The position numbers and the translations under genes were made by a program. This document shows, one piece after another, positions 1-64,000 of a stretch of DNA of 64,000 bases. Position 1 is the stretch's first letter; the number at the start of each line of letters is the position of its first letter. The stretch is from a virus. The DNA lies in the IMG/VR virus record IMGVR_UViG_3300028786_000007, positions 36,524 through 100,523 of that record, one strand, 5' to 3'. The notes beneath the pieces are model-generated. The model saw only the letters and a list, made by a program, of their open reading frames with translations, ran no database searches and had not been told where the DNA came from.

Positions 1-1
1 C

Positions 2-817
2 TTCTTCAAGGCGTCCGACGCCCTGGAAGCAGGTGAAAATTACGTCAATGGCCGGTTCAATTCGGAGGCTACCCGTAAGGCGCTGGCTTCCATGACCCCA
101 CAGGAGCGCGACCTGTTCGCGGAAGGCTTCGCCAGCCGGTTTATGCAGCAGGCTCGCAGAGTAGGCGACCGCCGCTCCTTGTTGAACTCCATCAACAATT
201 CCCCGGACGCTCGGGAACGCTTCACGATTGCCCTCGGCCCTAACCGGGCGCGGTCGATGGAAGCCTTTCTGCGCGTCGAGGGCGTACTAGACCTGCTGCG
301 TAAGGCGCAAGGCAACAGCACTACGGCCCGACAGCTCGTCGAGCTGGGCCTTATTGGCGCTTCCGGCTATCACGCTTACGAGACCGAACCCTCCGCCATC
401 CTCGGCGCGATCCTAGTGATGGGTAATCGCCACATTAATCGCCGCGTAGCCGAGCGCGTCGCGCAACAGCTACTGAGCCCGAACGTGACGCAGATGATGG
501 CCGGCCTGAAGCAGGTTGGTTCGACCCCCATGATGGACGCCCTGAGGAGCTTCGATAAGCTAATGGTCCGCACTGGCATTGCCTCGCAAGGCGCTCGGGA
601 AGCCGCGCCCGCCCAACCTGCGCCTGCTCCGACGCCCTCCACGCCCCCTCTGCCGGAGCGTAAGTCCGCCCCCACCGGCCGCGGCGCAGCGCTTCAGGGC
701 CTCCAGGAGGCTCAGCGCATGGCTCAGGAGGCTATCGCACGCGGGGCTCAGGAGGACGCCGTTAATGCGCGGCTCGCCGCCTACATCAAAGCGAATAACC
801 TGACTGACGGGGCATAG
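2..817 (+). CDS. C-terminal part of a large virion (probably ejected) protein
   Basis: The reading frame is open from the window edge, so the start lies outside. An internal ATG at 92 is only one possible start. The visible 271 residues are helical and Arg/Ala-rich. They include the segments ERFTIALG, LRVEGVLDLLRKA and NSTTARQLVELGL, a pattern I associate with the C-terminal region of large internal virion proteins of podoviruses. A Pro/Ala-rich linker follows, then a helical tail. The stop directly abuts the start of the giant gene at 818, so the two are probably co-expressed virion components. The family link is from memory and moderately sure. Confidence 0.7.
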   Translation, partial: FFKASDALEAGENYVNGRFNSEATRKALASMTPQERDLFAEGFASRFMQQARRVGDRRSLLNSINNSPDARERFTIALGPNRARSMEAFLRVEGVLDLLRKAQGNSTTARQLVELGLIGASGYHAYETEPSAILGAILVMGNRHINRRVAERVAQQLLSPNVTQMMAGLKQVGSTPMMDALRSFDKLMVRTGIASQGAREAAPAQPAPAPTPSTPPLPERKSAPTGRGAALQGLQEAQRMAQEAIARGAQEDAVNARLAAYIKANNLTDGA

Positions 818-3800
818 ATGTTCAATTGGGATGAGCTGCTCTTTAATCCGAACCTGCTAACCCAACCCCAACCCGTCGTAGCGCCGGGCGGGTGGACCCC
901 ACGCCTAGAGCCCGTCAACTTCTCTCCCCAGCCTACACCCTCGCAGCCTACGGTGCAGCCTTCCTGGGCAGCGCCAAACTTGGAACCCGCCCTAAACCCG
1001 CGGGTTCCCTTTTCCCCAGTGGCCGCGGAGAACTATGACCCCTTCAAGGCGTTCGCCGCGGACGTTAAGGAGCCCAAGAAGCCCAACCTTGGGCTGATGG
1101 GCGAAAGCTGGGGCACGCTGAAGCCGGACGACCAGAAGAAGTGGCTGGACGACCAGTTCGCTGCTTACGAAACTGGTCAGCAGCGCATCAAGAACCTGGA
1201 AGGCTTGATCGCTGCCTCGCCGAGCCCGGTGGCGCAGCGCGCTTTGCAATCGCAACTGAATGCGACGCGCTCTACGCTGCCGGACCTCGCCAAGCTTAAC
1301 GAAATGCGGGCTGGCACCGCGCCGCTGCCGCTGAAGACCGGCCTGCGGGCCGGCGCGGAAAACGCTGTGCAAGGCTTCTCCGGCGCGGTTCTGGGTATCC
1401 CGGAGTTCGCGGGCATCGTCAAAGGCTACCTCGGCGATGAGAAGGTCGACGACAATACGCTGCTGAAGTGGGCGCAGGACGCCAAGCTGAAAGTGAATCA
1501 GCTGTTCCCCGGCGACGCGGCCCGCCAGGAGGATTTCTCCCAGAAGCTCGCCAACGGCCTGGGCCAACTCGGAGCGTTCTATGGCGGCGGCGCAGTCACT
1601 GCGCTACTGAAGGCCGGGCCGAAAGCCGTGGCGGCCGTGGTCACCGCGATGGGCGCTTCGGCCTCCGGCTCCCAAGGCTTTGAGGAAGCCACTGCGGAAC
1701 TCAAGAAAGCCCAAGAGGCGGCCAAGGCGGCCGGCGATACGGCGCAGGTCAGCGAGCTCGACCGTATCCTAAAGACCTTCGGCTATGCCGCGGTCGGCAC
1801 GACGGAAGCGCTGCCCATCGTCTCTACCTTCGCTCGAGTGGCCGCCCCCACGACGCGCATTGGTGCGCGGGTGGCCGGAGCCTTTGAGGGTGCGCTGGAG
1901 GAAGGTGCTCAGGAAGCGGCCAGCCAGCTTGCCCAGAACGCCATTACAGGCCAGACCACGGACCCGAATCGTCCGCTCGGCGAGGGCGTGGCCGAATCCG
2001 CGGCGATCGGCGCGGTCCTTGGCGGCGGTGCGGGCGGGGCCTTCGCCGGTAAGCCGGTCCCCGGCGTCGAGGAAGTCAACCCCTCCGTCGAAGCGCCTTT
2101 CGCGGGGCCGATGGAGATGAAGCCCGGCGAATCGCTGAGCTTTATTGACTTGATCCCGGACGAAAATGGCGAGTATTCCGTTGATGGTGGCCAGCGTGCG
2201 CTTAATGCTCCCGTAGCGGCCTTGCCGAGCCCCGAGGGGCCGGCCGCGGCTACCGTAGCGCCGGACTTGCCCCCCACGGCTCCTGCGGGCTCCTCGTCCG
2301 CCTCCGCGCCGATCACGCCGCCGCCCGGCACGAGCTTCTTCGATGCGGGCAGTTATGACGCGGCGTTGAAGGGTAAAGAGCTCGGCAAGGACGAATATTA
2401 CCATGGCGGCTCCTACAAGGGCGGCCAGAGCGACGGGGTGGTCTACCTTACCAAGAACCCGAACTTCGCTGACACCTATGTCACAATGGCGAAGGAGCGC
2501 GGTATTGAAGGCGCTGACCGCCAACGCCTCTCTGTTCCGCTGCAGGCCGTCGCGCCGATGGACGCAGTTGAGCGCGCGGCGACCGCGGCCGGCATTGATA
2601 CGGCCTCCAGCACGCCCGCTTCATGGTTCGACAAAGAGCTGCACGGCGACCAAGCTGTCAAATTGCTGACGCAATCGCTGAAGAAGGCCGGCTTCGACCA
2701 CGCCGTGTTGCCGGACGTGAGTTATGGCGGCGGTATGCAGGAGGATGTGACGGTCGCCTTCGGGCCGAATGCGAAGACTGCAGTGCAAGATGCCGCGGTG
2801 AAGGGTAAGGCCGCCGGACCAGACATGACCCGCCGTGGCTTCCTTAAGGGCCTGGGAGCGGCTGCAGGAGCGGCGGCCGTCGCCTCAACTGGCTTGCCTA
2901 AAAGCGTGGGGCAGTTAGCCAGCCCACCTCAAGCAGCAGCGACTCCGGTGGCAGCTGCTGCCCGGCCCGCATGGCGTCCTTGGAGTGAAATCACAAATCA
3001 ATACCAGTATCGGCCCCTAACAGCTCAAACACTTGATCCCAAGCGTTACGAAAAACTCGCCAAATTTGTCACCAAAAATATCGGCGGCAATGTCGACTTG
3101 GGTCAACAGCTTGCGGAAGGTAAGATCCAGGAGGTTGTCTTCGAAGGTCGGCCTGTGGGCTACAACATTGATATAGCCTTTCCCCACTACGCGACGCCTG
3201 ACTTCCGATTGCAAAATCACCCGTTTAAGCTGTACGAAAAAGCCTTTAATCCGCTTCCGTACCCCAAAGCAATTGAAGCTCAGAAGCAATCGGAAGCTCC
3301 GAAAGCCGAAAAACCCACCCTCCCCGAGCAGCCCTTCAAAGCCGTAGGTGGCAAGCCCGGCGACGTCACCCGCGCAATCGAAATCTCGCCGCAACTGAAC
3401 GCGGATCAGGTTGAGCAGCAAAGCAAGCTGCTACTGAACGCCGGCCGTACGGTGCAGCTGCCCGACGCGCTGACTGAGCCTTATTTCCGCGCGATCAACG
3501 CCCTGGGCAGTATGATCCCGGAGAATATCCCGGCGAACGTGCTCGTGGAAGTTCGGCCGTCCGGCGTTACCGAAAACGGTAAGCCGCTGATCAACGCGGT
3601 GTTCCGGACCGCGGCCGGCGCAGAGCAGATGGTGCAAGGCACCTGGGAAGAGCTAACCGACGTCCGGGCCTTTTACATGCCCGCTGGCGGCGGGGCCGCT
3701 CACGGCCTTTTCCTTCTTCCGTTGGATCCGAGTCAAAGCGGCTCCGATCGTCTTGGGGGCGTATTGTGGCATGAGATTCTTCATGCCCTCCGCCGAGAGG

Positions 3801-6800
3801 GGCACCTGCCCGCCCGTGACTGGAATCGGCTTCTTGGCCATGCGACGGACCTCGATATCCTGGGCCAAAGGTATCAATCCTTTGCGCAGGCGACCCGTGA
3901 CCCATACGCAAAAGACTACGAGCCGAACGGCACCATTCGTGAGCTTTATGCTGAGTTCAACGAGGGCCGACCGGACTTTGATGAGGCCATGGCTCAGGAA
4001 GCCGTCGCCCACATGCTGGAACAGTATAGCCACGGTGCGCTCGATGCACAAGCGATGGCCCCCATCCAGGATGTGCTGGACAACATTAAGAATGGCGCAT
4101 ATGCCCAGCCCGTGACCGGCGCGGAGGCGGGGCCGATTGATCAGGCTCGGCAGGGCGTTAAGCTCCCGGAAGGCGTCGTGCGCGTGTATCATGGCACGGT
4201 GCGGCCGGACTTCGAACGCTTCGACACGTCCAAATCGGAACATGGCGGCGACGCCTACTTCACCGAAAACCCTGAGCTCGCTAACGAATTTGCGGGCGGT
4301 AAATACCCGGAATCATTAGAGAACCCACCCTATTCACTGCCCTATAATTCTGCGCGTCGGGTGATCCCGGCGGATATGGACGTGACCGGCTTTAAGCGGG
4401 TGAAGTTCGGCAGCTGGCTGCTGGGCCCCTATGAGTGGACCCGCGACGACGGCGCGAAGCTGCAGAAGGCGGTCGATCAAGCCAAGGCGGAAGGCTACAA
4501 AGGCCTGGTCGCGGAGGGCATTACTGATCAGAAAGTGAAGGGTTCTCAGTACATCACCTGGACCCCGGATACGGTCAAGCACGCTTTTACCCAGAAGCCG
4601 CTTTATGCGCTGTTCGGGAAATGGGGCAAGGGAGAAGCTAGGACGGGAGAACCTGCCCCAGAGCTGCCGAAAGATCTTGAGTACCTCAATAAGTCAACTA
4701 CAGAAGAGTGGGCCACGGCCAAGTATTCTAAGCCGTTATTTGCCATTGAAAACATCCCCGGCACCGTTTCTTATGAAATTAGTAAAACCGTTCTTCAAAA
4801 TTCATTGACTGAAACTACAAAGTGGATGAATGAGAAGAATATCGGCGGCACTAAAAATGAACTCTACGACCTGACTTTCAAGAAAATCTTCATCAAGAAC
4901 ATGATGAAGATGGGCCAAGATTACCTGCAGAAAGAAGGATCTGGCCCCAAAGAAGCAGGAATATACCTTACGGCTGCTGCGGCAGGATTGATGCCGGGCT
5001 CTGGACAACCTGTTTTAGCAAAGGCCCCACTCACAGAAACTGGACCAGCGAAGCCGGCCGGGCCGAAGCCAGCGACGGACTACACCAAAAAAGAGATCGA
5101 CGCTCTAAACGACGCGGATTGGGCCACGGCCAAGTACCTCAACCCGTATTACGCCGTCGATTCATTGACGGGCTTCGCCCACGAGACGGCCACTAAGCTT
5201 TTGAAGGAGGCTGCGAAGAGCTCGGAGCCCCTCAAGAAGAAATTTCTGTTCAGTATCATCACGGTCGCTAACGTCTGGTCCACCTGGGCTGAGGGCTCAA
5301 AGAACAAGCAAGCCAGCGATCAGCTGCTCGCCGCGGCGCAGTTACTGCTGCCCGGTTCGATCCAGAAGCCCGCGGCCCAATCGGGAACCACGGTCACCAC
5401 GTCCTACGGCCATAAACTGGCTGAGAAAAATAAGGCCGCCTTCAAGGCTGAGATCAATAAGACGCTGGATCAGCTTGTTGCTGTCGGCGAGAAGAAGACC
5501 TCAAAGCCCTTCACGGTTCAGCAAGCCTCCGAATACGCTGACGCCCAGCACCCCGGCGCAGGCGTGACCATCGACAACCTTATGAGGTGGAATGAGGGCG
5601 CGGACACCGACCCAAAGCTCTTGGCGATAGCCATTGAGGAATTGTTGGCGGACCCAGAGACCAGCGGCATAGACATTTCCGAAGACCCCCTGCAGCTGGC
5701 CGTCCTGCAAGATATTGTGGCGATGCTGGAGGGGCAAAAGAGCCCGCCTGAGCCCACTACAGCGCAGACTTCCATCACCGTCGACCAAGCCTTGGAATAC
5801 GCCAAGACTCAAGACACTGATGCCTATTTCGCTCTCTATGACCTCGTCAAAGGAGCTTTCAAGGGAACGGATAGCGCCAAGCTCGACCCTGCACAGGTCG
5901 CCGACGCCCTTATTGACCATCTTGAGAACCAAGATGAGCCGATTACAGCGGCTGACTTCAAGTCAGACACGGTCCTCAACGATATTGCCGGGATGCTATA
6001 CGGGCACAAGTCGCTGCCCGAGCCGGAGCCGGCCGCAGTAGAGGCGGCCGGAAAAATCATCATGGCCGCCTTTGGCGACTATTATTGGTTCCAGGAAGCC
6101 AAAAATAATGCTGCAGCTAAGGTCAAGTCATCAGACGTTAAGAACCAAACACCTGCCTTTAAAACAGCCATTGCTGAGCACCTGAGCAGTCTTGCACCTG
6201 CATTTGCTCCGGAGTTTCAAGTGGCTTTTGGCAAAGCCATTGATATCCTGGGGGGTGTAAAGCCTACCGAGCCAGAGGCCGCTAAGCCTGCGGAAGACCC
6301 CCTAGAAGCGGCCGAAAAGATCATGAAGGATTACTTCGACCATGCCGATTGGTATTGGCAAGGGGCGAAGAATTACGGTGCCGCCCAAGTGACATTGGCT
6401 GATGTCAAAAACAAAACGCCAACATTTTATGCCGCGGTGGTGGAGGGCTTAAAGGAAACCGCTAAAACGCTTAAGCCTGGGGCGAAGGCAGCGATCCAAA
6501 AGGCCATCGACGTTCTGGAAGCTGGTAAGAGCAAGACTCTTGCCACCGCGGAAGATCCCGCCTTCAAGACCCTCGCCGAGGCGAATAACTACGCCAATGA
6601 GCTAGGCCCAGACGTGCAGGCTGCTTTCGTTCAAGCGCTCAACGCAACGAACAAGAAGCTGCCCCATGCTGTCAATTACATCAAATTGGACGAGACCAGC
6701 AAAAACCTCGCTGTAATCGCCATTGAGACCCCTGATGCAGAGCTGAAAAGTAAGCTGCTGAAGATGATTAACGGGCTATATGCCGGCTCCAAGGCGCTGA

Positions 6801-9800
6801 AGAAAGCCGGTGACACTGGTTATTACTCACCGTCGGCTGAGGCCGAGCCAACCCCGGCGAAGAAACCCGCCAATCCCACGGGACACGCCATAGCCGACCC
6901 CGCGAGCGGGCTCGCCTATGAGATCGCCACCAACGCCTTCAAGGGGGCCAAGTCAGACGCGCAAAGCGCCTGGGAAATGGACCAGCCGGTTAATGCGGAA
7001 ATAGCCAAGATCGCTAATCTGAAAATTAGCGAAGCGGCAGGTGCAGTCCCCCTCACTGGAGTAGGTTCGCTGAGTGAGCCCGAGCTGAACCAGCTCCAGA
7101 AAATCTATGAGCAGCTGAATGCTATCGAGGGCGGCACCTTCGAGAGCGCCGCCGCGCCCGCACCCAAGACCTACAAGCACGTCACGAGCGCCCTGAATAA
7201 GTTCGTTGCGGTGTCCTATAAGGGCAAAAAGCATATCCAGGAGCAAATTCAGACGCTCTACGAAGCGGCCTTCAAGGACAAAGGTGCTTTCCCGGTCGTT
7301 TCCAAGACTGCTGAGTTCAAAACGGAGCTGGTCAAATGGCTGCACAACGTCGCTCAGCAAAACGGCAGCTCCGACTTAGCGAAAGACTTCAGTAAATTTG
7401 CGGAGACCATCGATACTTCGGAAGGCGACGGCACCGTCGAAGAGCCTAAGCCTGAATTCAAGCCCACGCTCAGCTTCGAAGACATGATCCCCGCGCCGCA
7501 GCGAGAATACACCTTCGCCAAGAATGCGGGCGGCGGCACCAAGCCGAAGGAAATCTGGACCGACGAAGAGGGCAAGGAGTACCTGTTCAAGCCGGTCAAG
7601 AAGGGCGACGAGTTCGTTGCCTACGGCGAAGTCGCGGGCGGCCACATCTCCGCCCTGGTCAACCCCAAAGCCCCTAAAATCTGGCTCCAGGAGCTCAACG
7701 GCCGGACCGGCTCGATGCAGGAGATGCTGCCTAACGGCGGCGACCTGGGCGACGTAGCGATTGAGGACCTCACCGGTGCGGAGGTCCAATCGATCATGCG
7801 CGAACACGTGGTGGATTGGCTGATCTCCAATCATGATGGTCACCGCCGCCAGTTCCTGATCATGGGTGACGGCTCGCTGGTCGGCATCGATAAGGGCCAA
7901 GCCTTCAAATATTTCGGCAAGGACAAGCTCGACGTTGACTACCACCCTAACTCGCAATACGGCGAGGAGGAGCCAATCTACAATAAGATGTGGCGCGCGC
8001 TGGTGGCCGGCAAGCTGACCAAGGCAACGAAGGACATTCTCGGCCCCGACGGAGATACTGAAGCTGTTAAGAAACAGTTAGGAGAGCTGCGTGCAAAATT
8101 AGCAGAAATTGCTCCTGAGGCTGAGAAAGCGCAATCTTGGCTTGTTAATTTTCAAAATGGACTGAAGTCGGAAGTTCGGTTACTGACTGATGCTACCAAT
8201 GATGCTGAGTATGAAGATGCTCAGGATATGCATATGGCCTTGAATGCCAGGCTGTCCTCCATAGAAGAGGAATTTCTACAGGACGCTGAGGAAAAACTCA
8301 AACTTGAGCCGCAGGAATGGTGGATTGCCGGTGAGCAAAAAGGCCGGTCTTTCTTTGCGTCCAAGGATAATAAGCAGGCCCGCATAGGCGCTTCGTACAA
8401 TCAATTTATCCCGGTCTTGGCCAAGACGTGGTTCCTGCCGCAGAATGGCATCACCCTAAAGGAAGCGCAGGAGATCCTCGGAAAGACCCACCTTCATGCG
8501 GGCTCCTTCCTAGAAACTCATGGCTACAGTCAAGAAGCGGAAAAATATGCTACCGCGCTACGCGACAAAGGCTATGACCACATCAAATTGAGCGATGATG
8601 CCATCGTTGGCCTCATCGCGCCGCAGGTCGTGCAGCCCTGGGAACCGATCACGCAAGAATACCGCGATAAGGTTCATGTTGCTGCCAACGGCTATCTGGG
8701 CGACCTGCTCCGCAGCATGGCCCGGAATCTCAGAAACCCGGAAGCTCGGAAGCTACTGATTCGGCAAGCTGAAAAGTTTGAAAAAGCCAAAGGGGAATTA
8801 CTTTGGAACAACGACATCCTTCCTGAACTGGAACAAAGCATAGACTCCACTGTACTGGTGGGTTGGCGCGTCAGCATCAACAACCTCATTAATGACCGAT
8901 ATGCAGCCCTAACCCAAAAAGCAGAAACGCAAACTGATTCGGGTAATTTTTGGTCTGATCTGGTCAGTAGAACTCAATATAATTTACGCACTAACCTCTA
9001 TAATTTTGGTGTAAAGGCTCAAAGTTTACATCCAGCTGAGGGTGAGTATTCTCAAGGCCAAGTTGATGAACTCAAGAAAAGTAAATTTGCCACTGAGTTT
9101 CAAATATCTGAACTTGAGAATCAAAACGATACTGTCAAATTTGACAGTATCTTCTTCAAGGCCGCCAACGAAGCTGTCGATATTTTGCAAAACAAACTCT
9201 CGGACGACAACTTCTTGGGGCTGATCAAGCCCTATGCGGAACGTCGTTTCAAGGGCCGGCCGAACAACCTTGATGCCTTTCTGGACTACGCGCTGCAGCG
9301 GAAGGGCAACCTCGCCAACAAATTCAACCGATTTTTTCTAGGGTTGCGCACAGATCAAAAACGACGCAGCGACGCCGTTAGGGAGGTGACGAGCAGCAGC
9401 GACTACACTGTGAAAGAGTGGAAAACCACAGTCGCAGACATCAATAAAACTCACGGCATCAATCTGACCCCGGAAGAATATGGGGCCATAAATGCCTACA
9501 CGGGCTCTTCCTTCCGAGGCGTAAACAACACGTTACGCACTGGTACGCCGTGGGAAGCGGAGAAAAAGCTCAGCAATGAGTGGCTGAGAGACATGAATTT
9601 TGCGGACCTGATCGAAAGCGGGTTGCAGAAGATCAAGCCCTACACAGGCACCGCATGGCGGGGTCAGGTAGTACACTCCGATGAACTGGCACGCTTACTG
9701 CCCGGTCGCGTACTCACCAATAAGGCATTTTGGTCAACGTCTTATAGCCCCGGTAACGCTTTCAACGGCAACGTGAAATTCATCATTGAATCGAAGAGTG

Positions 9801-9970
9801 GTCGCAACATTAAGTTTTTGTCCGGCCATGCCTCTGAAGATGAGGTGCTGTTCCCAACGGAACGCCAGTTCCTGATCACTTACCGGGAAGAAGGGACCAA
9901 CAAGCACGGTGATCCCTGCACAGACATCTACCTGACCGAGCTGCCGGAGGTAGATTTCAATGCGCTTTAG
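818..9970 (+). CDS. giant polyvalent protein with ADP-ribosyltransferase, metallopeptidase-like and kinase-like modules
   Basis: This 3050-residue protein probably enters the host with the DNA. From N to C: a Pro-rich start; Gly/Ala-rich hydrophobic stretches (about 200-410); an ADP-ribosyltransferase-like module (about 525-660, EYYHGGSYKGG); a Tat-like segment TRRGFLKGLGAAAG (about 671-700); a zinc-peptidase motif HEILH (985-989); a second ART-like module (about 1121-1260, RVYHGTVRPDF); helical repeats (about 1288-2205); a HipA/PI-kinase-like module (about 2227-2400) with NHDGH (2338-2342) and GID (D2358); and a C-terminal R-S-E class mono-ADP-ribosyltransferase with R2948, STS 2973-2975 and E3007-x-E3009. 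LSFIDLIP (440) and LSFEDMIP (2218) precede modules. Domain calls rest on motifs; cellular targets are unknown. It starts one base after the upstream stop. Confidence 0.85.
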   Translation: MFNWDELLFNPNLLTQPQPVVAPGGWTPRLEPVNFSPQPTPSQPTVQPSWAAPNLEPALNPRVPFSPVAAENYDPFKAFAADVKEPKKPNLGLMGESWGTLKPDDQKKWLDDQFAAYETGQQRIKNLEGLIAASPSPVAQRALQSQLNATRSTLPDLAKLNEMRAGTAPLPLKTGLRAGAENAVQGFSGAVLGIPEFAGIVKGYLGDEKVDDNTLLKWAQDAKLKVNQLFPGDAARQEDFSQKLANGLGQLGAFYGGGAVTALLKAGPKAVAAVVTAMGASASGSQGFEEATAELKKAQEAAKAAGDTAQVSELDRILKTFGYAAVGTTEALPIVSTFARVAAPTTRIGARVAGAFEGALEEGAQEAASQLAQNAITGQTTDPNRPLGEGVAESAAIGAVLGGGAGGAFAGKPVPGVEEVNPSVEAPFAGPMEMKPGESLSFIDLIPDENGEYSVDGGQRALNAPVAALPSPEGPAAATVAPDLPPTAPAGSSSASAPITPPPGTSFFDAGSYDAALKGKELGKDEYYHGGSYKGGQSDGVVYLTKNPNFADTYVTMAKERGIEGADRQRLSVPLQAVAPMDAVERAATAAGIDTASSTPASWFDKELHGDQAVKLLTQSLKKAGFDHAVLPDVSYGGGMQEDVTVAFGPNAKTAVQDAAVKGKAAGPDMTRRGFLKGLGAAAGAAAVASTGLPKSVGQLASPPQAAATPVAAAARPAWRPWSEITNQYQYRPLTAQTLDPKRYEKLAKFVTKNIGGNVDLGQQLAEGKIQEVVFEGRPVGYNIDIAFPHYATPDFRLQNHPFKLYEKAFNPLPYPKAIEAQKQSEAPKAEKPTLPEQPFKAVGGKPGDVTRAIEISPQLNADQVEQQSKLLLNAGRTVQLPDALTEPYFRAINALGSMIPENIPANVLVEVRPSGVTENGKPLINAVFRTAAGAEQMVQGTWEELTDVRAFYMPAGGGAAHGLFLLPLDPSQSGSDRLGGVLWHEILHALRREGHLPARDWNRLLGHATDLDILGQRYQSFAQATRDPYAKDYEPNGTIRELYAEFNEGRPDFDEAMAQEAVAHMLEQYSHGALDAQAMAPIQDVLDNIKNGAYAQPVTGAEAGPIDQARQGVKLPEGVVRVYHGTVRPDFERFDTSKSEHGGDAYFTENPELANEFAGGKYPESLENPPYSLPYNSARRVIPADMDVTGFKRVKFGSWLLGPYEWTRDDGAKLQKAVDQAKAEGYKGLVAEGITDQKVKGSQYITWTPDTVKHAFTQKPLYALFGKWGKGEARTGEPAPELPKDLEYLNKSTTEEWATAKYSKPLFAIENIPGTVSYEISKTVLQNSLTETTKWMNEKNIGGTKNELYDLTFKKIFIKNMMKMGQDYLQKEGSGPKEAGIYLTAAAAGLMPGSGQPVLAKAPLTETGPAKPAGPKPATDYTKKEIDALNDADWATAKYLNPYYAVDSLTGFAHETATKLLKEAAKSSEPLKKKFLFSIITVANVWSTWAEGSKNKQASDQLLAAAQLLLPGSIQKPAAQSGTTVTTSYGHKLAEKNKAAFKAEINKTLDQLVAVGEKKTSKPFTVQQASEYADAQHPGAGVTIDNLMRWNEGADTDPKLLAIAIEELLADPETSGIDISEDPLQLAVLQDIVAMLEGQKSPPEPTTAQTSITVDQALEYAKTQDTDAYFALYDLVKGAFKGTDSAKLDPAQVADALIDHLENQDEPITAADFKSDTVLNDIAGMLYGHKSLPEPEPAAVEAAGKIIMAAFGDYYWFQEAKNNAAAKVKSSDVKNQTPAFKTAIAEHLSSLAPAFAPEFQVAFGKAIDILGGVKPTEPEAAKPAEDPLEAAEKIMKDYFDHADWYWQGAKNYGAAQVTLADVKNKTPTFYAAVVEGLKETAKTLKPGAKAAIQKAIDVLEAGKSKTLATAEDPAFKTLAEANNYANELGPDVQAAFVQALNATNKKLPHAVNYIKLDETSKNLAVIAIETPDAELKSKLLKMINGLYAGSKALKKAGDTGYYSPSAEAEPTPAKKPANPTGHAIADPASGLAYEIATNAFKGAKSDAQSAWEMDQPVNAEIAKIANLKISEAAGAVPLTGVGSLSEPELNQLQKIYEQLNAIEGGTFESAAAPAPKTYKHVTSALNKFVAVSYKGKKHIQEQIQTLYEAAFKDKGAFPVVSKTAEFKTELVKWLHNVAQQNGSSDLAKDFSKFAETIDTSEGDGTVEEPKPEFKPTLSFEDMIPAPQREYTFAKNAGGGTKPKEIWTDEEGKEYLFKPVKKGDEFVAYGEVAGGHISALVNPKAPKIWLQELNGRTGSMQEMLPNGGDLGDVAIEDLTGAEVQSIMREHVVDWLISNHDGHRRQFLIMGDGSLVGIDKGQAFKYFGKDKLDVDYHPNSQYGEEEPIYNKMWRALVAGKLTKATKDILGPDGDTEAVKKQLGELRAKLAEIAPEAEKAQSWLVNFQNGLKSEVRLLTDATNDAEYEDAQDMHMALNARLSSIEEEFLQDAEEKLKLEPQEWWIAGEQKGRSFFASKDNKQARIGASYNQFIPVLAKTWFLPQNGITLKEAQEILGKTHLHAGSFLETHGYSQEAEKYATALRDKGYDHIKLSDDAIVGLIAPQVVQPWEPITQEYRDKVHVAANGYLGDLLRSMARNLRNPEARKLLIRQAEKFEKAKGELLWNNDILPELEQSIDSTVLVGWRVSINNLINDRYAALTQKAETQTDSGNFWSDLVSRTQYNLRTNLYNFGVKAQSLHPAEGEYSQGQVDELKKSKFATEFQISELENQNDTVKFDSIFFKAANEAVDILQNKLSDDNFLGLIKPYAERRFKGRPNNLDAFLDYALQRKGNLANKFNRFFLGLRTDQKRRSDAVREVTSSSDYTVKEWKTTVADINKTHGINLTPEEYGAINAYTGSSFRGVNNTLRTGTPWEAEKKLSNEWLRDMNFADLIESGLQKIKPYTGTAWRGQVVHSDELARLLPGRVLTNKAFWSTSYSPGNAFNGNVKFIIESKSGRNIKFLSGHASEDEVLFPTERQFLITYREEGTNKHGDPCTDIYLTELPEVDFNAL

Positions 9971-10157
9971 GCAGGTCCAGAGCATTTTCGATAAAGCGGG
10001 GGGAAAGCTCCTCCTGCTCCGCCAGCGGGTCGCTGACTTGCTGGCGGGCCTGATTTTGCGCCTGCGCCGCCTTCACTTCGGAAGTCTTAACCTGTGCATC
10101 CGTCATGCCAGAAGCTTTCAGCAAGGCTTTTACTTCAGGCGAATACGTAATTGTCAT
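9957..10157 (-). CDS. small protein on the opposite strand, unknown function
   Basis: This gene encodes 66 residues on the minus strand, and its end overlaps the giant gene by 14 bases. A GGAGAC ribosome binding site lies at a suitable distance upstream of the ATG. The peptide (MTITYSPEVKALLKASGMTD...) is Ala/Gln/Glu-rich, soluble and predicted helical. It sits alone between two plus-strand virion genes, which is unusual. I recognise no family. It is supported by the good ribosome binding site and protein-like composition. Confidence 0.6.
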   Translation of the reverse strand: MTITYSPEVKALLKASGMTDAQVKTSEVKAAQAQNQARQQVSDPLAEQEELSPRFIENALDLPKAH

Positions 10158-10270
10158 GCTAAGTCTCCAATTCTTTGATGATTTCTACGAACGAATACAC
10201 AATAATGCCCGAGAGTGGCAAGTAGACATGAGACCACGCCGCATGAAATGCGGAGAAAGCCACAGCTAAC

Positions 10271-11185
10271 ATGGCAGTTGAGAACAAAATTATCAATGCC
10301 GAAAGCGGTGGCCAGCGCTACGAGAAGAACCCGCGCTCCTCCGCCTACGGTCCTGGGCAATTTCTCAGCTCAACTTGGCTGAACATGATCTCTCGCTACC
10401 GGCCTGACCTCATGCAAGGCCGCGACTCGGCGGCCGTGTTGGCGCTACGCACCGACCCTACGCTCAACGCCGAGATGACCCGGCGTTACGGCGAAGAGAA
10501 CGGGCGCTTCCTCGCCTCCAAGGGCTTTGAGCCGAACGAGGGCAATATCTACCTCGCCCACTTCGCCGGCCCCTCGGGCGCAGTTAAGCTGCTCCAGAAC
10601 CCGGATAAGCCAGCCGCGGAGGTACTGGGCCCAGCCGTCGTAGAGGCCAACCCCTTCCTGGCCAATTGGAAGGCCGCGGACGTCGACGCCTGGGCGGACC
10701 GGAAGATGGGCTGGAAGCCGGTAACAGGCGCTCCTCTGCCCAGGGAAGCCGCGGACGCGATGGCGCAGAGCTCATCACCTCCCCCTATCCCAAAAGATGC
10801 AATCGCTAGCGCGGCCGGATCTCCCAATTCGGCTCCGGCCGCCGCTCAACCTCAGAAGGAAATGGCCGTGCTACCTTTTCTGGCTTCTCTATTCGGCGGT
10901 GGCGCGGGGGCCGGAGCCGCGGCGGGCGGCGCAGCCGGCCTGGGCTCTCAGCTCTCCGGCAGTGGCGGGTTGCTCTCTAGCCTCTTCGGTGGTGGCGAGG
11001 GCGGCGGCTTCGACTTCTCCAAGATGATGAATGATGGTGGTCAACCTGACCCCACCAATCCCCTCGCCGGCCAGCCCGGCGCTCCCCCCATGGGCCTGAT
11101 GCCGCGGCCACAGGTGGACATGCGTGGCCTACAAGCCATGATTGCGAACCGTCCGCAACTCGGTGGTCCGGGAGTGCTGAGATGA
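10271..11185 (+). CDS. virion-associated lytic transglycosylase-like protein
   Basis: This 304-residue protein has an N-terminal lysozyme/SLT-like fold signature. The catalytic-type glutamate is E11 in NAESGG, followed by SAYGPGQF and a TW pair. Such enzymes cleave the MurNAc-GlcNAc bond of peptidoglycan and open the wall for DNA or protein ejection. Residues about 190-260 are Gly/Ala-rich and the C-terminus is Pro/Gly-rich, so only the first half is enzymatic. It lies between the giant ejected protein and the fibres and overlaps the next gene by four bases (ATGA), which fits a virion enzyme rather than the endolysin found at 54 kb. Confidence 0.75.
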   Translation: MAVENKIINAESGGQRYEKNPRSSAYGPGQFLSSTWLNMISRYRPDLMQGRDSAAVLALRTDPTLNAEMTRRYGEENGRFLASKGFEPNEGNIYLAHFAGPSGAVKLLQNPDKPAAEVLGPAVVEANPFLANWKAADVDAWADRKMGWKPVTGAPLPREAADAMAQSSSPPPIPKDAIASAAGSPNSAPAAAQPQKEMAVLPFLASLFGGGAGAGAAAGGAAGLGSQLSGSGGLLSSLFGGGEGGGFDFSKMMNDGGQPDPTNPLAGQPGAPPMGLMPRPQVDMRGLQAMIANRPQLGGPGVLR

Positions 11186-12249
11186 CCCTTTGGAAATGGT
11201 CTCAGACTGCGGCCACAAACTCTAACGTCGATTCTACGATTAATTTCGCAGAAGGTCAGGCCCCTTCCAGCGTCAATGATTCGGCGCGAGCGCTTATGGC
11301 GGCCGTGGCCAAGAAGCGTGACGACGATTCCGGCAATCTGCTTACGACCGGTACTTCCACTGCATATGCGGTTAGTTCCAATCAGGTTTTAACCGCCCTT
11401 ACAGATGGCTTTAGTATCACGGTGCGGATCAATGTTGCCTCTGGCCTTGATCCGACCTTGAACGTAGACACGCTGGGTGCGAAACAAATTCGCACTGTTT
11501 TGGGCACGAACCTCCCCACGGCGGCCTTCTCCTTGGGTGGTATCTATACCCTTACCTATGATTCCACGGATGACGCTTGGATTGTGCATGGTCGATTTGG
11601 AGATAGCCTCAATGCTACATCCGCGCCTGACCTAGTTGCAATTGAAGCGCTTTCGGGCACGGGCATTCTTCGGCGAACAGGGTCCAATACTTGGGACGTT
11701 GACGCCAGTGTTGCCGACTTGGCGGACACTACGGCAAATCGCCTGTTTGGTACGAACGGCAGCGGTGTTTCCGGTGTCATTACTGTCGCGGCACCTCTAA
11801 CTCTTTCAAGTAGCGCGTTAAGTGTGAGCGCGGCCAGCGATACAGTCTCTGGAACAATCGAAATCGCCACCCAGGCGGAGCAGGTTACGGCAACAGACAC
11901 CACGCGCGCCTCGACGCCGGGGCGGCAGATGCACCACCCCGCGCACCCGAAGGCGTGGGCGAACTTCGAGCAAACCGGAACTCAGTCAATCCGCGAAAGC
12001 TACGGCGTGAGTTCGGTGACCGATGACGGTCAGGGCAAAACAATCGTCACGTTCTCAACGGCTTTTGCCGCCACGACCTATGGTGTTGTTGCGACTTGCC
12101 AAGACACCAGCACGCAGGGCGACGTCATGGCATCGATCAATGCATCTGGGGCTAAGACGACGACGCAAATTCAAATTGCTTGCAACAGTTCGTCGGCAAA
12201 CCTCTTCGATTCCGATCAGATTGGCATGATTGCGGCGGGGGGCCAGTGA
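11182..12249 (+). CDS. tail fibre / receptor-binding-region protein
   Basis: This is a 355-residue protein. The N-terminus (LWKWSQTAATN, then INFAEGQAPSSVNDSARALM) is the conserved attachment region found in many phage tail-fibre or appendage proteins. The remainder is Ser/Thr/Gly-rich beta-structure typical of fibres. The start overlaps the upstream stop (ATGA) and the stop overlaps a GTG start downstream, so the fibre cassette is translationally coupled. It is probably a tail appendage that contacts the host surface. Confidence 0.8.
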   Translation: MTLWKWSQTAATNSNVDSTINFAEGQAPSSVNDSARALMAAVAKKRDDDSGNLLTTGTSTAYAVSSNQVLTALTDGFSITVRINVASGLDPTLNVDTLGAKQIRTVLGTNLPTAAFSLGGIYTLTYDSTDDAWIVHGRFGDSLNATSAPDLVAIEALSGTGILRRTGSNTWDVDASVADLADTTANRLFGTNGSGVSGVITVAAPLTLSSSALSVSAASDTVSGTIEIATQAEQVTATDTTRASTPGRQMHHPAHPKAWANFEQTGTQSIRESYGVSSVTDDGQGKTIVTFSTAFAATTYGVVATCQDTSTQGDVMASINASGAKTTTQIQIACNSSSANLFDSDQIGMIAAGGQ

Positions 12250-12773
12250 TCGCGAAACAGATCCTGTTCACCCGGCCGGACGGCGCGGTGTCGATTTGCA
12301 CGCCTGCCCCCGAGTGCATGGATTGGCTTGCCTGCGGCGGATATTGGGACGGCCGAGGATTGGACATCGATGAGCAAATCGAAAGGTCTGTGGCGGCGGG
12401 ACATCACGAACACGCGGCGCGGCGCTTTGTTCGCGCCATGGATAGAGGCGGTTGCACCACAGCGGAAGCCTACGAAATCATCCGCGACCGCGATTGCGGC
12501 CACCTTGGAAGCGCCTTCGAGCTTGTCGCGCCGGAAGAGTTGCCAGACCGCTGGTTCCGCAACGCTTGGCGGCGGTCGCACAATGGTGGCCCGATCTGCG
12601 TTGACATGGCTGCCGCGCGCCGCATCCAAAGGGCGAGGCTTGCCGATTTCGCCGAGCACAGACGTGTTGATTTATCTTGGCCACGCTGGCGCGAGCGAAT
12701 GAGGCGCGCACAAACGCCGGAAGCATTGAAGGCAATCTGGCCCAAACTAACAAGGCTGTCCCCGTGCTCATAA
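12246..12773 (+). CDS. tail-fibre-cassette protein, unknown function
   Basis: This gene encodes 175 residues from a GTG at 12246 that overlaps the TGA of the fibre gene, with a G-rich ribosome binding site just upstream. The N-terminus (ILFTRPDGAVSICTPAPE) resembles small proteins encoded next to tail-fibre genes in other phages. The rest is charged, with several Trp, Arg and His residues and no membrane segment. A role in fibre assembly is a guess from position. Confidence 0.65.
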   Translation: MIAKQILFTRPDGAVSICTPAPECMDWLACGGYWDGRGLDIDEQIERSVAAGHHEHAARRFVRAMDRGGCTTAEAYEIIRDRDCGHLGSAFELVAPEELPDRWFRNAWRRSHNGGPICVDMAAARRIQRARLADFAEHRRVDLSWPRWRERMRRAQTPEALKAIWPKLTRLSPCS

Positions 12774-14929
12774 AAACTGACATCAATGCTCGCAGCGAGG
12801 CGCTACAGACCGCTTTTCTACGGAAAAGCGACATCCCAGCGACCGACACTCAAGCGGCCATTGAGTATTTGCGTGCACTAATCTCTTCACTGACACTATT
12901 AGTCCCACCCCTTAGTGCTGATTATATCGTCGGAACTGCTAATGGAACTTTAACCGCAGAACGAGTTGCTACCGATACAGCGACGATCGATGTCGATATC
13001 GCCACAGCCGGGCAGGCGAAGTGGAATATTATTGCGGATAGCGTCGATAATACATTCCTCGCCAATATGGCCCAGGCCACCCTCAAAGGCCGCGCAGCCG
13101 GCGCGGGGACCGGTGATCCGACCGATCTAACTCCTGCCCAGGCCAAGGCGGTTGTTGGTCTTCCGACCGCCAGCACCGACAATATGATCCCGCGCTTTGA
13201 CGGGACCAGCGGTGATCTTCAGACGTCCACCTTGCTGCTCGGCGATACTGGGCCGCTGACTCCGACCGCCAATGACGGCATCGCACTCGGTTCGGGTACG
13301 CTCGCTTTTTCCGATTTATTTCTAGCGAATGGGGGCGTCGCCAATTGGAACAACGGCAACTATACGCTCACCCATAGCGCGGGAAATCTTACTGCGGCGG
13401 GCGGCCCATTCACGGCTCCGAGCTTCATCCCCTCTGGCTCAACCGTGCCCAGCAATGGCATGTACCTCCCGGCCGCCAACACGCTCGGCTGGGCTGTCAA
13501 TACGACGATTGAGTTGCAACTCACCGGCACGGCGCTGTCGCCGGGGGCCGATGGCGGGTCTTCGCTGGGAACGACAGCGCTCGGATGGCAAAATCTATTC
13601 GGGAACACTGGCTTCGTCCTCAACGTCGAAAACGGGGACTGGGTCGCCACTCATACGGCAGGGATTCTGACGGTTGGCACTGGCGACCTTCGCGTCACGA
13701 CGGCGGGAACCAACGCGGCGTCTGCGGTGACGGTTGGCGGCACGCAGACGCTGACCAACAAACAACTCACTGCCGCGACGGTGAACACCAGTTTCACGCC
13801 GACCGCCAATGACGGTTCGGCGCTGGGCTCTGGCACGCTCTCCTTCTCTGATCTCTTCCTCGCCACGGGCGGCGTCCTCAACTGGGTAAACGGCAACTAC
13901 ACGCTTACCCATAGCGCCGGGAATCTGACGGCGGCCGGTGGTCCGTTCACTGCTCCTAGCTTCATTCCATCTGACTCGACCGTTCCCAGTAATGGCATGT
14001 ATTTGCCCGCTGCGAACACACTTGGTTGGGCTGTTAACACGGCGATCGAACTGCAACTTACCGGCGCGGCGCTTTCGCCAGGGGCTGACGGGGGGTCATC
14101 TCTTGGGACGACAGCACTTGGCTGGCAGAACCTGTTTGTCAACACTGGGTTTGTCCTCAACGTCGAGAACGGGGATTGGGTTGCCACACATACGGCAGGC
14201 ATTCTGACAGTCGGAACTGGCGACTTGCGCGTCACCACGGCGGGAACCAACACAGCCAGCGCCGTTACGGTGGGTGGCACGCAGACGCTGACCAATAAGA
14301 CGCTGACCAACCCAACCCTCGGTGCAAGTTACCTACAGGCGGCGGAAATCGCCACGCCATCTTCACCGGCCGCTGATAATTTGCGCATTTACGCCAAGGA
14401 TGTTGCGGGTACAACTAGGCTGCATACGCTTGACAGCTCGGGTACGGAAACAATGCTGGGCTCAGGTGGAGGTGGCATTACCGCCTCGACAGTTCAGGCA
14501 GCGACATCGGGAACGGCAATTGATTTCAGCAGCCTGCCCGCCGCTATAAAGCGAATAACCGTTATATTCGACTCCGTCTCATTGAGCGGCACGGACAATT
14601 TCCTGATCCAACTCGGCGACAGCGGCGGAATAGAAACGACTGGCTACACGTCAGAAACTGGCAACAGAGGGGCGGTGGCCACGTCAACAGCCGGGTTTAT
14701 CTGGTATGGCAACTCCGCCGCAGGCGATTCATTTTCCGGCCACATGACAATCACCCGCATTACGAGCAATAGCTGGGTGGCCTCTCATGCTGCGGGTTCT
14801 ACCGGCGGCAGAGAGGTGATTACCGGAGGTGGCCGCAAGGATCTGAGTGACGAGCTGACGCAGATTCGTATCACGCGAAGCGGCACGAACACGTTCGACG
14901 CTGGCCAGATCAATATCTTCTACGAGTAA
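12764..14929 (+). CDS. tail fibre protein with a near-identical internal duplication
   Basis: This gene encodes 721 residues. I chose the GTG at 12764, which overlaps the upstream TAA and has AAGG upstream; a TTG at 12677 would overlap by about 100 bases. The middle holds two copies of a block of about 175 residues (from TPTANDG to GGTQTLTNK), near-identical in protein but differing at many synonymous positions. Repeats rich in Asn, Gly, Thr and Ser suit trimeric beta-structured fibre shafts. The C-terminal about 170 residues look like a distinct tip domain. It is the last gene of the rightward virion block, and a terminator follows. Confidence 0.8.
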   Translation: MLIKTDINARSEALQTAFLRKSDIPATDTQAAIEYLRALISSLTLLVPPLSADYIVGTANGTLTAERVATDTATIDVDIATAGQAKWNIIADSVDNTFLANMAQATLKGRAAGAGTGDPTDLTPAQAKAVVGLPTASTDNMIPRFDGTSGDLQTSTLLLGDTGPLTPTANDGIALGSGTLAFSDLFLANGGVANWNNGNYTLTHSAGNLTAAGGPFTAPSFIPSGSTVPSNGMYLPAANTLGWAVNTTIELQLTGTALSPGADGGSSLGTTALGWQNLFGNTGFVLNVENGDWVATHTAGILTVGTGDLRVTTAGTNAASAVTVGGTQTLTNKQLTAATVNTSFTPTANDGSALGSGTLSFSDLFLATGGVLNWVNGNYTLTHSAGNLTAAGGPFTAPSFIPSDSTVPSNGMYLPAANTLGWAVNTAIELQLTGAALSPGADGGSSLGTTALGWQNLFVNTGFVLNVENGDWVATHTAGILTVGTGDLRVTTAGTNTASAVTVGGTQTLTNKTLTNPTLGASYLQAAEIATPSSPAADNLRIYAKDVAGTTRLHTLDSSGTETMLGSGGGGITASTVQAATSGTAIDFSSLPAAIKRITVIFDSVSLSGTDNFLIQLGDSGGIETTGYTSETGNRGAVATSTAGFIWYGNSAAGDSFSGHMTITRITSNSWVASHAAGSTGGREVITGGGRKDLSDELTQIRITRSGTNTFDAGQINIFYE
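13262..14305 (+). repeat. tandem duplication of about 537 bp inside the fibre gene
   Basis: Two units start near 13262 and 13799, an offset of 537 bases or 179 codons. The proteins are nearly identical, with changes such as IALGSGTLAFSD to SALGSGTLSFSD. The DNA differs at many third positions, for example CTCCCGGCCGCC against TTGCCCGCTGCG. This implies an old duplication held by selection on the protein. Confidence 0.85.
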
Positions 14930-14980
14930 GAAGAAGGCTACATTGAAATTGTATAACAAATGCATTGACAGCAAGAATCA

Positions 14981-15001
14981 TCGTCTTGCATTTCGGGCAC
15001 A
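14981..15001. repeat. 21-bp direct repeat, copy 1
   Basis: A 21-base sequence beginning TCGTCTTGCATTTCGGGC is repeated exactly at 16236-16256. In both places it directly follows, on the minus strand, the T-run of a hairpin terminator. Confidence 0.8.
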
Positions 15002-15003
15002 AT

Positions 15004-15035
15004 AAAACCCGCCGCAGTTTCCCGCGGCGGGCCTC
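15004..15035 (-). terminator. bidirectional hairpin terminator between fibre gene and DUF932 gene
   Basis: The stem CCCGCCGC (15008-15015) pairs with GCGGCGGG (15024-15031) across an 8-base loop. On the minus strand it is followed by TTTTATT, so it ends the 15054-16130 gene. It may also stop rightward transcription from the fibre genes. Confidence 0.8.
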
Positions 15036-15053
15036 CATTACTCCTCAGGAAGA

Positions 15054-16130
15054 TCAGGCGGCGACTTCCATCGCCCGCCATTCCTTCGCCGGCAGCTCCA
15101 TCACTTTCGCCCCGAGCGCCTCCAGCTGCACCGAGCGGTCGTAGCTCGGCACGTCCTGGGCCATGCGCGTTACCGCATTGGCGAAGCCCCAACGGGAAAG
15201 GTCGCCGCCCTGCAGTAGGTGGGTGAGCACCGAGACCTGCTCTTCACCGTTCAGCCCGACCTGCTTGGCCAGCACTTCCACGGCCTTATCCGGGCGCTTG
15301 GTCTCCATATGCACTTCCGTCGCGGCGCGCATCCGGCCCAGGACCTTATCGAAGTTCTCCTGGGTGAAGATGCCGGCCGCTACGTCGCGCGCCTTCATCA
15401 ACAGCACTTTGTCCTCGGCGACCTTCGTCTCGTCACGCAGCAGCTCATAGGCGGCCTCGTCGCCGGCCTGACGCTTGCCGAGGTGGAACGCCCGGAACTT
15501 ACCGTCCGGCAGGATCATGCCGTTGAGGCAAGCTAGTCGATAGGCCAGCAGCGCGATAGAGAGCGCTCCAGCACCGACTTCGGAATTGGAGGCGACCGTC
15601 CCGGCATACATCGTATCGCCGACCTTAACCTCACCCTGCACCTTGGGGGTGATGGCCTTAATATACATCCGCGATTCGGTCAGCGAGCATTCCGTGACAG
15701 TGAGCCCCTCGATCGCACCCAGAGCCGGCATCAGCTGCTCCAGGAAGTCCTCGTTGTCGAGCGGGCGATAGGCGTTGGAAAGATAAGCGCGGGCGGTGCG
15801 GTTGGCGTCCTTCTCCAGGGTGCGGATCAGGCGCGCGGTCGGCTTACGCTTATTGATGCGGTTGACGGTAAGGGCGAGCAGCTTGGGGTCTTCGCGTTGC
15901 AGCTTCTTGAAGAACACCGCGGGCACGCCAGCATGGGAGCCAACCTGCTCGAGGAAGAGGTCCGTCATCGCGTATTCGGCCGGGCGGCTCTTGATGCCCA
16001 GGACGAGGGAATTTTGGCTGTTGTCGTAGCGCAGGTGCATCTGGTTGCTCGGGGCAATGATGTCCTTGCGGGAAGCAATATTCGTCGAAACCTGCTCAGC
16101 GAGCTGCTGGAGGGTGATGCCTGCTTTCAT
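15054..16130 (-). CDS. DUF932 family protein
   Basis: This 358-residue protein has the features of the DUF932 phage/plasmid family, including HLRYDNSQNSLVLGIKSRPAE and a conserved central region (NRTARAYLSNAYRPLDNEDFL shortened to the motif SNAYRPLDN). DUF932 proteins are common in phages and plasmids; their biochemical role is not settled. It has its own promoter (16195-16223) of the TTTACTTCTGC class and its own terminator, so it is a single-gene unit likely to be made early and in quantity. Confidence 0.8.
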   Translation of the reverse strand: MKAGITLQQLAEQVSTNIASRKDIIAPSNQMHLRYDNSQNSLVLGIKSRPAEYAMTDLFLEQVGSHAGVPAVFFKKLQREDPKLLALTVNRINKRKPTARLIRTLEKDANRTARAYLSNAYRPLDNEDFLEQLMPALGAIEGLTVTECSLTESRMYIKAITPKVQGEVKVGDTMYAGTVASNSEVGAGALSIALLAYRLACLNGMILPDGKFRAFHLGKRQAGDEAAYELLRDETKVAEDKVLLMKARDVAAGIFTQENFDKVLGRMRAATEVHMETKRPDKAVEVLAKQVGLNGEEQVSVLTHLLQGGDLSRWGFANAVTRMAQDVPSYDRSVQLEALGAKVMELPAKEWRAMEVAA

Positions 16131-16194
16131 GGTCAGTCTCCGGTAAAGGGGTCAAAGGCCAGAGCAACAGAGGCTCTCTCCCGCCCACTCCAGG

Positions 16195-16223
16195 ACTTTA
16201 CTATTGCCGCCGGCAGAAGTAAA
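16195..16223 (-). promoter_or_regulatory. sigma70-like promoter, TTTACTTCTGC class
   Basis: On the minus strand TTTACT (16223-16218) is followed by a 17-base spacer beginning TCTGCCGGC and by TAAAGT (16200-16195). It lies 64 bases upstream of the DUF932 start and matches the other class members base for base around the -35. Confidence 0.75.
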
Positions 16224-16235
16224 CCCACTAAGTGC

Positions 16236-16256
16236 TCGTCTTGCATTTCGGGCACA
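16236..16256. repeat. 21-bp direct repeat, copy 2
   Basis: This is an exact copy of 14981-15001. It lies between the terminator at 16261-16289 and the promoter at 16195-16223. Confidence 0.8.
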
Positions 16257-16289
16257 AAAAAGCCCGCCGCGGCTGAAGCTGGGCGGGCT
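16255..16289 (-). terminator. intrinsic terminator of the SPFH-like gene
   Basis: On the minus strand AGCCCGCC (16289-16282) pairs with GGCGGGCT (16268-16261), and TTTTTTG follows immediately. It is a classic rho-independent terminator 17 bases after the stop codon of the gene at 16306-17604. Confidence 0.9.
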
Positions 16290-16305
16290 AGGAGCATTCA
16301 GTGCG

Positions 16306-17604
16306 TTATGGGCGCGCAGGCGCGGCCGGGATGTTGGGGACGAAGGTCGCGGCGGGCTGGCTGGGCGCAGGGAGAAGCATTTTGCCCAGCTCCGCGATAT
16401 TGCCCGGCAGCACGACCAAATTCGACGGCAGGCCGTGAGCCTTCAGGCCATCACTTAGCCCCTCAAGTGCACGGATAGTGGCTAGCCGTTCCAGGGTCGC
16501 CATGACCGGCGCAATTTTATCCGCGGCGTAACGGTCATTTAGCGCTTTCTGTACAATCGGATCATATTCGAAGGTCGAACCCCACCCGATATAGTCGAGG
16601 GTGATGCCGAACTCCTTGATCAGGTACTCGCGCACCTCGTCCTCGGCTCCGATTATATCCTTGCCATCTGCGCCCTTGCCGCCGTTGATGATGATTTCCG
16701 CATCAGCGTTGATCTCATCCACGGTGCGCACCGAGAAATATTTGCAGAGCAGGCTTTGCAGCTTACCCTTGACCACCGTATCCATGGCCTCGGTGAGGTT
16801 CTTGCCCTGGAACACGGACTGCCACTTCACTTGCGGATCGTCACGGTTGCCCTGAATCGGGCGGATGCCGAACCGGTAAAGAAAGCGTGGCGCGTCTTTC
16901 TCAAACACAGACGCCGCAATGGAGATCTCCACCGTGATGTCATGGCCGCCCTTCGATTGGCATTGCAAGGATTCATTGCCATCGCCCGTGCCACCTTTGT
17001 TCCGCCATTCCCGAGCATAGGGCGCACGATCAACGATGATCAACCGTCCGGCCGGCACGAAAAAGTCGAAGGTGTAGGAGGAGCCGGCCAGCTTGGTGTG
17101 GGGGATGTCGAAGCGCTTGACAGCGATCTTGTTCTCCCGGTAGTAGGCTTCCGAGCCGAACTCCGTTTGCGACGTCTTGTTGTCGCCGACGTCCGGCAGG
17201 TAGAAGGCGCTCTCGTTGGGCGCGACCCAGTAAACCTCCGGATAATTGGTCTTGTCGTAGTAGGCGCTCGCCGGCTGGGCAGACGTTGCCAAGGTCAGGA
17301 CCAGGGCCGCTGTGGTCAGCGCCGCGATCAAGGCTTTGCCGGGCTTCCACCAAATCCACACGACCAGCAGTAGGAAGACCAGGAAGGGGATGCCCAGCTG
17401 CGGCGCGAGCTTCATGCCGTAGGTGGACGTGACGTAACTGACATCGTCGGCCGCGAGCTGGCCACCGGCCGCCTTACCCGCGGCGAGCGTCGCCACTGGA
17501 TTGAGCAGGTGATTGAGGAACGCATAAACGCAATACAGCACGAGGGTAGAAAGTGCGCGGAGGGCCAATGAGGAAGCCCGCAGCGCAGGAGGCTGCTCTG
17601 TCAT
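16306..17604 (-). CDS. membrane-anchored SPFH/band-7-like protein
   Basis: This gene encodes 432 residues from the ATG at 17604, which has AAAGGAC upstream; a longer frame would run into the tRNA gene. Three hydrophobic segments occupy the N-terminus (about 14-35, 70-90 and 95-115), the last ending ASAYYDK. The soluble part resembles SPFH/prohibitin-like proteins: a beta-rich stretch, then a charged helical region (DAEIIINGGKGADGKD...YAADKIAPVMATLERLATIRALEGL). Such proteins form oligomeric scaffolds in membranes. The phage role is unknown. The family call is moderate because I rely on overall pattern only. Confidence 0.6.
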   Translation of the reverse strand: MTEQPPALRASSLALRALSTLVLYCVYAFLNHLLNPVATLAAGKAAGGQLAADDVSYVTSTYGMKLAPQLGIPFLVFLLLVVWIWWKPGKALIAALTTAALVLTLATSAQPASAYYDKTNYPEVYWVAPNESAFYLPDVGDNKTSQTEFGSEAYYRENKIAVKRFDIPHTKLAGSSYTFDFFVPAGRLIIVDRAPYAREWRNKGGTGDGNESLQCQSKGGHDITVEISIAASVFEKDAPRFLYRFGIRPIQGNRDDPQVKWQSVFQGKNLTEAMDTVVKGKLQSLLCKYFSVRTVDEINADAEIIINGGKGADGKDIIGAEDEVREYLIKEFGITLDYIGWGSTFEYDPIVQKALNDRYAADKIAPVMATLERLATIRALEGLSDGLKAHGLPSNLVVLPGNIAELGKMLLPAPSQPAATFVPNIPAAPARP

Positions 17605-17641
17605 GAAAGATGTCCTTTTGGTTGGAATGCCAGGCCATTGG

Positions 17642-17712
17642 AAGGGTGGATGGGAGTTGAACCCACTTATCCGGATTTGCAATCCGTCACATGACCGTTC
17701 TGCCACCACCCA
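17642..17712 (-). tRNA. tRNA-Cys (GCA), somewhat degenerate
   Basis: On the minus strand the sequence folds as a cloverleaf of about 71 bases. The anticodon loop is TTGCAAA (GCA, cysteine; anticodon at 17680-17678). The T-arm is GTGGG-TTCAACT-CCCAT. The acceptor stem TGGGTGG pairs with CCACCCT with a T-T mismatch at the first pair. The anticodon stem has one outer mismatch and the D-stem is weak. No CCA is encoded. It lies directly upstream of the SPFH-like gene. Confidence 0.75.
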
Positions 17713-17921
17713 TACAATTAAAATCCCCTAGCAGGTCAGGAGAAAATTGTCCCCCAACTCCTGAATTCAGAAGCGGTCTTACTACCTGAAGGCTCAGGAT
17801 TTTACAGCCGTCGTAGTTTCAGGGCCATTGGCTTACGTGCCGCACGCGTGTACCTACCACGCCGCCGCTAGGGTTTACTCAGCGGCCGTTGATCACCGGC
17901 CGTGAGAAGCTCGTTAGGTGG
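17713..17921. other. non-coding gap between tRNA-Cys and the small-gene block
   Basis: About 210 bases hold no convincing gene. The palindrome CTGAATTCAG and a segment resembling part of a tRNA anticodon arm are visible, but they do not form a full tRNA. Confidence 0.5.
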
Positions 17922-18167
17922 TCAAGATACCTTGACCCACCGCATCGTGGTCTGCAGGAGTTGATCGTAGTCGCCGGCCATCGCTTCATTGCGATAGGCG
18001 TCGCGCTCCTCCGTGGGAATGCCAGCCCGGCGCATCGCCTTGGTGACGAGCGCCATAATATTGAAGGCGTTGCCATCCGCGCCGGTCAGCTGCACTTCAA
18101 TGTCCGGGTATTTCGGACCCGTCGCTTCCGGTTCCACCGCCTCCGGCTGGGCTGTTTCTTCGCTCAT
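17922..18167 (-). CDS. small conserved phage protein, unknown function
   Basis: The protein has 81 residues. After an acidic N-terminus it reads ALVTKAMRRAGIPTEERDAYRNEAMAGDYDQLLQTTMRWVKV. This arrangement (AMRRAGVP...EAxxGDYDxLLQTxMRWV) recurs in small phage and actinobacterial proteins of unknown function. AAAGGATG upstream supports the start at 18167, although this overlaps the previous gene by 71 bases. It is the last gene of the 18-20.5 kb leftward run. Confidence 0.7.
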   Translation of the reverse strand: MSEETAQPEAVEPEATGPKYPDIEVQLTGADGNAFNIMALVTKAMRRAGIPTEERDAYRNEAMAGDYDQLLQTTMRWVKVS

Positions 18168-18432
18168 TTAGCATCCTTTCCAGGTTATCGGCCGCGGCCT
18201 TGCAGGTTTTATCAGGCACCGTCTCGTAAGGCGACGGGTCGTAATTGTCCGGGTCGAGCCGCGGGCAGGAAGAACCCATGTCGTAGAAGCACTTCGGCTG
18301 GTCAGCATCAAGTTCGCACCGCGGGCATTGCCGCCCTTTCCTCCAGTCTTTGGGCAAGATGCGTACTTTGCGGGTGCGGAGGTGCTCGATCAGTTCGAGG
18401 ATTTCTTCGTCGGTGGCGACCTCAATGGCCAT
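18097..18432 (-). CDS. small Cys-containing protein, unknown function
   Basis: This 111-residue protein contains CPRCELDADQPKCFYDMGSSCPRL, with four cysteines suited to binding a metal ion. The N-terminus is helical and charged, and the C-terminus is Gly/Ser-rich and lies in the region overlapping the next gene. It follows its upstream neighbour with no gap. I do not recognise a family. Confidence 0.6.
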   Translation of the reverse strand: MAIEVATDEEILELIEHLRTRKVRILPKDWRKGRQCPRCELDADQPKCFYDMGSSCPRLDPDNYDPSPYETVPDKTCKAAADNLERMLNERRNSPAGGGGTGSDGSEIPGH

Positions 18433-18696
18433 TTACTTGTCCTCGTTGTCCTCGATAATAGGCGGGTTGAACAGCACGTGCGGGAACATCATTTTTATGC
18501 TGCGAACGTCTAAGTCTCGGGGCGACGCTGAACTTTCCACGCCTCCCAGGCAGATCACGCCTTCCGCGCGTAGGGCAGAATTACCTTGGGGGTATTGCTT
18601 CTCATAGAGGCGGGTGATCAGGAAAGCGGCGGTGGGCTTACGCTTCTTGTCCGTGCGGATTTGCCCGACAGCGAACTCGTCCTCCAGGGTCGTCAT
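18433..18696 (-). CDS. hypothetical protein
   Basis: This gene encodes 87 residues that overlap the upstream stop by four bases (ATGA), indicating coupled translation. The sequence has a basic stretch (RTDKKRKPTAAFLITRLYEKQY) and a conserved-looking core ending in an acidic tail (PIIEDNEDK). No domain is recognised. Confidence 0.6.
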   Translation of the reverse strand: MTTLEDEFAVGQIRTDKKRKPTAAFLITRLYEKQYPQGNSALRAEGVICLGGVESSASPRDLDVRSIKMMFPHVLFNPPIIEDNEDK

Positions 18697-18905
18697 GCAT
18701 TAAGCCTCGCGCAAATGAAGCGAGCTGCTTCCTCGCCCACATCGATGCAGATGGGCCAATGCTTGTCTTTGGTGCCCGTCTTTTTACCCTTGCCATCAAA
18801 AACAGGGTCAGTGCGGATAAAATCCGTCCGGTCGTAAACCGAATAGCAGATATCACCATCTCTATCGAAAGTGTCCACGTAGTAGCGGTCTTGCCCCTGG
18901 GCCAT
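18693..18905 (-). CDS. hypothetical protein
   Basis: This is a 70-residue, Asp-rich, soluble protein (VDTFDRDGDICYSVYDRTDF; ends DVGEEAARFICARLNA). The C-terminal helix pattern is common in small phage proteins. It overlaps the next gene by four bases. No function can be inferred. Confidence 0.6.
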   Translation of the reverse strand: MAQGQDRYYVDTFDRDGDICYSVYDRTDFIRTDPVFDGKGKKTGTKDKHWPICIDVGEEAARFICARLNA

Positions 18906-18906
18906 C

Positions 18907-19125
18907 TCAATGCTCCTCCTCTACACGCTTCCGCCAATCCGGCCGTAACTCACTGCCATTGACGGTGATTGTATCCAATATCGAGTTGGCATAAATGCGC
19001 AACTCCTTGCCCACTAAGGTCGGCGAGAGGCGCTTCAAAGCGCGCACAATGCGACTTTGATGGGAGCCCGGCTGGGCGAGCTCTTCCGCGAAAAACTGGC
19101 AAAATAACGCGCTTTGGTAGGACAT
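18907..19125 (-). CDS. hypothetical protein
   Basis: This 72-residue, mostly helical protein (SRIVRALKRLSPTLVGKELRIYAN) has a basic centre and acidic tail. It lies one base before the next gene in a compact leftward run and is otherwise unrecognised. Confidence 0.6.
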   Translation of the reverse strand: MSYQSALFCQFFAEELAQPGSHQSRIVRALKRLSPTLVGKELRIYANSILDTITVNGSELRPDWRKRVEEEH

Positions 19126-19129
19126 CGTC

Positions 19130-19486
19130 TTAGGCCCCTGCGAGCTTCCTGAGCATAAAGGAAACGTAAGGTTTACCGGCGTGGTGCTCGTAAAACTTGG
19201 CCGGGTGGCCGAAGCAATCTTCGCGCCGGCCGACGGCGATGCGCGCCTCCGGGCCGCCTTCCGTATTGTGCGGAAGGATGCAGGCGTTGGCCGCTACCGC
19301 TAAGGCACCCGCGCACATTGCGGTGCGCGGGTTCTCCGGACCGTGATCCTGGCGGTGGCAGGCGGGCACCTCGTTATTCGCCACCGCGTCGGCATAGAGC
19401 TCCGGGGTATGCCCACCCAGCCAGCCTGCGGGTGCACTGAGCCGCCAGGGGCACTCGCTACAAGGGGCGATGTGGCGTAGCATCAT
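19130..19486 (-). CDS. DUF6283-like protein
   Basis: This gene encodes 118 residues from the ATG at 19486, which overlaps the upstream stop as ATGA; an earlier ATG at 19501 is less likely. The N-terminus holds CSECPWR, followed by ACHRQDH, a conserved Cys-rich core and C-terminal FGHPAKFYEHHAGKP. This matches the pattern I associate with DUF6283, a small phage/bacterial family with metal-binding-type cysteines. Function is unknown. Confidence 0.65.
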   Translation of the reverse strand: MMLRHIAPCSECPWRLSAPAGWLGGHTPELYADAVANNEVPACHRQDHGPENPRTAMCAGALAVAANACILPHNTEGGPEARIAVGRREDCFGHPAKFYEHHAGKPYVSFMLRKLAGA

Positions 19487-19725
19487 TTTAGTCCCAGCCA
19501 TACACGATTGGCATCTGCCCAGTCATAAACGCGGTTAAGTCCGTCGTTGAAGACCAGCAGTGCAGTTTCAGGATCAGCGTCGGCCATATCACGGGCCTTC
19601 GCTAGCTGCTTCGTCGGAGCATCAGGAAGCCGCTCGATGATCCCATCGGCGGCGGCTTTGATGGCTTCCGGCGTCTCCTCTGCGGAGAGGAGATCCTTGA
19701 TATTTACGGTGCGGTTCCAGCTCAT
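19483..19725 (-). CDS. hypothetical protein
   Basis: This gene encodes 80 residues starting MSWNRTVNIKDLLSAEE, chosen because it overlaps the upstream stop by four bases. It is helical and acidic, with PETALLVFNDGLNRVYDWAD near the end. It is unrecognised. Confidence 0.6.
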   Translation of the reverse strand: MSWNRTVNIKDLLSAEETPEAIKAAADGIIERLPDAPTKQLAKARDMADADPETALLVFNDGLNRVYDWADANRVWLGLK

Positions 19726-20093
19726 TCGGCAATACCTTCCCAGAGCAGCTTGAGGTGATTCCACCGCTGGCTGAGGAACTTACGGACATTATCTTCGTCC
19801 TCATCCTTGATGCTAATTTCGCACCAACGGTAATCTCCCTTACGCTGCATCATAAAGAAGATGTACAGCGTATCGCGCCGCGGCCACCGGTCCTCTTCGT
19901 CTTCTGCGGGGTCGGCCTTTTTCCAGTCCCAACGGAAGACGAGGTTCATGTCCAGGTCTGAATCGCCCCATGCAGCATAGAAGTCTTCCCAACTATCATA
20001 AGGGAAGCAAACTTCGTGATTCCTGTTACCAGCGCAACGATAGTTAGTTTCGCTGCAATAGTAGGGGTGCTTGATTTCCCAAAGATGCGTCAT
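19722..20093 (-). CDS. hypothetical protein
   Basis: This 123-residue, Trp/Tyr-rich acidic protein has four cysteines near the N-terminus (YCSETNYRCAGNRNHEVC). It looks like a small soluble domain, perhaps metal-binding. Its start overlaps the upstream stop (ATGA). Confidence 0.6.
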   Translation of the reverse strand: MTHLWEIKHPYYCSETNYRCAGNRNHEVCFPYDSWEDFYAAWGDSDLDMNLVFRWDWKKADPAEDEEDRWPRRDTLYIFFMMQRKGDYRWCEISIKDEDEDNVRKFLSQRWNHLKLLWEGIAE

Positions 20094-20281
20094 TCGAAAA
20101 TCTCCCGGAGCATCACGGCCCGCAAAATACGGCGCACGTAACGGTGCTCCTTCTTGATGTCGCGCGCCCGCGCGCGGATGGAGCGGCGGTTGCGGTACAC
20201 GTCATTGGGCCACGTATCGTGGCCGGGGCAGCACTGGTCGAGGGCGCGAGGCCCTTTGAGGTCTTCGATCTCACGGCGCAT
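20090..20281 (-). CDS. small basic protein, unknown function
   Basis: This 63-residue protein is strongly basic (VYRNRRSIRARARDIKKEHRYVRR), so it may bind nucleic acid. It overlaps both neighbours by a few bases. Confidence 0.55.
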   Translation of the reverse strand: MRREIEDLKGPRALDQCCPGHDTWPNDVYRNRRSIRARARDIKKEHRYVRRILRAVMLREIFE

Positions 20282-20471
20282 GTTGCACCTCTATGCCATA
20301 CTTTTTGAGCGGGTCGCTTAGCTCCGGAAAGTCTACGATAATCGTATCGACGAAGCAGTTGCTCACCTTAGTGCACAAATGTTGCCTAAAACTCTCTGCC
20401 ACAGCAGCGAGGTCTGGCTGAGCCGCGCCAAAGTCGGCGCGGACAATCACTTTGAGTGTAAATTCTTGCAT
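20271..20471 (-). CDS. hypothetical protein
   Basis: This 66-residue protein starts MQEFTLKVIVRADF and has a clear GGGAGG ribosome binding site. It is the first gene of the small leftward run, after the hairpin region that follows the membrane-protein gene. No family is recognised. Confidence 0.6.
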   Translation of the reverse strand: MQEFTLKVIVRADFGAAQPDLAAVAESFRQHLCTKVSNCFVDTIIVDFPELSDPLKKYGIEVQHAP

Positions 20472-20487
20472 CGCATCCTCCCTAAAG

Positions 20488-20550
20488 AGACGTCGGGAAC
20501 CACCCCGGCGTCCGTCAAGAGAGGAGGAGCCGCGCGAACGACTCCTCCAA
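20488..20550 (-). terminator. hairpin region after the membrane-protein gene
   Basis: GAGGAG/CTCCTC arms and a second GACG...CGTC hairpin lie just after the stop of the 20559-21728 gene. They probably limit read-through, but no strong T-run is visible. Confidence 0.4.
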
Positions 20551-20558
20551 TTTGCCCG

Positions 20559-21728
20559 TTAGTCCTTCTTGGGTCCGCTACCGAAGATCACCACATTTTG
20601 CTGACCGCCCAACGGGACAGCAGAAAGCTGCGGCTTGACTTGCGGCTTTTCCGTGACCGCGACGAGCTTGGCCTTTTTGGCGAAGCGGCCGTGGCTATCA
20701 CGCATCTTACGCTTCGTTGCAACAACCGGCTCTGCCTTCTTGGCTTTCGCCACCGGCAGCGGGATCGGCGTTGCGACCGGGGCGATAACAACCGGCTCAG
20801 TCACGGCCGGAGCCGTATAGCCGATCACGTCTTCCGGCTCGTCCACAAACAGGTCAGCGGCCTCAATCAGCATTGCCTGATAGTGGTAGAAGGGCACCAG
20901 CTCAGCGGCCCGGTCGTATTCGGTGCGGGCAGCGCTAATTTGCGCCTGGGCGTCCGAAATCAGGGCCAGGAGCGGAGAAAGGTCGACCGGCTGGCTAGCC
21001 GGGGCTTCAGTGACGACCACCTCCGGAGCGGCTTCCTTGCGGCCGCTAGGCCGGAAAGCGCAGTAGAAGAAGAAAGTCTGCGCCAGCTCAAGGGCCAGGG
21101 CCCAGAGCAGCGGGGTCAGCTTACCGACCAGAACGGCCGGCAGTTGAATGGCGAAACCAATCGCCTCCGCCTGGGCGTCCGCGCTACCCGGCCGGCCCTG
21201 ATTGAGGGTGTACTGGGCGGTGGAGATATTGGACTTCGTCACCGCGACCTGTCCGCAGAACTCTTTAGACTTCGCTGCGGTAGCGTTGGAGCAGCCGGCA
21301 GTGGCTTCCCACCGCTTATTCTGCTTGAGTGCTTCCAGTTCGGCCTCAGCGCCTTTCAGTTGACGGTCGGCCCGCTTGTAAGCTTCAATTTTCAGGTCTG
21401 CACCCTCAACCTTCTCGGTGCGGTGGGTGGCCGTGTAGCCGACCGCATTCCACAGCACGAAAACGGTGCAGAGCAACCAACCCAGGCGAACCACCCAGGC
21501 CGCTGCGCGCTCACCCTCTTGCTTCAAGTGAGCAGCGTAGGGCATAAGAAACCAGGAGCCGAAGGCCACTGCCGCGCCGGCCGAACCCAGAAGGTAGCCG
21601 TCAAGTCCCGGAGCGCTCATCAGTCCGTTGCGAAAGGCGCTGAGGCCGCAATAGCCGCCCACCACCGTACCAGCCACGAGCATGCACGCCCGTACGACTG
21701 GCATATTATTCGATGCCATCATGTTCAT
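20559..21728 (-). CDS. multi-pass membrane protein with coiled-coil loop
   Basis: This gene encodes 389 residues from the ATG at 21728, with GGGGAG upstream. Hydrophobic segments lie at about 10-30, 43-62, 75-95 and 195-215. The stretch between the third and fourth (KVEGADLKIEAYKRADRQLKGAEAELEAL) is coiled-coil-like with paired cysteines. The C-terminal 120 residues are soluble, Ala/Val/Pro-rich, and contain a basic KMRDSHGRFAKKAK motif. It is driven by the leftward half of the divergent promoter at 21948 after a leader of about 215 bases. It is likely an inner-membrane protein that alters the host envelope; the function is unknown. Confidence 0.7.
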   Translation of the reverse strand: MNMMASNNMPVVRACMLVAGTVVGGYCGLSAFRNGLMSAPGLDGYLLGSAGAAVAFGSWFLMPYAAHLKQEGERAAAWVVRLGWLLCTVFVLWNAVGYTATHRTEKVEGADLKIEAYKRADRQLKGAEAELEALKQNKRWEATAGCSNATAAKSKEFCGQVAVTKSNISTAQYTLNQGRPGSADAQAEAIGFAIQLPAVLVGKLTPLLWALALELAQTFFFYCAFRPSGRKEAAPEVVVTEAPASQPVDLSPLLALISDAQAQISAARTEYDRAAELVPFYHYQAMLIEAADLFVDEPEDVIGYTAPAVTEPVVIAPVATPIPLPVAKAKKAEPVVATKRKMRDSHGRFAKKAKLVAVTEKPQVKPQLSAVPLGGQQNVVIFGSGPKKD

Positions 21729-21947
21729 GTCTCCCCGTGGCTTATTAGCCGAATGGATGTGAAGAATAAGTCTGCTAATCTCCATTGCTGGAGGAGGCGG
21801 CCGTTTCGTCCCGGTCGCCCGCCGTAGCAATGCTAGAAGTAGAACCGCTGAGACCGCCTTTTGTAGAGCCCCCGTAACCGGGGAGAGGCACTAGTCGGGC
21901 GCTTCATTATGGTGACGGTGGAAGCGCTTCACCCGTTCAGTACAACC

Positions 21948-21976
21948 AATATACTTCTGCCGGCAGCAGAAGTAAA
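21948..21976 (-). promoter_or_regulatory. sigma70-like promoter, TTTACTTCTGC class (leftward)
   Basis: On the minus strand TTTACT (21976-21971), a 17-base spacer beginning TCTGCTGCC, and TATATT (21953-21948). The region is an almost perfect dyad with half-site ACTTCTGC, so one bound protein could block both directions. Confidence 0.75.
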
Positions 21977-21978
21977 GT
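21950..21978 (+). promoter_or_regulatory. sigma70-like promoter, TTTACTTCTGC class (rightward)
   Basis: TATACT (21950-21955), a 17-base spacer beginning TCTGCCGGC, and TAAAGT (21973-21978). It drives the HTH regulator, RNA ligase and Nudix genes. It overlaps a mirror-image leftward promoter. Confidence 0.75.
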
Positions 21979-22082
21979 ACCTTGTGTAACAATTCTGCAA
22001 CATTTGTGCAGAAAGTTTGAAGAGGAGAGCGCATTGCATTGAAGAAGAGGCATGATCTTGGCTGAAACAGGAGGATGCGGAT

Positions 22083-22415
22083 GTGTCTAAGGCAAAAGTC
22101 ATTCAGTTACAGGATAGTAAAAAACTCACAGATGTTCAGAAACGCAGCGCAAATAGTGCGCTAGCGGAAGGCGTCGATGCAGATGATGAGGCGAAATACT
22201 TAGAAGACTTGCGCGGAGTTGTGTGGAAGGAAGCGGGCACCGGCAGCGGCAGTTGGAAAAGCCTCGCTGAAAAGGCCGGCCTCGCGGATATGACCGTGCG
22301 CCGGTTCGCCACCGGTGAGACGAAGCGCCCAACCCTATTCACCATCCGCCGTATGCTGGCGGCGCTCAACTACCGGCTAACCTGGCAGAAGATCCCAAGG
22401 CAGAGGAAAAAATGA
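22083..22415 (+). CDS. small HTH transcriptional regulator (XRE-like)
   Basis: This gene encodes 110 residues from a GTG at 22083 with an AGGAGG site 8 bases upstream. The second half is a helix-turn-helix of the XRE/antitoxin type (SWKSLAEKAGLADMTVRRFATGETKRP), followed by TIRRMLAALNYRLTW. It sits directly downstream of the symmetric divergent promoter, so autoregulation and control of the leftward gene are plausible. The stop overlaps the RNA ligase start by four bases. Confidence 0.75.
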   Translation: MSKAKVIQLQDSKKLTDVQKRSANSALAEGVDADDEAKYLEDLRGVVWKEAGTGSGSWKSLAEKAGLADMTVRRFATGETKRPTLFTIRRMLAALNYRLTWQKIPRQRKK

Positions 22416-23428
22416 GCACTCATTCCGTCAATATTGTGGAAATCCCAGAGGTTCTCCCGCACGACAACGCTGACCGGCTCGGCATTGTGCATATCAACGG
22501 GTGGAGCTGCGTGGTCGCCAAGGACCAGTTCAAGACCGGCGACAAGGCGGTTTACGTGGAGCCGGACTACGTTGTGAGCACCTCCCATCCGGCCTTCGCC
22601 TTCCTGGCTAAGGGCAAGGAAGGTAAGCTCGACCACCGCATGAAGGCGATCCGGCTCCGTGGCCAGCTTAGCTTTGGGCTGCTGATCCCGGTCCCGGAAG
22701 ACCTTCAGGACTTACCGGTCGGCTCCGACGTCATGGAGCCCCTGGGCATTCGTCGTTACGAGCCGCCAATCCGGTTCATGAAGGCCGGCGCGGACGATTC
22801 GCTGCCTCAGGCAGAGTGGCCGCAGCTCTACATGCCGAAGTTCGACCTGGAAGACCTGCGCAAGTTCGAGAACCTGATGTTTGCGCCGGGCGACCGCGTC
22901 TTCGTGACGGAGAAGCTGCATGGCGGCAACGCCCGCGTGGTCTGGCACAACAACCAGCTTTACATTGGTTCGCGGAACCGGTGGTTGAAGCCGGACAGCC
23001 GCAGCGCATGGACGCATTCGCTGCTGAACGATGAGCAGTTTGCGCCCGGCATCCTGGAGTTCTGCAAGAAGCACCCGGACGTGACGTTCTATGGGGAGGT
23101 GTACGGCCCAGTGCAGGAGCTGCGCTACGGCTTGACCAACCCACGCTTCGCCTGCTTCGCCGCCCTGGAAAAGGACCAGTGGTGGGACATGGAGAAGCTC
23201 TATAATAAGCTGACTGAGCATAATATCCACCGCGCGCCGCTGCTCTATGTCGGCCCCTTTGATCGGGAGCTGATCGCGGCGCTAGGGGAAACGGACAGCG
23301 AGATCGAAAGCGCCGGGAAGGGCCATATGAAGGAAGGCGTCGTGATCGTCGCGGAGCCGGCCCGCATGCACCCCAACCTAGGCCGGGTGGCGCTGAAGCT
23401 GATCTCCAACCGCTATTGGCTGAGTTAA
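22412..23428 (+). CDS. RNA ligase of the Rnl5/DRB0094 type
   Basis: This 338-residue protein has an N-terminal OB-fold-like part (VNIVEIPEVLPHDNADRLGIVHING) followed by a nucleotidyltransferase domain. The adenylylation lysine is K168 in EKLHGGNA (motif KxxGxN), and later motifs include FYGEVYGPVQEL and a C-terminal GVVIV...LKLIS. In Deinococcus Rnl5 the enzyme seals RNA nicks with ATP. Phage RNA ligases commonly repair tRNAs cut by host defence nucleases. It is coupled to the Nudix gene by a TAATG overlap. Confidence 0.85.
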   Translation: MSTHSVNIVEIPEVLPHDNADRLGIVHINGWSCVVAKDQFKTGDKAVYVEPDYVVSTSHPAFAFLAKGKEGKLDHRMKAIRLRGQLSFGLLIPVPEDLQDLPVGSDVMEPLGIRRYEPPIRFMKAGADDSLPQAEWPQLYMPKFDLEDLRKFENLMFAPGDRVFVTEKLHGGNARVVWHNNQLYIGSRNRWLKPDSRSAWTHSLLNDEQFAPGILEFCKKHPDVTFYGEVYGPVQELRYGLTNPRFACFAALEKDQWWDMEKLYNKLTEHNIHRAPLLYVGPFDRELIAALGETDSEIESAGKGHMKEGVVIVAEPARMHPNLGRVALKLISNRYWLS

Positions 23429-24075
23429 TGGATATACCCAAGCGAGTCGTAAGCGTGGACGCCGCGATCTTCAATGGTCGCGGCGACCTGCTGCTCATCG
23501 AACGTGAGGACGGTCGCGGCTGGGCCCTGCCTGGCGGCGTGGTGGAAGAAAACGAGACCGTAGAAGACGCCGTGGTCCGCGAAGTGCAGGAAGAGACCAA
23601 CGCCATTTGGCCAGAGGGCTTTGAGCTGCGTATGTTCCGGGTGTTTTCGGAGCCCGGCCGCGACCCGCGCGGGCCGACCATCTCGGTGGCCTTCTATGGC
23701 GTGGTACCCGACCGCGTCCACGTGCGCGGCGGCGATGATGCTAGGCGGGCGGAATGGGTGCGCGATTGGGAAGTCCGGACCCTCGCCTTCGACCACAAGG
23801 ATATTGCCCAGCGGGCCTGGGCCGTGACCGGGATTAGCCGCGGCCTCGCACCCTCCGAAGAGCCGTTTCCGGAGCCCTTGCCGGCTATCAGCTTTAAGCA
23901 ACGTCGCTACCTAGAGGATCTCTATGGGGGCATCGGATGGGGCCGACCGGCCAACAACCCGACATTTCTAGCCCTGCAGAATAAGGGCTTGGTCATTCTT
24001 GAGCCTGGGGATGAAAAACCATACTCCAAGTGTTGGAAAATAACGACGCTCGGCCGGGCTGTAATCAGCACGTAA
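23428..24075 (+). CDS. Nudix hydrolase with a C-terminal winged-helix-like extension
   Basis: This gene encodes 215 residues from the ATG that overlaps the ligase stop (TAATG). The Nudix box is intact: G37-x5-E43-x7-R51-E52-V-Q-E-E-T. This loop binds Mg and hydrolyses nucleoside diphosphate compounds, such as NAD(H), ADP-ribose, mutagenic NTPs or RNA caps. After about residue 145 an added domain (FKQRRYLEDLYGG...FLALQNKGLVIL...KITTLGRAVI) resembles a winged helix. The pairing with an RNA ligase suggests nucleotide or RNA processing, though the substrate cannot be read from sequence. Confidence 0.85.
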   Translation: MDIPKRVVSVDAAIFNGRGDLLLIEREDGRGWALPGGVVEENETVEDAVVREVQEETNAIWPEGFELRMFRVFSEPGRDPRGPTISVAFYGVVPDRVHVRGGDDARRAEWVRDWEVRTLAFDHKDIAQRAWAVTGISRGLAPSEEPFPEPLPAISFKQRRYLEDLYGGIGWGRPANNPTFLALQNKGLVILEPGDEKPYSKCWKITTLGRAVIST

Positions 24076-24143
24076 AATCTGTGCTTTAACTTTGCACGCA
24101 GTCACGTTATTTTAGGGGTAATCCCTAATAAAGGGCTGCGTAA

Positions 24144-24470
24144 GTGGAATGTAACTTCTCTGTAAACTTGGGTGCTGGATTTTTCTGGTGCCTGACCCTC
24201 CTTGTGAGCGGGCTGGCGAGCTTCCTCTCCTGGCATGCCCGTCGAATCCTCGATAACTGGCTTACCGAGCGAGCCTTAAAAAAGGGGCAACTTTCCCTGC
24301 TTGGTCGGTATATCCCCCTACCTGAACGGCCGGCCAGGGAACGTCCCCAGCCCAAGGTGGAGGCCGTGCAAGCCATGCGCCTTAAGCCTCCGGAGCCGGA
24401 GCGTATCGCCCGCACCCGGCCCGGATGGCGTGCTCTAGACAATTACCCTTATTCTGTGGCGGCTGAATAG
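24144..24470 (+). CDS. small membrane protein, unknown function
   Basis: This gene encodes 108 residues from a GTG at 24144. One hydrophobic segment (GAGFFWCLTLLVSGLASFLSW, about 10-30) is followed by a basic, Pro/Arg-rich cytoplasmic tail. It precedes the packaging genes with a hairpin in between. No family is recognised. Confidence 0.55.
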   Translation: MECNFSVNLGAGFFWCLTLLVSGLASFLSWHARRILDNWLTERALKKGQLSLLGRYIPLPERPARERPQPKVEAVQAMRLKPPEPERIARTRPGWRALDNYPYSVAAE

Positions 24471-24493
24471 GGAATTGCACACGTCCCAGTAAA

Positions 24494-24520
24494 GCGCGCA
24501 GCGTATATTGCCTTGCGCGC
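24494..24520 (+). terminator. hairpin, possible terminator
   Basis: GCGCGCA (24494-24500) pairs with TGCGCGC (24514-24520) across a 13-base loop and is followed by ATTTCTCTGTT. It separates the small membrane-protein gene from the packaging block. Confidence 0.45.
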
Positions 24521-24545
24521 ATTTCTCTGTTCGATGAGGGTCAAT

Positions 24546-24659
24546 ATGACTGGCAAGGCATGCCCGCCCGGTATGGGCGGCAAAAAGATGGGCAGTGGTG
24601 GCGGTAAGGCCGGAGCGCCGAAACCCCCCAAGGTTCCCAGCGGTAAGAAGGGCTATTAG
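24546..24659 (+). CDS. tiny Gly/Lys-rich protein
   Basis: This gene encodes 37 residues (begins MTGKACPPGMGGKKMG, ends PSGKKGY) with a good GAGGG site 6 bases upstream of the ATG. Short Gly/Lys/Pro-rich proteins like this recur beside phage packaging and structural genes; their role is unknown. A similar one lies at 56325. Confidence 0.55.
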   Translation: MTGKACPPGMGGKKMGSGGGKAGAPKPPKVPSGKKGY

Positions 24660-24661
24660 CC

Positions 24662-25021
24662 ATGGCAGCTGTTCGGGTATTCGCCCTCCCTGGGCTCAAC
24701 TCCTTAGCTATCGCTCCGGGTGGGACGAATCGCCCGAACAGCGATTCGGTTTATGTTCTCAGTCATCCGCCGCGCGGTCGTGCTAAGTTGACTGTCAACA
24801 CGGCGACGCCTGTCGCCACCGATGCTGACTTCGCTCCGGCTAAGACTGAAATGATCTTAGTGCAAGTCGATCCTGGTATTCGCGTACATATCGAATACAC
24901 CCCCAGAAATATACCTGACATTGTCGATGCTACGGACGAATCAATCATCATTAGCGGCGACACGCAACTTCGTTTCGCCGAAGGTGATCGAGTCTCCTTT
25001 CTCCAAGTTACTGAGTCATAG
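24662..25021 (+). CDS. small beta-rich protein of the packaging/head module
   Basis: This 119-residue protein has many beta-forming stretches (VYVLSHP, TEMILVQVDPGIRVHIEY). It sits two bases after the preceding stop with AAGGGC upstream. The position suggests a head or virion accessory protein. No family is recognised with confidence. Confidence 0.6.
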   Translation: MAAVRVFALPGLNSLAIAPGGTNRPNSDSVYVLSHPPRGRAKLTVNTATPVATDADFAPAKTEMILVQVDPGIRVHIEYTPRNIPDIVDATDESIIISGDTQLRFAEGDRVSFLQVTES

Positions 25022-25062
25022 TCGTTATTTGACTTGAAGCAGAACTAGAGACGTCCCATACT

Positions 25063-25091
25063 CTGCGTGATAACCCTCTGTTACCACGCAG
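25063..25091. other. inverted repeat before the small terminase gene
   Basis: CTGCGTG (25063-25069) pairs with CACGCAG (25085-25091) across 15 bases, ending 7 bases before the ATG at 25099. No clear ribosome binding site is visible there, so the hairpin may affect translation, or it may be a packaging/terminase site. The function is unproven. Confidence 0.45.
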
Positions 25092-25098
25092 ATTTCCT

Positions 25099-25839
25099 AT
25101 GTCCGACGAAGAAAATACTGGTTCCGGCTGGACCACGCCTCCCAAAGGCAAAGCCAAAAAGCCCAAAACCACCAAGGCTAATGCACGCCGCCGCGGCAAT
25201 AAACATACCGTGCAGCGACGCATCACTGCTGAGAAGGTCAATGGGGAACTTGCGGACGGCTTGCATCCCCATGATGCGCCGCGCGAAGACATTCCATTGA
25301 TGAATGCCTTCGATCTTGTGCCGCCCGGAGAAATGATTCCGGAGCTCACTCCGGACGAAAAGCGCGGAGCCGGCGGAACCTACCGCGAAGAGTTCGCCCG
25401 CATCGCCCGCACGATCTGCGAGCTCGGCGGCACGGACATCGAGGTAGCCACCGCCCTGGGCGTATCGCTCTCCACCATGTGGGGCTGGCAAGCGCGTTAT
25501 GAGGATTTCTTCCGCGCTATGATCGTGGGTAAGGACTTACCCGACGAACGGGTGATCCGAGCCCTCTACCAACGTGCCGTCGGCTACACCTATCCAGAGT
25601 TTGACTTGCGCGTCATTAACCACCAGCTGGTCGTGACGCCCACGCTGAAACACATTCCCCCGGACGTGGGGGCGTGTAATGCGTGGTTGCGGTCCCGGCG
25701 TAAGAGCGAGTGGAACCCGGCCGTCAATATGGAGCTCACTGGCACCGACGCCTTCCGCAATATGTGGGCCATGGTGGCGCAGGGGCAACTCGCGCCGATG
25801 ATCGAAGGCACGGCCGTGGAGGTGGAAGATGGCCAGTGA
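25099..25839 (+). CDS. terS: terminase small subunit
   Basis: This 246-residue protein begins with a Lys/Arg-rich N-terminus (KGKAKKPKTTKANARRRG). A DNA-binding helix-turn-helix follows (TDIEVATALGVSLSTMWGWQARYEDF), then RVIRALYQRAVGYTYPE, the pattern seen in many small terminases. It recognises phage DNA and hands it to the large subunit for packaging. It lies two genes upstream of the large subunit, as expected. Confidence 0.8.
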   Translation: MSDEENTGSGWTTPPKGKAKKPKTTKANARRRGNKHTVQRRITAEKVNGELADGLHPHDAPREDIPLMNAFDLVPPGEMIPELTPDEKRGAGGTYREEFARIARTICELGGTDIEVATALGVSLSTMWGWQARYEDFFRAMIVGKDLPDERVIRALYQRAVGYTYPEFDLRVINHQLVVTPTLKHIPPDVGACNAWLRSRRKSEWNPAVNMELTGTDAFRNMWAMVAQGQLAPMIEGTAVEVEDGQ

Positions 25840-26269
25840 GGCACGTATCTGGCGAGCCCGGAATTGGATGCCCGCTTATGACAAGTTGCCCCCGGAGCTC
25901 CGCAAGGCAATGCGGGAAGCCTTCTACGAGAACCACGACCCCACCGAGTTCCTGCCTTTTACCCTGTCACGCCACAACCGCATCGAGCCAATGATCGAAC
26001 AGATCAAGCGCGTTGATGAGGCTAAACTCGCAGATTGCCCGGTGGAACAGGTTGCCCGCGGCAGAGGCCGGCCGGTTGATACCGAAAGTGCCTTGGACCG
26101 GGCACTCAAGGGGAAGCGGCTCCCCAAGCCGGACCCGACTTCCCTACGCGCCGCGGCTGACCGCGCCCTGGAGCCCCCTACTTCCACTGCACCCTGCGAA
26201 GAATCTCCGTCGCCCGAACCCACCGACGCATCTGTTCTTTCTCGGCTGCGGAGGATGATCGGTGGCTGA
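25829..26269 (+). CDS. hypothetical protein between terminase subunits
   Basis: This 146-residue protein overlaps both terminase genes. The N-terminus (AYDKLPPELRKAMREAFYE) is helical and faintly recalls DUF6525. The C-terminal half is Pro/Arg-rich and probably disordered. It may assist packaging, judged from position only. Confidence 0.6.
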   Translation: MASEARIWRARNWMPAYDKLPPELRKAMREAFYENHDPTEFLPFTLSRHNRIEPMIEQIKRVDEAKLADCPVEQVARGRGRPVDTESALDRALKGKRLPKPDPTSLRAAADRALEPPTSTAPCEESPSPEPTDASVLSRLRRMIGG

Positions 26270-27719
26270 CACGCTCCTCGCGAGTTCGGCCCAGACCCGT
26301 TCCCTGCCCAGCTGGCAAGTTGCCTGGCTCCGCTCCAAAAACGATCCGTATATTTTCACAACCGGTGTATTGGGCGTCCTTCCAGTCGGAGCGCCGAATC
26401 CCAATAACGAGCCGCAACTGGAGTTCTGGCAAGAGCAGGTACTTCGAGCAATACCGTTGCATGACCGTATTTCCATCCGGTCCGGTCACGGTGTAGGTAA
26501 GGGCGCTTTCATGAGCTGGATCGTGCTCTGGGCGTTGCTCACTCACGATGACGTTAAGATACCCGTTGCCGCCAACTCCCAGAACCAGCTCCGCGACAAC
26601 AATTGGCCAGAAATAGCCAAATGGCACAAGCGGCTTCCGGAACCGCTCCGTGAACAGATAGAGGTTCAGTCCGAGAAGGTTATTATCAAGGTTGCTCCCG
26701 AAAGCGCTTTCGCCGTGCGCCGGACAGCAACGAAAGAAAACCCCGAAGCCCTTCAAGGCTTGCGTGGAACCGCGACGTTCTACCTGATCGACGAAGCTTC
26801 CGGCATCCCGGACATTATCTTCGAAGTCGCCCAAGGCTCACTCTCCTCGCCCGGCGCTAAAGCGCTGCTGTTTTCCAACCCGACCCGCGCGTCGGGCTTC
26901 TTCTATGACACCCACCATAAATTGCGCGGCCGGTGGAAAACCTTTGTGGTTAACTCGGAAGATGTCCCGCGCGCCCGCGGTCACATTGAAGACATCATCC
27001 AAGCTTACGGTAAGGGCTCCAATAAATACCGCGTCCGCGTCCTGGGCGAATTTCCGACCGCTGATGACGAGACGGTTATCCCGCTGGAACTCATGGAAGC
27101 TGCACGCTTCCGAGAAATCTCCGTACCCAACGTCTACCCGGTGTGGGGACTGGACGTGGCCCGCTACGGTGACGACAGCACTGCGCTGTGCAAGCGTAAA
27201 GGCAATATGCTGCTGGAGCCAATCAGGGAGTGGCACCAGAAGGATACGATGCAAGTCGCCGGCCTGATTAAGGCTGAGTACGAAGCTACTCGCCCTGATG
27301 AAAAGCCGCAAGAGATCCTGATCGACGTGATCGGCCTGGGCGCGGGCGTGGTCGACCGGCTAGCCGAGTTGCGCTTGCCTGTGACCGGTATCAATGTCGG
27401 CGAATCGCCGGCCGCGGAAGACCTCTATATGCGGCTGCGTGATGAACTGTGGTTTAAGGGTCGCAAGTGGTTCATGGACCGCAACGTCATCTTCAATGAT
27501 GAGAAAACCATCGCTGAGCTTTGCCAACCAACCTATGATTTCCATAGCAACGGCCGCATCGTTGTTGAATCCAAGAAGGATATGAAAAAGCGCGGCATTA
27601 GGTCACCGAACCGCGCTGATGCCTTTCTGCTCACCCTCGCCGCGGGCCTGGACCGCAAGGTTGATCCGGGCCGTCACCGCGGCAGCAAGCCTAAGCGCCG
27701 CTCCGGCTGGGCCGCCTAA
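26262..27719 (+). CDS. terL: terminase large subunit
   Basis: This gene encodes 485 residues from a GTG with GGAGG 8 bases upstream. The ATPase has Walker A RSGHGVGKG (73-81) and Walker B YLIDEA (174-179). The nuclease domain has D298 in WGLDVARYGDDST, D355 in ILIDVIG and a late NRADAFLLTLA acidic site. It is the motor that cuts concatemers and pumps DNA into the prohead through the portal encoded downstream. The size is normal for the family. Confidence 0.95.
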   Translation: MADTLLASSAQTRSLPSWQVAWLRSKNDPYIFTTGVLGVLPVGAPNPNNEPQLEFWQEQVLRAIPLHDRISIRSGHGVGKGAFMSWIVLWALLTHDDVKIPVAANSQNQLRDNNWPEIAKWHKRLPEPLREQIEVQSEKVIIKVAPESAFAVRRTATKENPEALQGLRGTATFYLIDEASGIPDIIFEVAQGSLSSPGAKALLFSNPTRASGFFYDTHHKLRGRWKTFVVNSEDVPRARGHIEDIIQAYGKGSNKYRVRVLGEFPTADDETVIPLELMEAARFREISVPNVYPVWGLDVARYGDDSTALCKRKGNMLLEPIREWHQKDTMQVAGLIKAEYEATRPDEKPQEILIDVIGLGAGVVDRLAELRLPVTGINVGESPAAEDLYMRLRDELWFKGRKWFMDRNVIFNDEKTIAELCQPTYDFHSNGRIVVESKKDMKKRGIRSPNRADAFLLTLAAGLDRKVDPGRHRGSKPKRRSGWAA

Positions 27720-27721
27720 AT

Positions 27722-27795
27722 GGAAAAGCCCGCTTGGGGGGAGTTCCCAAGCGGACCTGACATTCCACGCGATGAACATGAAAGAGGGCTTTTCC
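27722..27795 (+). terminator. nested hairpin after the large terminase gene
   Basis: An outer 10-bp stem (GGAAAAGCCC at 27722-27731 with GGGCTTTTCC at 27786-27795) encloses an inner 9-bp hairpin (CCGCTTGGG at 27730-27738 with CCCAAGCGG at 27746-27754). The two stems share two bases. The structure may end terminase transcription or regulate it. Confidence 0.55.
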
Positions 27796-27955
27796 CGACG
27801 AAAAGATTGGCCCATTTGCGAATTTACTTGACTTACATGAGTAATACAACAGTTCTTACCCGGAACAACGCAAATTTCTGCGTGATTTCAAGCGCGTAAG
27901 TGGTAAAGTGCTAGCTGAACATGAAAGCTTGCACTTATAGGAACTTGACGCCATC

Positions 27956-28492
27956 ATGCAATCTCCATACCGTAAGTATGTCACGGGTGAAAAGCTTGAA
28001 GCTTTTAAGGCGGGCCTGGCGGAAACTCTAGGCTACCCCGAGCGCGCACAAGCAATCCGAGTTTCCGTGCGCACAATCAATCGCCGCAACGTCCTTCTAG
28101 GACTGATCGGCATTGAGGGTAAGCCGGCCGGCCGCGTCTTTGAATTACCCCTACCGGACCCCAAGGATCTCACCCCAGCCCGCTTTACCGCACTAGGTGC
28201 GGAAATGGGTCGTGCTGTTGACGGTTGGCTGCGGCCGCATATTCAAGAGCCGCTTCAAGCGGAAGCTGCGGCGCGCGGCTATTCGGTCTGGAATACGCAT
28301 GAGATCGAGGAGCTCGCCCAAGACGCGATCGACGAATGGGAAGCAATCTGGCGTGCCCACCTTGGCGGCAAGCTTCACGTCAAGGCGAAAGTGGCCCTGG
28401 TCAAGACATTCTCCGAAGAGATGATGAAGCTGCTGCTTCAGAAAGCTGCTAGTCGCGGCAAGAAAAAGGAGGGCGGCGATGGGGATAGCTGA
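27956..28492 (+). CDS. hypothetical protein of the packaging module
   Basis: This 178-residue protein is helical and charged, with a basic/Gly tail (AASRGKKKEGGDGDS). It lies between the terminase and portal genes after a gap of about 235 bases that contains a hairpin. No domain is recognised. Confidence 0.65.
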   Translation: MQSPYRKYVTGEKLEAFKAGLAETLGYPERAQAIRVSVRTINRRNVLLGLIGIEGKPAGRVFELPLPDPKDLTPARFTALGAEMGRAVDGWLRPHIQEPLQAEAAARGYSVWNTHEIEELAQDAIDEWEAIWRAHLGGKLHVKAKVALVKTFSEEMMKLLLQKAASRGKKKEGGDGDS

Positions 28493-28721
28493 CGTCCGCA
28501 ATACCCTCATTGAAGCGCTCCGCCCAGTGGGGCAGGTTGCCAATGTACGGATGAGCTATCGCGGTGGTGGTAGCCAACAAGTCATCTCTTTCCAGCTCAT
28601 TATTCAAAACGTCACCACGGCCCAGGAGATTGTACTTCCGGGCCATGCATCATTGCTGCAAGCCCTGAAACAAGCCGCCGAGATCATGGTGGCCAACCTA
28701 ACTCCGGAACCCGCTCCATGA
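28479..28721 (+). CDS. hypothetical protein
   Basis: This 80-residue protein (MGIADVRNTLIEALRPVGQVANVRMSY shortened; beta-alpha composition) overlaps both neighbours. It probably belongs to the head module. The family is unknown. Confidence 0.6.
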   Translation: MGIADVRNTLIEALRPVGQVANVRMSYRGGGSQQVISFQLIIQNVTTAQEIVLPGHASLLQALKQAAEIMVANLTPEPAP

Positions 28722-29212
28722 TTGGCGTTTCTGCTCCTGTCTCGTTTACTCGTCCCGCTGACACCACGGCCTATGCGGCCGGCGACCTTGTTGCGAATAG
28801 CGTTACGGCCGGCTCCGTGACCCCGCTAGAATTCCGTTGCGGTATGGTGGGTCGGGGGCGCGGCCGAGTAACGAATGCCCGCATCCTAAAAGGAGCGGCC
28901 TCCGTAACCAATGCCACCTTCCTGGTGCACCTGTTCGGCTCTTCGCCGACCGTCAACAACGGCGATAACGGTGCTTTCTCGGCGGTAAGCCTCAGCGATT
29001 ACCTGGGCTCTATCGCCGTCGATATGTCCTCCAATGCAGGCCTTAGCAGTGCCAGCGCCGCTAAGGTGGCGACGGGAGACATACCTTATGACCTCACTAA
29101 AGCATTGACCGCCAATCGAAAAATCTATGCGCTGCTATCCGCCACCGGTGCTTATACGCCCGCTTCCGGTGAGACATTCGAAGTCACCCTCACCTTCTCC
29201 GTTGAAGACTAA
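28718..29212 (+). CDS. probable virion accessory (decoration-like) protein
   Basis: This 164-residue, Ala/Thr/Ser-rich, beta-structured protein with repeated TAGSVTP/SSNAG turns begins with a start that overlaps the upstream stop. The composition and its place just before the portal gene suggest a capsid accessory protein. This is inference only. Confidence 0.6.
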   Translation: MIGVSAPVSFTRPADTTAYAAGDLVANSVTAGSVTPLEFRCGMVGRGRGRVTNARILKGAASVTNATFLVHLFGSSPTVNNGDNGAFSAVSLSDYLGSIAVDMSSNAGLSSASAAKVATGDIPYDLTKALTANRKIYALLSATGAYTPASGETFEVTLTFSVED

Positions 29213-29231
29213 AATTTGAAGGGTGCATCCA

Positions 29232-31592
29232 ATGGTCGGCTACTCTGTAGAACACTACGACGGGAATCACCCTAAACTAACGGGCACGGGTGTACCGGGC
29301 ATGCCCCATACTGGGGAAGCGATTGAGGAAATTCGCCCCTCCGCGCCCTCCCAACTCAACGACGACATGCTGTACAAGACGTTGCGCATGTGGTTTGAGA
29401 TGGACGCGCAACACTCAAATAAGTGGCGGCGCGGCGCGCGAGAGGAGTTTGACTTCGTTGCCTGCCGTCAATGGGATCCGCAAGATGAGCGCGAGCTCAC
29501 TGACGCCGGCCGGGTCGCCATCACTTTCAATCGCACCCTTTCCATCATTAAGTCTGTGGCCGGTATTGAGATCAATGGCCGCCATGAGATTGCCTACCTG
29601 CCCCGGCAGGCCACTAATGCCCAGCAGGCGGAGTTCAACGAGCTGCTTTCCGAAGGCAGTCGCTGGATGGCGGATAACTGCGACGCCGAAGATGAACAAT
29701 CTGACGCCTTTCAGGATACTTGCATTTGCGGCATGGGTTGGACGGAACAGCGTCTTGATTTTGAGCTTGACGCAGAAGGCTCCTACATTGAAGAGCGCAT
29801 TGATCCGCTGGAGATGTATTGGGACAACTCCGCCCGCGCTAAGAACCTGACTGACGCCCGGCGCTTATGGCGCGTTCGCCGCATGAGCCTTAGCGACGCC
29901 CGGGAACTGTTCCCCCACATTCATGACGTTGAACTAGACGCCTCCTGGGCTCGCGCGGCGGGCATCAACACCGATCCGGTGAAGCCTGTAGAGGACCGCC
30001 GCCTCCGTGAGGAGAACCTGAAATTTGACTTCGACCCCAAGACTGAAGTGCACATCGTGCAGTGCCAGTGGTGGGAGCGGGAAACCTATTGGCGTGTTGT
30101 TGACCCCATGAGTGGCAACGGCACTCCTCTGGAGCTGTCAGTTCCCGAGTATCAGAAGTTGGCCCGGCGTTACGCCATGATGGGTAAAGAGCTCATCGCG
30201 CTAGAGTGCCGTCGCCGCGTGTACAAGCAAGCCTTCCTGGGCGCTTCCATTCTCGGTGGTGTCAGGCCGGCTCCGGTCGCTGACCGCTTTACCTTCCAAG
30301 TGATCACCGGTGAGCGCGATCGTAATGAGGGCACTTGGTTCGGCCTCGTTAGGCTGATGAAAGACCCACAGATGTGGGCCAATAAGTGGCTCTCGCAATC
30401 GCTGCACATTCTCAATGCCACCGCCAAAGGCGGCATCCTCGCCGAAGAAGACGCCTTCCCCGACCAGCGTGAAGCCGAAGACACTTACGCAATGCCCGAC
30501 GCTATCACCTGGGTACGCAAGGAAGCTATCCAGAAGGGCAAGATTATCCAAAAACCGGGCGGCGGTATCTCCGCGCCTTACATGAACCTTCTGCAATTCG
30601 CCATCACCTCGATCCGCGACGTCGTAGGCATCAACCTGGAGCTGCTGGGCATGCGGGATGCGGCCCAGCCGGGTATCCTAGAGGCCCAGCGGAAACAGGC
30701 CGCTATGACGATCCTCGCGACCCTCTTCGATAGCCTGCGGCGCTTCCGTAAGGGCGTGGGTCGGGTGCGGCTCTACATGATGCAGAATTATCTCAGCGAC
30801 GGCCGCTGGATCCGTGTCACCGGGCCGGATGGCTTCGAATTTGTTCAGCTGCTGCGGGATAAAACGGCCGGCGACTATGACATCATCATCGATGATGCGC
30901 CGACTTCTCCGAACCAAAAAGAAAAGTCATGGGGCATCATTCAGATGATGCTGCCGGCTATCCGGGACATGTTGACTCCTGAGATCGTATTGATGCTGCT
31001 GGAATATTCTCCGCTACCAGCTAAGCTGGTCGAAAGCCTCAAGACGATGCTCAAAGAACCGGACCCGGAGAAAGCTCAGCAACAGCAGATGGCTATGGCC
31101 GCCGCCAAAGCGGAGCTGGACAAGCTGATTGCGGCCGGCGAGAAGGACAAAGCCATCGCGGCCCGGGAACAGTTCGGGATCATGCTGGATCAGGTTGGCA
31201 TGGCCAAGACCCAAGCGGAAACCGAAGGTGTTCGGGCGCAGACGGTGCTGGACCTCGCTTCCGCTGGTCAGGAAGCCTCCCAGGCAATGCTGGACAAGGC
31301 TAAGGCGCGCTACATCACCGTTGAGGGCAAGAAGAACGAAGATCCCCTCGCAGGGTATGGCCTCGGCGACTTCGGAGGCCTGGGCCTGCTCGGCGGCATG
31401 GAAGACGAACCGATGATTGGTGCCCCGCCGGAGCGGATGCAACTCAGCGGCCCCGGCCAGCTTGGCATGCTGCCGACCGAAGGTGGCAAGATGAACATCC
31501 CAATGGAATTGGGCCCTGATGGTGGCGCGGCACCAGCGGGCCTGCTTAACTTACCGCGCGAGTTGCCGGGCAACCCCGCCCCGGCTTTTTAA
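29232..31592 (+). CDS. P22-type portal protein
   Basis: This gene encodes 786 residues from the ATG at 29232, with AAGGGTG upstream. Segments such as FDFVACRQWDPQDERELTDAGR, VAGIEINGRHEI, RIDPLEMYWDNSARAKNLTDA (shortened) and GINLELLGMRD are typical of large P22-like portal proteins. The C-terminal 190 residues form a charged helical barrel region ending in a Gly/Pro/Leu-rich tail. The portal is the dodecameric ring for DNA entry and exit. Its length is slightly above that of P22 portal. Confidence 0.9.
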   Translation: MVGYSVEHYDGNHPKLTGTGVPGMPHTGEAIEEIRPSAPSQLNDDMLYKTLRMWFEMDAQHSNKWRRGAREEFDFVACRQWDPQDERELTDAGRVAITFNRTLSIIKSVAGIEINGRHEIAYLPRQATNAQQAEFNELLSEGSRWMADNCDAEDEQSDAFQDTCICGMGWTEQRLDFELDAEGSYIEERIDPLEMYWDNSARAKNLTDARRLWRVRRMSLSDARELFPHIHDVELDASWARAAGINTDPVKPVEDRRLREENLKFDFDPKTEVHIVQCQWWERETYWRVVDPMSGNGTPLELSVPEYQKLARRYAMMGKELIALECRRRVYKQAFLGASILGGVRPAPVADRFTFQVITGERDRNEGTWFGLVRLMKDPQMWANKWLSQSLHILNATAKGGILAEEDAFPDQREAEDTYAMPDAITWVRKEAIQKGKIIQKPGGGISAPYMNLLQFAITSIRDVVGINLELLGMRDAAQPGILEAQRKQAAMTILATLFDSLRRFRKGVGRVRLYMMQNYLSDGRWIRVTGPDGFEFVQLLRDKTAGDYDIIIDDAPTSPNQKEKSWGIIQMMLPAIRDMLTPEIVLMLLEYSPLPAKLVESLKTMLKEPDPEKAQQQQMAMAAAKAELDKLIAAGEKDKAIAAREQFGIMLDQVGMAKTQAETEGVRAQTVLDLASAGQEASQAMLDKAKARYITVEGKKNEDPLAGYGLGDFGGLGLLGGMEDEPMIGAPPERMQLSGPGQLGMLPTEGGKMNIPMELGPDGGAAPAGLLNLPRELPGNPAPAF

Positions 31593-31608
31593 CCCTTGAG
31601 GGACTTTA

Positions 31609-32916
31609 ATGCCACTGAACAATACCGACGAAGCACCGGGTAATCTGACCCCGGAAGCTCTCGGTGCCCAGGAAGACGCACCGACAATCATTGAGGCTCG
31701 CAGCCCCGGCTGGGAGCCTGAAGAGCTTAGCCCTGAGGAGCTGGCCTATTTCAACTCTCGTGGCAACGATACTTCGGGCCTGAAGATCTCCGCGGAGCCG
31801 GCCCCCACTCCAGCGCCTACCCCTGCTCCGGCCCCCGCGCCGTTGGAACCTCCTCGCCCGGCAGAAACCCGTGCGCCGGTTACGCCCGATTCCTCACCCT
31901 TGGTGCCGACGCCGGCCCCCGCGCCGGCCGTTAATCCGGACGTCGTCGGCGCTGACGAAGACGTTGACCTGGACACGCTTACGGTTGATTCGCAAGGCGT
32001 GATGCGGGACGACAAAGGTCGATTTGTTCCGCATTCCGCGCTTCATAAGGCGCGCGAACGGTTCAAAGCGGAGCGCAACCGCGCCGATACCGCCGCCAGC
32101 GAACTGAACCAGCTGCGCCAGACCGTCGCTACGATGGAAGGGCGCTTCTCCGCACTCATGGAGCTTCAAAAGCCGGCTCCTGCGGCTGAGGCCGCCCCCG
32201 CACCGGAGCCGGAGGATACGCCCCCTGACCCGCAGGTGGACATTTTTGGCTTCGTGGCATGGCAGGGCCGACAGATCGAAAAGGCCAATAAGCGCATCGA
32301 GCAAATGGAAACCAATGCGACCCGGCAGGTCGAAGAGGTTCGCGGCCAGGTCACCGAGGCCAATATGATGACCCACTACAAGAGCGATGCGCAATCGTTC
32401 GTAGCGCAGAAGCCGGAATTCGTCCAAGCCTATCGCCATTTGATCGACGCCCGGAATATGGAGCTCACCCTGATGGGCTATGAGAACCCGGCGCAGCGGA
32501 TGGAGATCATCAATAGCGAGGAAAAGGAGCTCGTCCAGACCGCTTACAAGCAGAAGAGGCGGCCCGCGGAGTTCATCTATAACGTCTCCGTTGCGCGTGG
32601 CTTCCGGGCTCCCACGCCGGCCCCCGTGCCCGCCGCCGCGGCCCCCGCTCCGGCTGCACCGGCCCCTACTCCCGCTCCGGCGGCTCCGCAGCCCGCGGCC
32701 CCGGCCGCTACGGCTACGCCGGCCGCATTGGGCGCGCAGCATCTTGCCAACCTCGCCGCGGCGCGAAATGCTGCGGCTACGTTGAGCGGCTCGGGCGGCG
32801 CTAGTGGCGACGGTGTTACCATGGAAATGGTAGCGGCGATGAGCGAAGCTGAGTTCGAAGCTTTCCAGAATAAGATTGGCGGCCGTAAGGCGATGCGCCA
32901 GTTCCTGGGCGGTTAG
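31609..32916 (+). CDS. scaffolding-like protein
   Basis: This 435-residue protein has long Pro/Ala-rich linkers at about 65-110 and 325-370 around a charged, coiled-coil centre (HKARERFKAERNRADTAASEL...RQIEKANKRIEQMETN). Low complexity, coiled coil and position directly after the portal gene fit a capsid scaffolding protein. A short basic C-terminal helix (NKIGGRKAMRQFLGG) could contact the coat. No coat protein gene follows, which is unusual. Confidence 0.7.
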   Translation: MPLNNTDEAPGNLTPEALGAQEDAPTIIEARSPGWEPEELSPEELAYFNSRGNDTSGLKISAEPAPTPAPTPAPAPAPLEPPRPAETRAPVTPDSSPLVPTPAPAPAVNPDVVGADEDVDLDTLTVDSQGVMRDDKGRFVPHSALHKARERFKAERNRADTAASELNQLRQTVATMEGRFSALMELQKPAPAAEAAPAPEPEDTPPDPQVDIFGFVAWQGRQIEKANKRIEQMETNATRQVEEVRGQVTEANMMTHYKSDAQSFVAQKPEFVQAYRHLIDARNMELTLMGYENPAQRMEIINSEEKELVQTAYKQKRRPAEFIYNVSVARGFRAPTPAPVPAAAAPAPAAPAPTPAPAAPQPAAPAATATPAALGAQHLANLAAARNAAATLSGSGGASGDGVTMEMVAAMSEAEFEAFQNKIGGRKAMRQFLGG

Positions 32917-32927
32917 GGAGAGCGCAC

Positions 32928-33143
32928 GTGAAGGAGAAACTTCAAGCTAGGCTGCGCGTCTTGGAAAATGCACAAACGCAGCTTCTCAACCAACTCCATG
33001 CTGCGGTAGGTGCAGCCCAAGAGGTGCGTAACCTGCTAAACTTGGTGGAAGAAAATGAGCGAGAAGAAACGCTTAATCCCGGGAGTGGGGTACAAGACGA
33101 AGCCGACCAATCTCTCGAAGAAGAGGAAGTCGCAGCAGCGTGA
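32928..33143 (+). CDS. small coiled-coil protein
   Basis: This gene encodes 71 residues from a GTG with GGAG upstream. A heptad-like N-terminus (LQARLRVLENAQTQLLNQL) leads to a highly acidic tail (DQSLEEEEVAAA). Its end overlaps a second, basic reading frame. The function is unknown. Confidence 0.6.
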   Translation: MKEKLQARLRVLENAQTQLLNQLHAAVGAAQEVRNLLNLVEENEREETLNPGSGVQDEADQSLEEEEVAAA

Positions 33144-33165
33144 TAAGCCGAAGGGCGAGAAGTAA
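33055..33165 (+). CDS. tiny basic protein in an overlapping frame
   Basis: This gene encodes 36 residues (starts MSEKKRLIPGVGYKTKPTN, ends KPKGEK), strongly Lys-rich, with GGTGGAAG upstream. It overlaps the preceding gene by 89 bases in another frame. It resembles the short basic proteins often found in phage head modules. Confidence 0.5.
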   Translation: MSEKKRLIPGVGYKTKPTNLSKKRKSQQRDKPKGEK

Positions 33166-33207
33166 GTGGGCGGCTTCGGCCGCCCTTATGCATTGCGAGG
33201 AAATGAG

Positions 33208-33447
33208 ATGGATATTGACCATCGTCGCCCGGTCGCTACCCTCGAAGACCTTGAAACGCTGAATAGCGATGAGGTCATGGAAGGCTACCGCGATGGAATG
33301 AGAAACGAGCGCTGCGGCGACAACCGATCACGCTCGTTCTGGCATGGTTGGAAAAACGGAATGACCGACTTCGGCCACATGGAACGCGACTGGGCCTCAG
33401 CGGAACTTGCCCGGCGCTATGTTGAGAAAAGCCGAACCTGGCACTAA
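33208..33447 (+). CDS. RMF/CrpP-like small protein
   Basis: This gene encodes 79 residues from the ATG at 33208, with GCGAGGA upstream. The core EGYRDGMRNERCGDNRSR followed by SFWHGWKNGM resembles the ribosome modulation factor/CrpP family pattern (GYxxG...W..GW..G). RMF silences ribosomes, and CrpP-like phage proteins are of uncertain function. It is the last rightward gene before the leftward accessory block, overlapping its neighbour by four bases tail to tail. Confidence 0.55.
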   Translation: MDIDHRRPVATLEDLETLNSDEVMEGYRDGMRNERCGDNRSRSFWHGWKNGMTDFGHMERDWASAELARRYVEKSRTWH

Positions 33448-34076
33448 GCTGCCCCTTGCTCTTTTTTCCAGTTTCCCAGGCGCTTCTCCAAACCTTCGGC
33501 CCAGCCGCGGGCCTTGGTCCAAATGATAGCGGTGCGCTTAAGCCACTCTCTGCGCTCCGGATGCGGGCCTTTATCGCCTACTTCCTGGAGATAGATCTCC
33601 TCGCCCAGCCGGCGCAGCTCCATGAGCTCAATAAGGTGCGCGATGCCGGCGCGCAATTCCTCGTTCTCCTTACGGAGCACGTCAATTGCCCTCAGCTCTC
33701 GCCGCTGGGCCTTGTCCTCGACTGGTGCGCGGCCAGTGACGAGCTCCAACAGGCGCTGCAAGCCCGCACCGGCCGGTTCCACAGCTATCGCAGCGGCGAA
33801 GGCGTAGGCCGGCTCCAGTCGCATCTGCATATTGGCGTCCCAATAGAGCTTATCCGTAGCATACGGTGCCCCGGCCGCATCATCCATGACCAGGATGAAG
33901 TCGTCCTGGTGGCCGGCCGGCGCAGCGTAGAGGTCGTTGGCCGCGCGCTGGTACATATTGCCCAGCGATCGACAGAACTCCACGGGAGATTCCAGAAGCT
34001 GCCAACCAAAGGAGCCACGTATCCCTACGCACATGACATGTTGCGTAGGGCGGTGATAGAGGTAAAGCTTGTTCAT
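33444..34076 (-). CDS. hypothetical protein
   Basis: This 210-residue protein has a beta-rich N-terminal half (MNKLYLYHRPTQHVMCVGIRG) and a long charged helix (RRELRAIDVLRKENEELRAGI). It is coupled to the tiny membrane peptide upstream by an ATGA overlap. It is the last gene of the accessory operon. No family is recognised. Confidence 0.6.
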   Translation of the reverse strand: MNKLYLYHRPTQHVMCVGIRGSFGWQLLESPVEFCRSLGNMYQRAANDLYAAPAGHQDDFILVMDDAAGAPYATDKLYWDANMQMRLEPAYAFAAAIAVEPAGAGLQRLLELVTGRAPVEDKAQRRELRAIDVLRKENEELRAGIAHLIELMELRRLGEEIYLQEVGDKGPHPERREWLKRTAIIWTKARGWAEGLEKRLGNWKKEQGAA

Positions 34077-34168
34077 TGAAATAGTGGAGCACTAGGGTCC
34101 ATGATAAAGATAAGTGCTATGGCAATAACGGCCACAGCAATCATGCAGTGTTCGATTCGCCTATACAT
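34073..34168 (-). CDS. 31-residue membrane peptide
   Basis: The peptide MYRRIEHCMIAVAVIAIALI (first 20 residues) continues into a short tail ending PSAPLFQ. It has one transmembrane helix. The start overlaps the upstream stop as TAATG and its stop overlaps the next start as ATGA. Tight coupling on both sides argues that it is translated. Confidence 0.6.
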   Translation of the reverse strand: MYRRIEHCMIAVAVIAIALIFIMDPSAPLFQ

Positions 34169-34617
34169 TAGTTTGTCCTGAACTGCGCTGAGGTTTGTGT
34201 TGCGATCAACGGCCGGCCCTCGACTTTTATTGGCTGGCTTGAGTAAAAATAAGTGCCGTTGGATTGCCGCTCAGCTCCTTCGCTGTTTGTGTAGAACACA
34301 ACCAAGTTGTTCATCTTCACCGGGCCTTTAACGGCTTCATAAATTAGCGGGGCCTGGCCGTTTATCGGCGTTACCACGATAAAGCCCAGGCGGTGGACCA
34401 TGGGGTCAACGACGCGCACTAAGGGCGGTGTTAACGCCTCTTCGTGGACTATCCGCGTCGGAGCGATGACCGCCCTGGGCTTCTCTTGGGGCTCGTCGCC
34501 AATACTGAACATTCCCATCAGGTAAAGTAACCCGATAGCTACTGAGAGGGCGAGGGCTCCAAGCCCAACATAGTCCCACCACGGATGACGAGCAGTGAAG
34601 AAGGTCTTCAGGTCCAA
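34168..34617 (-). CDS. membrane-anchored protein, unknown function
   Basis: This 149-residue protein has one transmembrane helix near the N-terminus (YVGLGALALSVAIGLLYLMG, about 17-36). A periplasm- or cytoplasm-facing beta-rich domain follows (IVVTPINGQAPLIYEAVKG). The N-in orientation is suggested by basic residues before the helix. It is unrecognised. Confidence 0.6.
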   Translation of the reverse strand: MDLKTFFTARHPWWDYVGLGALALSVAIGLLYLMGMFSIGDEPQEKPRAVIAPTRIVHEEALTPPLVRVVDPMVHRLGFIVVTPINGQAPLIYEAVKGPVKMNNLVVFYTNSEGAERQSNGTYFYSSQPIKVEGRPLIATQTSAQFRTN

Positions 34618-34628
34618 GGCGAGTACTC

Positions 34629-34916
34629 CTAGAAGGGTGACAATTCGGCAAGGCGGTTGCGCCCTTGCTCATTAATGAAGAAGGTTCGTTTGCGGGTACG
34701 GGCGGCCGGATCATCGCCGATATCGATGTAGCCACCGCAAGTCAGGTTGATTATCGCACCGTAAATGGTCGCATCTAGGCGCTTACTGATCGGAGAAGTG
34801 GGCGTCTTGAGCAACTCTTCAATTATGGTGCTGCCCTTGGTCGGGCCATTCTTGTCCAGGTAAAGCAGCACCCGATAAGGCCATGTATTCCAGGGCATCG
34901 TCTTAGCCTTCTTCAT
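34629..34916 (-). CDS. winged-helix-like DNA-binding protein
   Basis: This 95-residue protein reads PYRVLLYLDKNGPTKGSTIIEELL, then DATIYGAIINLTCGGYIDIGDD and a basic C-terminus. The helix-helix-wing order resembles small winged-helix repressors. It overlaps the recombinase gene by four bases, so it could regulate it. Confidence 0.55.
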   Translation of the reverse strand: MKKAKTMPWNTWPYRVLLYLDKNGPTKGSTIIEELLKTPTSPISKRLDATIYGAIINLTCGGYIDIGDDPAARTRKRTFFINEQGRNRLAELSPF

Positions 34917-35557
34917 ATTTCCACGCTCCTGGCGATCGCCGCGGCGTCTTCCTGGTCGATGCCCAAATAAGCGGCCGTCGCACCGAGCGACTTGTGGCCG
35001 AGCAACACGCGCACCGCAGCAAGGTTCTTCGTCTGGGCATAGATCTCCTTGGACTTTGTGCGCCGGGTAGAGTGCCCGCTATAGCGTCGTGGGTCCAGGC
35101 GAATCATCAGCGCCAGTTTCTTGATGATATTGCGATATTGGCGATCGGAAATGCCGAACAACAACTCTTTTGGATCCAGGCACTCGCGTCGCATTAGGTA
35201 GGTGTGCAACGCGGCGCATGTTTTCCGGGTGAGCTCGCACCTTATCGGTGCACCGGTCTTCTTCTGCTTCAGCCAGAAACTGGTCAGCACTTCGGGCCGC
35301 GAATTGCCCGGCGTTAGGTCGCCGACCGTAAGCCGGATCAGGTCCGAGCCGCGGAGCATCGTGTCGATAGCGAGACGAAAAAGTGCAAAGTCGCGCATCG
35401 CGAGCGGACACCTACTATTGATAAGGAAATGCTCAATCAGCGCTACCTCTGCGGGTGTAAACGCTTCGGACTGACCGCGGACTTTAGACGTTTCCGTTTT
35501 CTTGGGTTGCACTGCTTTTACGGAAGTTTTTATATCGCGCTTCGCCCGCTGAGCCAC
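34913..35557 (-). CDS. short tyrosine recombinase
   Basis: This gene encodes 214 residues from a GTG with GGGGAG upstream. The catalytic set is present: R69 (MLRGSDL), K100 region, H162-x-x-R165 (GHSTRR), H188 (LLGHKS) and the nucleophile Y197 (AAYLGI). The core-binding and arm-binding N-terminal domains of typical integrases are missing, with only a basic tail instead. It may integrate the phage, resolve multimers or invert DNA; I see no att site pair to decide. Confidence 0.85.
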   Translation of the reverse strand: MAQRAKRDIKTSVKAVQPKKTETSKVRGQSEAFTPAEVALIEHFLINSRCPLAMRDFALFRLAIDTMLRGSDLIRLTVGDLTPGNSRPEVLTSFWLKQKKTGAPIRCELTRKTCAALHTYLMRRECLDPKELLFGISDRQYRNIIKKLALMIRLDPRRYSGHSTRRTKSKEIYAQTKNLAAVRVLLGHKSLGATAAYLGIDQEDAAAIARSVEI

Positions 35558-35654
35558 CTTAAACTCCCCAACCCTCCGAATTTGCAGGAGAATTTTGTAT
35601 CATGGTTATATCGTTTCCGCTTTGAATAGAAACGGAAACGGAGTAACCGACTGG
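35558..35654. promoter_or_regulatory. control region upstream of the recombinase with inverted repeat
   Basis: These 97 bases hold the inverted repeat CGTTTCCG...ACGGAAACG (about 35618-35640) and an AT-rich stretch nearer the recombinase start. This is a plausible operator, or end of the preceding unit, upstream of the recombinase gene. Confidence 0.45.
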
Positions 35655-36032
35655 TTATCTCCACCGCGCCGGCCGGAAGCCGAGCCAATTGTATTTCTGC
35701 ACGCTACACTCTTCCGGGCTGGGCCACCCGCCCGGTCCGCCATATTCGCGCCGCTGGTAGTAATCAGGCGCGGACCGCCGCCACCAACTGACGTAGATGG
35801 CGATCCCCGCAACGACGAAGCCGTCTTCGCTGCTATCGTACTCAAAGCGCGTCATGTGAAGCGTGGCGCAGCAAGCCCCGGCGACAAAAGGCGGGTTAGC
35901 CTCCAGCATCATGATGCCGGGGTGCAGGGCCAGCCCGCAGACATTACCGCCATATCGCACTAGGGTAATGTTGACGGTGAATGCCTTCATGCCCTGCGGG
36001 ATGCGGCGGATATAGTTGCGCGGCTCGCTCAT
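35655..36032 (-). CDS. hypothetical protein
   Basis: This gene encodes 125 residues from the ATG that overlaps the upstream stop (ATGA). A hydrophobic, Gly/Cys-rich middle (GNVCGLALHPGIMM...AGACCATLHM) lies between beta stretches, and the C-terminus is Arg/Trp-rich. No family is recognised. Confidence 0.55.
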   Translation of the reverse strand: MSEPRNYIRRIPQGMKAFTVNITLVRYGGNVCGLALHPGIMMLEANPPFVAGACCATLHMTRFEYDSSEDGFVVAGIAIYVSWWRRSAPDYYQRREYGGPGGWPSPEECSVQKYNWLGFRPARWR

Positions 36033-36211
36033 TGCGGGCTCTGGCCGGTCTGGCCGAAGTCGCGCACTACGCCCCAAGCCTCAATGTACTCAGCGTGGGT
36101 GTAGGGCGTATGGTAGAAATCTCCGACGACTGTTTCCACAACATACTTGGTAAGAGAATCGTCGCGCGTATGAAACTCAGCCAGGATGCGGCACGCTTCT
36201 TGCAATGTCAT
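36029..36211 (-). CDS. hypothetical protein
   Basis: This 60-residue protein starts MTLQEACRILAEFHTRDD, chosen because GGAGCG lies 9 bases upstream. It is acidic and aromatic. It overlaps the HTH gene upstream by 35 bases and the next gene by four. Confidence 0.55.
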   Translation of the reverse strand: MTLQEACRILAEFHTRDDSLTKYVVETVVGDFYHTPYTHAEYIEAWGVVRDFGQTGQSPQ

Positions 36212-36467
36212 CGATCTTCGCTCCGTTGGCGTAAGCCGCAACTTCGTTGAGTTCAGCCCTCAGTAACCCGCGGCGAAAGGCGAGGGCGATCAAGTGCACC
36301 GTATTCTTGGCTCCGTACCGTATGCGCAGCGCCTTAGTGTCGGCCTCGACATTATCCTTGCTCATACCCATAGCGATGGCGACCTGTCGGTGGGTGTAGC
36401 CTTCCGAAAGTAAGGTCAGCAGGTAGAGCCGACGGCGAAGAGTCTTGGCTTGTCCGATGCGTTTCAC
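36177..36467 (-). CDS. LuxR-type helix-turn-helix protein
   Basis: This 96-residue protein has a core that follows the GerE/LuxR DNA-binding pattern: LYLLTLLSEGYTHRQVAIAM, MSKDNVEADTKALRIRYG, then NTVHLIALAFRRG. No receiver or ligand domain is attached. It probably regulates genes of this leftward block. Confidence 0.7.
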   Translation of the reverse strand: MKRIGQAKTLRRRLYLLTLLSEGYTHRQVAIAMGMSKDNVEADTKALRIRYGAKNTVHLIALAFRRGLLRAELNEVAAYANGAKIDDIARSVPHPG

Positions 36468-36904
36468 AGCGGCTTCCCCGCGATCAGGCGCTCAACAACC
36501 TTCGGTGTTAGGGCATCGTACAAGTTCACTGCGGCGTGCTGGCCGGCCTCCGTATAGTTCATTGGGCTCAGCCAGACCTCAATGGAATAACTAATGTCCG
36601 GCCGGGCACTAAGCCGGAACATGACGATCAGGGTACTTTCGCCACGGAGCCGAGCGTCCCCCAACATAGCAACATGCTCAAAGTCGCTGAGATAGTTGTT
36701 ACAAGCGACTTGTAACCTCATCCAATCTTCCGGCCGCAGGCGTTGGCCGCTCTTAAGACGTGCCATCTTAGGCAGGCCCATCAATTCTCGGGAACGATCC
36801 TGAATCAATTCCTGAAACTCTACGGCCGTCATCTGCTCAGAGCGATGGGACAGCTCATTGAGGGCCTGGTCAAAAGCTTCCTCAAAGGTCATAGCAGACA
36901 TCAT
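36464..36904 (-). CDS. hypothetical protein
   Basis: This 146-residue protein has a helical N-terminal half (FEEAFDQALNELSHRSEQM) and a beta-rich second half (LIVMFRLSARPDISYSIEVWL). It is coupled to the LuxR-like gene by a four-base overlap. The function is unknown. Confidence 0.6.
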   Translation of the reverse strand: MMSAMTFEEAFDQALNELSHRSEQMTAVEFQELIQDRSRELMGLPKMARLKSGQRLRPEDWMRLQVACNNYLSDFEHVAMLGDARLRGESTLIVMFRLSARPDISYSIEVWLSPMNYTEAGQHAAVNLYDALTPKVVERLIAGKPL

Positions 36905-36907
36905 GGT

Positions 36908-37171
36908 TCAATTTCCTCGCCGCGGCGTCGTCGGCCGCGCCTTGACGGGTTGCGGCGTATCGGTAAAATTGCACCCCGACCGTATATCCGGCGTACCGCC
37001 CGCCTTGATGCAAAGTTTACCGATCCTTGCGTTGAGTTCGAATATTTGCAGTTGGAAGAAGGCGCACAGCAATAGGATAAACGCGGCCCTCGCCAGTTTT
37101 TCAGAGATGAAGCGCCAACGCGGCTCTTTCTTGGGCATGGTGAGGGTGGGCCGCTCAGGCTGGGACTTCAT
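36908..37171 (-). CDS. single-pass membrane protein
   Basis: This 87-residue protein has one hydrophobic helix (KLARAAFILLLCAFFQLQIF, about 25-44) preceded by basic residues and followed by two cysteines and a basic tail. The start overlaps the upstream stop (ATGA). Confidence 0.55.
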   Translation of the reverse strand: MKSQPERPTLTMPKKEPRWRFISEKLARAAFILLLCAFFQLQIFELNARIGKLCIKAGGTPDIRSGCNFTDTPQPVKARPTTPRRGN

Positions 37172-37815
37172 TTGCGGGCCTTTATGACTCGGTTAGCAAT
37201 ACCAACATAGGGTGCTACAGTGCCGTCCGGCAGGTAAATCTCTGTTTTGGAAAGATCCAACATGAACCCTTGCCAAACGTGCGGCTCAAGCATTACCACT
37301 CGAAAGGTGGGCTTGCCTAGGCGGAAGCGCTTGATGTAGCGGTGTACGCCGTCAATGAGTAAGTACTCCCCGCTGGGCCAACGCGCATAAATGCCCGGCG
37401 TTTCTAGACGCTTCTCATCAATACGCGCGAGGTGACCCAGCTCTGGGTTGCTGCCCCGAAGAAATTCCAAGTAAGCGTCCATAGTTAGGGTGACATGGCC
37501 GACCTGATAGAGCACTGCGCCATCTGAAATAGCGTCCTTGATGCCGCGAATATCCAGCAGGATGCGCCACTTTGACCGCGCATCGGTGTAGTCGAACACC
37601 TCACGGTTGGTCATCATTAGGCGAGTTTCGCCGTTCACCACTTCCGGCCTTATTTCCCGAACTTCTGGCCGGCCATTCGGCATAGTGCCGAGCTTACGCA
37701 GCCCCTTCCGCTCCGCCGCGCTAAGCCCCGCCAAGTCCCGGTGGAACTGCATCTCTATCGGGCCGCCCGGCGGATAGAAGTGGCGCGCGTTGAAATCGGG
37801 TAGGGGCAACGTCAT
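37168..37815 (-). CDS. hypothetical protein, possibly ParB/Srx-like fold
   Basis: This 215-residue protein contains GEYLLIDGVHRYIKRFRLGK, which loosely resembles the G-x-H-R box of ParB/sulfiredoxin-type domains. The earlier DAISDGAVLYQVGHVTLTMD part is beta-alpha. No signal or membrane segment is present. The fold suggestion is weak. Confidence 0.5.
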   Translation of the reverse strand: MTLPLPDFNARHFYPPGGPIEMQFHRDLAGLSAAERKGLRKLGTMPNGRPEVREIRPEVVNGETRLMMTNREVFDYTDARSKWRILLDIRGIKDAISDGAVLYQVGHVTLTMDAYLEFLRGSNPELGHLARIDEKRLETPGIYARWPSGEYLLIDGVHRYIKRFRLGKPTFRVVMLEPHVWQGFMLDLSKTEIYLPDGTVAPYVGIANRVIKARK

Positions 37816-37816
37816 C

Positions 37817-38158
37817 CTAGTACAGCTTCCTGTTCCGTTCCAATAGCAGGTACATCATCTCAATTTCGATTTCCTGGCCGACCACCAACTTGAACTCTTG
37901 CATAATCGTGGGCAGCACCACCAACCTACCGTCTATCCCTTTTACAATGACATAGCTGTCCTCGTAGCCGACCGGCTTCTCCTGTTCCGGAGCCTTGGCC
38001 TCAGCCTGAGGTGTGAACAAATTAGCAATAGGATTCGCTGGCACAGTCGGCGTCGGCTTGACCAACGTGACCGGGTCGCGCGGTGTACCGGGCTTATTGG
38101 AGCTTTGGAACGTGGTGATGGAAGCGAGGACGGTGAGCGCAGTAAGCTTGATAATCAT
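37817..38158 (-). CDS. small exported protein
   Basis: This 113-residue protein begins like a signal peptide (MIIKLTALTVLASITTFQSS). A Pro/Thr-rich linker and a short beta domain (DSYVIVKGIDGRLVVLPTIM) follow. AAGGGGG upstream supports the start. It probably acts in the periplasm; the role is unknown. Confidence 0.55.
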   Translation of the reverse strand: MIIKLTALTVLASITTFQSSNKPGTPRDPVTLVKPTPTVPANPIANLFTPQAEAKAPEQEKPVGYEDSYVIVKGIDGRLVVLPTIMQEFKLVVGQEIEIEMMYLLLERNRKLY

Positions 38159-38243
38159 GAATTCCCCCTTAAAGCAGAGGGATCGACGTTACCTGCTCTG
38201 GCCGCAGTGCGTAAACGCCGGGCGCACAGTTCTCCACAATGGG

Positions 38244-38275
38244 GAGAGGTGGGGATCCTGCCACCCCCACCTCTC
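38244..38275. terminator. perfect 11-bp hairpin in the leftward block
   Basis: GAGAGGTGGGG (38244-38254) and CCCCACCTCTC (38265-38275) form an 11-bp stem with a 10-base loop in the 162-base gap between two leftward genes. No T-run follows in either direction, so it could be a processing or regulatory hairpin instead of a terminator. Confidence 0.45.
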
Positions 38276-38320
38276 TGCGCTCAAAGCCTTGCGTAGGGAC
38301 AAGACGAGCGCAATTCTGTT

Positions 38321-38725
38321 CTATTTGTGTACCGCAGTTGGGTCGCCAGCGAGGTATATCCCCCAAGCTTCCGTCACCGTAGGCCAATAAAGGTAGACGG
38401 CCGTGCCCACGAGCGCCATCAATACAAAGTACGCCAAGAATGTCAGCGCCCCGGTGCGTGGCTTGGGTACGGGAATAGTGGCGATGCGTGGCGGAGCGCC
38501 TCCCCAAGCGGAAGTTTGGCGCGTTCCGCTGGCCTTCCAATCTGCGGCCGGCGCTGGGCTGGGCTTCAGGTGTAGGGTTGAGCGCGGCGGCGCATTCCGT
38601 ATGACAGCCCCCGGCCGTACATGCTTAGAATTCATGTGCATTTCCAATGCACTCTGAGAAACGAAAGGCTTCACCAAACCGTCCTTGGCACAAATTTCAC
38701 AATGCCAACGCTTTTCCTTAGCCAA
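38321..38725 (-). CDS. C2H2-type zinc-finger protein with a membrane anchor
   Basis: This 134-residue protein has the N-terminal part HCEICAKDGLVKPFVSQSAL followed by EMHMNSKH, which fits a C2H2 finger (C-x2-C...H-x4-H). A Pro/Ser linker leads to a transmembrane helix (ALTFLAYFVLMALVGTAVYL, about 93-112) and a short tail. Membrane-tethered single fingers are rare in phages. Nucleic-acid or protein binding at the membrane is possible. Confidence 0.6.
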   Translation of the reverse strand: MAKEKRWHCEICAKDGLVKPFVSQSALEMHMNSKHVRPGAVIRNAPPRSTLHLKPSPAPAADWKASGTRQTSAWGGAPPRIATIPVPKPRTGALTFLAYFVLMALVGTAVYLYWPTVTEAWGIYLAGDPTAVHK

Positions 38726-38728
38726 GAT

Positions 38729-39334
38729 TTACTCCTTCTTGGACTGCAACAGTGGCCGCACCACTGAATTGCATGTTTCATGGTATCGGTCATAAAGGCC
38801 AACACCGGTTTCTAGACTCTGGGTGTACTCCTCGTATATTCCGAAGAAGATGCTTTCCTGTTCTTGTCTTGTCCTCCTTAGGGCCTCAGCCTCTCTTAAA
38901 GCTGCTTTGCCCAGAGAGCGATACTCTGGGGCCTCGTCGAAATACACACGGGCAGCGATAAAATAGTAGGAGGCGCACTTGAGCAGCAAGATGCGCCGCT
39001 CAAAGCGCAATTCCGCAATCTCGTCGGGCTCCGGCTCTTCTTCCCGAATATTGCGGTAGCCTTCAGGCTTAGCCTCCGGCAGCGGCGGCGCGCTAAGATA
39101 ACGACCTTCCCTCAGCGAGGGAGGAAGGTAATCATCCGAGCTCTGGCCGGAAGGCAACTTGACCTTACGGAAGCCGGCCGGCGCATCCTTCAGTGAACCG
39201 GTCTGGGCGTAAAGCCCAGACCCTGCGAAAGCCATAAGAAGGGCCGCGGCCCCTAATATGGCATAGATGAGTAATTCGGCGGGTTCGAAAGTGGGGAGGT
39301 AGTCGCGAACTTTACGGGCCGGGCCATCAGCCAT
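38729..39334 (-). CDS. membrane protein with helical cytoplasmic or periplasmic domain
   Basis: This 201-residue protein has a transmembrane helix at about 21-43 (LLIYAILGAAALLMAFAGSG). A proline-rich linker and a long charged helical domain (ELRFERRILLLKCASYYFIA...) follow. It lies in a run of membrane proteins. No family is recognised. Confidence 0.6.
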   Translation of the reverse strand: MADGPARKVRDYLPTFEPAELLIYAILGAAALLMAFAGSGLYAQTGSLKDAPAGFRKVKLPSGQSSDDYLPPSLREGRYLSAPPLPEAKPEGYRNIREEEPEPDEIAELRFERRILLLKCASYYFIAARVYFDEAPEYRSLGKAALREAEALRRTRQEQESIFFGIYEEYTQSLETGVGLYDRYHETCNSVVRPLLQSKKE

Positions 39335-39353
39335 GGGTGGGCGTCCTTGAGGG

Positions 39354-39686
39354 TTAGAAGTCGCGGATCGAAGCGGCGAGCTCTTCCTCTTCTAGACGCT
39401 TGGAAGCGAGGTAGTACCCTTCCAGGGCGAATAACTTCCGATAAGCATCATCATAAGCGTAGCGCTGGCCGATTTCTTCCTTGAAGTTAGCCGGATCAAG
39501 GCAACCTGCCTCTCCATGAATAACGAACTTGTTCTTCATGGTCAGAAAAGCATGGGTGGTTGTGCCCATGACAACATACCCAACGGAGACAATATTTCCC
39601 GTGATGCGTTCGGGAGTTACGCGGAAATCACTGCCCTGAGCGATCAGTTTGTCAGCTTCTTCGCGGCTAATAGCGGGTTCTGTCAT
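39354..39686 (-). CDS. Gp49-family phage protein
   Basis: This 110-residue protein fits the Phage_gp49_66 family pattern: VTPERITGNIVSVGYVVMG, GCLDPANFKEEIGQRYAYDDA (shortened) and LFALEGYYLASK. The family is widespread in phages and of unknown function. The ATG at 39686 (MTEPAISREEAD) was chosen; an upstream ATG at 39713 is possible and neither has a strong ribosome binding site. Confidence 0.8.
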   Translation of the reverse strand: MTEPAISREEADKLIAQGSDFRVTPERITGNIVSVGYVVMGTTTHAFLTMKNKFVIHGEAGCLDPANFKEEIGQRYAYDDAYRKLFALEGYYLASKRLEEEELAASIRDF

Positions 39687-40015
39687 ATTTTTACTTGCCT
39701 GGATAAGGTTCATTCAGTACAGAAACTCGTCCTGGCGTTTGCGGGATGTGCGGGTCTGTTTAATATCGCCGCCAAGTGATGAGCGGACCCGCTTCCCCCA
39801 CCTTAGTCCTGCCCTACCGCGGCGGGCTCTGCTGTTCTCTCCGAATGACAGCTTCCCAAATGAAAAAGACGGTCCGTTCCCCAGAACGGACCGTCTTTCG
39901 TTTAGGCGACGGCCGCGGTTTCTACGCAATACCGTATGAAACTTCCAACTTTGAGGGTGGGTGCGACCGCCGCCCAACTTCTTTTAGCCCAGCCGCGTTG
40001 GGGCGGCTCTGGCCA
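39687..40015. other. intergenic region with terminator
   Basis: About 330 bases contain a strong bidirectional terminator at 39865-39898 and, to its left, sequence that should hold a promoter for the leftward block. I could not identify a clear -35/-10 pair. The frames that cross the region span the hairpin and look non-coding. Confidence 0.5.
39865..39898 (-). terminator. bidirectional intrinsic terminator
   Basis: AAAGACGGTCCGTT (39865-39878) and AACGGACCGTCTTT (39885-39898) form a perfect 14-bp stem with a 6-base loop. The A and T runs make it work in both directions. It ends the leftward transcript from 42450. Confidence 0.9.
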
Positions 40016-40423
40016 TTAGCTGAACTTGGCTAACTCCGCCTTAAGCTCATCGATGCTCTTGGAGGCGAGCTCCTGCTCTTCCTTGGAAGCCAGCGCCCCA
40101 AGCACCTTCTGCTTCTGCTGGGCGCGTTCCAGCTGATTTTTCGCGGCCTCGCGGTCGGCTATCTTCACCGCGATCACGTGCTTGACGATCTCCAGGCGCA
40201 GCTCCTGCTCCGCCTTGCGCGGGTCGGGAGTCGTGTCGACGAAGCTCTCCTCGCCCGTCTCACGCAGGTCGCGGGCCGCGCGGCGCGCGGTGTCGTCCAG
40301 GCTGGGCCGGCCGCCCTTGGCCGTCAACGGCAGGTCCCACAGCATCTCCAGGTCAATGGGACCAACGAGGGTGTGGTAACGCAACTTGATGCGCGTGGCG
40401 CGTTCGAAAATGTTCATGTTCAT
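40016..40423 (-). CDS. conserved small phage protein
   Basis: This 135-residue protein begins MNMNIFERATRIKLRY, then VGPIDLEMLWDLPLTAKGG, SLDDTARRAARDL and EESFV, with a C-terminal charged coiled coil. I recall this as a widespread phage family without known function. AAGGAGC upstream gives a clear start. It is transcribed together with the 673-residue protein. Confidence 0.7.
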   Translation of the reverse strand: MNMNIFERATRIKLRYHTLVGPIDLEMLWDLPLTAKGGRPSLDDTARRAARDLRETGEESFVDTTPDPRKAEQELRLEIVKHVIAVKIADREAAKNQLERAQQKQKVLGALASKEEQELASKSIDELKAELAKFS

Positions 40424-40428
40424 GCTCC

Positions 40429-42450
40429 TTAGTCAAAGTTGATCGTGTAGACCTTATTCACTCCCGGGCCGGTCGCCAGGACCGTCACCGTATCCTGCCG
40501 GGTTGAGCTAAAGCCCAGCCCGGAAAGCTGCTCATCGGCGACTGGGCACTTCGTCTTGTCGCCCAGCACCTCAAAGACTTTTCTATGCTTCTCCAACCGG
40601 CCGTGGAGAAACTCGTTGTAGATGCCGCGGGCCGGCTCGGGGTTCTTGCACCCCTCCAGGATGAAGAACCAATGCTTGTTGCCGACCGCCGCGTCCTCGT
40701 CCCAATGGTTGGGGCTGAGGATCAGCGAATTGACCTTGGCCAACTCTAGGGTCTTCACGCCCCACTTCTCCACGGAGCGATAGCCGACTTTCATCAAAGG
40801 GTTGGCTTTGACAACGGCTACTCCGTTCACCACCACAACTTCTAGAGCATTGACGTAAGTCTTACTGGCGACTGCTTTTTCGTACCGCAATGAAGTGATG
40901 CCCTGGGCAGTTTCCACCTCAATCTCAAAGCCTACGTCGATGCTCTCACGCTTACTGAACTGATGGACCTTGAACTGATAAACACCATCTAAGTGCAAGT
41001 CGACCCAACGCATATTTTCCACAGGCTCCCTGGATTGGGAAAAGCCGGCGTTCATGTCTACGTCGAGCGTACCTGCCTTGCTCATATACGAAATGTGGCG
41101 CCCGCTTGGCGTTTCGCAATGTAAGTCAAGGTCGTCGTGGTTGTACCACGCCAAGCTGACCCGCAGCGCCACGTTCTCCACCCGGCCGCCCGCGCGCTTC
41201 ACCCGCTCCTTGATGCTGTCCGTGACGTTGCCGTCATAGGACCACGCGAAGTCGTTGCCCCACTTGAACAACTGCTTCACCTCCGGATGAACCGGCGCGG
41301 TAAGGCTGGCGAAGTTGCCCGAGTGTCGGCCCTCCAAGTACAACTGCAGGTTGGTGAAGGCCGGCAGCTTGGAGATGAAGTCCCCGACGGAGACCTGCTC
41401 CGCGCGCTTCAAGTCGAATGGCGCGGACTTGACTTCCTGCATCAGCAGCCCCTTCAGGCCGCCCGAGTCCTTCATTTTGCCGACCACCGAGCCGTCCACC
41501 CACAGCACCGAGTTGACGCTCACGTCAGCGAACCGGGCGTGGCGGCGCTCTAGGGCCTCTTCCAGGCCCAGCTCAGCGATGGTCTTCGTGGCCGCTTCCA
41601 CCATACCCTTGGTGATCAGCGCGGTGGGCCGCTTGTAGTTCTGCGGTGCGACCTTCTTCTCAAAGGCTTTAACTGCCTCTTCCAGGTCCACGCCATTGGA
41701 TAAGTCCTGCACCAGCGTGCCAATCACGGTGTTCCTGAACCGCGTCACCGCCGCCGCCTCGACGAGTAGCGACCACGCCATCAAGTCCTGCTTCTCGGGA
41801 TCGTTGATGCCCTTGAAACGCTGCTGGATCTTCTGGAACTCCTTCACGGCGCGCACGTGTTCCGTGCCGCGGTAAAGAGAGTTCGCCGCGATCAGCTCCA
41901 ACACCTGCGTCACTGCGGCCGGCGTCAGCTCACGCACTCCGCGCAACAGCACCGCATGATTGGTGCGCGCGTCGCCGCGGGCCTCGGCAAGATTGTGCGT
42001 GCGGATATAGGCGTTGGGTACCTCGACGGAGAAATGGTTCCAGATAATGGTGCGGCCGGTGGCCTCGTCCAGCTCCAGGTTCTTCTCGGTGCCGTGCTTC
42101 TTGTATTGCGTCAGAAACACGTCCGTGACGACCTGGGCGCGGATGAAGTCGGCCATCTTCGCGGAGACCACGTTATAGGGGTGCGGCAGGTCGCCAATGT
42201 CCCAAATCGTAACCAGCACGCCATCCTTGACGGCAACCACGTTGCCGGCGGACCGAATGAAGGCGCGGCAGCAGGAGCAGTCATGCTGGGCTCGGGTCCG
42301 AAAGATCGGATTGGTGCCTTCGGGGAAGGCATCCATGTAAGTCTGCCAGACCGTATCGCGGTCGACGGTAACCTGAAACAGCGGCCCGTGGGCTAGAATA
42401 TCGAACTGCTTGCGCACCGCCTTGGCAAAGGCCGGAAAGTTGTCCGTCAT
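40429..42450 (-). CDS. large conserved phage protein of unknown function
   Basis: This gene encodes 673 residues from the ATG at 42450, where AAAGGGA lies 8 bases upstream; an earlier ATG overlaps that site. Conserved blocks include HNLAEARGDARTNHAVLLRG, KVAPQNYKRPTALIT, FKWGNDFAWSYDGNVTDSIK and LRVSLAWYNHDDLDLHCETP. The last resembles the beta-sandwich DUF2135 class. The N-terminus has CSCCR cysteines. Such proteins occur in many large phages, but I know no function. Its promoter is TTGCTC-18-TATAAT at 42558-42529. Confidence 0.8.
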   Translation of the reverse strand: MTDNFPAFAKAVRKQFDILAHGPLFQVTVDRDTVWQTYMDAFPEGTNPIFRTRAQHDCSCCRAFIRSAGNVVAVKDGVLVTIWDIGDLPHPYNVVSAKMADFIRAQVVTDVFLTQYKKHGTEKNLELDEATGRTIIWNHFSVEVPNAYIRTHNLAEARGDARTNHAVLLRGVRELTPAAVTQVLELIAANSLYRGTEHVRAVKEFQKIQQRFKGINDPEKQDLMAWSLLVEAAAVTRFRNTVIGTLVQDLSNGVDLEEAVKAFEKKVAPQNYKRPTALITKGMVEAATKTIAELGLEEALERRHARFADVSVNSVLWVDGSVVGKMKDSGGLKGLLMQEVKSAPFDLKRAEQVSVGDFISKLPAFTNLQLYLEGRHSGNFASLTAPVHPEVKQLFKWGNDFAWSYDGNVTDSIKERVKRAGGRVENVALRVSLAWYNHDDLDLHCETPSGRHISYMSKAGTLDVDMNAGFSQSREPVENMRWVDLHLDGVYQFKVHQFSKRESIDVGFEIEVETAQGITSLRYEKAVASKTYVNALEVVVVNGVAVVKANPLMKVGYRSVEKWGVKTLELAKVNSLILSPNHWDEDAAVGNKHWFFILEGCKNPEPARGIYNEFLHGRLEKHRKVFEVLGDKTKCPVADEQLSGLGFSSTRQDTVTVLATGPGVNKVYTINFD

Positions 42451-42528
42451 CGTCGTATTCCCTTTCATCGCTCATCGCGTTTCAGCAGTTAGCGCCAAAA
42501 ATACTGGTTGCGCTCTGCCTGTTGTTGC

Positions 42529-42558
42529 ATTATAGCACTTTACTTCTGCCGCGAGCAA
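42529..42558 (-). promoter_or_regulatory. sigma70-like promoter for the 673-residue protein
   Basis: On the minus strand TTGCTC (42558-42553), an 18-base spacer and a consensus TATAAT (42534-42529). It overlaps the divergent rightward promoter at 42539-42567. Confidence 0.7.
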
Positions 42559-42567
42559 AGGTATAGT
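42539..42567 (+). promoter_or_regulatory. sigma70-like promoter, TTTACTTCTGC class
   Basis: TTTACT (42539-42544), a 17-base spacer beginning TCTGCCGCG, and TATAGT (42562-42567). It lies 26 bases before the first gene of the ppGpp-hydrolase operon. Confidence 0.8.
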
Positions 42568-42593
42568 TGTTGCAGTTGAGAGGGAGAGACGAG

Positions 42594-42878
42594 ATGAAAA
42601 TTCGCAAAGAACTGCCTGGTCAAGATCAGTTGTCTCTGCGTCGGTTCCAGCTGCAGCGCCTGAAAAGCAAGCGCATTATTGCACTGGACTACTACATCAA
42701 TGAAATCCTGACCAACGACATAGACGTGCTGGACCTGACCCTGGCCGAAATGGACGCTAAGCCGACCTTCCGGCCGGTGAACCTGCGTCGTTCCCGCAAG
42801 GCGCTTCAGTTTATCCACGCCTGCCGTATTGCAGTAATGCAAGAGGCTGACGACTTTCTGCTGCAATGCGCCTACTGA
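42594..42878 (+). CDS. small hypothetical protein, first of a rightward operon
   Basis: This gene encodes 94 residues from the ATG at 42594 with GGGAGAG upstream. It is helical and charged (LPGQDQLSLRRFQLQRLKSK). The protein follows a strong promoter closely, so it is probably abundant early. No family is recognised. Confidence 0.65.
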   Translation: MKIRKELPGQDQLSLRRFQLQRLKSKRIIALDYYINEILTNDIDVLDLTLAEMDAKPTFRPVNLRRSRKALQFIHACRIAVMQEADDFLLQCAY

Positions 42879-42889
42879 GGGGAAATTCA

Positions 42890-43270
42890 ATGACTGTAAA
42901 AATGAGCGGTAAGTTTCTGGCAATGTGTGTCACCGAACCGGGCGCTATGCAACTCGTGGAGACCCGCGAGGAAGGTCAGCAGGTAATCAACGAATGGTTC
43001 GCTGATGAAGAGCTTGAGCTCACCGACATTTACGGACCCGTCGAGGACCAGGAAGATTTCGGCGTGATCGAGCTGAGCGAAGGCGCGTTGAAGCTTTGGT
43101 TTGTTACGCCCTGGTTTATGGAGAACTGCCCGCTCGTTGACGGCAAGCTCTACACCATTCGTGAGACCCGCGAGCTGATCGCGGCCGGCGAACTGCCCAA
43201 GGACGCCTTGGACCCCGGTATGGAAGAGTTTGAGGCGACCACCGAAGCGATAACCACGGAGGCTGAATGA
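42890..43270 (+). CDS. hypothetical acidic protein
   Basis: This gene encodes 126 residues from the ATG at 42890 with GAGGGGAAA upstream. The protein is very acidic with a beta-rich middle (GALKLWFVTPWFMENCPLVD) and an acidic tail. Acidic small phage proteins often act as DNA mimics or inhibitors, but nothing here proves that. It overlaps the hydrolase start by four bases. Confidence 0.6.
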   Translation: MTVKMSGKFLAMCVTEPGAMQLVETREEGQQVINEWFADEELELTDIYGPVEDQEDFGVIELSEGALKLWFVTPWFMENCPLVDGKLYTIRETRELIAAGELPKDALDPGMEEFEATTEAITTEAE

Positions 43271-43905
43271 GCGACCCCGTAGACTGGGAAGCCGTCTTCG
43301 AACTCAATAAGAACTTTGATGTTGAATTCTACCGAGAGATGAAAAGGGACGAGTGGGACATGACAACACGCCCAACGACGGAAGCTGATATCCTCGCCGC
43401 TATCGCCTGGGCGATAGAGCTCCACGCTGGACAAATCCGTAAGTATGCCGGCGAGCCCTACATACAGCATCCTATTCGCGTCGCTTATGTGCTGACCAAC
43501 TTCGGCCTGCCGCGCGAAGTGGTTGCGGCCGCGGTATTGCACGATACGATGGAGGATTGCGGCACCACTTTCGAGCAGATAGAGAACCGCTTTGGTAAAA
43601 CCGTCGCAGGACTCGTCCTGGAGGTCACTGACGCTGCTAAGCCCAGCGACGGGAACCGCGCCGCTCGGGCGGCTATCAACCTCGAGCACCTCTCCAGGAG
43701 CTCCTACGGCGGAGCATCGATAAAGCTGGTAGATATCTCGGATAATGTTCCTTCTGTAACGAACGGTGATCCTAAGTTCGCCCGCGTCTACGTGCCCGAG
43801 AAGCTGGCCCAGCTTGAAGTGCTACGGCACGGCAACGCGGCGCTGTTTAATCGCGCACGGGAAATCCTGGAGTGGGCGACCACTGAGATGGGCGTGGGGG
43901 TGTAA
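43267..43905 (+). CDS. MESH1-like (p)ppGpp hydrolase (HD domain)
   Basis: This 212-residue protein has the full HD set of small alarmone hydrolases: H53 in HAGQIRKYAG, YIQHPIRVA with H68, H92-D93 in LHDTMEDCG with E96/D97, and D156 and N160 in IKLVDISDN. These coordinate manganese and remove the 3' pyrophosphate of ppGpp. No synthetase, TGS or ACT domain is attached. It probably lowers host alarmone levels to keep transcription and growth high. ATGA overlap with the upstream gene fits an operon. Confidence 0.85.
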   Translation: MSDPVDWEAVFELNKNFDVEFYREMKRDEWDMTTRPTTEADILAAIAWAIELHAGQIRKYAGEPYIQHPIRVAYVLTNFGLPREVVAAAVLHDTMEDCGTTFEQIENRFGKTVAGLVLEVTDAAKPSDGNRAARAAINLEHLSRSSYGGASIKLVDISDNVPSVTNGDPKFARVYVPEKLAQLEVLRHGNAALFNRAREILEWATTEMGVGV

Positions 43906-43907
43906 GA

Positions 43908-44144
43908 GTGGCACGCTACGAAGTGAAAATCGCAGAGGTGCGGGTGCATGAACCGAATCACCCGCGCCGGTTCTTTATCCTCGATACGGAAAGCACTGAG
44001 CCCTTCCCGAAGAATCTTGTGCGGGGTGGCAACCACGTGCTGTTGAGCTACAAGAAGCGCAAGGACGCTGACCGTACCGTGGAGAAGCTGAATAAGGGCG
44101 GCGCGGCGCGGGTGTCGACGCCTTCCGTGCGGGAGATGTGGTGA
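43908..44144 (+). CDS. hypothetical protein
   Basis: This gene encodes 78 residues from a GTG with a G-rich site upstream. It is basic, with a beta-rich N-terminus (YEVKIAEVRVHEPNHPRRF) and Lys-rich end. The stop overlaps the next start (TGATG). Confidence 0.6.
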   Translation: MARYEVKIAEVRVHEPNHPRRFFILDTESTEPFPKNLVRGGNHVLLSYKKRKDADRTVEKLNKGGAARVSTPSVREMW

Positions 44145-44383
44145 TGGCCAAGCTCTACAAAGTGCCCGTGCAATTGAATGAGGAGGAGCTCACCCGGCTC
44201 CTCCTTCTCATTGAGCTGGCGCGCGGACCGCTTAACTATCCGTACGACCTTGAGGACTTGAAGGACTCGCTGGGCGCGGCTCAGCTGCGGGCTCGTCGAA
44301 AGAAGCGTCAAGATGAAGCGCGTGCAGCTGAGCATCCTCAATCTCAATCCCGTCCGGGGAAACCCGCCCAATCGACATCTTGA
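44144..44383 (+). CDS. hypothetical protein
   Basis: This gene encodes 79 residues from the ATG at 44144 with GGGAG 8 bases upstream. The helical N-terminus (LNEEELTRLLLLIELARG) is protein-like, while the tail (RARRKKRQDEARAAEHP) is basic and overlaps 152 bases of an opposing gene. Confidence 0.55.
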   Translation: MAKLYKVPVQLNEEELTRLLLLIELARGPLNYPYDLEDLKDSLGAAQLRARRKKRQDEARAAEHPQSQSRPGKPAQSTS

Positions 44384-44705
44384 AGTCCGGCGAGGTTCGC
44401 ACCTCAACCTCGTGATTGAGGTGCGGATTGATCACGGTGTTCGCCTCAACGAAGACCCGCTCAATCACGCCGTTCTTGACAATGCCGTAGGCTTTTGCGC
44501 CGGTCGGAACCTTCGCCATGCTCACCGCAACGACCGGTTCGAAGCGGCCGTCGTCGAACATCCACCGCGGCCGGACCCAGACGTTGCCCAGGATGTCCTC
44601 GTAAATGGCAACGCTCTCACCATCTTCAGTGTTGCGGCCGTAGCCAATAAAGCGGTAGAGGCCGCCCTTCCTATGGGCGTGCGTCGGCGTCCAGTCTTCA
44701 GTCAT
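44232..44705 (-). CDS. DUF1653-like protein
   Basis: This 157-residue protein has an N-terminal half, HRKGGLYRFIGYGRNTEDGE then YEDILGNVWVRPRWMFDD, that matches the DUF1653 pattern (KGG-Y...WVRP..MF). An extra C-terminal region follows, within which it overlaps a converging gene. DUF1653 is of unknown function. The start overlaps the upstream gene by four bases. Confidence 0.7.
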   Translation of the reverse strand: MTEDWTPTHAHRKGGLYRFIGYGRNTEDGESVAIYEDILGNVWVRPRWMFDDGRFEPVVAVSMAKVPTGAKAYGIVKNGVIERVFVEANTVINPHLNHEVEVRTSPDFKMSIGRVSPDGIEIEDAQLHALHLDASFDEPAAEPRPASPSSPQGRTDS

Positions 44706-44902
44706 ACCCACCTCCTCAGGAGTCGTTCGATGCGGTATTCTTCCTTCCACCGCGCCTTAGCCTCCTCCATGACGAGTTGGGCCAGGGCGTACCGTGAAAT
44801 GGTCATGGTGTAGTATACGCCGCCATTCGCCTCGATGGGCTGTATGCAGCGCTGGCGGGCTAGGGCAGCGAGCCGACTTATGACCTCGATGGTGAGGGTC
44901 AT
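44702..44902 (-). CDS. hypothetical protein
   Basis: This 66-residue, helical, Arg-rich protein (EVISRLAALARQRCIQ; ends RIERLLRRWV) lies in the leftward run and overlaps both neighbours by four bases. It is unrecognised. Confidence 0.55.
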   Translation of the reverse strand: MTLTIEVISRLAALARQRCIQPIEANGGVYYTMTISRYALAQLVMEEAKARWKEEYRIERLLRRWV

Positions 44903-45126
44903 CCTGCGGCCTTAAATTCGCCGCACCAATAGAATTGGCCGATGCGCGGTCGGATGTTGGTGACGCCCCCGTTCGGCTGAAAGTATGGGGCCGGCGGAAA
45001 GCGGCGGCACTCAATGGTGCCCGCATGAGGCAAGAAGGCGTAGAAGCAGTCCTTGCAGGCCCAGCCCTCCGGGGAGAGGATGCTACGCGGCTGGGCCTTC
45101 TCAACAGGCTCTAGTTCTTCGGGCAT
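44899..45126 (-). CDS. small Cys-rich protein
   Basis: This 75-residue protein has the order WACKDCFYAF, ECRRFPPAP, QFYWCGEF. This gives four cysteines in the arrangement C-x2-C...C...C seen in small phage proteins likely to bind zinc. The partner is unknown. Confidence 0.65.
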   Translation of the reverse strand: MPEELEPVEKAQPRSILSPEGWACKDCFYAFLPHAGTIECRRFPPAPYFQPNGGVTNIRPRIGQFYWCGEFKAAG

Positions 45127-45551
45127 TCGATAACCTCCAACATGTCACGGTGTTGCTGAGCATGCTTTGGCCATTTGAGCTCCATGCGCTTCCAACGAGT
45201 GGCATGCTTACGATGAAAGGCGAGCTGACCCACGTCGATATCCACCCAACGCTCATGATTTGGCACAGAATAGGCGGAGATCCCGAAGCCCAGGGCGGCG
45301 AGCCGGGCGCGCTCCTCGGCGTTGAACCAACGGCGCAGGTCGGCCAGGGTACGGAAGCCGAAGATCCACGGAGAGCCCTGGGTGATCACTTCCATCGTCA
45401 CCCAGGCATTCACCGGGTGACGCGCGGGGTCTACGCCGGCCGGGTGGATCACGTCCTTGAAGCTGGTCAACGTGACTAAGCCACCGGGGTGCTCCTTCGC
45501 TATCCTATAAGGGCCGTTGCCATCATCCCGTTCGACCCGATAGACAATCAC
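45111..45551 (-). CDS. hypothetical protein
   Basis: This 146-residue soluble protein (DDGNGPYRIAKEHPGGLVTL; later EERARLAALGFGISAYSVPN) is rich in Trp and His in its C-terminal part. It resembles small phage proteins of unknown function. Confidence 0.6.
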   Translation of the reverse strand: MIVYRVERDDGNGPYRIAKEHPGGLVTLTSFKDVIHPAGVDPARHPVNAWVTMEVITQGSPWIFGFRTLADLRRWFNAEERARLAALGFGISAYSVPNHERWVDIDVGQLAFHRKHATRWKRMELKWPKHAQQHRDMLEVIECPKN

Positions 45552-45738
45552 CGACCTGCTCCGTGTAGTATTGCTCTGATAGGGCGTAGATGCGGAACTT
45601 TACTGCAGCGTCATAGAGAGTTGACGGCATAATCGCGTAGACAGGCCTGAATTCCTCAGCAGCCTGATGCATGATCTTGTTGCGAACATCCTTGGGAAGA
45701 TTGTAGTAGCGCTGGGAAACAGCGACAATCTGTTGCAT
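45523..45738 (-). CDS. hypothetical protein
   Basis: This 71-residue helical protein (YNLPKDVRNKIMHQAAEEFR) is the first gene of the run and lies just downstream of the palindromic control region at 45749-45831. Its end overlaps the next gene by 29 bases. Confidence 0.55.
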   Translation of the reverse strand: MQQIVAVSQRYYNLPKDVRNKIMHQAAEEFRPVYAIMPSTLYDAAVKFRIYALSEQYYTEQVGDCLSGRTG

Positions 45739-45748
45739 GTTGCACCCC

Positions 45749-45831
45749 TATACTCGCATAAGTAGTAGTATTCCATAAGTACTACTGTCGAGATTTTTTA
45801 AGAGATGCTTATGGAATACATGAAGAGTATA
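45749..45831. promoter_or_regulatory. nested inverted repeats, probable operator region
   Basis: TATACTC (45749-45755) mirrors GAGTATA (45825-45831). TATTCCATAAG (45769-45779) mirrors CTTATGGAATA (45808-45818). AGTAGTA (45764-45770) mirrors TACTACT (45780-45786). The first two sets share one centre. The region is AT-rich and lies between two leftward genes, so it probably carries a promoter with operators. Confidence 0.6.
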
Positions 45832-45839
45832 ACGATTCA

Positions 45840-46226
45840 TTATGGAACTTGCAAATGCTTAAGATCATCAGCTACGATGATCTTCTTGTTCCACTTCTGG
45901 GCAATGACGGCTTTATTGTCCCAGTTGCGCTTGAGGGTCTTCTCGTGTTGCCCAGTAAGGTCGATCTTGTAGCGCGCCGAAAGGGCAAGCAGCGTGTTGA
46001 GCACGTCGCCCACTTCTTCCGTGACGTTGCCGGCCGGCCTAGCGTAGACGCCTGCAAGGAGTTGCTGGGCTTTCTCAGCGTTAACGCCGGTCGCTTGGGC
46101 CAGCTCTAGGGCTTCCTCGAGGAGGCGTAGGCCGCGCTCCTCTTTGGAGAAGCAAACCTCGCGGGGGAAAGTCTTTGTCAGCCAGTTCCAGGTCTCCGCG
46201 GCGGCGACGTTGAAGTTGAGGGTCAT
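45840..46226 (-). CDS. MazG-like nucleotide pyrophosphohydrolase
   Basis: This 128-residue protein has the all-helical MazG-type pattern: LLEEALELAQ (EExxE), then EEVGDVLNTLLALSARYKID (ExxD). These acidic residues bind magnesium. MazG-type enzymes hydrolyse NTPs, dNTPs or alarmones to monophosphates. With the ppGpp hydrolase at 43.3 kb it could shape nucleotide pools; the substrate is not shown. Confidence 0.75.
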   Translation of the reverse strand: MTLNFNVAAAETWNWLTKTFPREVCFSKEERGLRLLEEALELAQATGVNAEKAQQLLAGVYARPAGNVTEEVGDVLNTLLALSARYKIDLTGQHEKTLKRNWDNKAVIAQKWNKKIIVADDLKHLQVP

Positions 46227-46498
46227 CCGGTCGGCTCCATTGGGATCAGCCCCGCGTGGCGCAGCAACCGAACTTGGTTGCGGTGCATGACTTCGAAGCT
46301 GTCGCTAATGCCCAACATCATGTAGCGGCCACCGTCTTGCACCACTTCCAGGTCGAAGCGATCCTGGCCGTATTGATTGATGAAGTCTCGCTGAGCAGCT
46401 TGCACAATAGCGTGCATGTGACCGCTGCTGGGCATTTCCGGGTTGGTGGTATCCCAACGCACAATGGCGTTGTCGATATGTGTTTTAAGCAGTGTCAT
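46223..46498 (-). CDS. hypothetical protein
   Basis: This 91-residue soluble protein (QAAQRDFINQYGQDRFDLEV, MEPTG end) is coupled by four-base overlaps to both neighbours. It is unrecognised. Confidence 0.55.
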   Translation of the reverse strand: MTLLKTHIDNAIVRWDTTNPEMPSSGHMHAIVQAAQRDFINQYGQDRFDLEVVQDGGRYMMLGISDSFEVMHRNQVRLLRHAGLIPMEPTG

Positions 46499-46673
46499 TG
46501 GCTTCCCATATTCGTTTGCGCAGGACTTCGAAGCAGCGTTCTATAACTGCTCGCGGCGAGGGCCGGCTGTCTACGTTCTTGGCACCGCCGCGACTATGGG
46601 TGAATTGCTTGCGCGGCTTGCGTACTTCCTTGACCCAGAGGCGTTGGCCCATAACGCTGTATTGTTCGCTCAT
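46485..46673 (-). CDS. small basic protein
   Basis: This 62-residue basic protein (VKEVRKPRKQFTHSRGGAKN) may bind nucleic acid. Its end overlaps the next gene by 14 bases. It is unrecognised. Confidence 0.5.
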   Translation of the reverse strand: MSEQYSVMGQRLWVKEVRKPRKQFTHSRGGAKNVDSRPSPRAVIERCFEVLRKRIWEANDTA

Positions 46674-46924
46674 GGGTGCACGTGCCCGCAGATGCAGATG
46701 GTCTTGAAGGGCCGATTGATGATGGACGCTTCGAGCTTAGCCTGCATAACACTAGCCCGGTTGCGGGGTAAGTCGCGAGATAAGCGGCGACGCAAGGCCA
46801 TCAGCTCATCGAGGATGGTCGGAGAAAACCGATAGCCTTGTTCCTCATAGCGGCGCACTAAAGTCGCCCACAGACGGCGCTCGTGGATCTCTGGGACTGT
46901 GGCTTGTTGAGAGACGCGGGCCAT
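46670..46924 (-). CDS. hypothetical protein
   Basis: This gene encodes 84 residues starting MARVSQQATVPEIHERRLW; the start overlaps the upstream stop as TAATG. It is helical and Arg-rich with C-terminal CICGHVHP. It is unrecognised. Confidence 0.55.
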   Translation of the reverse strand: MARVSQQATVPEIHERRLWATLVRRYEEQGYRFSPTILDELMALRRRLSRDLPRNRASVMQAKLEASIINRPFKTICICGHVHP

Positions 46925-47985
46925 TACAGCGCGGCCCTGTAGGCGGCCAGCCATTGCTGACGCTTTTCCTCGGTGATCTCGGTCCAATCATCGAGCTTAG
47001 AGTCCGCCTGATAACGCGCCGCGATCGCGATGTAGTCGGCCGTTAGGTTGTGGCCCTTTAGACGGTCCATCTCGCGTACAAAGCGAAACCAATACTCCTT
47101 GGTACTCGTGCCCAACAAGAAATATTTGGACACACTTCTATTGCCATGGAAGGCGTTGTATGCGTCCAAGATGCGCTGCTCGATGGTGCGCGACGCGGCC
47201 GGCTTAGCGCTAGTATCCAACACCGAACCGCGGATTACCGCCCGGCCGCCTACGACGGCTTTGTGCCAGATGCTCTTGGCATCTGGCACAAAGCCGTCGT
47301 AGGCTCGCAACGCCTTCCTGGGGAACACCTTGCTCCAATAAGCACGATAGATGTTACCTGCAGTCAGGTCCATCGGAGCACTTAACGAGCCGGCCAGCAA
47401 CTCCGCTGCGGCTTCCAGCCAGCCTTCCTGCACCTCTTTGCTCATGGTCCCGAAATCCTCGAAGGTCTTCGCGCAACCGGTGGCCGCGCTGTTCATCGCT
47501 GCGGCGATCTCGCCGATGGCCGGGCCATGCTCCGCGCGGCGGCTGGCATACTCTTCCTTGCTGGGCCCACCGTTGGCCGCGTTCCACTCAGCATACTCCT
47601 TGGTGCGGTCGGTCCACAGGACGCCCTCTTTCATCTCAACCGTGTTGAGCAGCGTTTCGACTTTCTGCACCTCCACCGTGTTGATCACGGGCACCTTGCG
47701 TTCTCGGTTAGTGCGGTCCTTGCTTTGCAGCTCATCAGCCCACCGAGCGGTATCGCTCTTGGCCCACTGCATACCCTCATCAGCGCAATGGTTTGCTCGA
47801 GCGTCCTTTAGAGCCTCACTCGCGCCCGCAAGGTTGGAGGGTAGCGCGGCTATCGAGAGAGCGGCTTCGGGCTTCCTGGGCAGGTCCATGCGACCCATAG
47901 CGGTTAATTGACGCAGCGTGTCACGGCCGGCTTCCCGCTCTTGGATAGCGACCAATGCAGAGGTGTAACGGGGATGCTGCGTCAT
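46924..47985 (-). CDS. hypothetical protein carrying a perfect internal palindrome
   Basis: This 353-residue protein is soluble and largely helical, with no recognised domain. AGGAG upstream gives a clear start. The coding sequence for residues about 228-246 (AYDGFVPDAKSIWHKAVVG) contains a perfect 26-bp inverted repeat with a 5-base loop. Base use around it resembles the rest of the gene. Confidence 0.6.
   Translation of the reverse strand: MTQHPRYTSALVAIQEREAGRDTLRQLTAMGRMDLPRKPEAALSIAALPSNLAGASEALKDARANHCADEGMQWAKSDTARWADELQSKDRTNRERKVPVINTVEVQKVETLLNTVEMKEGVLWTDRTKEYAEWNAANGGPSKEEYASRRAEHGPAIGEIAAAMNSAATGCAKTFEDFGTMSKEVQEGWLEAAAELLAGSLSAPMDLTAGNIYRAYWSKVFPRKALRAYDGFVPDAKSIWHKAVVGGRAVIRGSVLDTSAKPAASRTIEQRILDAYNAFHGNRSVSKYFLLGTSTKEYWFRFVREMDRLKGHNLTADYIAIAARYQADSKLDDWTEITEEKRQQWLAAYRAAL
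47248..47304. repeat. perfect 26-bp inverted repeat inside a gene
   Basis: Positions 47248-47273 are exactly complementary to 47279-47304, with loop TCTTG (47274-47278). The centre reads GCCAGATGC-TCTTG-GCATCTGGC and the arms reach to GCCTACG and CGTAGGC. This is far beyond chance for coding DNA. Confidence 0.95.
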
Positions 47986-48056
47986 GGCTTAATTCTCCTA
48001 GTAATCTTACATGTTGCTCTTATGCGTTGTTCGTGGGGCGCAGGCTCTCCTAGACG

Positions 48057-48257
48057 CTACACTCCCCACCACCACCTGAGAAGAACCGCGGCGAGCAGCC
48101 CGAATACAACACCGGCCCAGCCAGCAATGGCGTGCCACCGGGCGTTATTGGTTGAGCGGGTGACAACAACGGGCGTCACGCCGTCCTCGCGCCGTTGACG
48201 CTGCTTCCACCTCGGAAAGTGTTGACGCTTGCTGACCCAGTTCGACTTGAAACCCAT
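48057..48257 (-). CDS. small membrane protein
   Basis: This gene encodes 66 residues from the ATG at 48257 with AGGAG upstream. A basic N-terminal half (SKRQHFPRWKQRQRREDG) is followed by a transmembrane helix (AIAGWAGVVFGLLAAVLLRW). It has an N-in topology. Confidence 0.55.
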   Translation of the reverse strand: MGFKSNWVSKRQHFPRWKQRQRREDGVTPVVVTRSTNNARWHAIAGWAGVVFGLLAAVLLRWWWGV

Positions 48258-48264
48258 TACCCAC

Positions 48265-48471
48265 CTACTCCTGAAGACCGTCATCTTCCACAGTCTTAAT
48301 GAACGCCTCAACGCGAATAACAAGACGGTCGTGCTGCTTCCCACCAGCCTCGTCCGTGGAAGGGCAACTGCCCACCATTGCTACGTGAGCGCGCAATTCT
48401 CCCTTGGCGCGTTCCCATTGCTGGGCCTTAAGCACTGCGTAAATGTCCACGTCGTCTCTAGCTCTTGGCAT
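48265..48471 (-). CDS. small conserved phage protein
   Basis: This 68-residue protein reads KAQQWERAKGELRAHVAMVG, then HDRLVIRVEAFIKTVEDDGL. This two-helix pattern is common in small proteins of diverse phages; the function is unknown. It overlaps the upstream gene. Confidence 0.65.
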   Translation of the reverse strand: MPRARDDVDIYAVLKAQQWERAKGELRAHVAMVGSCPSTDEAGGKQHDRLVIRVEAFIKTVEDDGLQE

Positions 48472-48709
48472 TAGCCTTCTCCTGTAGAACATAAGCGAGG
48501 GCGAGTTGCCCGGCATGGCGCGCGCAATACGGCTTACCGTCGATGAGGACGGTCGCGCCATGGCGGCAGTGATAGGGGTTGTTGGCCTTACCGTAGCGAT
48601 GAGTGCGCCAGTCCTGTAGCCGCAGGGTGAGCTGGTTATCGCTGACCAGCGAGGAACACTGCGGTAACTTGCCGTGGCGAATAGGTCCGCGGATCAGGCT
48701 GACTTTCAT
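48458..48709 (-). CDS. small Cys/His protein with CxxxA...YCxxHAG motif
   Basis: This 83-residue protein has a C-terminal half, CRHGATVLIDGKPYCARHAG, with Cys and His residues suited to zinc. The protein at 60866 has a related CKLSAYWDVNGALLCERHAG, so the window holds two paralogous small zinc-type proteins. The start overlaps the upstream stop (ATGA). Confidence 0.6.
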   Translation of the reverse strand: MKVSLIRGPIRHGKLPQCSSLVSDNQLTLRLQDWRTHRYGKANNPYHCRHGATVLIDGKPYCARHAGQLALAYVLQEKANAKS

Positions 48710-48921
48710 AGCAGCCCAGCCCAGAAGGCGAAGCCGTGGATGAGGCCGACGGGCGGCACAATGATGCCGAAGAGCAGCAGCACCCAGGCGCTCGTCTTGA
48801 TGCAAAGCACAACATGCGTGGCCCACAGGGTGGCGGTTGCAAGGGCCAATATGGTGCCAGTTACGACGAGGGTAACTAGAGGCCAACCGGATAAAGTCTG
48901 TTGTCTAGAGCGCACCAGCAT
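48706..48921 (-). CDS. two-helix membrane protein
   Basis: This 71-residue protein has two hydrophobic segments (about 13-35 and 43-66) and a basic N-terminus. The size and topology resemble class II holins, but the gene is far from the endolysin, so that role is only a possibility. It is coupled to both neighbours. Confidence 0.55.
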   Translation of the reverse strand: MLVRSRQQTLSGWPLVTLVVTGTILALATATLWATHVVLCIKTSAWVLLLFGIIVPPVGLIHGFAFWAGLL

Positions 48922-49115
48922 CAGTCATCTCCTGTATTAAAGCCGCGCCCCTGAGCGGAGCGCTTGCGTCCTTTAACCTCATCATAAATGCGTTGCTTCT
49001 GTTCGGATGTCGCCGAACCAGTACGGTCGCGCCTCTCCGGGCAGTCAGCCAGCGCCAATGTCAGGCCCAGCAGCACGGCCCCGGTCAGTGGGTTGAGGCG
49101 GAGAATGGGTTGCAT
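48921..49115 (-). CDS. small exported or lipoprotein-like peptide
   Basis: This 64-residue protein has a signal-like N-terminus (LTGAVLLGLTLALADC, Cys at about 25), then a charged hydrophilic tail. The residue before the cysteine is Asp, so a lipobox is imperfect. It could be an outer-membrane lipoprotein such as a spanin subunit, but this is weak. Confidence 0.5.
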   Translation of the reverse strand: MQPILRLNPLTGAVLLGLTLALADCPERRDRTGSATSEQKQRIYDEVKGRKRSAQGRGFNTGDD

Positions 49116-49155
49116 TTACCAGGGTCCCTTGCAACAAGAAGCAACATAACGGGAA

Positions 49156-49731
49156 CTAGGTTGGCCCGCTTTGGCCGTGTTCGAAGCGTGCTGAGCGCGC
49201 AGCAGCTAACGCTGCTTTAATTTCATTATGGGTGATGATGCTATCCCAATCGTCTTCTTGTATCCAATTGCTCCAGACATGACCCATGCCAAGCTCTCCG
49301 CAAATGTCCCTGCCATAGTCGTAACACCCGTGACAGTATTTGTTGCAACAGTAATAATCCCGAGCTAATTGGACATCTCGGTCAATACCGTGTTCGTGAA
49401 AAGAGGTTATGGTAAAACGCCCTAACTCAGGACTACCCGCAAAAGCGAACACTTCATAGCCCGTGAGCTCTTGCAGAGCCTTGCATTTGCGCTCTTCTTC
49501 GGCAGTCAGAAGAGTGGGTTTGATCTCCAGCCAGATGCCATCTTGGTGCAGGCCAAGCTCCGGGGTCTCCAGCCAAAAGTCTGGAAGATACAAACCAGCA
49601 TCCCCCAAGTCATAACCTTCCTTCTCATACAGCCATGGTACGCCCAAGGCATCGAAGAATACAGCCCACCGCGCCTCCAAGCGTGAGCGGAACATGTAAC
49701 CTTTGTATCGGGTCGGGATGGGAGTGATCAT
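49156..49731 (-). CDS. PD-(D/E)XK-type nuclease-like protein
   Basis: This 191-residue protein fits a phage/actinobacterial nuclease family: RYKGYMFRSRLEARWAVFFD, LGVPWLYEKEGYDL, YLPDFWL and WLEIKP. It has the active-site order E (RLEARW), D (LPDF) and E-x-K (LEIK). The C-terminal part has five cysteines (YYCCNKYCHGCYDYGRDIC). It lies next to the candidate origin. It may process phage or host DNA. Confidence 0.7.
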   Translation of the reverse strand: MITPIPTRYKGYMFRSRLEARWAVFFDALGVPWLYEKEGYDLGDAGLYLPDFWLETPELGLHQDGIWLEIKPTLLTAEEERKCKALQELTGYEVFAFAGSPELGRFTITSFHEHGIDRDVQLARDYYCCNKYCHGCYDYGRDICGELGMGHVWSNWIQEDDWDSIITHNEIKAALAAARSARFEHGQSGPT

Positions 49732-49776
49732 GATCCAGAGTAATTCGACCCAGAAGGGTGCGCTGTCCCCGTCCTT

Positions 49777-50048
49777 CGGAACGGTGGTCGCAGAAGCGTT
49801 CCTGATCACCGTTCCGCCCAGAAGGGCCAGGATTCATGGTGCAACCCCTTATCGGAACTCCGGAACTCTCGGAACGGAAGAATAGAAATATAAGAGAAAA
49901 GAGCCCCTAGTGCCTCCTGGGCACCGTAGGATTATGCCCCGTGGAAAAATGCGAATTTATGCGATCCTTCGTTCCGTAGGTGGTGCAACACGTGACGGAG
50001 CCAGTGTTTTTCACGGAACGCACGGTCCCGTTCCGCGCACCCGGAACG
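49777..50048. repeat. cluster of ten CGGAAC(G) iteron-like repeats
   Basis: Forward copies start at 49777, 49853, 49861, 49870, 50014 and 50042. Reverse copies (CGTTCC or CGTTCCG) start at 49797, 49810, 49970 and 50029. Some pairs form dyads, for example 50014 with 50029. The density is far above expectation for a 6-7-base word. Confidence 0.75.
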
Positions 50049-50060
50049 CAAAAGCCATAA

Positions 50061-50089
50061 AAATGCCCCGCGGATGAGGCGGGGCATTT
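50061..50089 (-). terminator. bidirectional intrinsic terminator after the primase-helicase gene
   Basis: AAATGCCCCGC (50061-50071) pairs with GCGGGGCATTT (50079-50089) across 7 bases. On the minus strand the run TTTTT follows. It ends the primase-helicase transcript. Confidence 0.9.
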
Positions 50090-50110
50090 GAGCAGTGACC
50101 CCCTTCTGGG

Positions 50111-52813
50111 CTAGAAGGGTATCTCTTCTTCGAAGTGGGCCTGGGTTTCAATGATGTCGTCTGTTTCAGCAACATTTTCGGACATGACGAAGGTACGGTC
50201 ATCCTTCATGCGAACCATTAATTGCACTTCTCTGAATTCAGATGTGCTGCCCCTGACATAGCCACGTGCTTTCTTGTGCACGCCATTCGCCTTGAAACGT
50301 AACGAGGCATTATCGAAGCCGAGTTGCTTCATCACTTGGGAGATGCGTAAAGTGTCGTGGCGGCGGAGTTTGTCAGCTGTGATCCCCACTAACCTCCACA
50401 CGTCTGAATTGAGGATCTTACCTTGCAGAGTACCGAGCAATTCGTCCAGATGCTCAACCCATGGGTCTAGGATCGACCGTTCAGATTGTTCGGCAGCAGC
50501 CTCGGCCCACAGTACCTGATCCATACGGATGCTGTCACCGCGCGCCTCTAGGGTGGCAGCTTCGGCCCAAAGCTGGTCGCGGTCTGCCAATAAGCCCTCA
50601 AGGTCGAAGCGTTGCGTCAGCACAGGCCAGAAACGACGCTCACCGGTAGGGTCTTCCAGATACTTTTTCTCATTGGTGGTGGCGAAGAACACGCATTGAC
50701 GTTTGACGCTGACTGAGAGCTTACCGTAGGAAAGCCGGGCGCGGTCTTCGGTTCGGCTTAATTGAGCCTTGATTTTGTTGACATCAGGCTTGTGCTTCTT
50801 ATGCAGGTCCGCAATCTCAACGATCCACTTTCCTGTCATCTGTTCGATCATTTCTTTCGAACTGGCTCCGAGCGGCAAGTCGTCCAAAAACCATTCCTCC
50901 CGAACAGCTAGTATCTTGAGCGCCGTGGACTTGTTGGTCCCCTGGGCTCCTTCCAATACTGCCATTTCGTCAAATTTTGCACCCGGCCGCCTTAAGCGAC
51001 GCACGGCCGCTACGAGCATGAGCTTACCGACAGCATTGGTGTATGGCGTATCCTTGGCACCACCATACGTGGTCAACCAACCATTAAGCCTTGGTATCCC
51101 ATCCCAAGAGAGGTTGCCCAGGTAATCAAAAACGGGATGAAACGTATTGGCAAGGCAGGCATTGGTGATCACGTCGTAGAAATAATTCTTTGTGGGTCTG
51201 AAACCAAAGATACGATCAATGGTAAGCCATAGCGACGTCACCGCGGCGTCGTTAAGCTCCGGACCGAAACCTTCAAGCCCGTCTATCAGCAATTGGTCAG
51301 CAAAACGGTTATAGCTGAGCCGAACACCGAGCCGGCGCAACGCCACGAGGATATTACGCTCGGTCTTGAGCGGCGGGCCGGGCACCCCATTGGGACCAGC
51401 ACCATGATCAAAGCGCATCTCTCTGGGCAGAGGGCCATCGTCTTGAGGCGGCTCACTGCCCGGCGGAGGTGGGGGCGGCGGCGTAGCACCATTCCCGAAG
51501 CTACTTGTAGCCTCAGGTGGGTGACTTGGAGCTTCCCCACCCTCCGTAGGAGGCGGCGCGGAGGGTACAGTCGCGCCGTCAAGCGCTTCCGCGGCCTTGC
51601 GTGCATCAAATGCTTCTTTTGCTAACTTGGCCGCAGCTTTCTTGACCTGACCTGTCACCCCCCGCATCAGTTCGGCCCCCCGTACTTCGGTGGTGGAGAC
51701 CTTTCCTGCCCTATTCGCCGGGAAGCGCATGTGCTCAGAAACTGCGAAGCGTGGGTCAGACAGAACTGCAACCACACCCGGCAGCGGCACGCCGGCTTGT
51801 TGGAGCGCGCGGTTGACGCGGTGGAACGGAGCATTACGGTCGATGACCATTTGCCCGTCTACAGCCTTTGTGGGTAAGTCTTCTCCCTCCGGATGGAGAT
51901 ACCCACCCAGTAGGATCAGTTCAGTGGTCTTCGGCCGCACTTCTGGGTAGCGTCGCACAAGTTCTTGTACTGCTTCCCAGGCGTCTCCTTGAGGTAAGGG
52001 CGTCCAATTGCCTTCGATCCGGACCGCTTCCACGGCCTCGGCGCACGGGCCGGCGTCGCCGGTGTCTACCCAACCGAACAGGTCGAGGGTGTATTTCCGT
52101 TCCAGGGCGAACTGCAACTCAGGCCATTCGGGTGGCCGCAGCCAGTTAGCGAGTTCGGGCCGACGACCTTTGGCGATCTTTTTGGCGGTGGGGATATTTT
52201 GCGTGCCGGGAAGCCGGGCGATGCGATCGACGTTATGGCAATCATCAGCGACCTTGAGCTCAAGCTCTTTGTTGATGATCTCGGCGAGCCATTTGTTGTG
52301 GCCGCCTGCGCGATGCGCGTTGTCGCGGCAGTCTTGTTGCGTAGCCCCGCGCAATGAATACGGCTCAACTAAGTCCCAGAACGCCCAATATCCGCCGCCA
52401 CTATCCACTATCGAAGTAGGGCCGCCAGGAAGGCCAATTTTCTGGAGGCGCGCTTCGTCTAGTAGCAAAGCGAGAATGGCTCTGCGTTGGTCATCGACAT
52501 GGGTTGGGGAGTTGTAGTCCGGGTCGATGTCAACGTGGAGCCGCTCGAGGTGCGAGACCTGTTCCAGCTTCGACTTCGTGGCATGGCCATAGGTCGGATT
52601 GATGTGGAAATACAGGTTGACGCGGCCTGAGCGTTCCCTGACCCACCGCCCCATCGCAGTTATTGTGCGCGGCCCAAAGGTCTCTGACCGCAGCGTGCCA
52701 TCGTGGATGGACGTAAGCGTCCAAGGCCCGTGGAGCCGAATAGCCTTCAGGAAATCGAAGGCCGTTGAATAATTCCCAGTTTCTGGGCGAGGATCAGTCG
52801 TATCCCCGCTCAT
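50111..52813 (-). CDS. primase-helicase (primase-polymerase plus VirE-type SF3 helicase)
   Basis: This 900-residue protein has an N-terminal part with the primase/polymerase acidic motif HVDIDPD (D95 and D97) in a fold typical of phage and plasmid primase-polymerases. A Pro-rich linker follows (about 410-480). The C-terminal helicase is of the virulence-associated-E type, with Walker A EGAQGTNKS (about 619-627), then KWIVEIADLHK and CVFFATTNEKKYLED. It probably primes and unwinds at the neighbouring repeat cluster. ATGA overlap couples it to the upstream gene. Confidence 0.85.
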   Translation of the reverse strand: MSGDTTDPRPETGNYSTAFDFLKAIRLHGPWTLTSIHDGTLRSETFGPRTITAMGRWVRERSGRVNLYFHINPTYGHATKSKLEQVSHLERLHVDIDPDYNSPTHVDDQRRAILALLLDEARLQKIGLPGGPTSIVDSGGGYWAFWDLVEPYSLRGATQQDCRDNAHRAGGHNKWLAEIINKELELKVADDCHNVDRIARLPGTQNIPTAKKIAKGRRPELANWLRPPEWPELQFALERKYTLDLFGWVDTGDAGPCAEAVEAVRIEGNWTPLPQGDAWEAVQELVRRYPEVRPKTTELILLGGYLHPEGEDLPTKAVDGQMVIDRNAPFHRVNRALQQAGVPLPGVVAVLSDPRFAVSEHMRFPANRAGKVSTTEVRGAELMRGVTGQVKKAAAKLAKEAFDARKAAEALDGATVPSAPPPTEGGEAPSHPPEATSSFGNGATPPPPPPPGSEPPQDDGPLPREMRFDHGAGPNGVPGPPLKTERNILVALRRLGVRLSYNRFADQLLIDGLEGFGPELNDAAVTSLWLTIDRIFGFRPTKNYFYDVITNACLANTFHPVFDYLGNLSWDGIPRLNGWLTTYGGAKDTPYTNAVGKLMLVAAVRRLRRPGAKFDEMAVLEGAQGTNKSTALKILAVREEWFLDDLPLGASSKEMIEQMTGKWIVEIADLHKKHKPDVNKIKAQLSRTEDRARLSYGKLSVSVKRQCVFFATTNEKKYLEDPTGERRFWPVLTQRFDLEGLLADRDQLWAEAATLEARGDSIRMDQVLWAEAAAEQSERSILDPWVEHLDELLGTLQGKILNSDVWRLVGITADKLRRHDTLRISQVMKQLGFDNASLRFKANGVHKKARGYVRGSTSEFREVQLMVRMKDDRTFVMSENVAETDDIIETQAHFEEEIPF

Positions 52814-53493
52814 GAGCCCTCTCCCGTCATGTTGAGTGCCTTCATCGACGAGCTTAGCTCCGGCGTAATGTGGAAGGTCTGTTGGAGGGCTAATGGTGGC
52901 TGCGGAAGAACAATTCGCGTCACGTAAGTGTGCAGGTCGCCGCCCCCGCTCGGGAAAGGCATACCGTCAACGCGATGGAACATTACGACGGGTTCTTCCC
53001 CAACCCAGAACACCTCCCCGCAAAAGATGTGAAAAGGCTTTAGATCATGGTGCTGGCCGCGGTTGTCGGTAAACATTCCGTTGGTCTGGGCAAGGTGCCA
53101 GAGCCAGAACAACCGCAGTGCTAGGGGTTGGGCCACGCCGACTTGGCCTGGCCCTAGGAACTCTAGACGGCCGGTGGACCGTTGCCGGATGCGGGCATAG
53201 GCTGAGGACTTATCATAGGCCATGTCTTCCGCGGTGACGAAGGCCCCTAAATGACGATCCTTGTCTCGCTGTACCCGATGATCAACGGCTTGGTAGATGT
53301 ACCAGGTGTTTTTGTCCGTGGGATGCCAGATGCGCCCTTGGGCTCGCGCCGGCCGGATAAATGCTGCGGGGACCGTAGGCTCCGGGGTACGCCTACCTTC
53401 CAAAGAATGCGGTGGGGCAACGGACAACGATTCGTTACCCCAAGCCATGCGTGCAGCGCTCATCGCGCGCAAAATGCGTGCCCAATGGTTCAT
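52810..53493 (-). CDS. hypothetical protein upstream of primase-helicase
   Basis: This 227-residue protein has a basic N-terminus followed by conserved-looking stretches (RIWHPTDKNTWYIYQAVDHR, FWLWHLAQTNGMF). It has no recognised domain. It shares its stop/start with the primase-helicase gene, so it may assist replication. The start is uncertain because no clear ribosome binding site is seen. Confidence 0.55.
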   Translation of the reverse strand: MNHWARILRAMSAARMAWGNESLSVAPPHSLEGRRTPEPTVPAAFIRPARAQGRIWHPTDKNTWYIYQAVDHRVQRDKDRHLGAFVTAEDMAYDKSSAYARIRQRSTGRLEFLGPGQVGVAQPLALRLFWLWHLAQTNGMFTDNRGQHHDLKPFHIFCGEVFWVGEEPVVMFHRVDGMPFPSGGGDLHTYVTRIVLPQPPLALQQTFHITPELSSSMKALNMTGEGS

Positions 53494-53629
53494 TTAGCTT
53501 GGTAAGCCTTCTTGTTCGGCACATCGTTGCGCCGGAGCATGCGTTAATAATCGCCTTAGCTGCTTGCTTCGTTTGTTCTAGTGGTTGGTCCCCCAAGACC
53601 CTCACTCCCTCAATCCTAGTAAGCAGCAA
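53435..53629 (-). CDS. possible small protein at the head of the replication operon
   Basis: This would be a 64-residue frame from a TTG (LLTRIEGVRVLGDQPLEQTK), overlapping the next gene by 59 bases. The first half looks protein-like, but the start codon is rare and the ribosome binding site is poorly placed. Confidence 0.3.
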   Translation of the reverse strand: MLLTRIEGVRVLGDQPLEQTKQAAKAIINACSGATMCRTRRLTKLNEPLGTHFARDERCTHGLG

Positions 53630-53980
53630 CCCCTCTGAGTTTCGATCCCCATGGAAAATCAGAGAATTCCCTCTCTAGAATGAAACGTGATCCCACCGAT
53701 TGCGTTATGACCCTTGAAACCCGTTTGGATCGATCCCAAGCGGGTTTCTTGCATTCTTGATGCAAGAATTGATGTTTTGATTGCATGGATTGCACTTCGC
53801 ATAACTTGCGGGACGCAAATCCTAACCGCCTTTTAAGCTATAAAAAAGCTTCTTAAGTGCCCTTCACCACAGGATTTTTGTTGATCTGCGTAACATGCCT
53901 AGAGCATGAATATGAAGATCGTAATAATTCTGCTGTGCAATGACTTGACAATAGCTTCGCAACAGCTAGCGGCACCCTAA
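53630..53980. other. divergent intergenic region with two overlapping hairpins
   Basis: These 351 bases lie between the leftward replication genes and the rightward lysis genes. They contain the alternative hairpins at 53716-53768, an AAGCT...AGCTT dyad, and a TTGACA at about 53944 without a good -10. At least one promoter in each direction should lie here. I see no gene. Confidence 0.5.
53716..53768. promoter_or_regulatory. two mutually exclusive hairpins (attenuator-like)
   Basis: GAAACCCG (53716-53723) pairs with CGGGTTTC (53741-53748). TTCTTGCAT (53746-53754) pairs with ATGCAAGAA (53760-53768) across TCTTG. The stems share TTC, so only one can form at a time. Confidence 0.5.
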
Positions 53981-54736
53981 ATGCTTGAGAACTTCCCTGC
54001 CTGCCTCAAAGAAATTCTTCGTCACGAAGGTGGTTACGTGAACCATAAAGACGATGCAGGGGGCGCGACTAATAAGGGCGTTACTCAGGCGGTCTATGAT
54101 GGATATCGGCGTAGTCGGCGATTACTTCCGCGTTCCGTGGCGATGATTGACAATGCTGAGGTAAAGGACTGTTACAAGACCAATTATTGGGATAAAGTTT
54201 GCGGCGATCAGTTGCCCAAAGGCATCGACCTTCTGGTTTTCGATGCTGCGGTGAATTCCGGGACCGGGCGTGGCGAGAAATGGTTACAGCAGGCCATCAA
54301 TCGGGTAGCTGGCGCGCGGCGGCTGAGGGAAGACGGCGATATTGGCTTCGCCACCCTCGATGCCTCCGACGACTATCCTGCGGACAAGATCATTGATGCC
54401 TACATTGACTTGCGGCTGGGCTTCATGAAGGTGGCGCGCAACACCAACACCGGCAAACTGCTCTGGCCGATCTTCGGTGGCGGCTGGTCGAGCCGGCTGC
54501 TCGGCGATGACCTGGGCCGGGGCAAGCGCGCGGACAACGGCGTGGAGCAGGTTGCCAAGCGCATGGCGGCCGACCCCGCGCGCACTGTGCTCACGACCTC
54601 GGCGGATGGCCTGAGCATGACGGCCACCGTGACGACCTTGCCGCTGCCCGCCAAGACCCCCTTGCCCGCCGCCGCGCTGGTTCGGCCGGCACCCTCCCTC
54701 CTGTCAGGATTGTTCTCATGGTTGCGGGCAGCTTGA
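53981..54736 (+). CDS. endolysin, GH108 family N-acetylmuramidase
   Basis: This 251-residue protein has the N-terminal GH108 domain with catalytic E16 in RHEGGYVNHKDDAGGATNKG and conserved downstream LLVFDAAVNSG. It hydrolyses peptidoglycan glycan strands to lyse the cell. The C-terminal 70 residues are Pro/Ala-rich and end in a short hydrophobic helix (SLLSGLFSWLRAA), so membrane association is possible. The holin follows two genes downstream. Confidence 0.9.
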   Translation: MLENFPACLKEILRHEGGYVNHKDDAGGATNKGVTQAVYDGYRRSRRLLPRSVAMIDNAEVKDCYKTNYWDKVCGDQLPKGIDLLVFDAAVNSGTGRGEKWLQQAINRVAGARRLREDGDIGFATLDASDDYPADKIIDAYIDLRLGFMKVARNTNTGKLLWPIFGGGWSSRLLGDDLGRGKRADNGVEQVAKRMAADPARTVLTTSADGLSMTATVTTLPLPAKTPLPAAALVRPAPSLLSGLFSWLRAA

Positions 54737-54960
54737 GCGTTAAGAGTCCTGTGGTGACTTTCCTGATCTGCGTGGATGAGGAGGGCAACATCCACAATGA
54801 CATTCAGACCCACGGCAATAGCTTCGCTCAGGTTTATCGCGCCTTCCATGCCATTAAGGCGGAAGTAGAGCGGCAGATCAAAGAGCGGCGCAATTGTCCG
54901 TTCAATCCGCTGCATGGCACGGATATTGTGACTTTTGAGGATGAACATGAGTCAGCTTAA
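54718..54960 (+). CDS. hypothetical protein of the lysis cassette
   Basis: This 80-residue protein reads VVTFLICVDEEGNIHNDIQT and has a helical second half. It overlaps the end of the endolysin and the start of the holin. The function is unknown. Confidence 0.6.
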   Translation: MVAGSLSVKSPVVTFLICVDEEGNIHNDIQTHGNSFAQVYRAFHAIKAEVERQIKERRNCPFNPLHGTDIVTFEDEHESA

Positions 54961-55501
54961 GGACATACTGGCCAAGGCCGCACCGGCCCTCGGAATGGCA
55001 CTCGGCGGCCCGCTTGGCGGAGCCGTCGTTTCTGTATTGGCGGAAGTGTTCAATACGTCACCGACTCAGGAATCGGTGGAGGAAGCCATTAAGTCTTCGG
55101 ACCCGAACGTAATTGCGGCGAACCTCGCTCGCGCTGAGGCGGCTTTTAGGGCGGCGGCCGAAGAGAGCATTACCCAACGGCAGCAGATCACCTCTCATGT
55201 TGAGATGATGCAGCTGGATTATGGGCGCGGCGGCTTCTACTCAATGTGGCGGCCCGCGGCCGGGTGGATTGCTACAATGTATTCAGGAACGACGTGTTTT
55301 CTGGCGCTTTATCTCATCTTGGTGGCGCGGGACTACACATTGCTGAATATGGCACCTCAGGTGTTGATGATGGGCGGGCCAATTATGGCGATCGCCGGCA
55401 TCTATGCATTTGGTAAGTCCCAAGAACGGGCGGCGCTCGCCAGCTCAGCTCCGGGCCTTGGGGATGTTGTGCGCGACATTGTTGCGCGCGTTAGGAAGTA
55501 A
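54947..55501 (+). CDS. holin-like membrane protein (3TM holin family)
   Basis: This gene encodes 184 residues from the ATG at 54947 with GAGG 7 bases upstream. The N-terminus is Gly/Ala-rich (ALGMALGGPLGGAVVSVLAE), a helical region follows, then two hydrophobic helices in the second half (WIATMYSGTTCFLALYLILV and LMMGGPIMAIAGIYAFGK). The pattern GFYSMWRPAAGW fits the 3TM holin family. It probably forms membrane lesions that trigger lysis. Confidence 0.75.
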   Translation: MSQLKDILAKAAPALGMALGGPLGGAVVSVLAEVFNTSPTQESVEEAIKSSDPNVIAANLARAEAAFRAAAEESITQRQQITSHVEMMQLDYGRGGFYSMWRPAAGWIATMYSGTTCFLALYLILVARDYTLLNMAPQVLMMGGPIMAIAGIYAFGKSQERAALASSAPGLGDVVRDIVARVRK

Positions 55502-55547
55502 AAGGTTCTACCAACTTTCTAAAGTTGAATGGGCGTGGAGGTAAGAC

Positions 55548-55685
55548 ATGACCCAAAATATGGCCTACGGGTGTTCCGTAGGCTGTTGTCATGAGATCTG
55601 CGCGTCAGAAAGGCTTGGGATTGTAAACAATGCACGCTCCCGGTACATCTTATGTCAATGGACGCGACCATTCACCTTCATCTAG
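55548..55685 (+). CDS. small Cys-rich peptide
   Basis: This gene encodes 45 residues (MTQNMAYGCSVGCCHEICAS first 20) with a strong GGAGG site 7 bases upstream. It has five cysteines. It overlaps the next frame by 34 bases. Translation is plausible but unproven. Confidence 0.4.
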   Translation: MTQNMAYGCSVGCCHEICASERLGIVNNARSRYILCQWTRPFTFI

Positions 55686-55951
55686 TCTTGGACAGACTGA
55701 GGGAAGCGCAAATTCTCCATGGGGAGATGCTACGCGAGATCCTAAGACTCCAGAGGCTGACCCTGCGCCCTTCGCGTTCCCCGGAGCCGGCCGCACCTTC
55801 ACTCTCGATGAAGTGGAGCTTCTTCTTAAAGCAAGTCGCGACTTCGGGTGGCCAATGGGCGGGCGGCATCATGGCCATGGCTTACGTGGCGCGGGGCGGC
55901 GACCTGATGACCGGGATCAAGAGTTTAATGGAGCTGCTCAAACTCTTATGA
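55652..55951 (+). CDS. hypothetical protein with amphipathic and hydrophobic segments
   Basis: This 99-residue protein has a helical N-terminus (HLHLVLDRLREAQILHGEML) and a Gly-rich hydrophobic part later (GGQWAGGIMAMAYVARGGDL). The ATGA overlap with the next small membrane gene supports it over a longer frame in another phase. A spanin-like or lysis-accessory role is possible from position. Confidence 0.5.
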   Translation: MSMDATIHLHLVLDRLREAQILHGEMLREILRLQRLTLRPSRSPEPAAPSLSMKWSFFLKQVATSGGQWAGGIMAMAYVARGGDLMTGIKSLMELLKLL

Positions 55952-56097
55952 TGGGTTTCAATTTTGGGGGCCGTATCACTCTCGTCGCTGGTCTAGCACT
56001 GTTGCTTATGGCTACGGCGCTTAAGTTGACGACCCCAAGCCTTAAAATGAACCAGCAGACTTCCGTTATCTCGAAAAAGTCTGACCTGCAGCGCTGA
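55948..56097 (+). CDS. single-pass membrane protein of the lysis cassette
   Basis: This 49-residue protein has one transmembrane helix (ITLVAGLALLLMATALKL, about 10-27) and a basic polar tail. The start overlaps the preceding stop (ATGA). Confidence 0.55.
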   Translation: MMGFNFGGRITLVAGLALLLMATALKLTTPSLKMNQQTSVISKKSDLQR

Positions 56098-56324
56098 ACT
56101 TGAACGGCCGAGCCTTACGCGCTTAGCCCGGCCGCCCAGGCTCGGGGCGTAACAGCAGGTAAGGCTGGACGACCCCTCCCCCACGCTACTTTATCTCACG
56201 AACCCAGCCTCCAGCTGGGCAATTTGCGTTGTGCTGTGCTTAAAAATTGACCGCGCGGCGTAGGGCATTGCTGTTGCCCCGTTCAGCTCCCCATAGTGGA
56301 GGTTTCCCATAAGGAGCATTGGCT
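56098..56324. other. non-coding gap after the lysis cassette
   Basis: About 227 bases hold small G+C-rich dyads (CCAGCCTCCAGCTGGGC) and a TTGACC that lacks a matching -10. No gene is seen. It probably contains the promoter for the following operon. Confidence 0.45.
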
Positions 56325-56450
56325 ATGGTACGCGGTGGCAATATCCGCCCCACAACATCTAAACCGCCTATCAAGGAGAAGCCCGCGGATACGCCGCCCA
56401 AGCCGACGCGGCCGGGCGGGCTGAGCGGAACCAAAGGACCGAAGAAGTGA
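56325..56450 (+). CDS. tiny Pro/Lys-rich protein
   Basis: This gene encodes 41 residues (MVRGGNIRPTTSKPPIKEKP first 20), basic and probably disordered, with AAGGAG upstream. The stop overlaps a GTG start (GTGA). It is comparable in style to the peptide at 24546. Confidence 0.55.
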   Translation: MVRGGNIRPTTSKPPIKEKPADTPPKPTRPGGLSGTKGPKK

Positions 56451-56662
56451 CGATTGAAACCGTCCGCAGGTGCAGTGAGGGCCGAGCCGACTTTCTCGTA
56501 ACCTGCAATGAGAAGTATTGTGTCAGCTCATTGGATGCGAAAGATCGAACTTTCCAACAGGCTGTTACTTTCTTGCGCGCTAAGGGATGGCGAATTTCCA
56601 AATCGTTTGGAACATGGTTTCACATTTGCCCCAAATGTGGCGAACAGAAGGATTTAACATGA
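56447..56662 (+). CDS. small protein with C-terminal CxxC
   Basis: This gene encodes 71 residues from a GTG. It ends FHICPKCGEQKDLT, with further Cys at CNEKYCVSS; the cysteine pairs suggest a zinc site. It is coupled to the next gene by an overlapping ATGA. Confidence 0.6.
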   Translation: MTIETVRRCSEGRADFLVTCNEKYCVSSLDAKDRTFQQAVTFLRAKGWRISKSFGTWFHICPKCGEQKDLT

Positions 56663-56961
56663 CTAGGATTCTCCCATGTGGCTGCGAACGGCCTTGCAAG
56701 TGCACCAAGGAGGAGCTCTTCGCCAAGGGCGCACCCTATGGGTGGGATTGGGGTGCGCCGGGCGGCAACCCGCTCTCCGCGCCGCCCGAAGATCGGAGGT
56801 CCGGCCCAGAGGACGAGCCGTTCTATATTGCCCAGGAGAAGATTAGTGAGGCCGAACACTCGCTCCTGGACATAACCCTCGCCTTTCTTGCGATATGCGT
56901 GCTGGCTCTCACGGTAGTGTATTCCAGAGCTTTCGCGTATCTCGTCGCGCTGTGGGGTTGA
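56659..56961 (+). CDS. small Cys-rich protein with C-terminal membrane helix
   Basis: This 100-residue protein has an N-terminal Cys cluster (LPCGCERPCKCTKEE), a Gly/Pro-rich middle and a C-terminal transmembrane helix (LDITLAFLAICVLALTVVYS). It is tail-anchored. The function is unknown. Confidence 0.6.
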   Translation: MTRILPCGCERPCKCTKEELFAKGAPYGWDWGAPGGNPLSAPPEDRRSGPEDEPFYIAQEKISEAEHSLLDITLAFLAICVLALTVVYSRAFAYLVALWG

Positions 56962-56965
56962 GGCA

Positions 56966-58519
56966 ATGGACACGCAATTAACGTACCCCTTCCGCACGGA
57001 GCCTTACGAATTGCAGCGCTCCGTGTGGGAGGCGACGCGCGACCGGCGCGATTACGCCATCTTTTGGGAGCAGGGCACTGGGAAAACCTGGCTCGCTATC
57101 AATACGGCTGCTTGGTTATACATGACCGGGCGCATTGACGCGGTGTTCGTGCTGGCCCCGACGGACATTCACGTCAATTGGGACGTGCCCGGCGAGGGCG
57201 TGCAGAAGCACCTACCGCTAGAGCTGCTCAAGAAGTCGGCGCGGCTGATCTGGCGCACGTCCAAGGCTGGTTCCAAAGGCTTCCAGAAAGACCTGGACAA
57301 GCTGATGAAGCATCAAGGCGGTATGCGTTGGCTGTTCATGGGCTTCGACGCCTTCGCCACCGATAAGGGCTTCGCCGCGGCGCAACGCTTCTTGACCACC
57401 TATCGGTGCCTGTGGGTCATGGACGAGGCCGGCCGCATCAAGAACCCGACCGCCGTGCGCACCAAGAAGGCGATGAAACTCCGCGCGCTCGCCGCCTTCC
57501 GCCGGCCGATGACGGGCACGCCGGTCACGGAGAAGCCGTTCGACGCCTATTCCGTCATCAATTGGATGAACGCTACCTATTGGAAGCAGAACGGCTTAGG
57601 TAATTTCCAAGCATTTAAGCACAATTTCGGGCTCTGGAAGAAGATTAAGGTCGCGATGGGCCGTGAAGTCGAAGTACAGCGCAAGGATCGTGATGGTCGA
57701 GTGCTGTATCAGAACCTCGATGAGCTTGCCAGGCTCTTGAAGCCTATTTCCTCACGCGTGTTGAAAGAGGACATGGTGGACCTTCCACCGAAAGTCTACA
57801 CGCGGATGTACTATGACATGACTCCGAAGCAGCGGGCGCACTATGACCGGCTGGAGAAAGAGTTCATGACCTTCTACGAGGAGAACTCCGCGCCCGACCC
57901 GGATAACCCCGACGGCCCGCGCATCCTGATGACCTCGGCGGACCTCGCCATCGTGCGCCAGTTGCGCCTCCAGCAGATCGCCCTGGGCTATTTGGTGTCC
58001 GACGACAGCAAGCAGGTGCACCTAATCGACGACGACCCGCCTAGCCTCAAGTTGCTGCGTGAGGTGGTTGAGGATTTATCGCACCCGGCGATCATCTGGT
58101 GCAGGTTCCGCAAGGACGTAGAGCTGATCTGCGGGCTGCTCGGCAACTCCGCCGTGCGCTATGACGGCACGGTCGACGCGGACGGCCGACGCGCGGCGAT
58201 GGTCGCCTTCCAGGGCGGGCACGTGCCCTATTTTGTAGCTACGCCGGACGCGGCCGGCGAAGGACTCACGCTCACCGCGGCCAAGACGGCCATTTACTAC
58301 AGCAACAGCTGGCGGCTTATTCATCGGGAGCAAAGCGAGGATCGCTGCCACCGTATTGGCCAGGGCGGCGTGGACCACGTGCAATATATCGACATCGTGG
58401 CCCGCAACTCCATCGCGGAGGACATCCTCGACGGCTTGATGTTCAAGCAGGAAACCGCCGCCGCGGCGATCGGAGACCGAATGCGCTCGCGGCTGAGCAG
58501 CTACATGACGAGGGAGTGA
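56966..58519 (+). CDS. SNF2-type DNA helicase / translocase
   Basis: This 517-residue protein has Walker A EQGTGKT (35-41), motif II VMDEAGRIKN (D153-E154-A155) and TGTP (183-186). The C-terminal RecA-like half has IIWCRFRKD, GEGLTLT and the SNF2 motif VI SEDRCHRIGQ (near 470). It is an ATP-driven double-stranded-DNA translocase, probably for replication or repair, and lacks extra domains. GAGG precedes the ATG. Confidence 0.9.
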   Translation: MDTQLTYPFRTEPYELQRSVWEATRDRRDYAIFWEQGTGKTWLAINTAAWLYMTGRIDAVFVLAPTDIHVNWDVPGEGVQKHLPLELLKKSARLIWRTSKAGSKGFQKDLDKLMKHQGGMRWLFMGFDAFATDKGFAAAQRFLTTYRCLWVMDEAGRIKNPTAVRTKKAMKLRALAAFRRPMTGTPVTEKPFDAYSVINWMNATYWKQNGLGNFQAFKHNFGLWKKIKVAMGREVEVQRKDRDGRVLYQNLDELARLLKPISSRVLKEDMVDLPPKVYTRMYYDMTPKQRAHYDRLEKEFMTFYEENSAPDPDNPDGPRILMTSADLAIVRQLRLQQIALGYLVSDDSKQVHLIDDDPPSLKLLREVVEDLSHPAIIWCRFRKDVELICGLLGNSAVRYDGTVDADGRRAAMVAFQGGHVPYFVATPDAAGEGLTLTAAKTAIYYSNSWRLIHREQSEDRCHRIGQGGVDHVQYIDIVARNSIAEDILDGLMFKQETAAAAIGDRMRSRLSSYMTRE

Positions 58520-58746
58520 TGGACGAGCTTGGGGTTAAGCGGCTTCTGCAACGGAAATTGACGGTTTCCGGGAAGAACGTCTGTCAATGGTGCGAAGAGC
58601 ACGGCGTGTTTCGGTCGCATGTTTATGAGTTTATGGCCGGCCGGCGCGGACCTTCCATGACGTTGATCCTCGCCCTGGGCTTGCGCAAAGTTGTTCGCTA
58701 CGAACCCCTTAATCAGAGCGTCAAAAAGCGGGTTGCAGTAGAGTAA
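58519..58746 (+). CDS. small HTH protein
   Basis: This gene encodes 75 residues from the ATG overlapping the helicase stop (TGATG). VCQWCEEHGVFRSHVYEFMA followed by GRRGPSMTLILALGLRKVVR is a compact helix-turn-helix of the Cro/XRE type. It is a likely transcriptional regulator. Confidence 0.65.
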   Translation: MDELGVKRLLQRKLTVSGKNVCQWCEEHGVFRSHVYEFMAGRRGPSMTLILALGLRKVVRYEPLNQSVKKRVAVE

Positions 58747-58852
58747 TTACAGTGAATTGTAACGAATTGGCCTAGTCCTTCCCCCCGTGGATTAGGTCTT
58801 TAGGCAGCGGCGAATCCGCATCTCGTCGCTGCCACCCCCTTTGGAGCTGAAG
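58747..58852. promoter_or_regulatory. control region with inverted repeats
   Basis: These 106 bases contain ATTACA...TGTAA, CCTAGTCC...GGATTAGG (one mismatch) and GGCAGCG (58803-58809) with CGCTGCC (58827-58833). They probably hold a terminator or operator between the HTH gene and the SSB operon. Confidence 0.5.
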
Positions 58853-59194
58853 ATGGCTAAGCCGCGCCCCTATACCCAGGAAGAAGTCCGTGATCGGCTG
58901 CTCGACCACCTACGGGCCTTGGCGAAGTATTGGGCAGACTTACCCGACATAGACCCGCGCACCGGTGAGGTGTTGACTCATAAAAGCCGGTGCGACGGTC
59001 TCATCTTCTCCGTGCTTTCTACGCTAGACGGTTGTTCCTTTGAGTTGCCCGCTATGGCATTGGTGCTTCGCCCACATCCGGACGACGCCGTGTTTCAGCA
59101 CGAGAATGGAGATAATTGGTTCGAGCCGGGCATGGAAATAGACGACATGCTCCATGAGCTGTATTACCATCCCAAGGAGCCACAGGCCAAATGA
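58853..59194 (+). CDS. hypothetical protein
   Basis: This gene encodes 113 residues from the ATG at 58853 with GGAG 8 bases upstream. The helical, charged sequence (YTQEEVRDRLLDHLRALAKY; later LVLRPHPDDAVF) resembles a family of phage proteins next to recombination genes. The function is unknown. Confidence 0.6.
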   Translation: MAKPRPYTQEEVRDRLLDHLRALAKYWADLPDIDPRTGEVLTHKSRCDGLIFSVLSTLDGCSFELPAMALVLRPHPDDAVFQHENGDNWFEPGMEIDDMLHELYYHPKEPQAK

Positions 59195-59913
59195 CCGAAG
59201 TCACTGATCCGCCAGCACAAACGGGCGCAACTCCCACGGTCCCACGCGACCCGGCCAAGCAGTTGCTACAGACCTCCCGCGCGCGGTGGTTGGAGGAGCT
59301 GGAGAAGTCCAAACCGCTTGATTTTTCAACGGCTTACATGGAAGCCAGCTGCTTTATGGTGCTGGCTACGCTGGAAAACGACATCCTGCGTAAACTGCGG
59401 CTAATGATCCGGGCGCAGTTCGCTTTTCAGGAGCTCGCCGAGCAGCTGGAAAGCTACGCCAAGGCCGTGAAGAGCATCAGCGAGGAGCTGGCCTGCAAGA
59501 AGCTCCCGGAAATCATGGATCAGGCGGAGCTGGATGAGTTTACCCTCGCGGGCGGCCGCAAGGTCTGCCTTGAGGAAAAGATCCACGCTTCCTTGAAGAA
59601 GGAGGACCGGGAGGAGGGTTGCGCGGAACTGGAAAAGCGCGGCTTCGCGACGCTGGTAAAACGGACAATCAGCGTTCCCTTTACCACAAGGCAGCATAAA
59701 TTAGCTGATAAAGTGGTGGGCGCGATCAAGCGCGCGTTGGGGCCGGGCATCACGGTGGAAATCGAGGATGAGAAGGCCGTGCACCACGCAACGCTTAGTA
59801 AGTGGGTCCGCGAGCAGCTTGCTGATGGGGAGGAATTCTCCACTGACGACATGAAGCTGTTCGGCGTACATCGTATGCGTAGAGCCGTAATTACGGATAA
59901 AAAGGGCGACTAA
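59191..59913 (+). CDS. conserved partner of the SSB-like protein
   Basis: This 240-residue protein contains KLPEIMDQAELDEFTLAGGR, then VCLEEKIHASL and ELEKRGFATLVKRTISVPF, a pattern I recall in phage proteins next to single-strand-binding proteins. The N-terminus is Pro/Thr-rich and the centre helical. It probably works with the neighbouring SSB-like protein in replication or recombination (inference from pairing). Confidence 0.65.
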   Translation: MTEVTDPPAQTGATPTVPRDPAKQLLQTSRARWLEELEKSKPLDFSTAYMEASCFMVLATLENDILRKLRLMIRAQFAFQELAEQLESYAKAVKSISEELACKKLPEIMDQAELDEFTLAGGRKVCLEEKIHASLKKEDREEGCAELEKRGFATLVKRTISVPFTTRQHKLADKVVGAIKRALGPGITVEIEDEKAVHHATLSKWVREQLADGEEFSTDDMKLFGVHRMRRAVITDKKGD

Positions 59914-60773
59914 TGACATCAGGTAAGACGACCAACGCTCGCGGCGGCAAGTCCGTTGCTGTGGTGGAAGACGAAGCTAACCTTCCGGCCGTGGTTGACT
60001 ATGGCGGCTATGAAGGGGCGGGTTTCGAGGATATGGGGCGCGATGATTTCGCGACGCCATTCCTATCAGTGCTGCAGCCGACCTCCAAGATTCTCGTTGA
60101 GAACGACGAGATGCGGCCCGGCATGCTGCTCAATACCGTGACGCAGATCCCCTACCCGGCCGAGAAGGCCAAGAATCACCCCGGTATCGTCTTCATTCCC
60201 TGCTGGCGGCAGCACATCTTCGTCGAATGGAAGAAGCGCGATGAAGGCGGCAACGGCGGCGGCTTCGTCGCTCAGCACGAGCCCGGTTCCGCAATCGTGG
60301 AAGCGGCTAAGGCGAAATACGATTTCGGCGCGCTGGAGCACAACGGTAACGACCTGATCGAGACGTTCTACGTCTACGGTATCCACGTCATGCCCGACGG
60401 CACTTGGGAGCACCTGATCATCCCGTTCACGTCGACGAAGATTAAGCCGTACAAATATTGGATGACACGGCTGAATACGATCCAAGTTCCTGGCCCGAGT
60501 GGCAAGGCTGTCAAGCCGCCGATGTTTGCGCACCGCTTCCGGATGAACACGATCTTGGAGAAACGCGACGCCGGCCTGTCCTACAACTTCGTGATCGGCT
60601 TCGACGGCGACAACGCTCAGGCGTGCCGCATCGAGCCCGGCAGCGAGCTGTTCAACGAGGCCGCGGGCTTCTACCAGCTTTGCAAGGATGGCATTGCCAA
60701 GCCGAACTATGATGCGCCGGCCGCCCAAGAAGCGGGCGGGACCACGATCGACGGCGACGCGATCCCGTTCTAA
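59913..60773 (+). CDS. SSB-like protein with acidic IPF tail
   Basis: This gene encodes 286 residues from the ATG overlapping the upstream stop (TAATG). It ends in DGDAIPF, the type of tip used by bacterial SSB to recruit partners. The body is beta-rich (PFLSVLQPTSKILVENDEM). It is related in pattern to phage single-strand-binding-like proteins. It probably coats single-stranded DNA during replication. The strict SSB fold cannot be shown here. Confidence 0.65.
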   Translation: MTSGKTTNARGGKSVAVVEDEANLPAVVDYGGYEGAGFEDMGRDDFATPFLSVLQPTSKILVENDEMRPGMLLNTVTQIPYPAEKAKNHPGIVFIPCWRQHIFVEWKKRDEGGNGGGFVAQHEPGSAIVEAAKAKYDFGALEHNGNDLIETFYVYGIHVMPDGTWEHLIIPFTSTKIKPYKYWMTRLNTIQVPGPSGKAVKPPMFAHRFRMNTILEKRDAGLSYNFVIGFDGDNAQACRIEPGSELFNEAAGFYQLCKDGIAKPNYDAPAAQEAGGTTIDGDAIPF

Positions 60774-60780
60774 GCCTATA

Positions 60781-60850
60781 AGGCTACGGACCCAGAGACT
60801 GCGTAGCCTGTTAGGGGCGCTGCCTTCGACCGCGGGCAGCGCCCTTCAAT
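60781..60850 (+). terminator. double hairpin terminator
   Basis: AGGCTACG (60781-60788) pairs with CGTAGCCT (60802-60809). GGGCGCTGCC (60815-60824) pairs with GGCAGCGCCC (60835-60844), followed by TTCAATTATT. It separates the SSB-like gene from the next genes. Confidence 0.7.
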
Positions 60851-60865
60851 TATTGGGAGGGCGTC

Positions 60866-61090
60866 TTGGGCCAGTTACCTGCGGTGGTGCGCCTTGACCA
60901 TTCACATTGTAAGCATCATTGGCAAATACCTCAGTGTCAGCATGTTCGTCTTGCGGACGCGAATAAGTCATTCCAGAAGCCGCAACGGTGTAAACTCAGT
61001 GCGTATTGGGATGTCAATGGAGCGCTCTTGTGTGAGCGTCATGCAGGCAATATTGCGCTAACGGCACTTTCTCGTAAGGAAGAAGTATGA
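60866..61090 (+). CDS. small Cys/His protein with CxxxA...CExHAG motif
   Basis: This gene encodes 74 residues from a TTG with GGGAGG just upstream. CKLSAYWDVNGALLCERHAG matches the motif in the protein at 48458. Other Cys and His residues (HCKHHWQIPQCQHV) may add a zinc site. The start codon is unusual. Confidence 0.55.
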   Translation: MGQLPAVVRLDHSHCKHHWQIPQCQHVRLADANKSFQKPQRCKLSAYWDVNGALLCERHAGNIALTALSRKEEV

Positions 61091-61521
61091 AAACCTTCAA
61101 GACCACCGCTTGGCCGGTCATAACTTACATCGTGGAGATCCCGGAAGACGAGGCGCGGACGAAGATCTGTTGCGGCCCGCAAGGTTGCGGCGTGGTGCGG
61201 GAAACGCTAGAAATGAACGGCCGCTTTTGCCTGGGCTCAATGTGCATGGCCTGGCGGTGGGGATCGGACCTCATTGAACGGGGCGAGTCCATGTGGATCG
61301 TTGGGTTCTCTGCTCGTACGAATGAGGGCATAGTGGGGCAATTCTGCGATGAGCGTTATGACCCACCAGTGCCCGCTGAAAATTTCAAGCCTGCCGGTAA
61401 TGGTTGGGAACTTGGCCGTGGCCCAGATTCAAAGCTCGCATTCTGGCAACGTCCGGCCGGCCGCCGTGGCTATTGCGGGTGGGTAGGGCGCGATGAGCCC
61501 CATAAAGAGAAATCCAGATGA
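61087..61521 (+). CDS. small Cys-rich protein
   Basis: This 144-residue protein contains ICCGPQGCG and CLGSMCMAWRWG in its first half and RRGYCGWVG in the second; the CCGP...C.GS.CMAWRW pattern recurs in phage proteins. It probably binds a metal. It overlaps both neighbours. Confidence 0.65.
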   Translation: MKTFKTTAWPVITYIVEIPEDEARTKICCGPQGCGVVRETLEMNGRFCLGSMCMAWRWGSDLIERGESMWIVGFSARTNEGIVGQFCDERYDPPVPAENFKPAGNGWELGRGPDSKLAFWQRPAGRRGYCGWVGRDEPHKEKSR

Positions 61522-61709
61522 CCCACGGCCCCAACCTTTTCGAGAGGCCGCCGACCGCTCGGCAGATAGAAGTCGCACGTGTTGTAGAAGAATGCAACGG
61601 TGATCGCGCTGAGGCCGCCCGGCGACTAGGTCTTAAGACCAGTCAGGTTGGAATCGCCTATCGGCATTTTCTTATCAGGACCGGACGTATTGAGAGGGCG
61701 AAGAAATGA
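61518..61709 (+). CDS. small HTH protein
   Basis: This 63-residue protein has the helix-turn-helix TARQIEVARVVEECNGDRAE followed by AARRLGLKTSQVGIAYRHF, and a basic end. It is a likely DNA-binding regulator coupled to the helicase gene by a four-base overlap. Confidence 0.65.
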   Translation: MTHGPNLFERPPTARQIEVARVVEECNGDRAEAARRLGLKTSQVGIAYRHFLIRTGRIERAKK

Positions 61710-62905
61710 AATGGTCTCCGCAACAGGACAAAGCCCTCGTCGACTTCAAGCAGTGGTATGAAGGCGTGGAAGACGATGTGTTCTACCTCTATGGCTATGC
61801 CGGCACCGGTAAGACCTCCATCGCGCTGCACCTCACCGAGGGCATTGACGGCAAGGTGATCTTCGCCGCGTTCACTGGTAAGGCGGCGTCCGTGATGCGC
61901 AAGCGCGGCTGTAGTGGCGCTCAGACCCTGCATTCGCTGCTCTATAATGTGAAAAAGGCCAGTCAGCAGCGCATCCTGGACTTGGAGAATGAGAGGGCAG
62001 AGCTGATGCAGGAAGCCGGGCCGGAGGGTATTGACCCGCGCGACCTCGCCCGCATCGAGCGCGACCTTAAGGAGGCGCGGCAGGCCAGCAATAAGCCCAA
62101 TTGGGAGCTCAACCCGTTCTCTGCGGCGCGCGACGCAGCGCTTATAGTGATCGACGAGTGCTCCATGGTCGACGCGCGGCTCGGCGCGGACCTGCGCAGC
62201 TTCGGAAAGCCCATCCTGGTGCTGGGCGACCCGGCGCAGCTGCCTCCGGTTAAGGGCGCGGGCTTCTTCAATGTTGATAAACCGCAGGTGATGCTCACCG
62301 AAGTGCATCGCCACGCCTTGGACAATCCGGTGCTGCACCTCGCCACCAAAGTGCGCAAGGGCGAGCGCTTGGAGCCCGGCAGCTACGGCGAAAGCCGCAT
62401 CGTCGCGCGCTCCGAGCTGCAAGGCGGCGAGACGCTTGACTACGATCAGATCTTGGTCGGCCGTAATGCGACGCGCCAATTGGCTAACCGCGCTATGCGG
62501 CAGCGGCTCGGCTATGCCGGCACCTACCCCATTGAGGGCGAGAAGCTCGTCTGCCTCAAGAACAGCCGGGAGGATGGCTTCTTGAATGGCACCATCTGGT
62601 ATGTCAACAGTTGCCATGGCGACGCTGATTCGGTTGAGCTGACAATCACTTCCGATGAGGGTACTGGCCCGGTAGAGACGCTCGCCTATAGCGAACCCTT
62701 CCGCTACGAGGACGCTCCGCGGTGGGGCGGCGGCGGACTGAACGAGTTCACCTATGGCTATGCGCTGACCACGCATAAGGCGCAGGGCTCAGAATGGGAG
62801 AAGGTTTACATCGTGGACGAGTCTAGCATAGCGCGGGGCGACGCCGGCCGATGGCTGTATACTGCCATCACCCGCGCCTCGGAGAAGCTATTACTGGTGA
62901 GGTGA
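61706..62905 (+). CDS. RecD/Dda-like SF1B helicase
   Basis: This 399-residue protein has Walker A GYAGTGKT (30-37), VIDECSMVD (D150-E151), GDPAQLPPV (174-182), and the C-terminal TTHKAQGSEW and AITRASEKL motifs. A helical insert (about 85-130) separates motifs. Such helicases move 5' to 3' on single-stranded DNA, like T4 Dda in replication start and repair. Confidence 0.9.
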   Translation: MKWSPQQDKALVDFKQWYEGVEDDVFYLYGYAGTGKTSIALHLTEGIDGKVIFAAFTGKAASVMRKRGCSGAQTLHSLLYNVKKASQQRILDLENERAELMQEAGPEGIDPRDLARIERDLKEARQASNKPNWELNPFSAARDAALIVIDECSMVDARLGADLRSFGKPILVLGDPAQLPPVKGAGFFNVDKPQVMLTEVHRHALDNPVLHLATKVRKGERLEPGSYGESRIVARSELQGGETLDYDQILVGRNATRQLANRAMRQRLGYAGTYPIEGEKLVCLKNSREDGFLNGTIWYVNSCHGDADSVELTITSDEGTGPVETLAYSEPFRYEDAPRWGGGGLNEFTYGYALTTHKAQGSEWEKVYIVDESSIARGDAGRWLYTAITRASEKLLLVR

Positions 62906-63171
62906 TGGAATTCCAACCGATTGCTGAATGGATGTATACTCATCATGGAGAAACCATACTTGGTTATCATGATGAGTGGAAAATACCCAGGCTTTGCACC
63001 AATTTTATCTTCAGTAGCGGCAAGTGTGGCTGGGTTCGGACCCCAAGCGGCCGTGGGTTGATGCGGCCGCAACCCTCTCATTTCATGGAAATAGGCAAGT
63101 TGCCGAATGGGCAAACCATCGATCAGGTTTTGAACAGCCGGTATACAATGTCGGTAAGGCAATGCCGTTAA
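62905..63171 (+). CDS. hypothetical protein
   Basis: This gene encodes 88 residues from the ATG overlapping the helicase stop (TGATG). The mixed soluble sequence starts MEFQPIAEWMYTHHGETILG. Its end overlaps the next gene by ten bases. It is unrecognised. Confidence 0.55.
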   Translation: MEFQPIAEWMYTHHGETILGYHDEWKIPRLCTNFIFSSGKCGWVRTPSGRGLMRPQPSHFMEIGKLPNGQTIDQVLNSRYTMSVRQCR

Positions 63172-63653
63172 TCGGTAACTATTTTTGCCAGAGTTGTGAG
63201 AAAACCTATCCTGACCACAACATGTACAGCGCTAGGTGCTGCTATGAGTGTCGGCGCATTAAGAACAATGCCTATATTCGAGCTTGGAAACAACGCAAGC
63301 GTGAAGAACGCTTGCGGCTTTATGGTTGGAAGCCGCGCATTTATGTGCGTTGGACCCCGGAAGAGCTAGAACGGCTCCGGGAAGCCTGTTCGCATAAGAT
63401 GACATATGCGCAAGCAGCAGTTCATGTGGGGCGTAGCGCGAATGCGTGCGCTAAAATGTCATCCAACTGGTTTCTCAAAGGTTTGTGGAGCGGTAAAATT
63501 CGTCGCCCACACATACCGCGGTGGACCCCGGAGCGCCTAGAGCCTCTCTACGCGGCCGTAAGGCAGTTCGGTCCACGCGGGGCCGCTCGCCACCTCAACC
63601 TTAGCCCTAACGCGGTAGCTGGAGCCCTGCACCGCTACCCACCACCAGGTTAG
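63162..63653 (+). CDS. zinc-ribbon plus two Myb/SANT-like DNA-binding repeats
   Basis: This 163-residue protein has an N-terminal zinc ribbon (FCQSCEKTYPDHNMYSARCC then YECRR). Two repeats begin RWTPEELERLREACSHKMTY (then AQAAVHVGRSANACAKM) and RWTPERLEPLYAAVRQFGPR (then GAARHLNLSPNAVAGAL). Each resembles a SANT/Myb-like or HTH unit. It is probably a sequence-specific regulator. The start at 63162 has AAGG upstream. Confidence 0.65.
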   Translation: MPLIGNYFCQSCEKTYPDHNMYSARCCYECRRIKNNAYIRAWKQRKREERLRLYGWKPRIYVRWTPEELERLREACSHKMTYAQAAVHVGRSANACAKMSSNWFLKGLWSGKIRRPHIPRWTPERLEPLYAAVRQFGPRGAARHLNLSPNAVAGALHRYPPPG

Positions 63654-63655
63654 AC

Positions 63656-63684
63656 TTTACTTCTGCTGAAGTTGCATGTAGAGT
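63656..63684 (+). promoter_or_regulatory. sigma70-like promoter, TTTACTTCTGC class
   Basis: TTTACT (63656-63661), a 17-base spacer beginning TCTGCTGAA, and TAGAGT (63679-63684). It lies 26 bases before the small gene at 63710. Confidence 0.75.
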
Positions 63685-63709
63685 ATGTGTGGCAATAGGA
63701 GAGGTTTCC

Positions 63710-63904
63710 ATGTCTGATATTTCCAATGTTGAGCAGGCTGTTATTAAAATCCATGACGACGTTATGGTTGTGTTTGGTGAATGTGAGGCTGAAATTAGCC
63801 GAGCTATTGAAGCTAAGGATCTTGCGAAGGCTGAGCAACTTCGTCATCAGCTTGAGGGTGTGGGGTTGGTCGTTGAAAAGCTTAATATTCGGCTTAATTG
63901 GTAG
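63710..63904 (+). CDS. small acidic helical protein
   Basis: This gene encodes 64 residues from the ATG at 63710 with GGAGAGG upstream. A coiled-coil-like helix (CEAEISRAIEAKDLAKAEQL) leads to a hydrophobic end. It has its own promoter and hairpin, so it forms a single-gene unit. The function is unknown. Confidence 0.6.
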   Translation: MSDISNVEQAVIKIHDDVMVVFGECEAEISRAIEAKDLAKAEQLRHQLEGVGLVVEKLNIRLNW

Positions 63905-63918
63905 GCTGGGGCCTTGTA

Positions 63919-63946
63919 GGGCGCGGTGGGTTAGCCCACCGCGCCC
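63919..63946 (+). terminator. strong hairpin at the end of the window
   Basis: GGGCGCGGTGGG (63919-63930) pairs perfectly with CCCACCGCGCCC (63935-63946) across TTAG. The T-run after it is poor, so it may be a terminator of lower efficiency. Confidence 0.6.
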
Positions 63947-64000
63947 CCAGGTTAAGCATTTACGCTCGCCGGGCGGGCACCTATATTGGTGTTTCCTTAC

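Follow-up and report, generated by a model that had tools for sequence, protein, structure and literature searches.

A conserved GGAAC iteron cluster directly 3' of a PrimPol/VapE primase-helicase gene as a probable replication origin of an uncultivated 100-kb phage

What is the function of a dense array of short repeats that fills a non-coding gap beside the putative replication initiator gene of an uncultivated phage? The array lies in a stretch of 64,000 nucleotides (henceforth the window; bases 36524-100523 of a 100,523-base viral contig) whose genes encode a portal protein, a terminase, a family A DNA polymerase, a ribonucleotide reductase, SNF2- and Dda-type helicases and an integrase-like protein. 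The integrase-like gene (window 34913-35557) suggests that the phage may be temperate. The window also holds a gene for a 3050-aa protein (818-9970), whose C-terminus matches head maturation protease and ADP-ribosyltransferase families and which weakly matches virion RNA polymerase as well, a tRNA-Cys gene (anticodon GCA; 17639-17712, minus strand) and an RNA ligase gene (phrog_968; 22412-23428). A first-pass annotation had read the array as iteron-like and as a candidate origin next to the primase-helicase gene. Our analysis supports this proposal: the cluster lies 3' of the gene, flanks a candidate strand-opening segment, is conserved in a relative and has a layout that recurs in other phages. 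We therefore hold it to be highly probable, judging from sequence, that 49777-50047 is an iteron-type replication origin of the phage.

Iterons in the gap behind the primase-helicase gene

The cluster occupies the gap between the primase-helicase gene with its terminator and a nuclease-like gene, both genes being on the same strand:

49156-49731, minus strand: nuclease-like gene, 191 aa, outside the candidate origin (phrog_21138, 2e-35; phrog_945 endonuclease, 2e-6)
50061-50089, minus strand: terminator hairpin after the primase-helicase gene, with an 11-bp perfect stem and a T run on the minus strand
50111-52813, minus strand: PrimPol/VapE primase-helicase, 900 aa, putative initiator; 64 nt separate the end of the gene and the last iteron

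In the 900-aa protein, a PrimPol domain at the N-terminus is predicted to be followed by a VapE-like AAA+ helicase and, at the C-terminus, by a tail of DNA-binding type. Residues 567-779 match PF05272 VapE (1.2e-65) and residues 53-209 match phrog_2478 polymerase/primase, while the best sequence match in the PDB is the VapE entry 7pds (4e-39), named as similar to D. nodosus vapE. In a structural model that is reliable locally (mean pLDDT 44; roughly 50-80 at residues 14-250 only), the N-terminal fold matches RepB' (3h20) and the CAPP Prim-Pol (7nqf). The C-terminal 170 aa are homologous to other VapE proteins (hhalign 98%).

The repeats are arranged in two arms, each with outer and inner copies:

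49777-49782, plus strand: CGGAAC iteron, outermost left copy, with its inverted-repeat partner at 49804-49816
49798-49803, minus strand: AGGAAC variant iteron, outer left arm; the relative reads CGGAAC
49811-49816, minus strand: CGGAAC iteron, outer left arm, 43 nt before the inner triplet
49853-49858, plus strand: CGGAAC iteron, inner left triplet, spaced by 8 and 9 nt
49861-49866, plus strand: CGGAAC iteron, inner left triplet
49870-49875, plus strand: CGGAAC iteron, inner left triplet
49971-49976, minus strand: CGGAAC iteron, inner right copy
50014-50019, plus strand: CGGAAC iteron, outer right arm, 44 nt beyond the inner right copy
50030-50035, minus strand: CGGAAC iteron, outer right arm
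50042-50047, plus strand: CGGAAC iteron, outer right arm

The first-pass annotation had counted ten copies of CGGAAC, six forward and four reverse, a count that holds for the core GGAAC (ten copies in 49777-50047; 6+, 4-) and not for the full hexamer. CGGAAC itself occurs nine times (6+, 3-), seven of the nine reading CGGAACG, and the tenth core, reverse at 49798-49802, is part of AGGAACG. Another CGGAAC at 49688 was excluded from the count, as it lies inside the nuclease gene; all iterons are intergenic, given a nuclease start at ATG 49731, the start favoured by the phrog_21138 alignment (residues 2-189).

That the copy number lies far above chance was borne out. The rest of the genome predicts 0.18 CGGAAC and 0.60 GGAAC per 272 bases, and the clustering of the nine CGGAAC copies has a Poisson P of 4e-13, or about 7e-7 when corrected for 2080 words x 740 windows. 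In 20 Markov-resampled genomes the maximum per 272 bases was 6 copies for 6-mers and likewise 6 for 7-mers, compared with 9 and 7 in the real sequence. A comparable word density elsewhere in the genome, which had been named beforehand as an observation that would speak against an origin, was looked for across the 100,523-base record, and the cluster proved to be the densest in it for any 6-mer and any 7-mer.

Conservation and a segment of low stability

We asked how much of this arrangement is kept in a relative, G001 (IMGVR_UViG_3300006853_000555; 100,568 bases), which was reached via its portal protein and carries its cluster at locus L143. Its primase is 67-68% identical to that of the window, and in the gap on the 3' side of that gene stand ten GGAAC cores whose order and orientation match those of the window (+ - - + + + - + - + in both phages), together with one extra core. 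Start-to-start spacings of the cores are 20, 13, 43, 8, 9, 100, 44, 15 and 13 in the window and 31, 13, 43, 8, 9, 129, 44, 15 and 14 in G001, with a large change of length in two gaps only. Nine of the ten cores stand at exactly aligned columns, the outermost-left copy (49777) being one column off, as against 48 of 277 other 5-mers that are preserved (Fisher 2e-6); likewise, 47 of 50 motif columns are identical, compared with 135 of 231 others. This copy-by-copy conservation refers to one independent relative, since the phage of a third contig (L145/L147) is almost identical to G001 and does not count as independent; a single-sequence primase search of IMG/VR and a genome scan for close homologues returned remote relatives at most, or none.

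Many viral CGGAAC clusters are in-frame tandem repeats on one strand, and the cluster could in principle be such a coding repeat or a chance accumulation of a word. We give this practically no credence: the cluster is intergenic, runs on two strands and is unique in its genome, and its conservation in the relative refutes the idea.

Constraint extends beyond the iterons, most clearly in one block:

49983-50019, no strand assigned: most conserved non-iteron block, 37 nt (GTGCAACACGTGnCnGAGCCAGnGTTTTTCACGGAAC), nearly identical in the relative

The three differences within this block are spread over first, second and third codon positions, which suggests a non-coding constraint. It contains TTTTTCACG, which is one mismatch off a relaxed DnaA box. 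In G001, a plus-strand frame through the cluster (about L143 5288-5407) reads like a small lipoprotein (MKTAIFTVLAFLAACNTWQSQG...); a short conserved ORF across the region was rejected, as in the window this frame is interrupted by a stop and lacks a start.

The terminator hairpin is kept in G001 with a different hairpin sequence. The nuclease protein found no match there. Since the cluster is kept nonetheless, it seems to go with the primase gene and not with the nuclease gene, which also makes binding of the cluster by the nuclease less likely.

The AT-rich patch that the first-pass annotation had seen between the repeats also proved real, in the form of one segment:

49873-49903, no strand assigned: DNA-unwinding-element candidate (AACGGAAGAATAGAAATATAAGAGAAAAG...), from nearest-neighbour stability

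The 30 bases from 49873, which follow the inner triplet directly and sit between the inner iterons, reach the 99.98th percentile for duplex instability across the 100.5-kb record. An unstable segment lies at the equivalent place in the relative (L143 5195), at the 99.95th percentile of 16 kb.

These observations bear on two other functions that an array of binding sites might serve. One is regulation, with a repressor or activator on the GGAAC sites controlling either the genes downstream, from the nuclease onward, or the primase operon. Such an operator array would be in keeping with a cluster between two same-strand genes that has a terminator on its primase side, in a phage that could be temperate given its integrase-like gene. 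We nevertheless regard it as unlikely, because the array is kept in the relative where the downstream nuclease was not found, the cluster region has no match to a sigma-70-type promoter, clusters recur 3' of primase-helicase genes (see below) rather than at one kind of regulated gene, and mirrored arms around an unstable segment suit strand opening better. The other is partition of a plasmid-like phage stage. Partition sites also typically show arrays of short repeats in both orientations, so that the array has the look of a centromere-like, parS-like site; this function is more improbable still, as such arrays follow primase-helicase genes across phages, no ParA/ParB-type family was found among the window proteins scanned (part of the genes), and an unstable segment lies inside the array.

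A further possibility is that folding of the DNA, rather than the binding of iterons, is the signal, as proposed for the stem-loop origins of pRN1 and BIP-1. The gene type (PrimPol plus SF3-like helicase) and the 3' position after a terminator are the same, and the cluster strand folds better than shuffled sequences in both phages (z -3.3 and -3.6). The inverted repeats of the iterons would themselves yield such folds, however, and the predicted folds are unlike in the window phage and the relative, local hairpins excepted, whereas the GGAAC cores are kept. A large pRN1-like stem-loop of about 100 nt was rejected, the two relatives having no common fold, and we consider a stem-loop signal very improbable here.

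GC skew was dropped as evidence on an origin, being ambiguous and confounded by gene direction: the detrended minimum falls at window 52.1 kb, but the raw cumulative curve, beyond record position 60,000, is lowest at 42.0 kb. The DnaA box TTATCCACA, as would be expected beside the iterons of a DnaA-dependent iteron-plasmid origin, is absent from the cluster of the window. Taken together, the conserved iteron cluster is real and is, on this evidence, very probably a functional origin.

Recurrence near other primase-helicase genes

We took 11 diverse VapE phages from a tblastn list, picked by protein similarity and blind to DNA words. In seven of the 11, a 7-mer is repeated at least six times within 320 nt of the roughly 6-kb locus (resampled VapE-locus maxima, 4-6; RcMrWorf, with 6, equals its maximum), and in the other four no such cluster was found. 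Five of the seven clusters lie within 500 nt 3' of the VapE gene, one lies 1.6 kb downstream and one upstream. LPPA36, APSE-3, Rosalind, Dina, RcMrWorf, PT1 and Vibrio 1.009.O (L288, L290, L294, L296, L297, L292 and L293) each have a word of their own near the gene; thus, the word is not fixed. The words GGGACA, GGTGACAA, GGGGCACA and CGGAACA look alike, which may reflect related reader domains. In APSE-3, the annotated putative origin is at another site, on the 5' side of the VapE gene. For Alphaproteobacteria, a VapE survey produced too small a number of loci to be of use. The survey of the 11 phages picked by protein is the least biased support for a putative origin function 3' of the gene.

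In a second approach, loci were picked by word, by scanning viral contigs for three close copies of CGGAAC; many of these loci are mutually related. Among the matches listed, the scan returned in-frame coding repeats (tandem, on one strand), along with at least about 30 loci whose clusters run in both orientations. The clusters of the 34 both-orientation loci that we examined are mostly intergenic, many of them directly 3' of a gene for 550-930 aa; family searches on a sample placed these genes among primase-helicases of several kinds, namely Prim-Pol + AAA_25, DUF927 + Cch HTH, DnaG-type, Toprim, phrog_21086 and VapE/DUF5906. Exceptions are L026, with a terminase nearby, and several loci that have no large gene whose 3' side they adjoin. 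Some clusters are near-perfectly mirror-symmetric, as at L065 (---+++---+++, with spacings 10, 12, 43, 9, 9, 63, 9, 9, 43, 12 and 11). In one Prim-Pol/AAA_25 clade, a perfect DnaA box TTATCCACA stands beside the iterons at L035, L041, L046, L050, L051, L064 and L127 (seven found vs 0.25 expected).

Clusters of mixed orientation made up 27 of 119 matches listed for CGGAAC, two of 120 for the reversed word CAAGGC and 13 of 120 for ACGGAC, all three counts taking in related loci. All five ACGGAC loci that were checked likewise adjoin primase/helicase genes on the 3' side; iteron clusters are therefore common, with a word that varies, and this control weakens the notion of GGAAC as a universal phage origin code, GGAAC being frequent and not universal. 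CACGTG as a second shared element was rejected, being no commoner across loci than chance would give. A C-terminal reader domain shared across the GGAAC primase-helicases was rejected too, there being no detectable homology except between the window protein and other VapE proteins.

Pseudomonas phage phi3 (Phitrevirus; L153 5240-5550) resembles the window in having GGAAC cores, 17 in number, directly 3' of its primase gene and around an AT-rich segment. Its primase, in contrast, is of Toprim type and of an unrelated family, and no origin is annotated at its cluster. The related P2-like phage PaBSM-2607-JFK (L152 5227-5600) has TGGAAGG at the same place where phi3 has CGGAACA. This difference of word is a natural specificity switch, and the pair offers a natural system for mapping how an initiator chooses its iterons. 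A comparison of phi3, L077 and PaBSM as a way to locate specificity residues was rejected, since the C-terminus shows no local drop in identity.

Unrelated primase-helicases may conceivably share an origin grammar, with mirrored iteron arms spaced by 8-12 nt, about 43 nt between outer and inner copies, an unstable centre and a place 3' of the gene; the recurrence of GGAAC with C-terminal tails that share no detectable homology would then mean a common reader protein or convergent recognition. We put this forward tentatively, as a doubtful but possible generalization. For practical use, the recurrence supports the rule of searching directly 3' of a primase-helicase gene for a word that clusters densely on both strands about an unstable segment. 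The rule yields candidate origins for Pseudomonas phi3, PaBSM-2607-JFK and LPPA36, Paenibacillus Rosalind, Corynebacterium Dina, Rhodobacter RcMrWorf and APSE-3, where no origin is annotated at the place in question. For the uncultivated 100-kb phage group studied here, it provides a precise and testable candidate.

A model for initiation and its likeness to known systems

How might such an origin fire? We infer that the PrimPol/VapE protein would be the initiator, binding the ten GGAAC sites via its C-terminal domain and forming hexamers on both arms. The loaded protein would melt the AT-rich segment from near 49873, between the inner iterons, and prime DNA synthesis there, whereupon the family A DNA polymerase of the phage and further helicases would extend the forks, presumably in both directions.

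Known systems provide a frame for this model. The Rep helicases of SaPIs recognise iterons directly downstream of their own gene, and Cch2 of SCCmec binds AAGTG iterons directly downstream of its gene via a C-terminal domain (PMC7581432). In pRN1, the origin lies 3' of the ORF904 PrimPol-helicase gene, after a terminator, and consists of a stem-loop of about 100 nt without iterons (PMC4234260), a source that also cites winged-helix binding of iterons by the alpha protein of phage P4.

P4 alpha combines the roles of primase, helicase and origin binder in one protein that acts on short iterons, as the putative initiator of the window would. It is a Toprim-type primase, however, whereas the N-terminal domain of the window protein matches PrimPol and not Toprim. 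The iteron word of P4 differs from GGAAC as well. With pRN1 the window shares an order of elements: first the gene for PrimPol plus SF3-like helicase, next a terminator hairpin, and behind it the origin (here a candidate). It differs from pRN1 in having conserved iterons, and no large stem-loop common to the two relatives could be found. The layout of the window thus departs from the stem-loop of pRN1 and the Toprim primase of P4, and it has no DnaA box.

The closest likeness is to SaPI Rep and SCCmec Cch2. As in those systems, the putative initiator is an AAA+ helicase of the VapE/Cch class (PF05272, 1.2e-65; 7pds, 4e-39), short iterons lie in a non-coding gap directly downstream of its gene (49778-50047; gene end 50111), the iterons appear to be under selection and enclose a low-stability segment (one independent relative), and the C-terminal tail of the protein occupies the position of the iteron-binding domain, which it may represent. 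Differences are that the window belongs to a phage of 100 kb that itself encodes a family A DNA polymerase, and not to a satellite or cassette, that PrimPol is fused to the helicase, and that the word is GGAAC, in both orientations and two arms, rather than the AAGTG of Cch2. The layout itself is thus of a known kind, and the wider pattern behind it is moderately interesting; as far as sequence can test it, the layout fits the SaPI/Cch kind on every feature.
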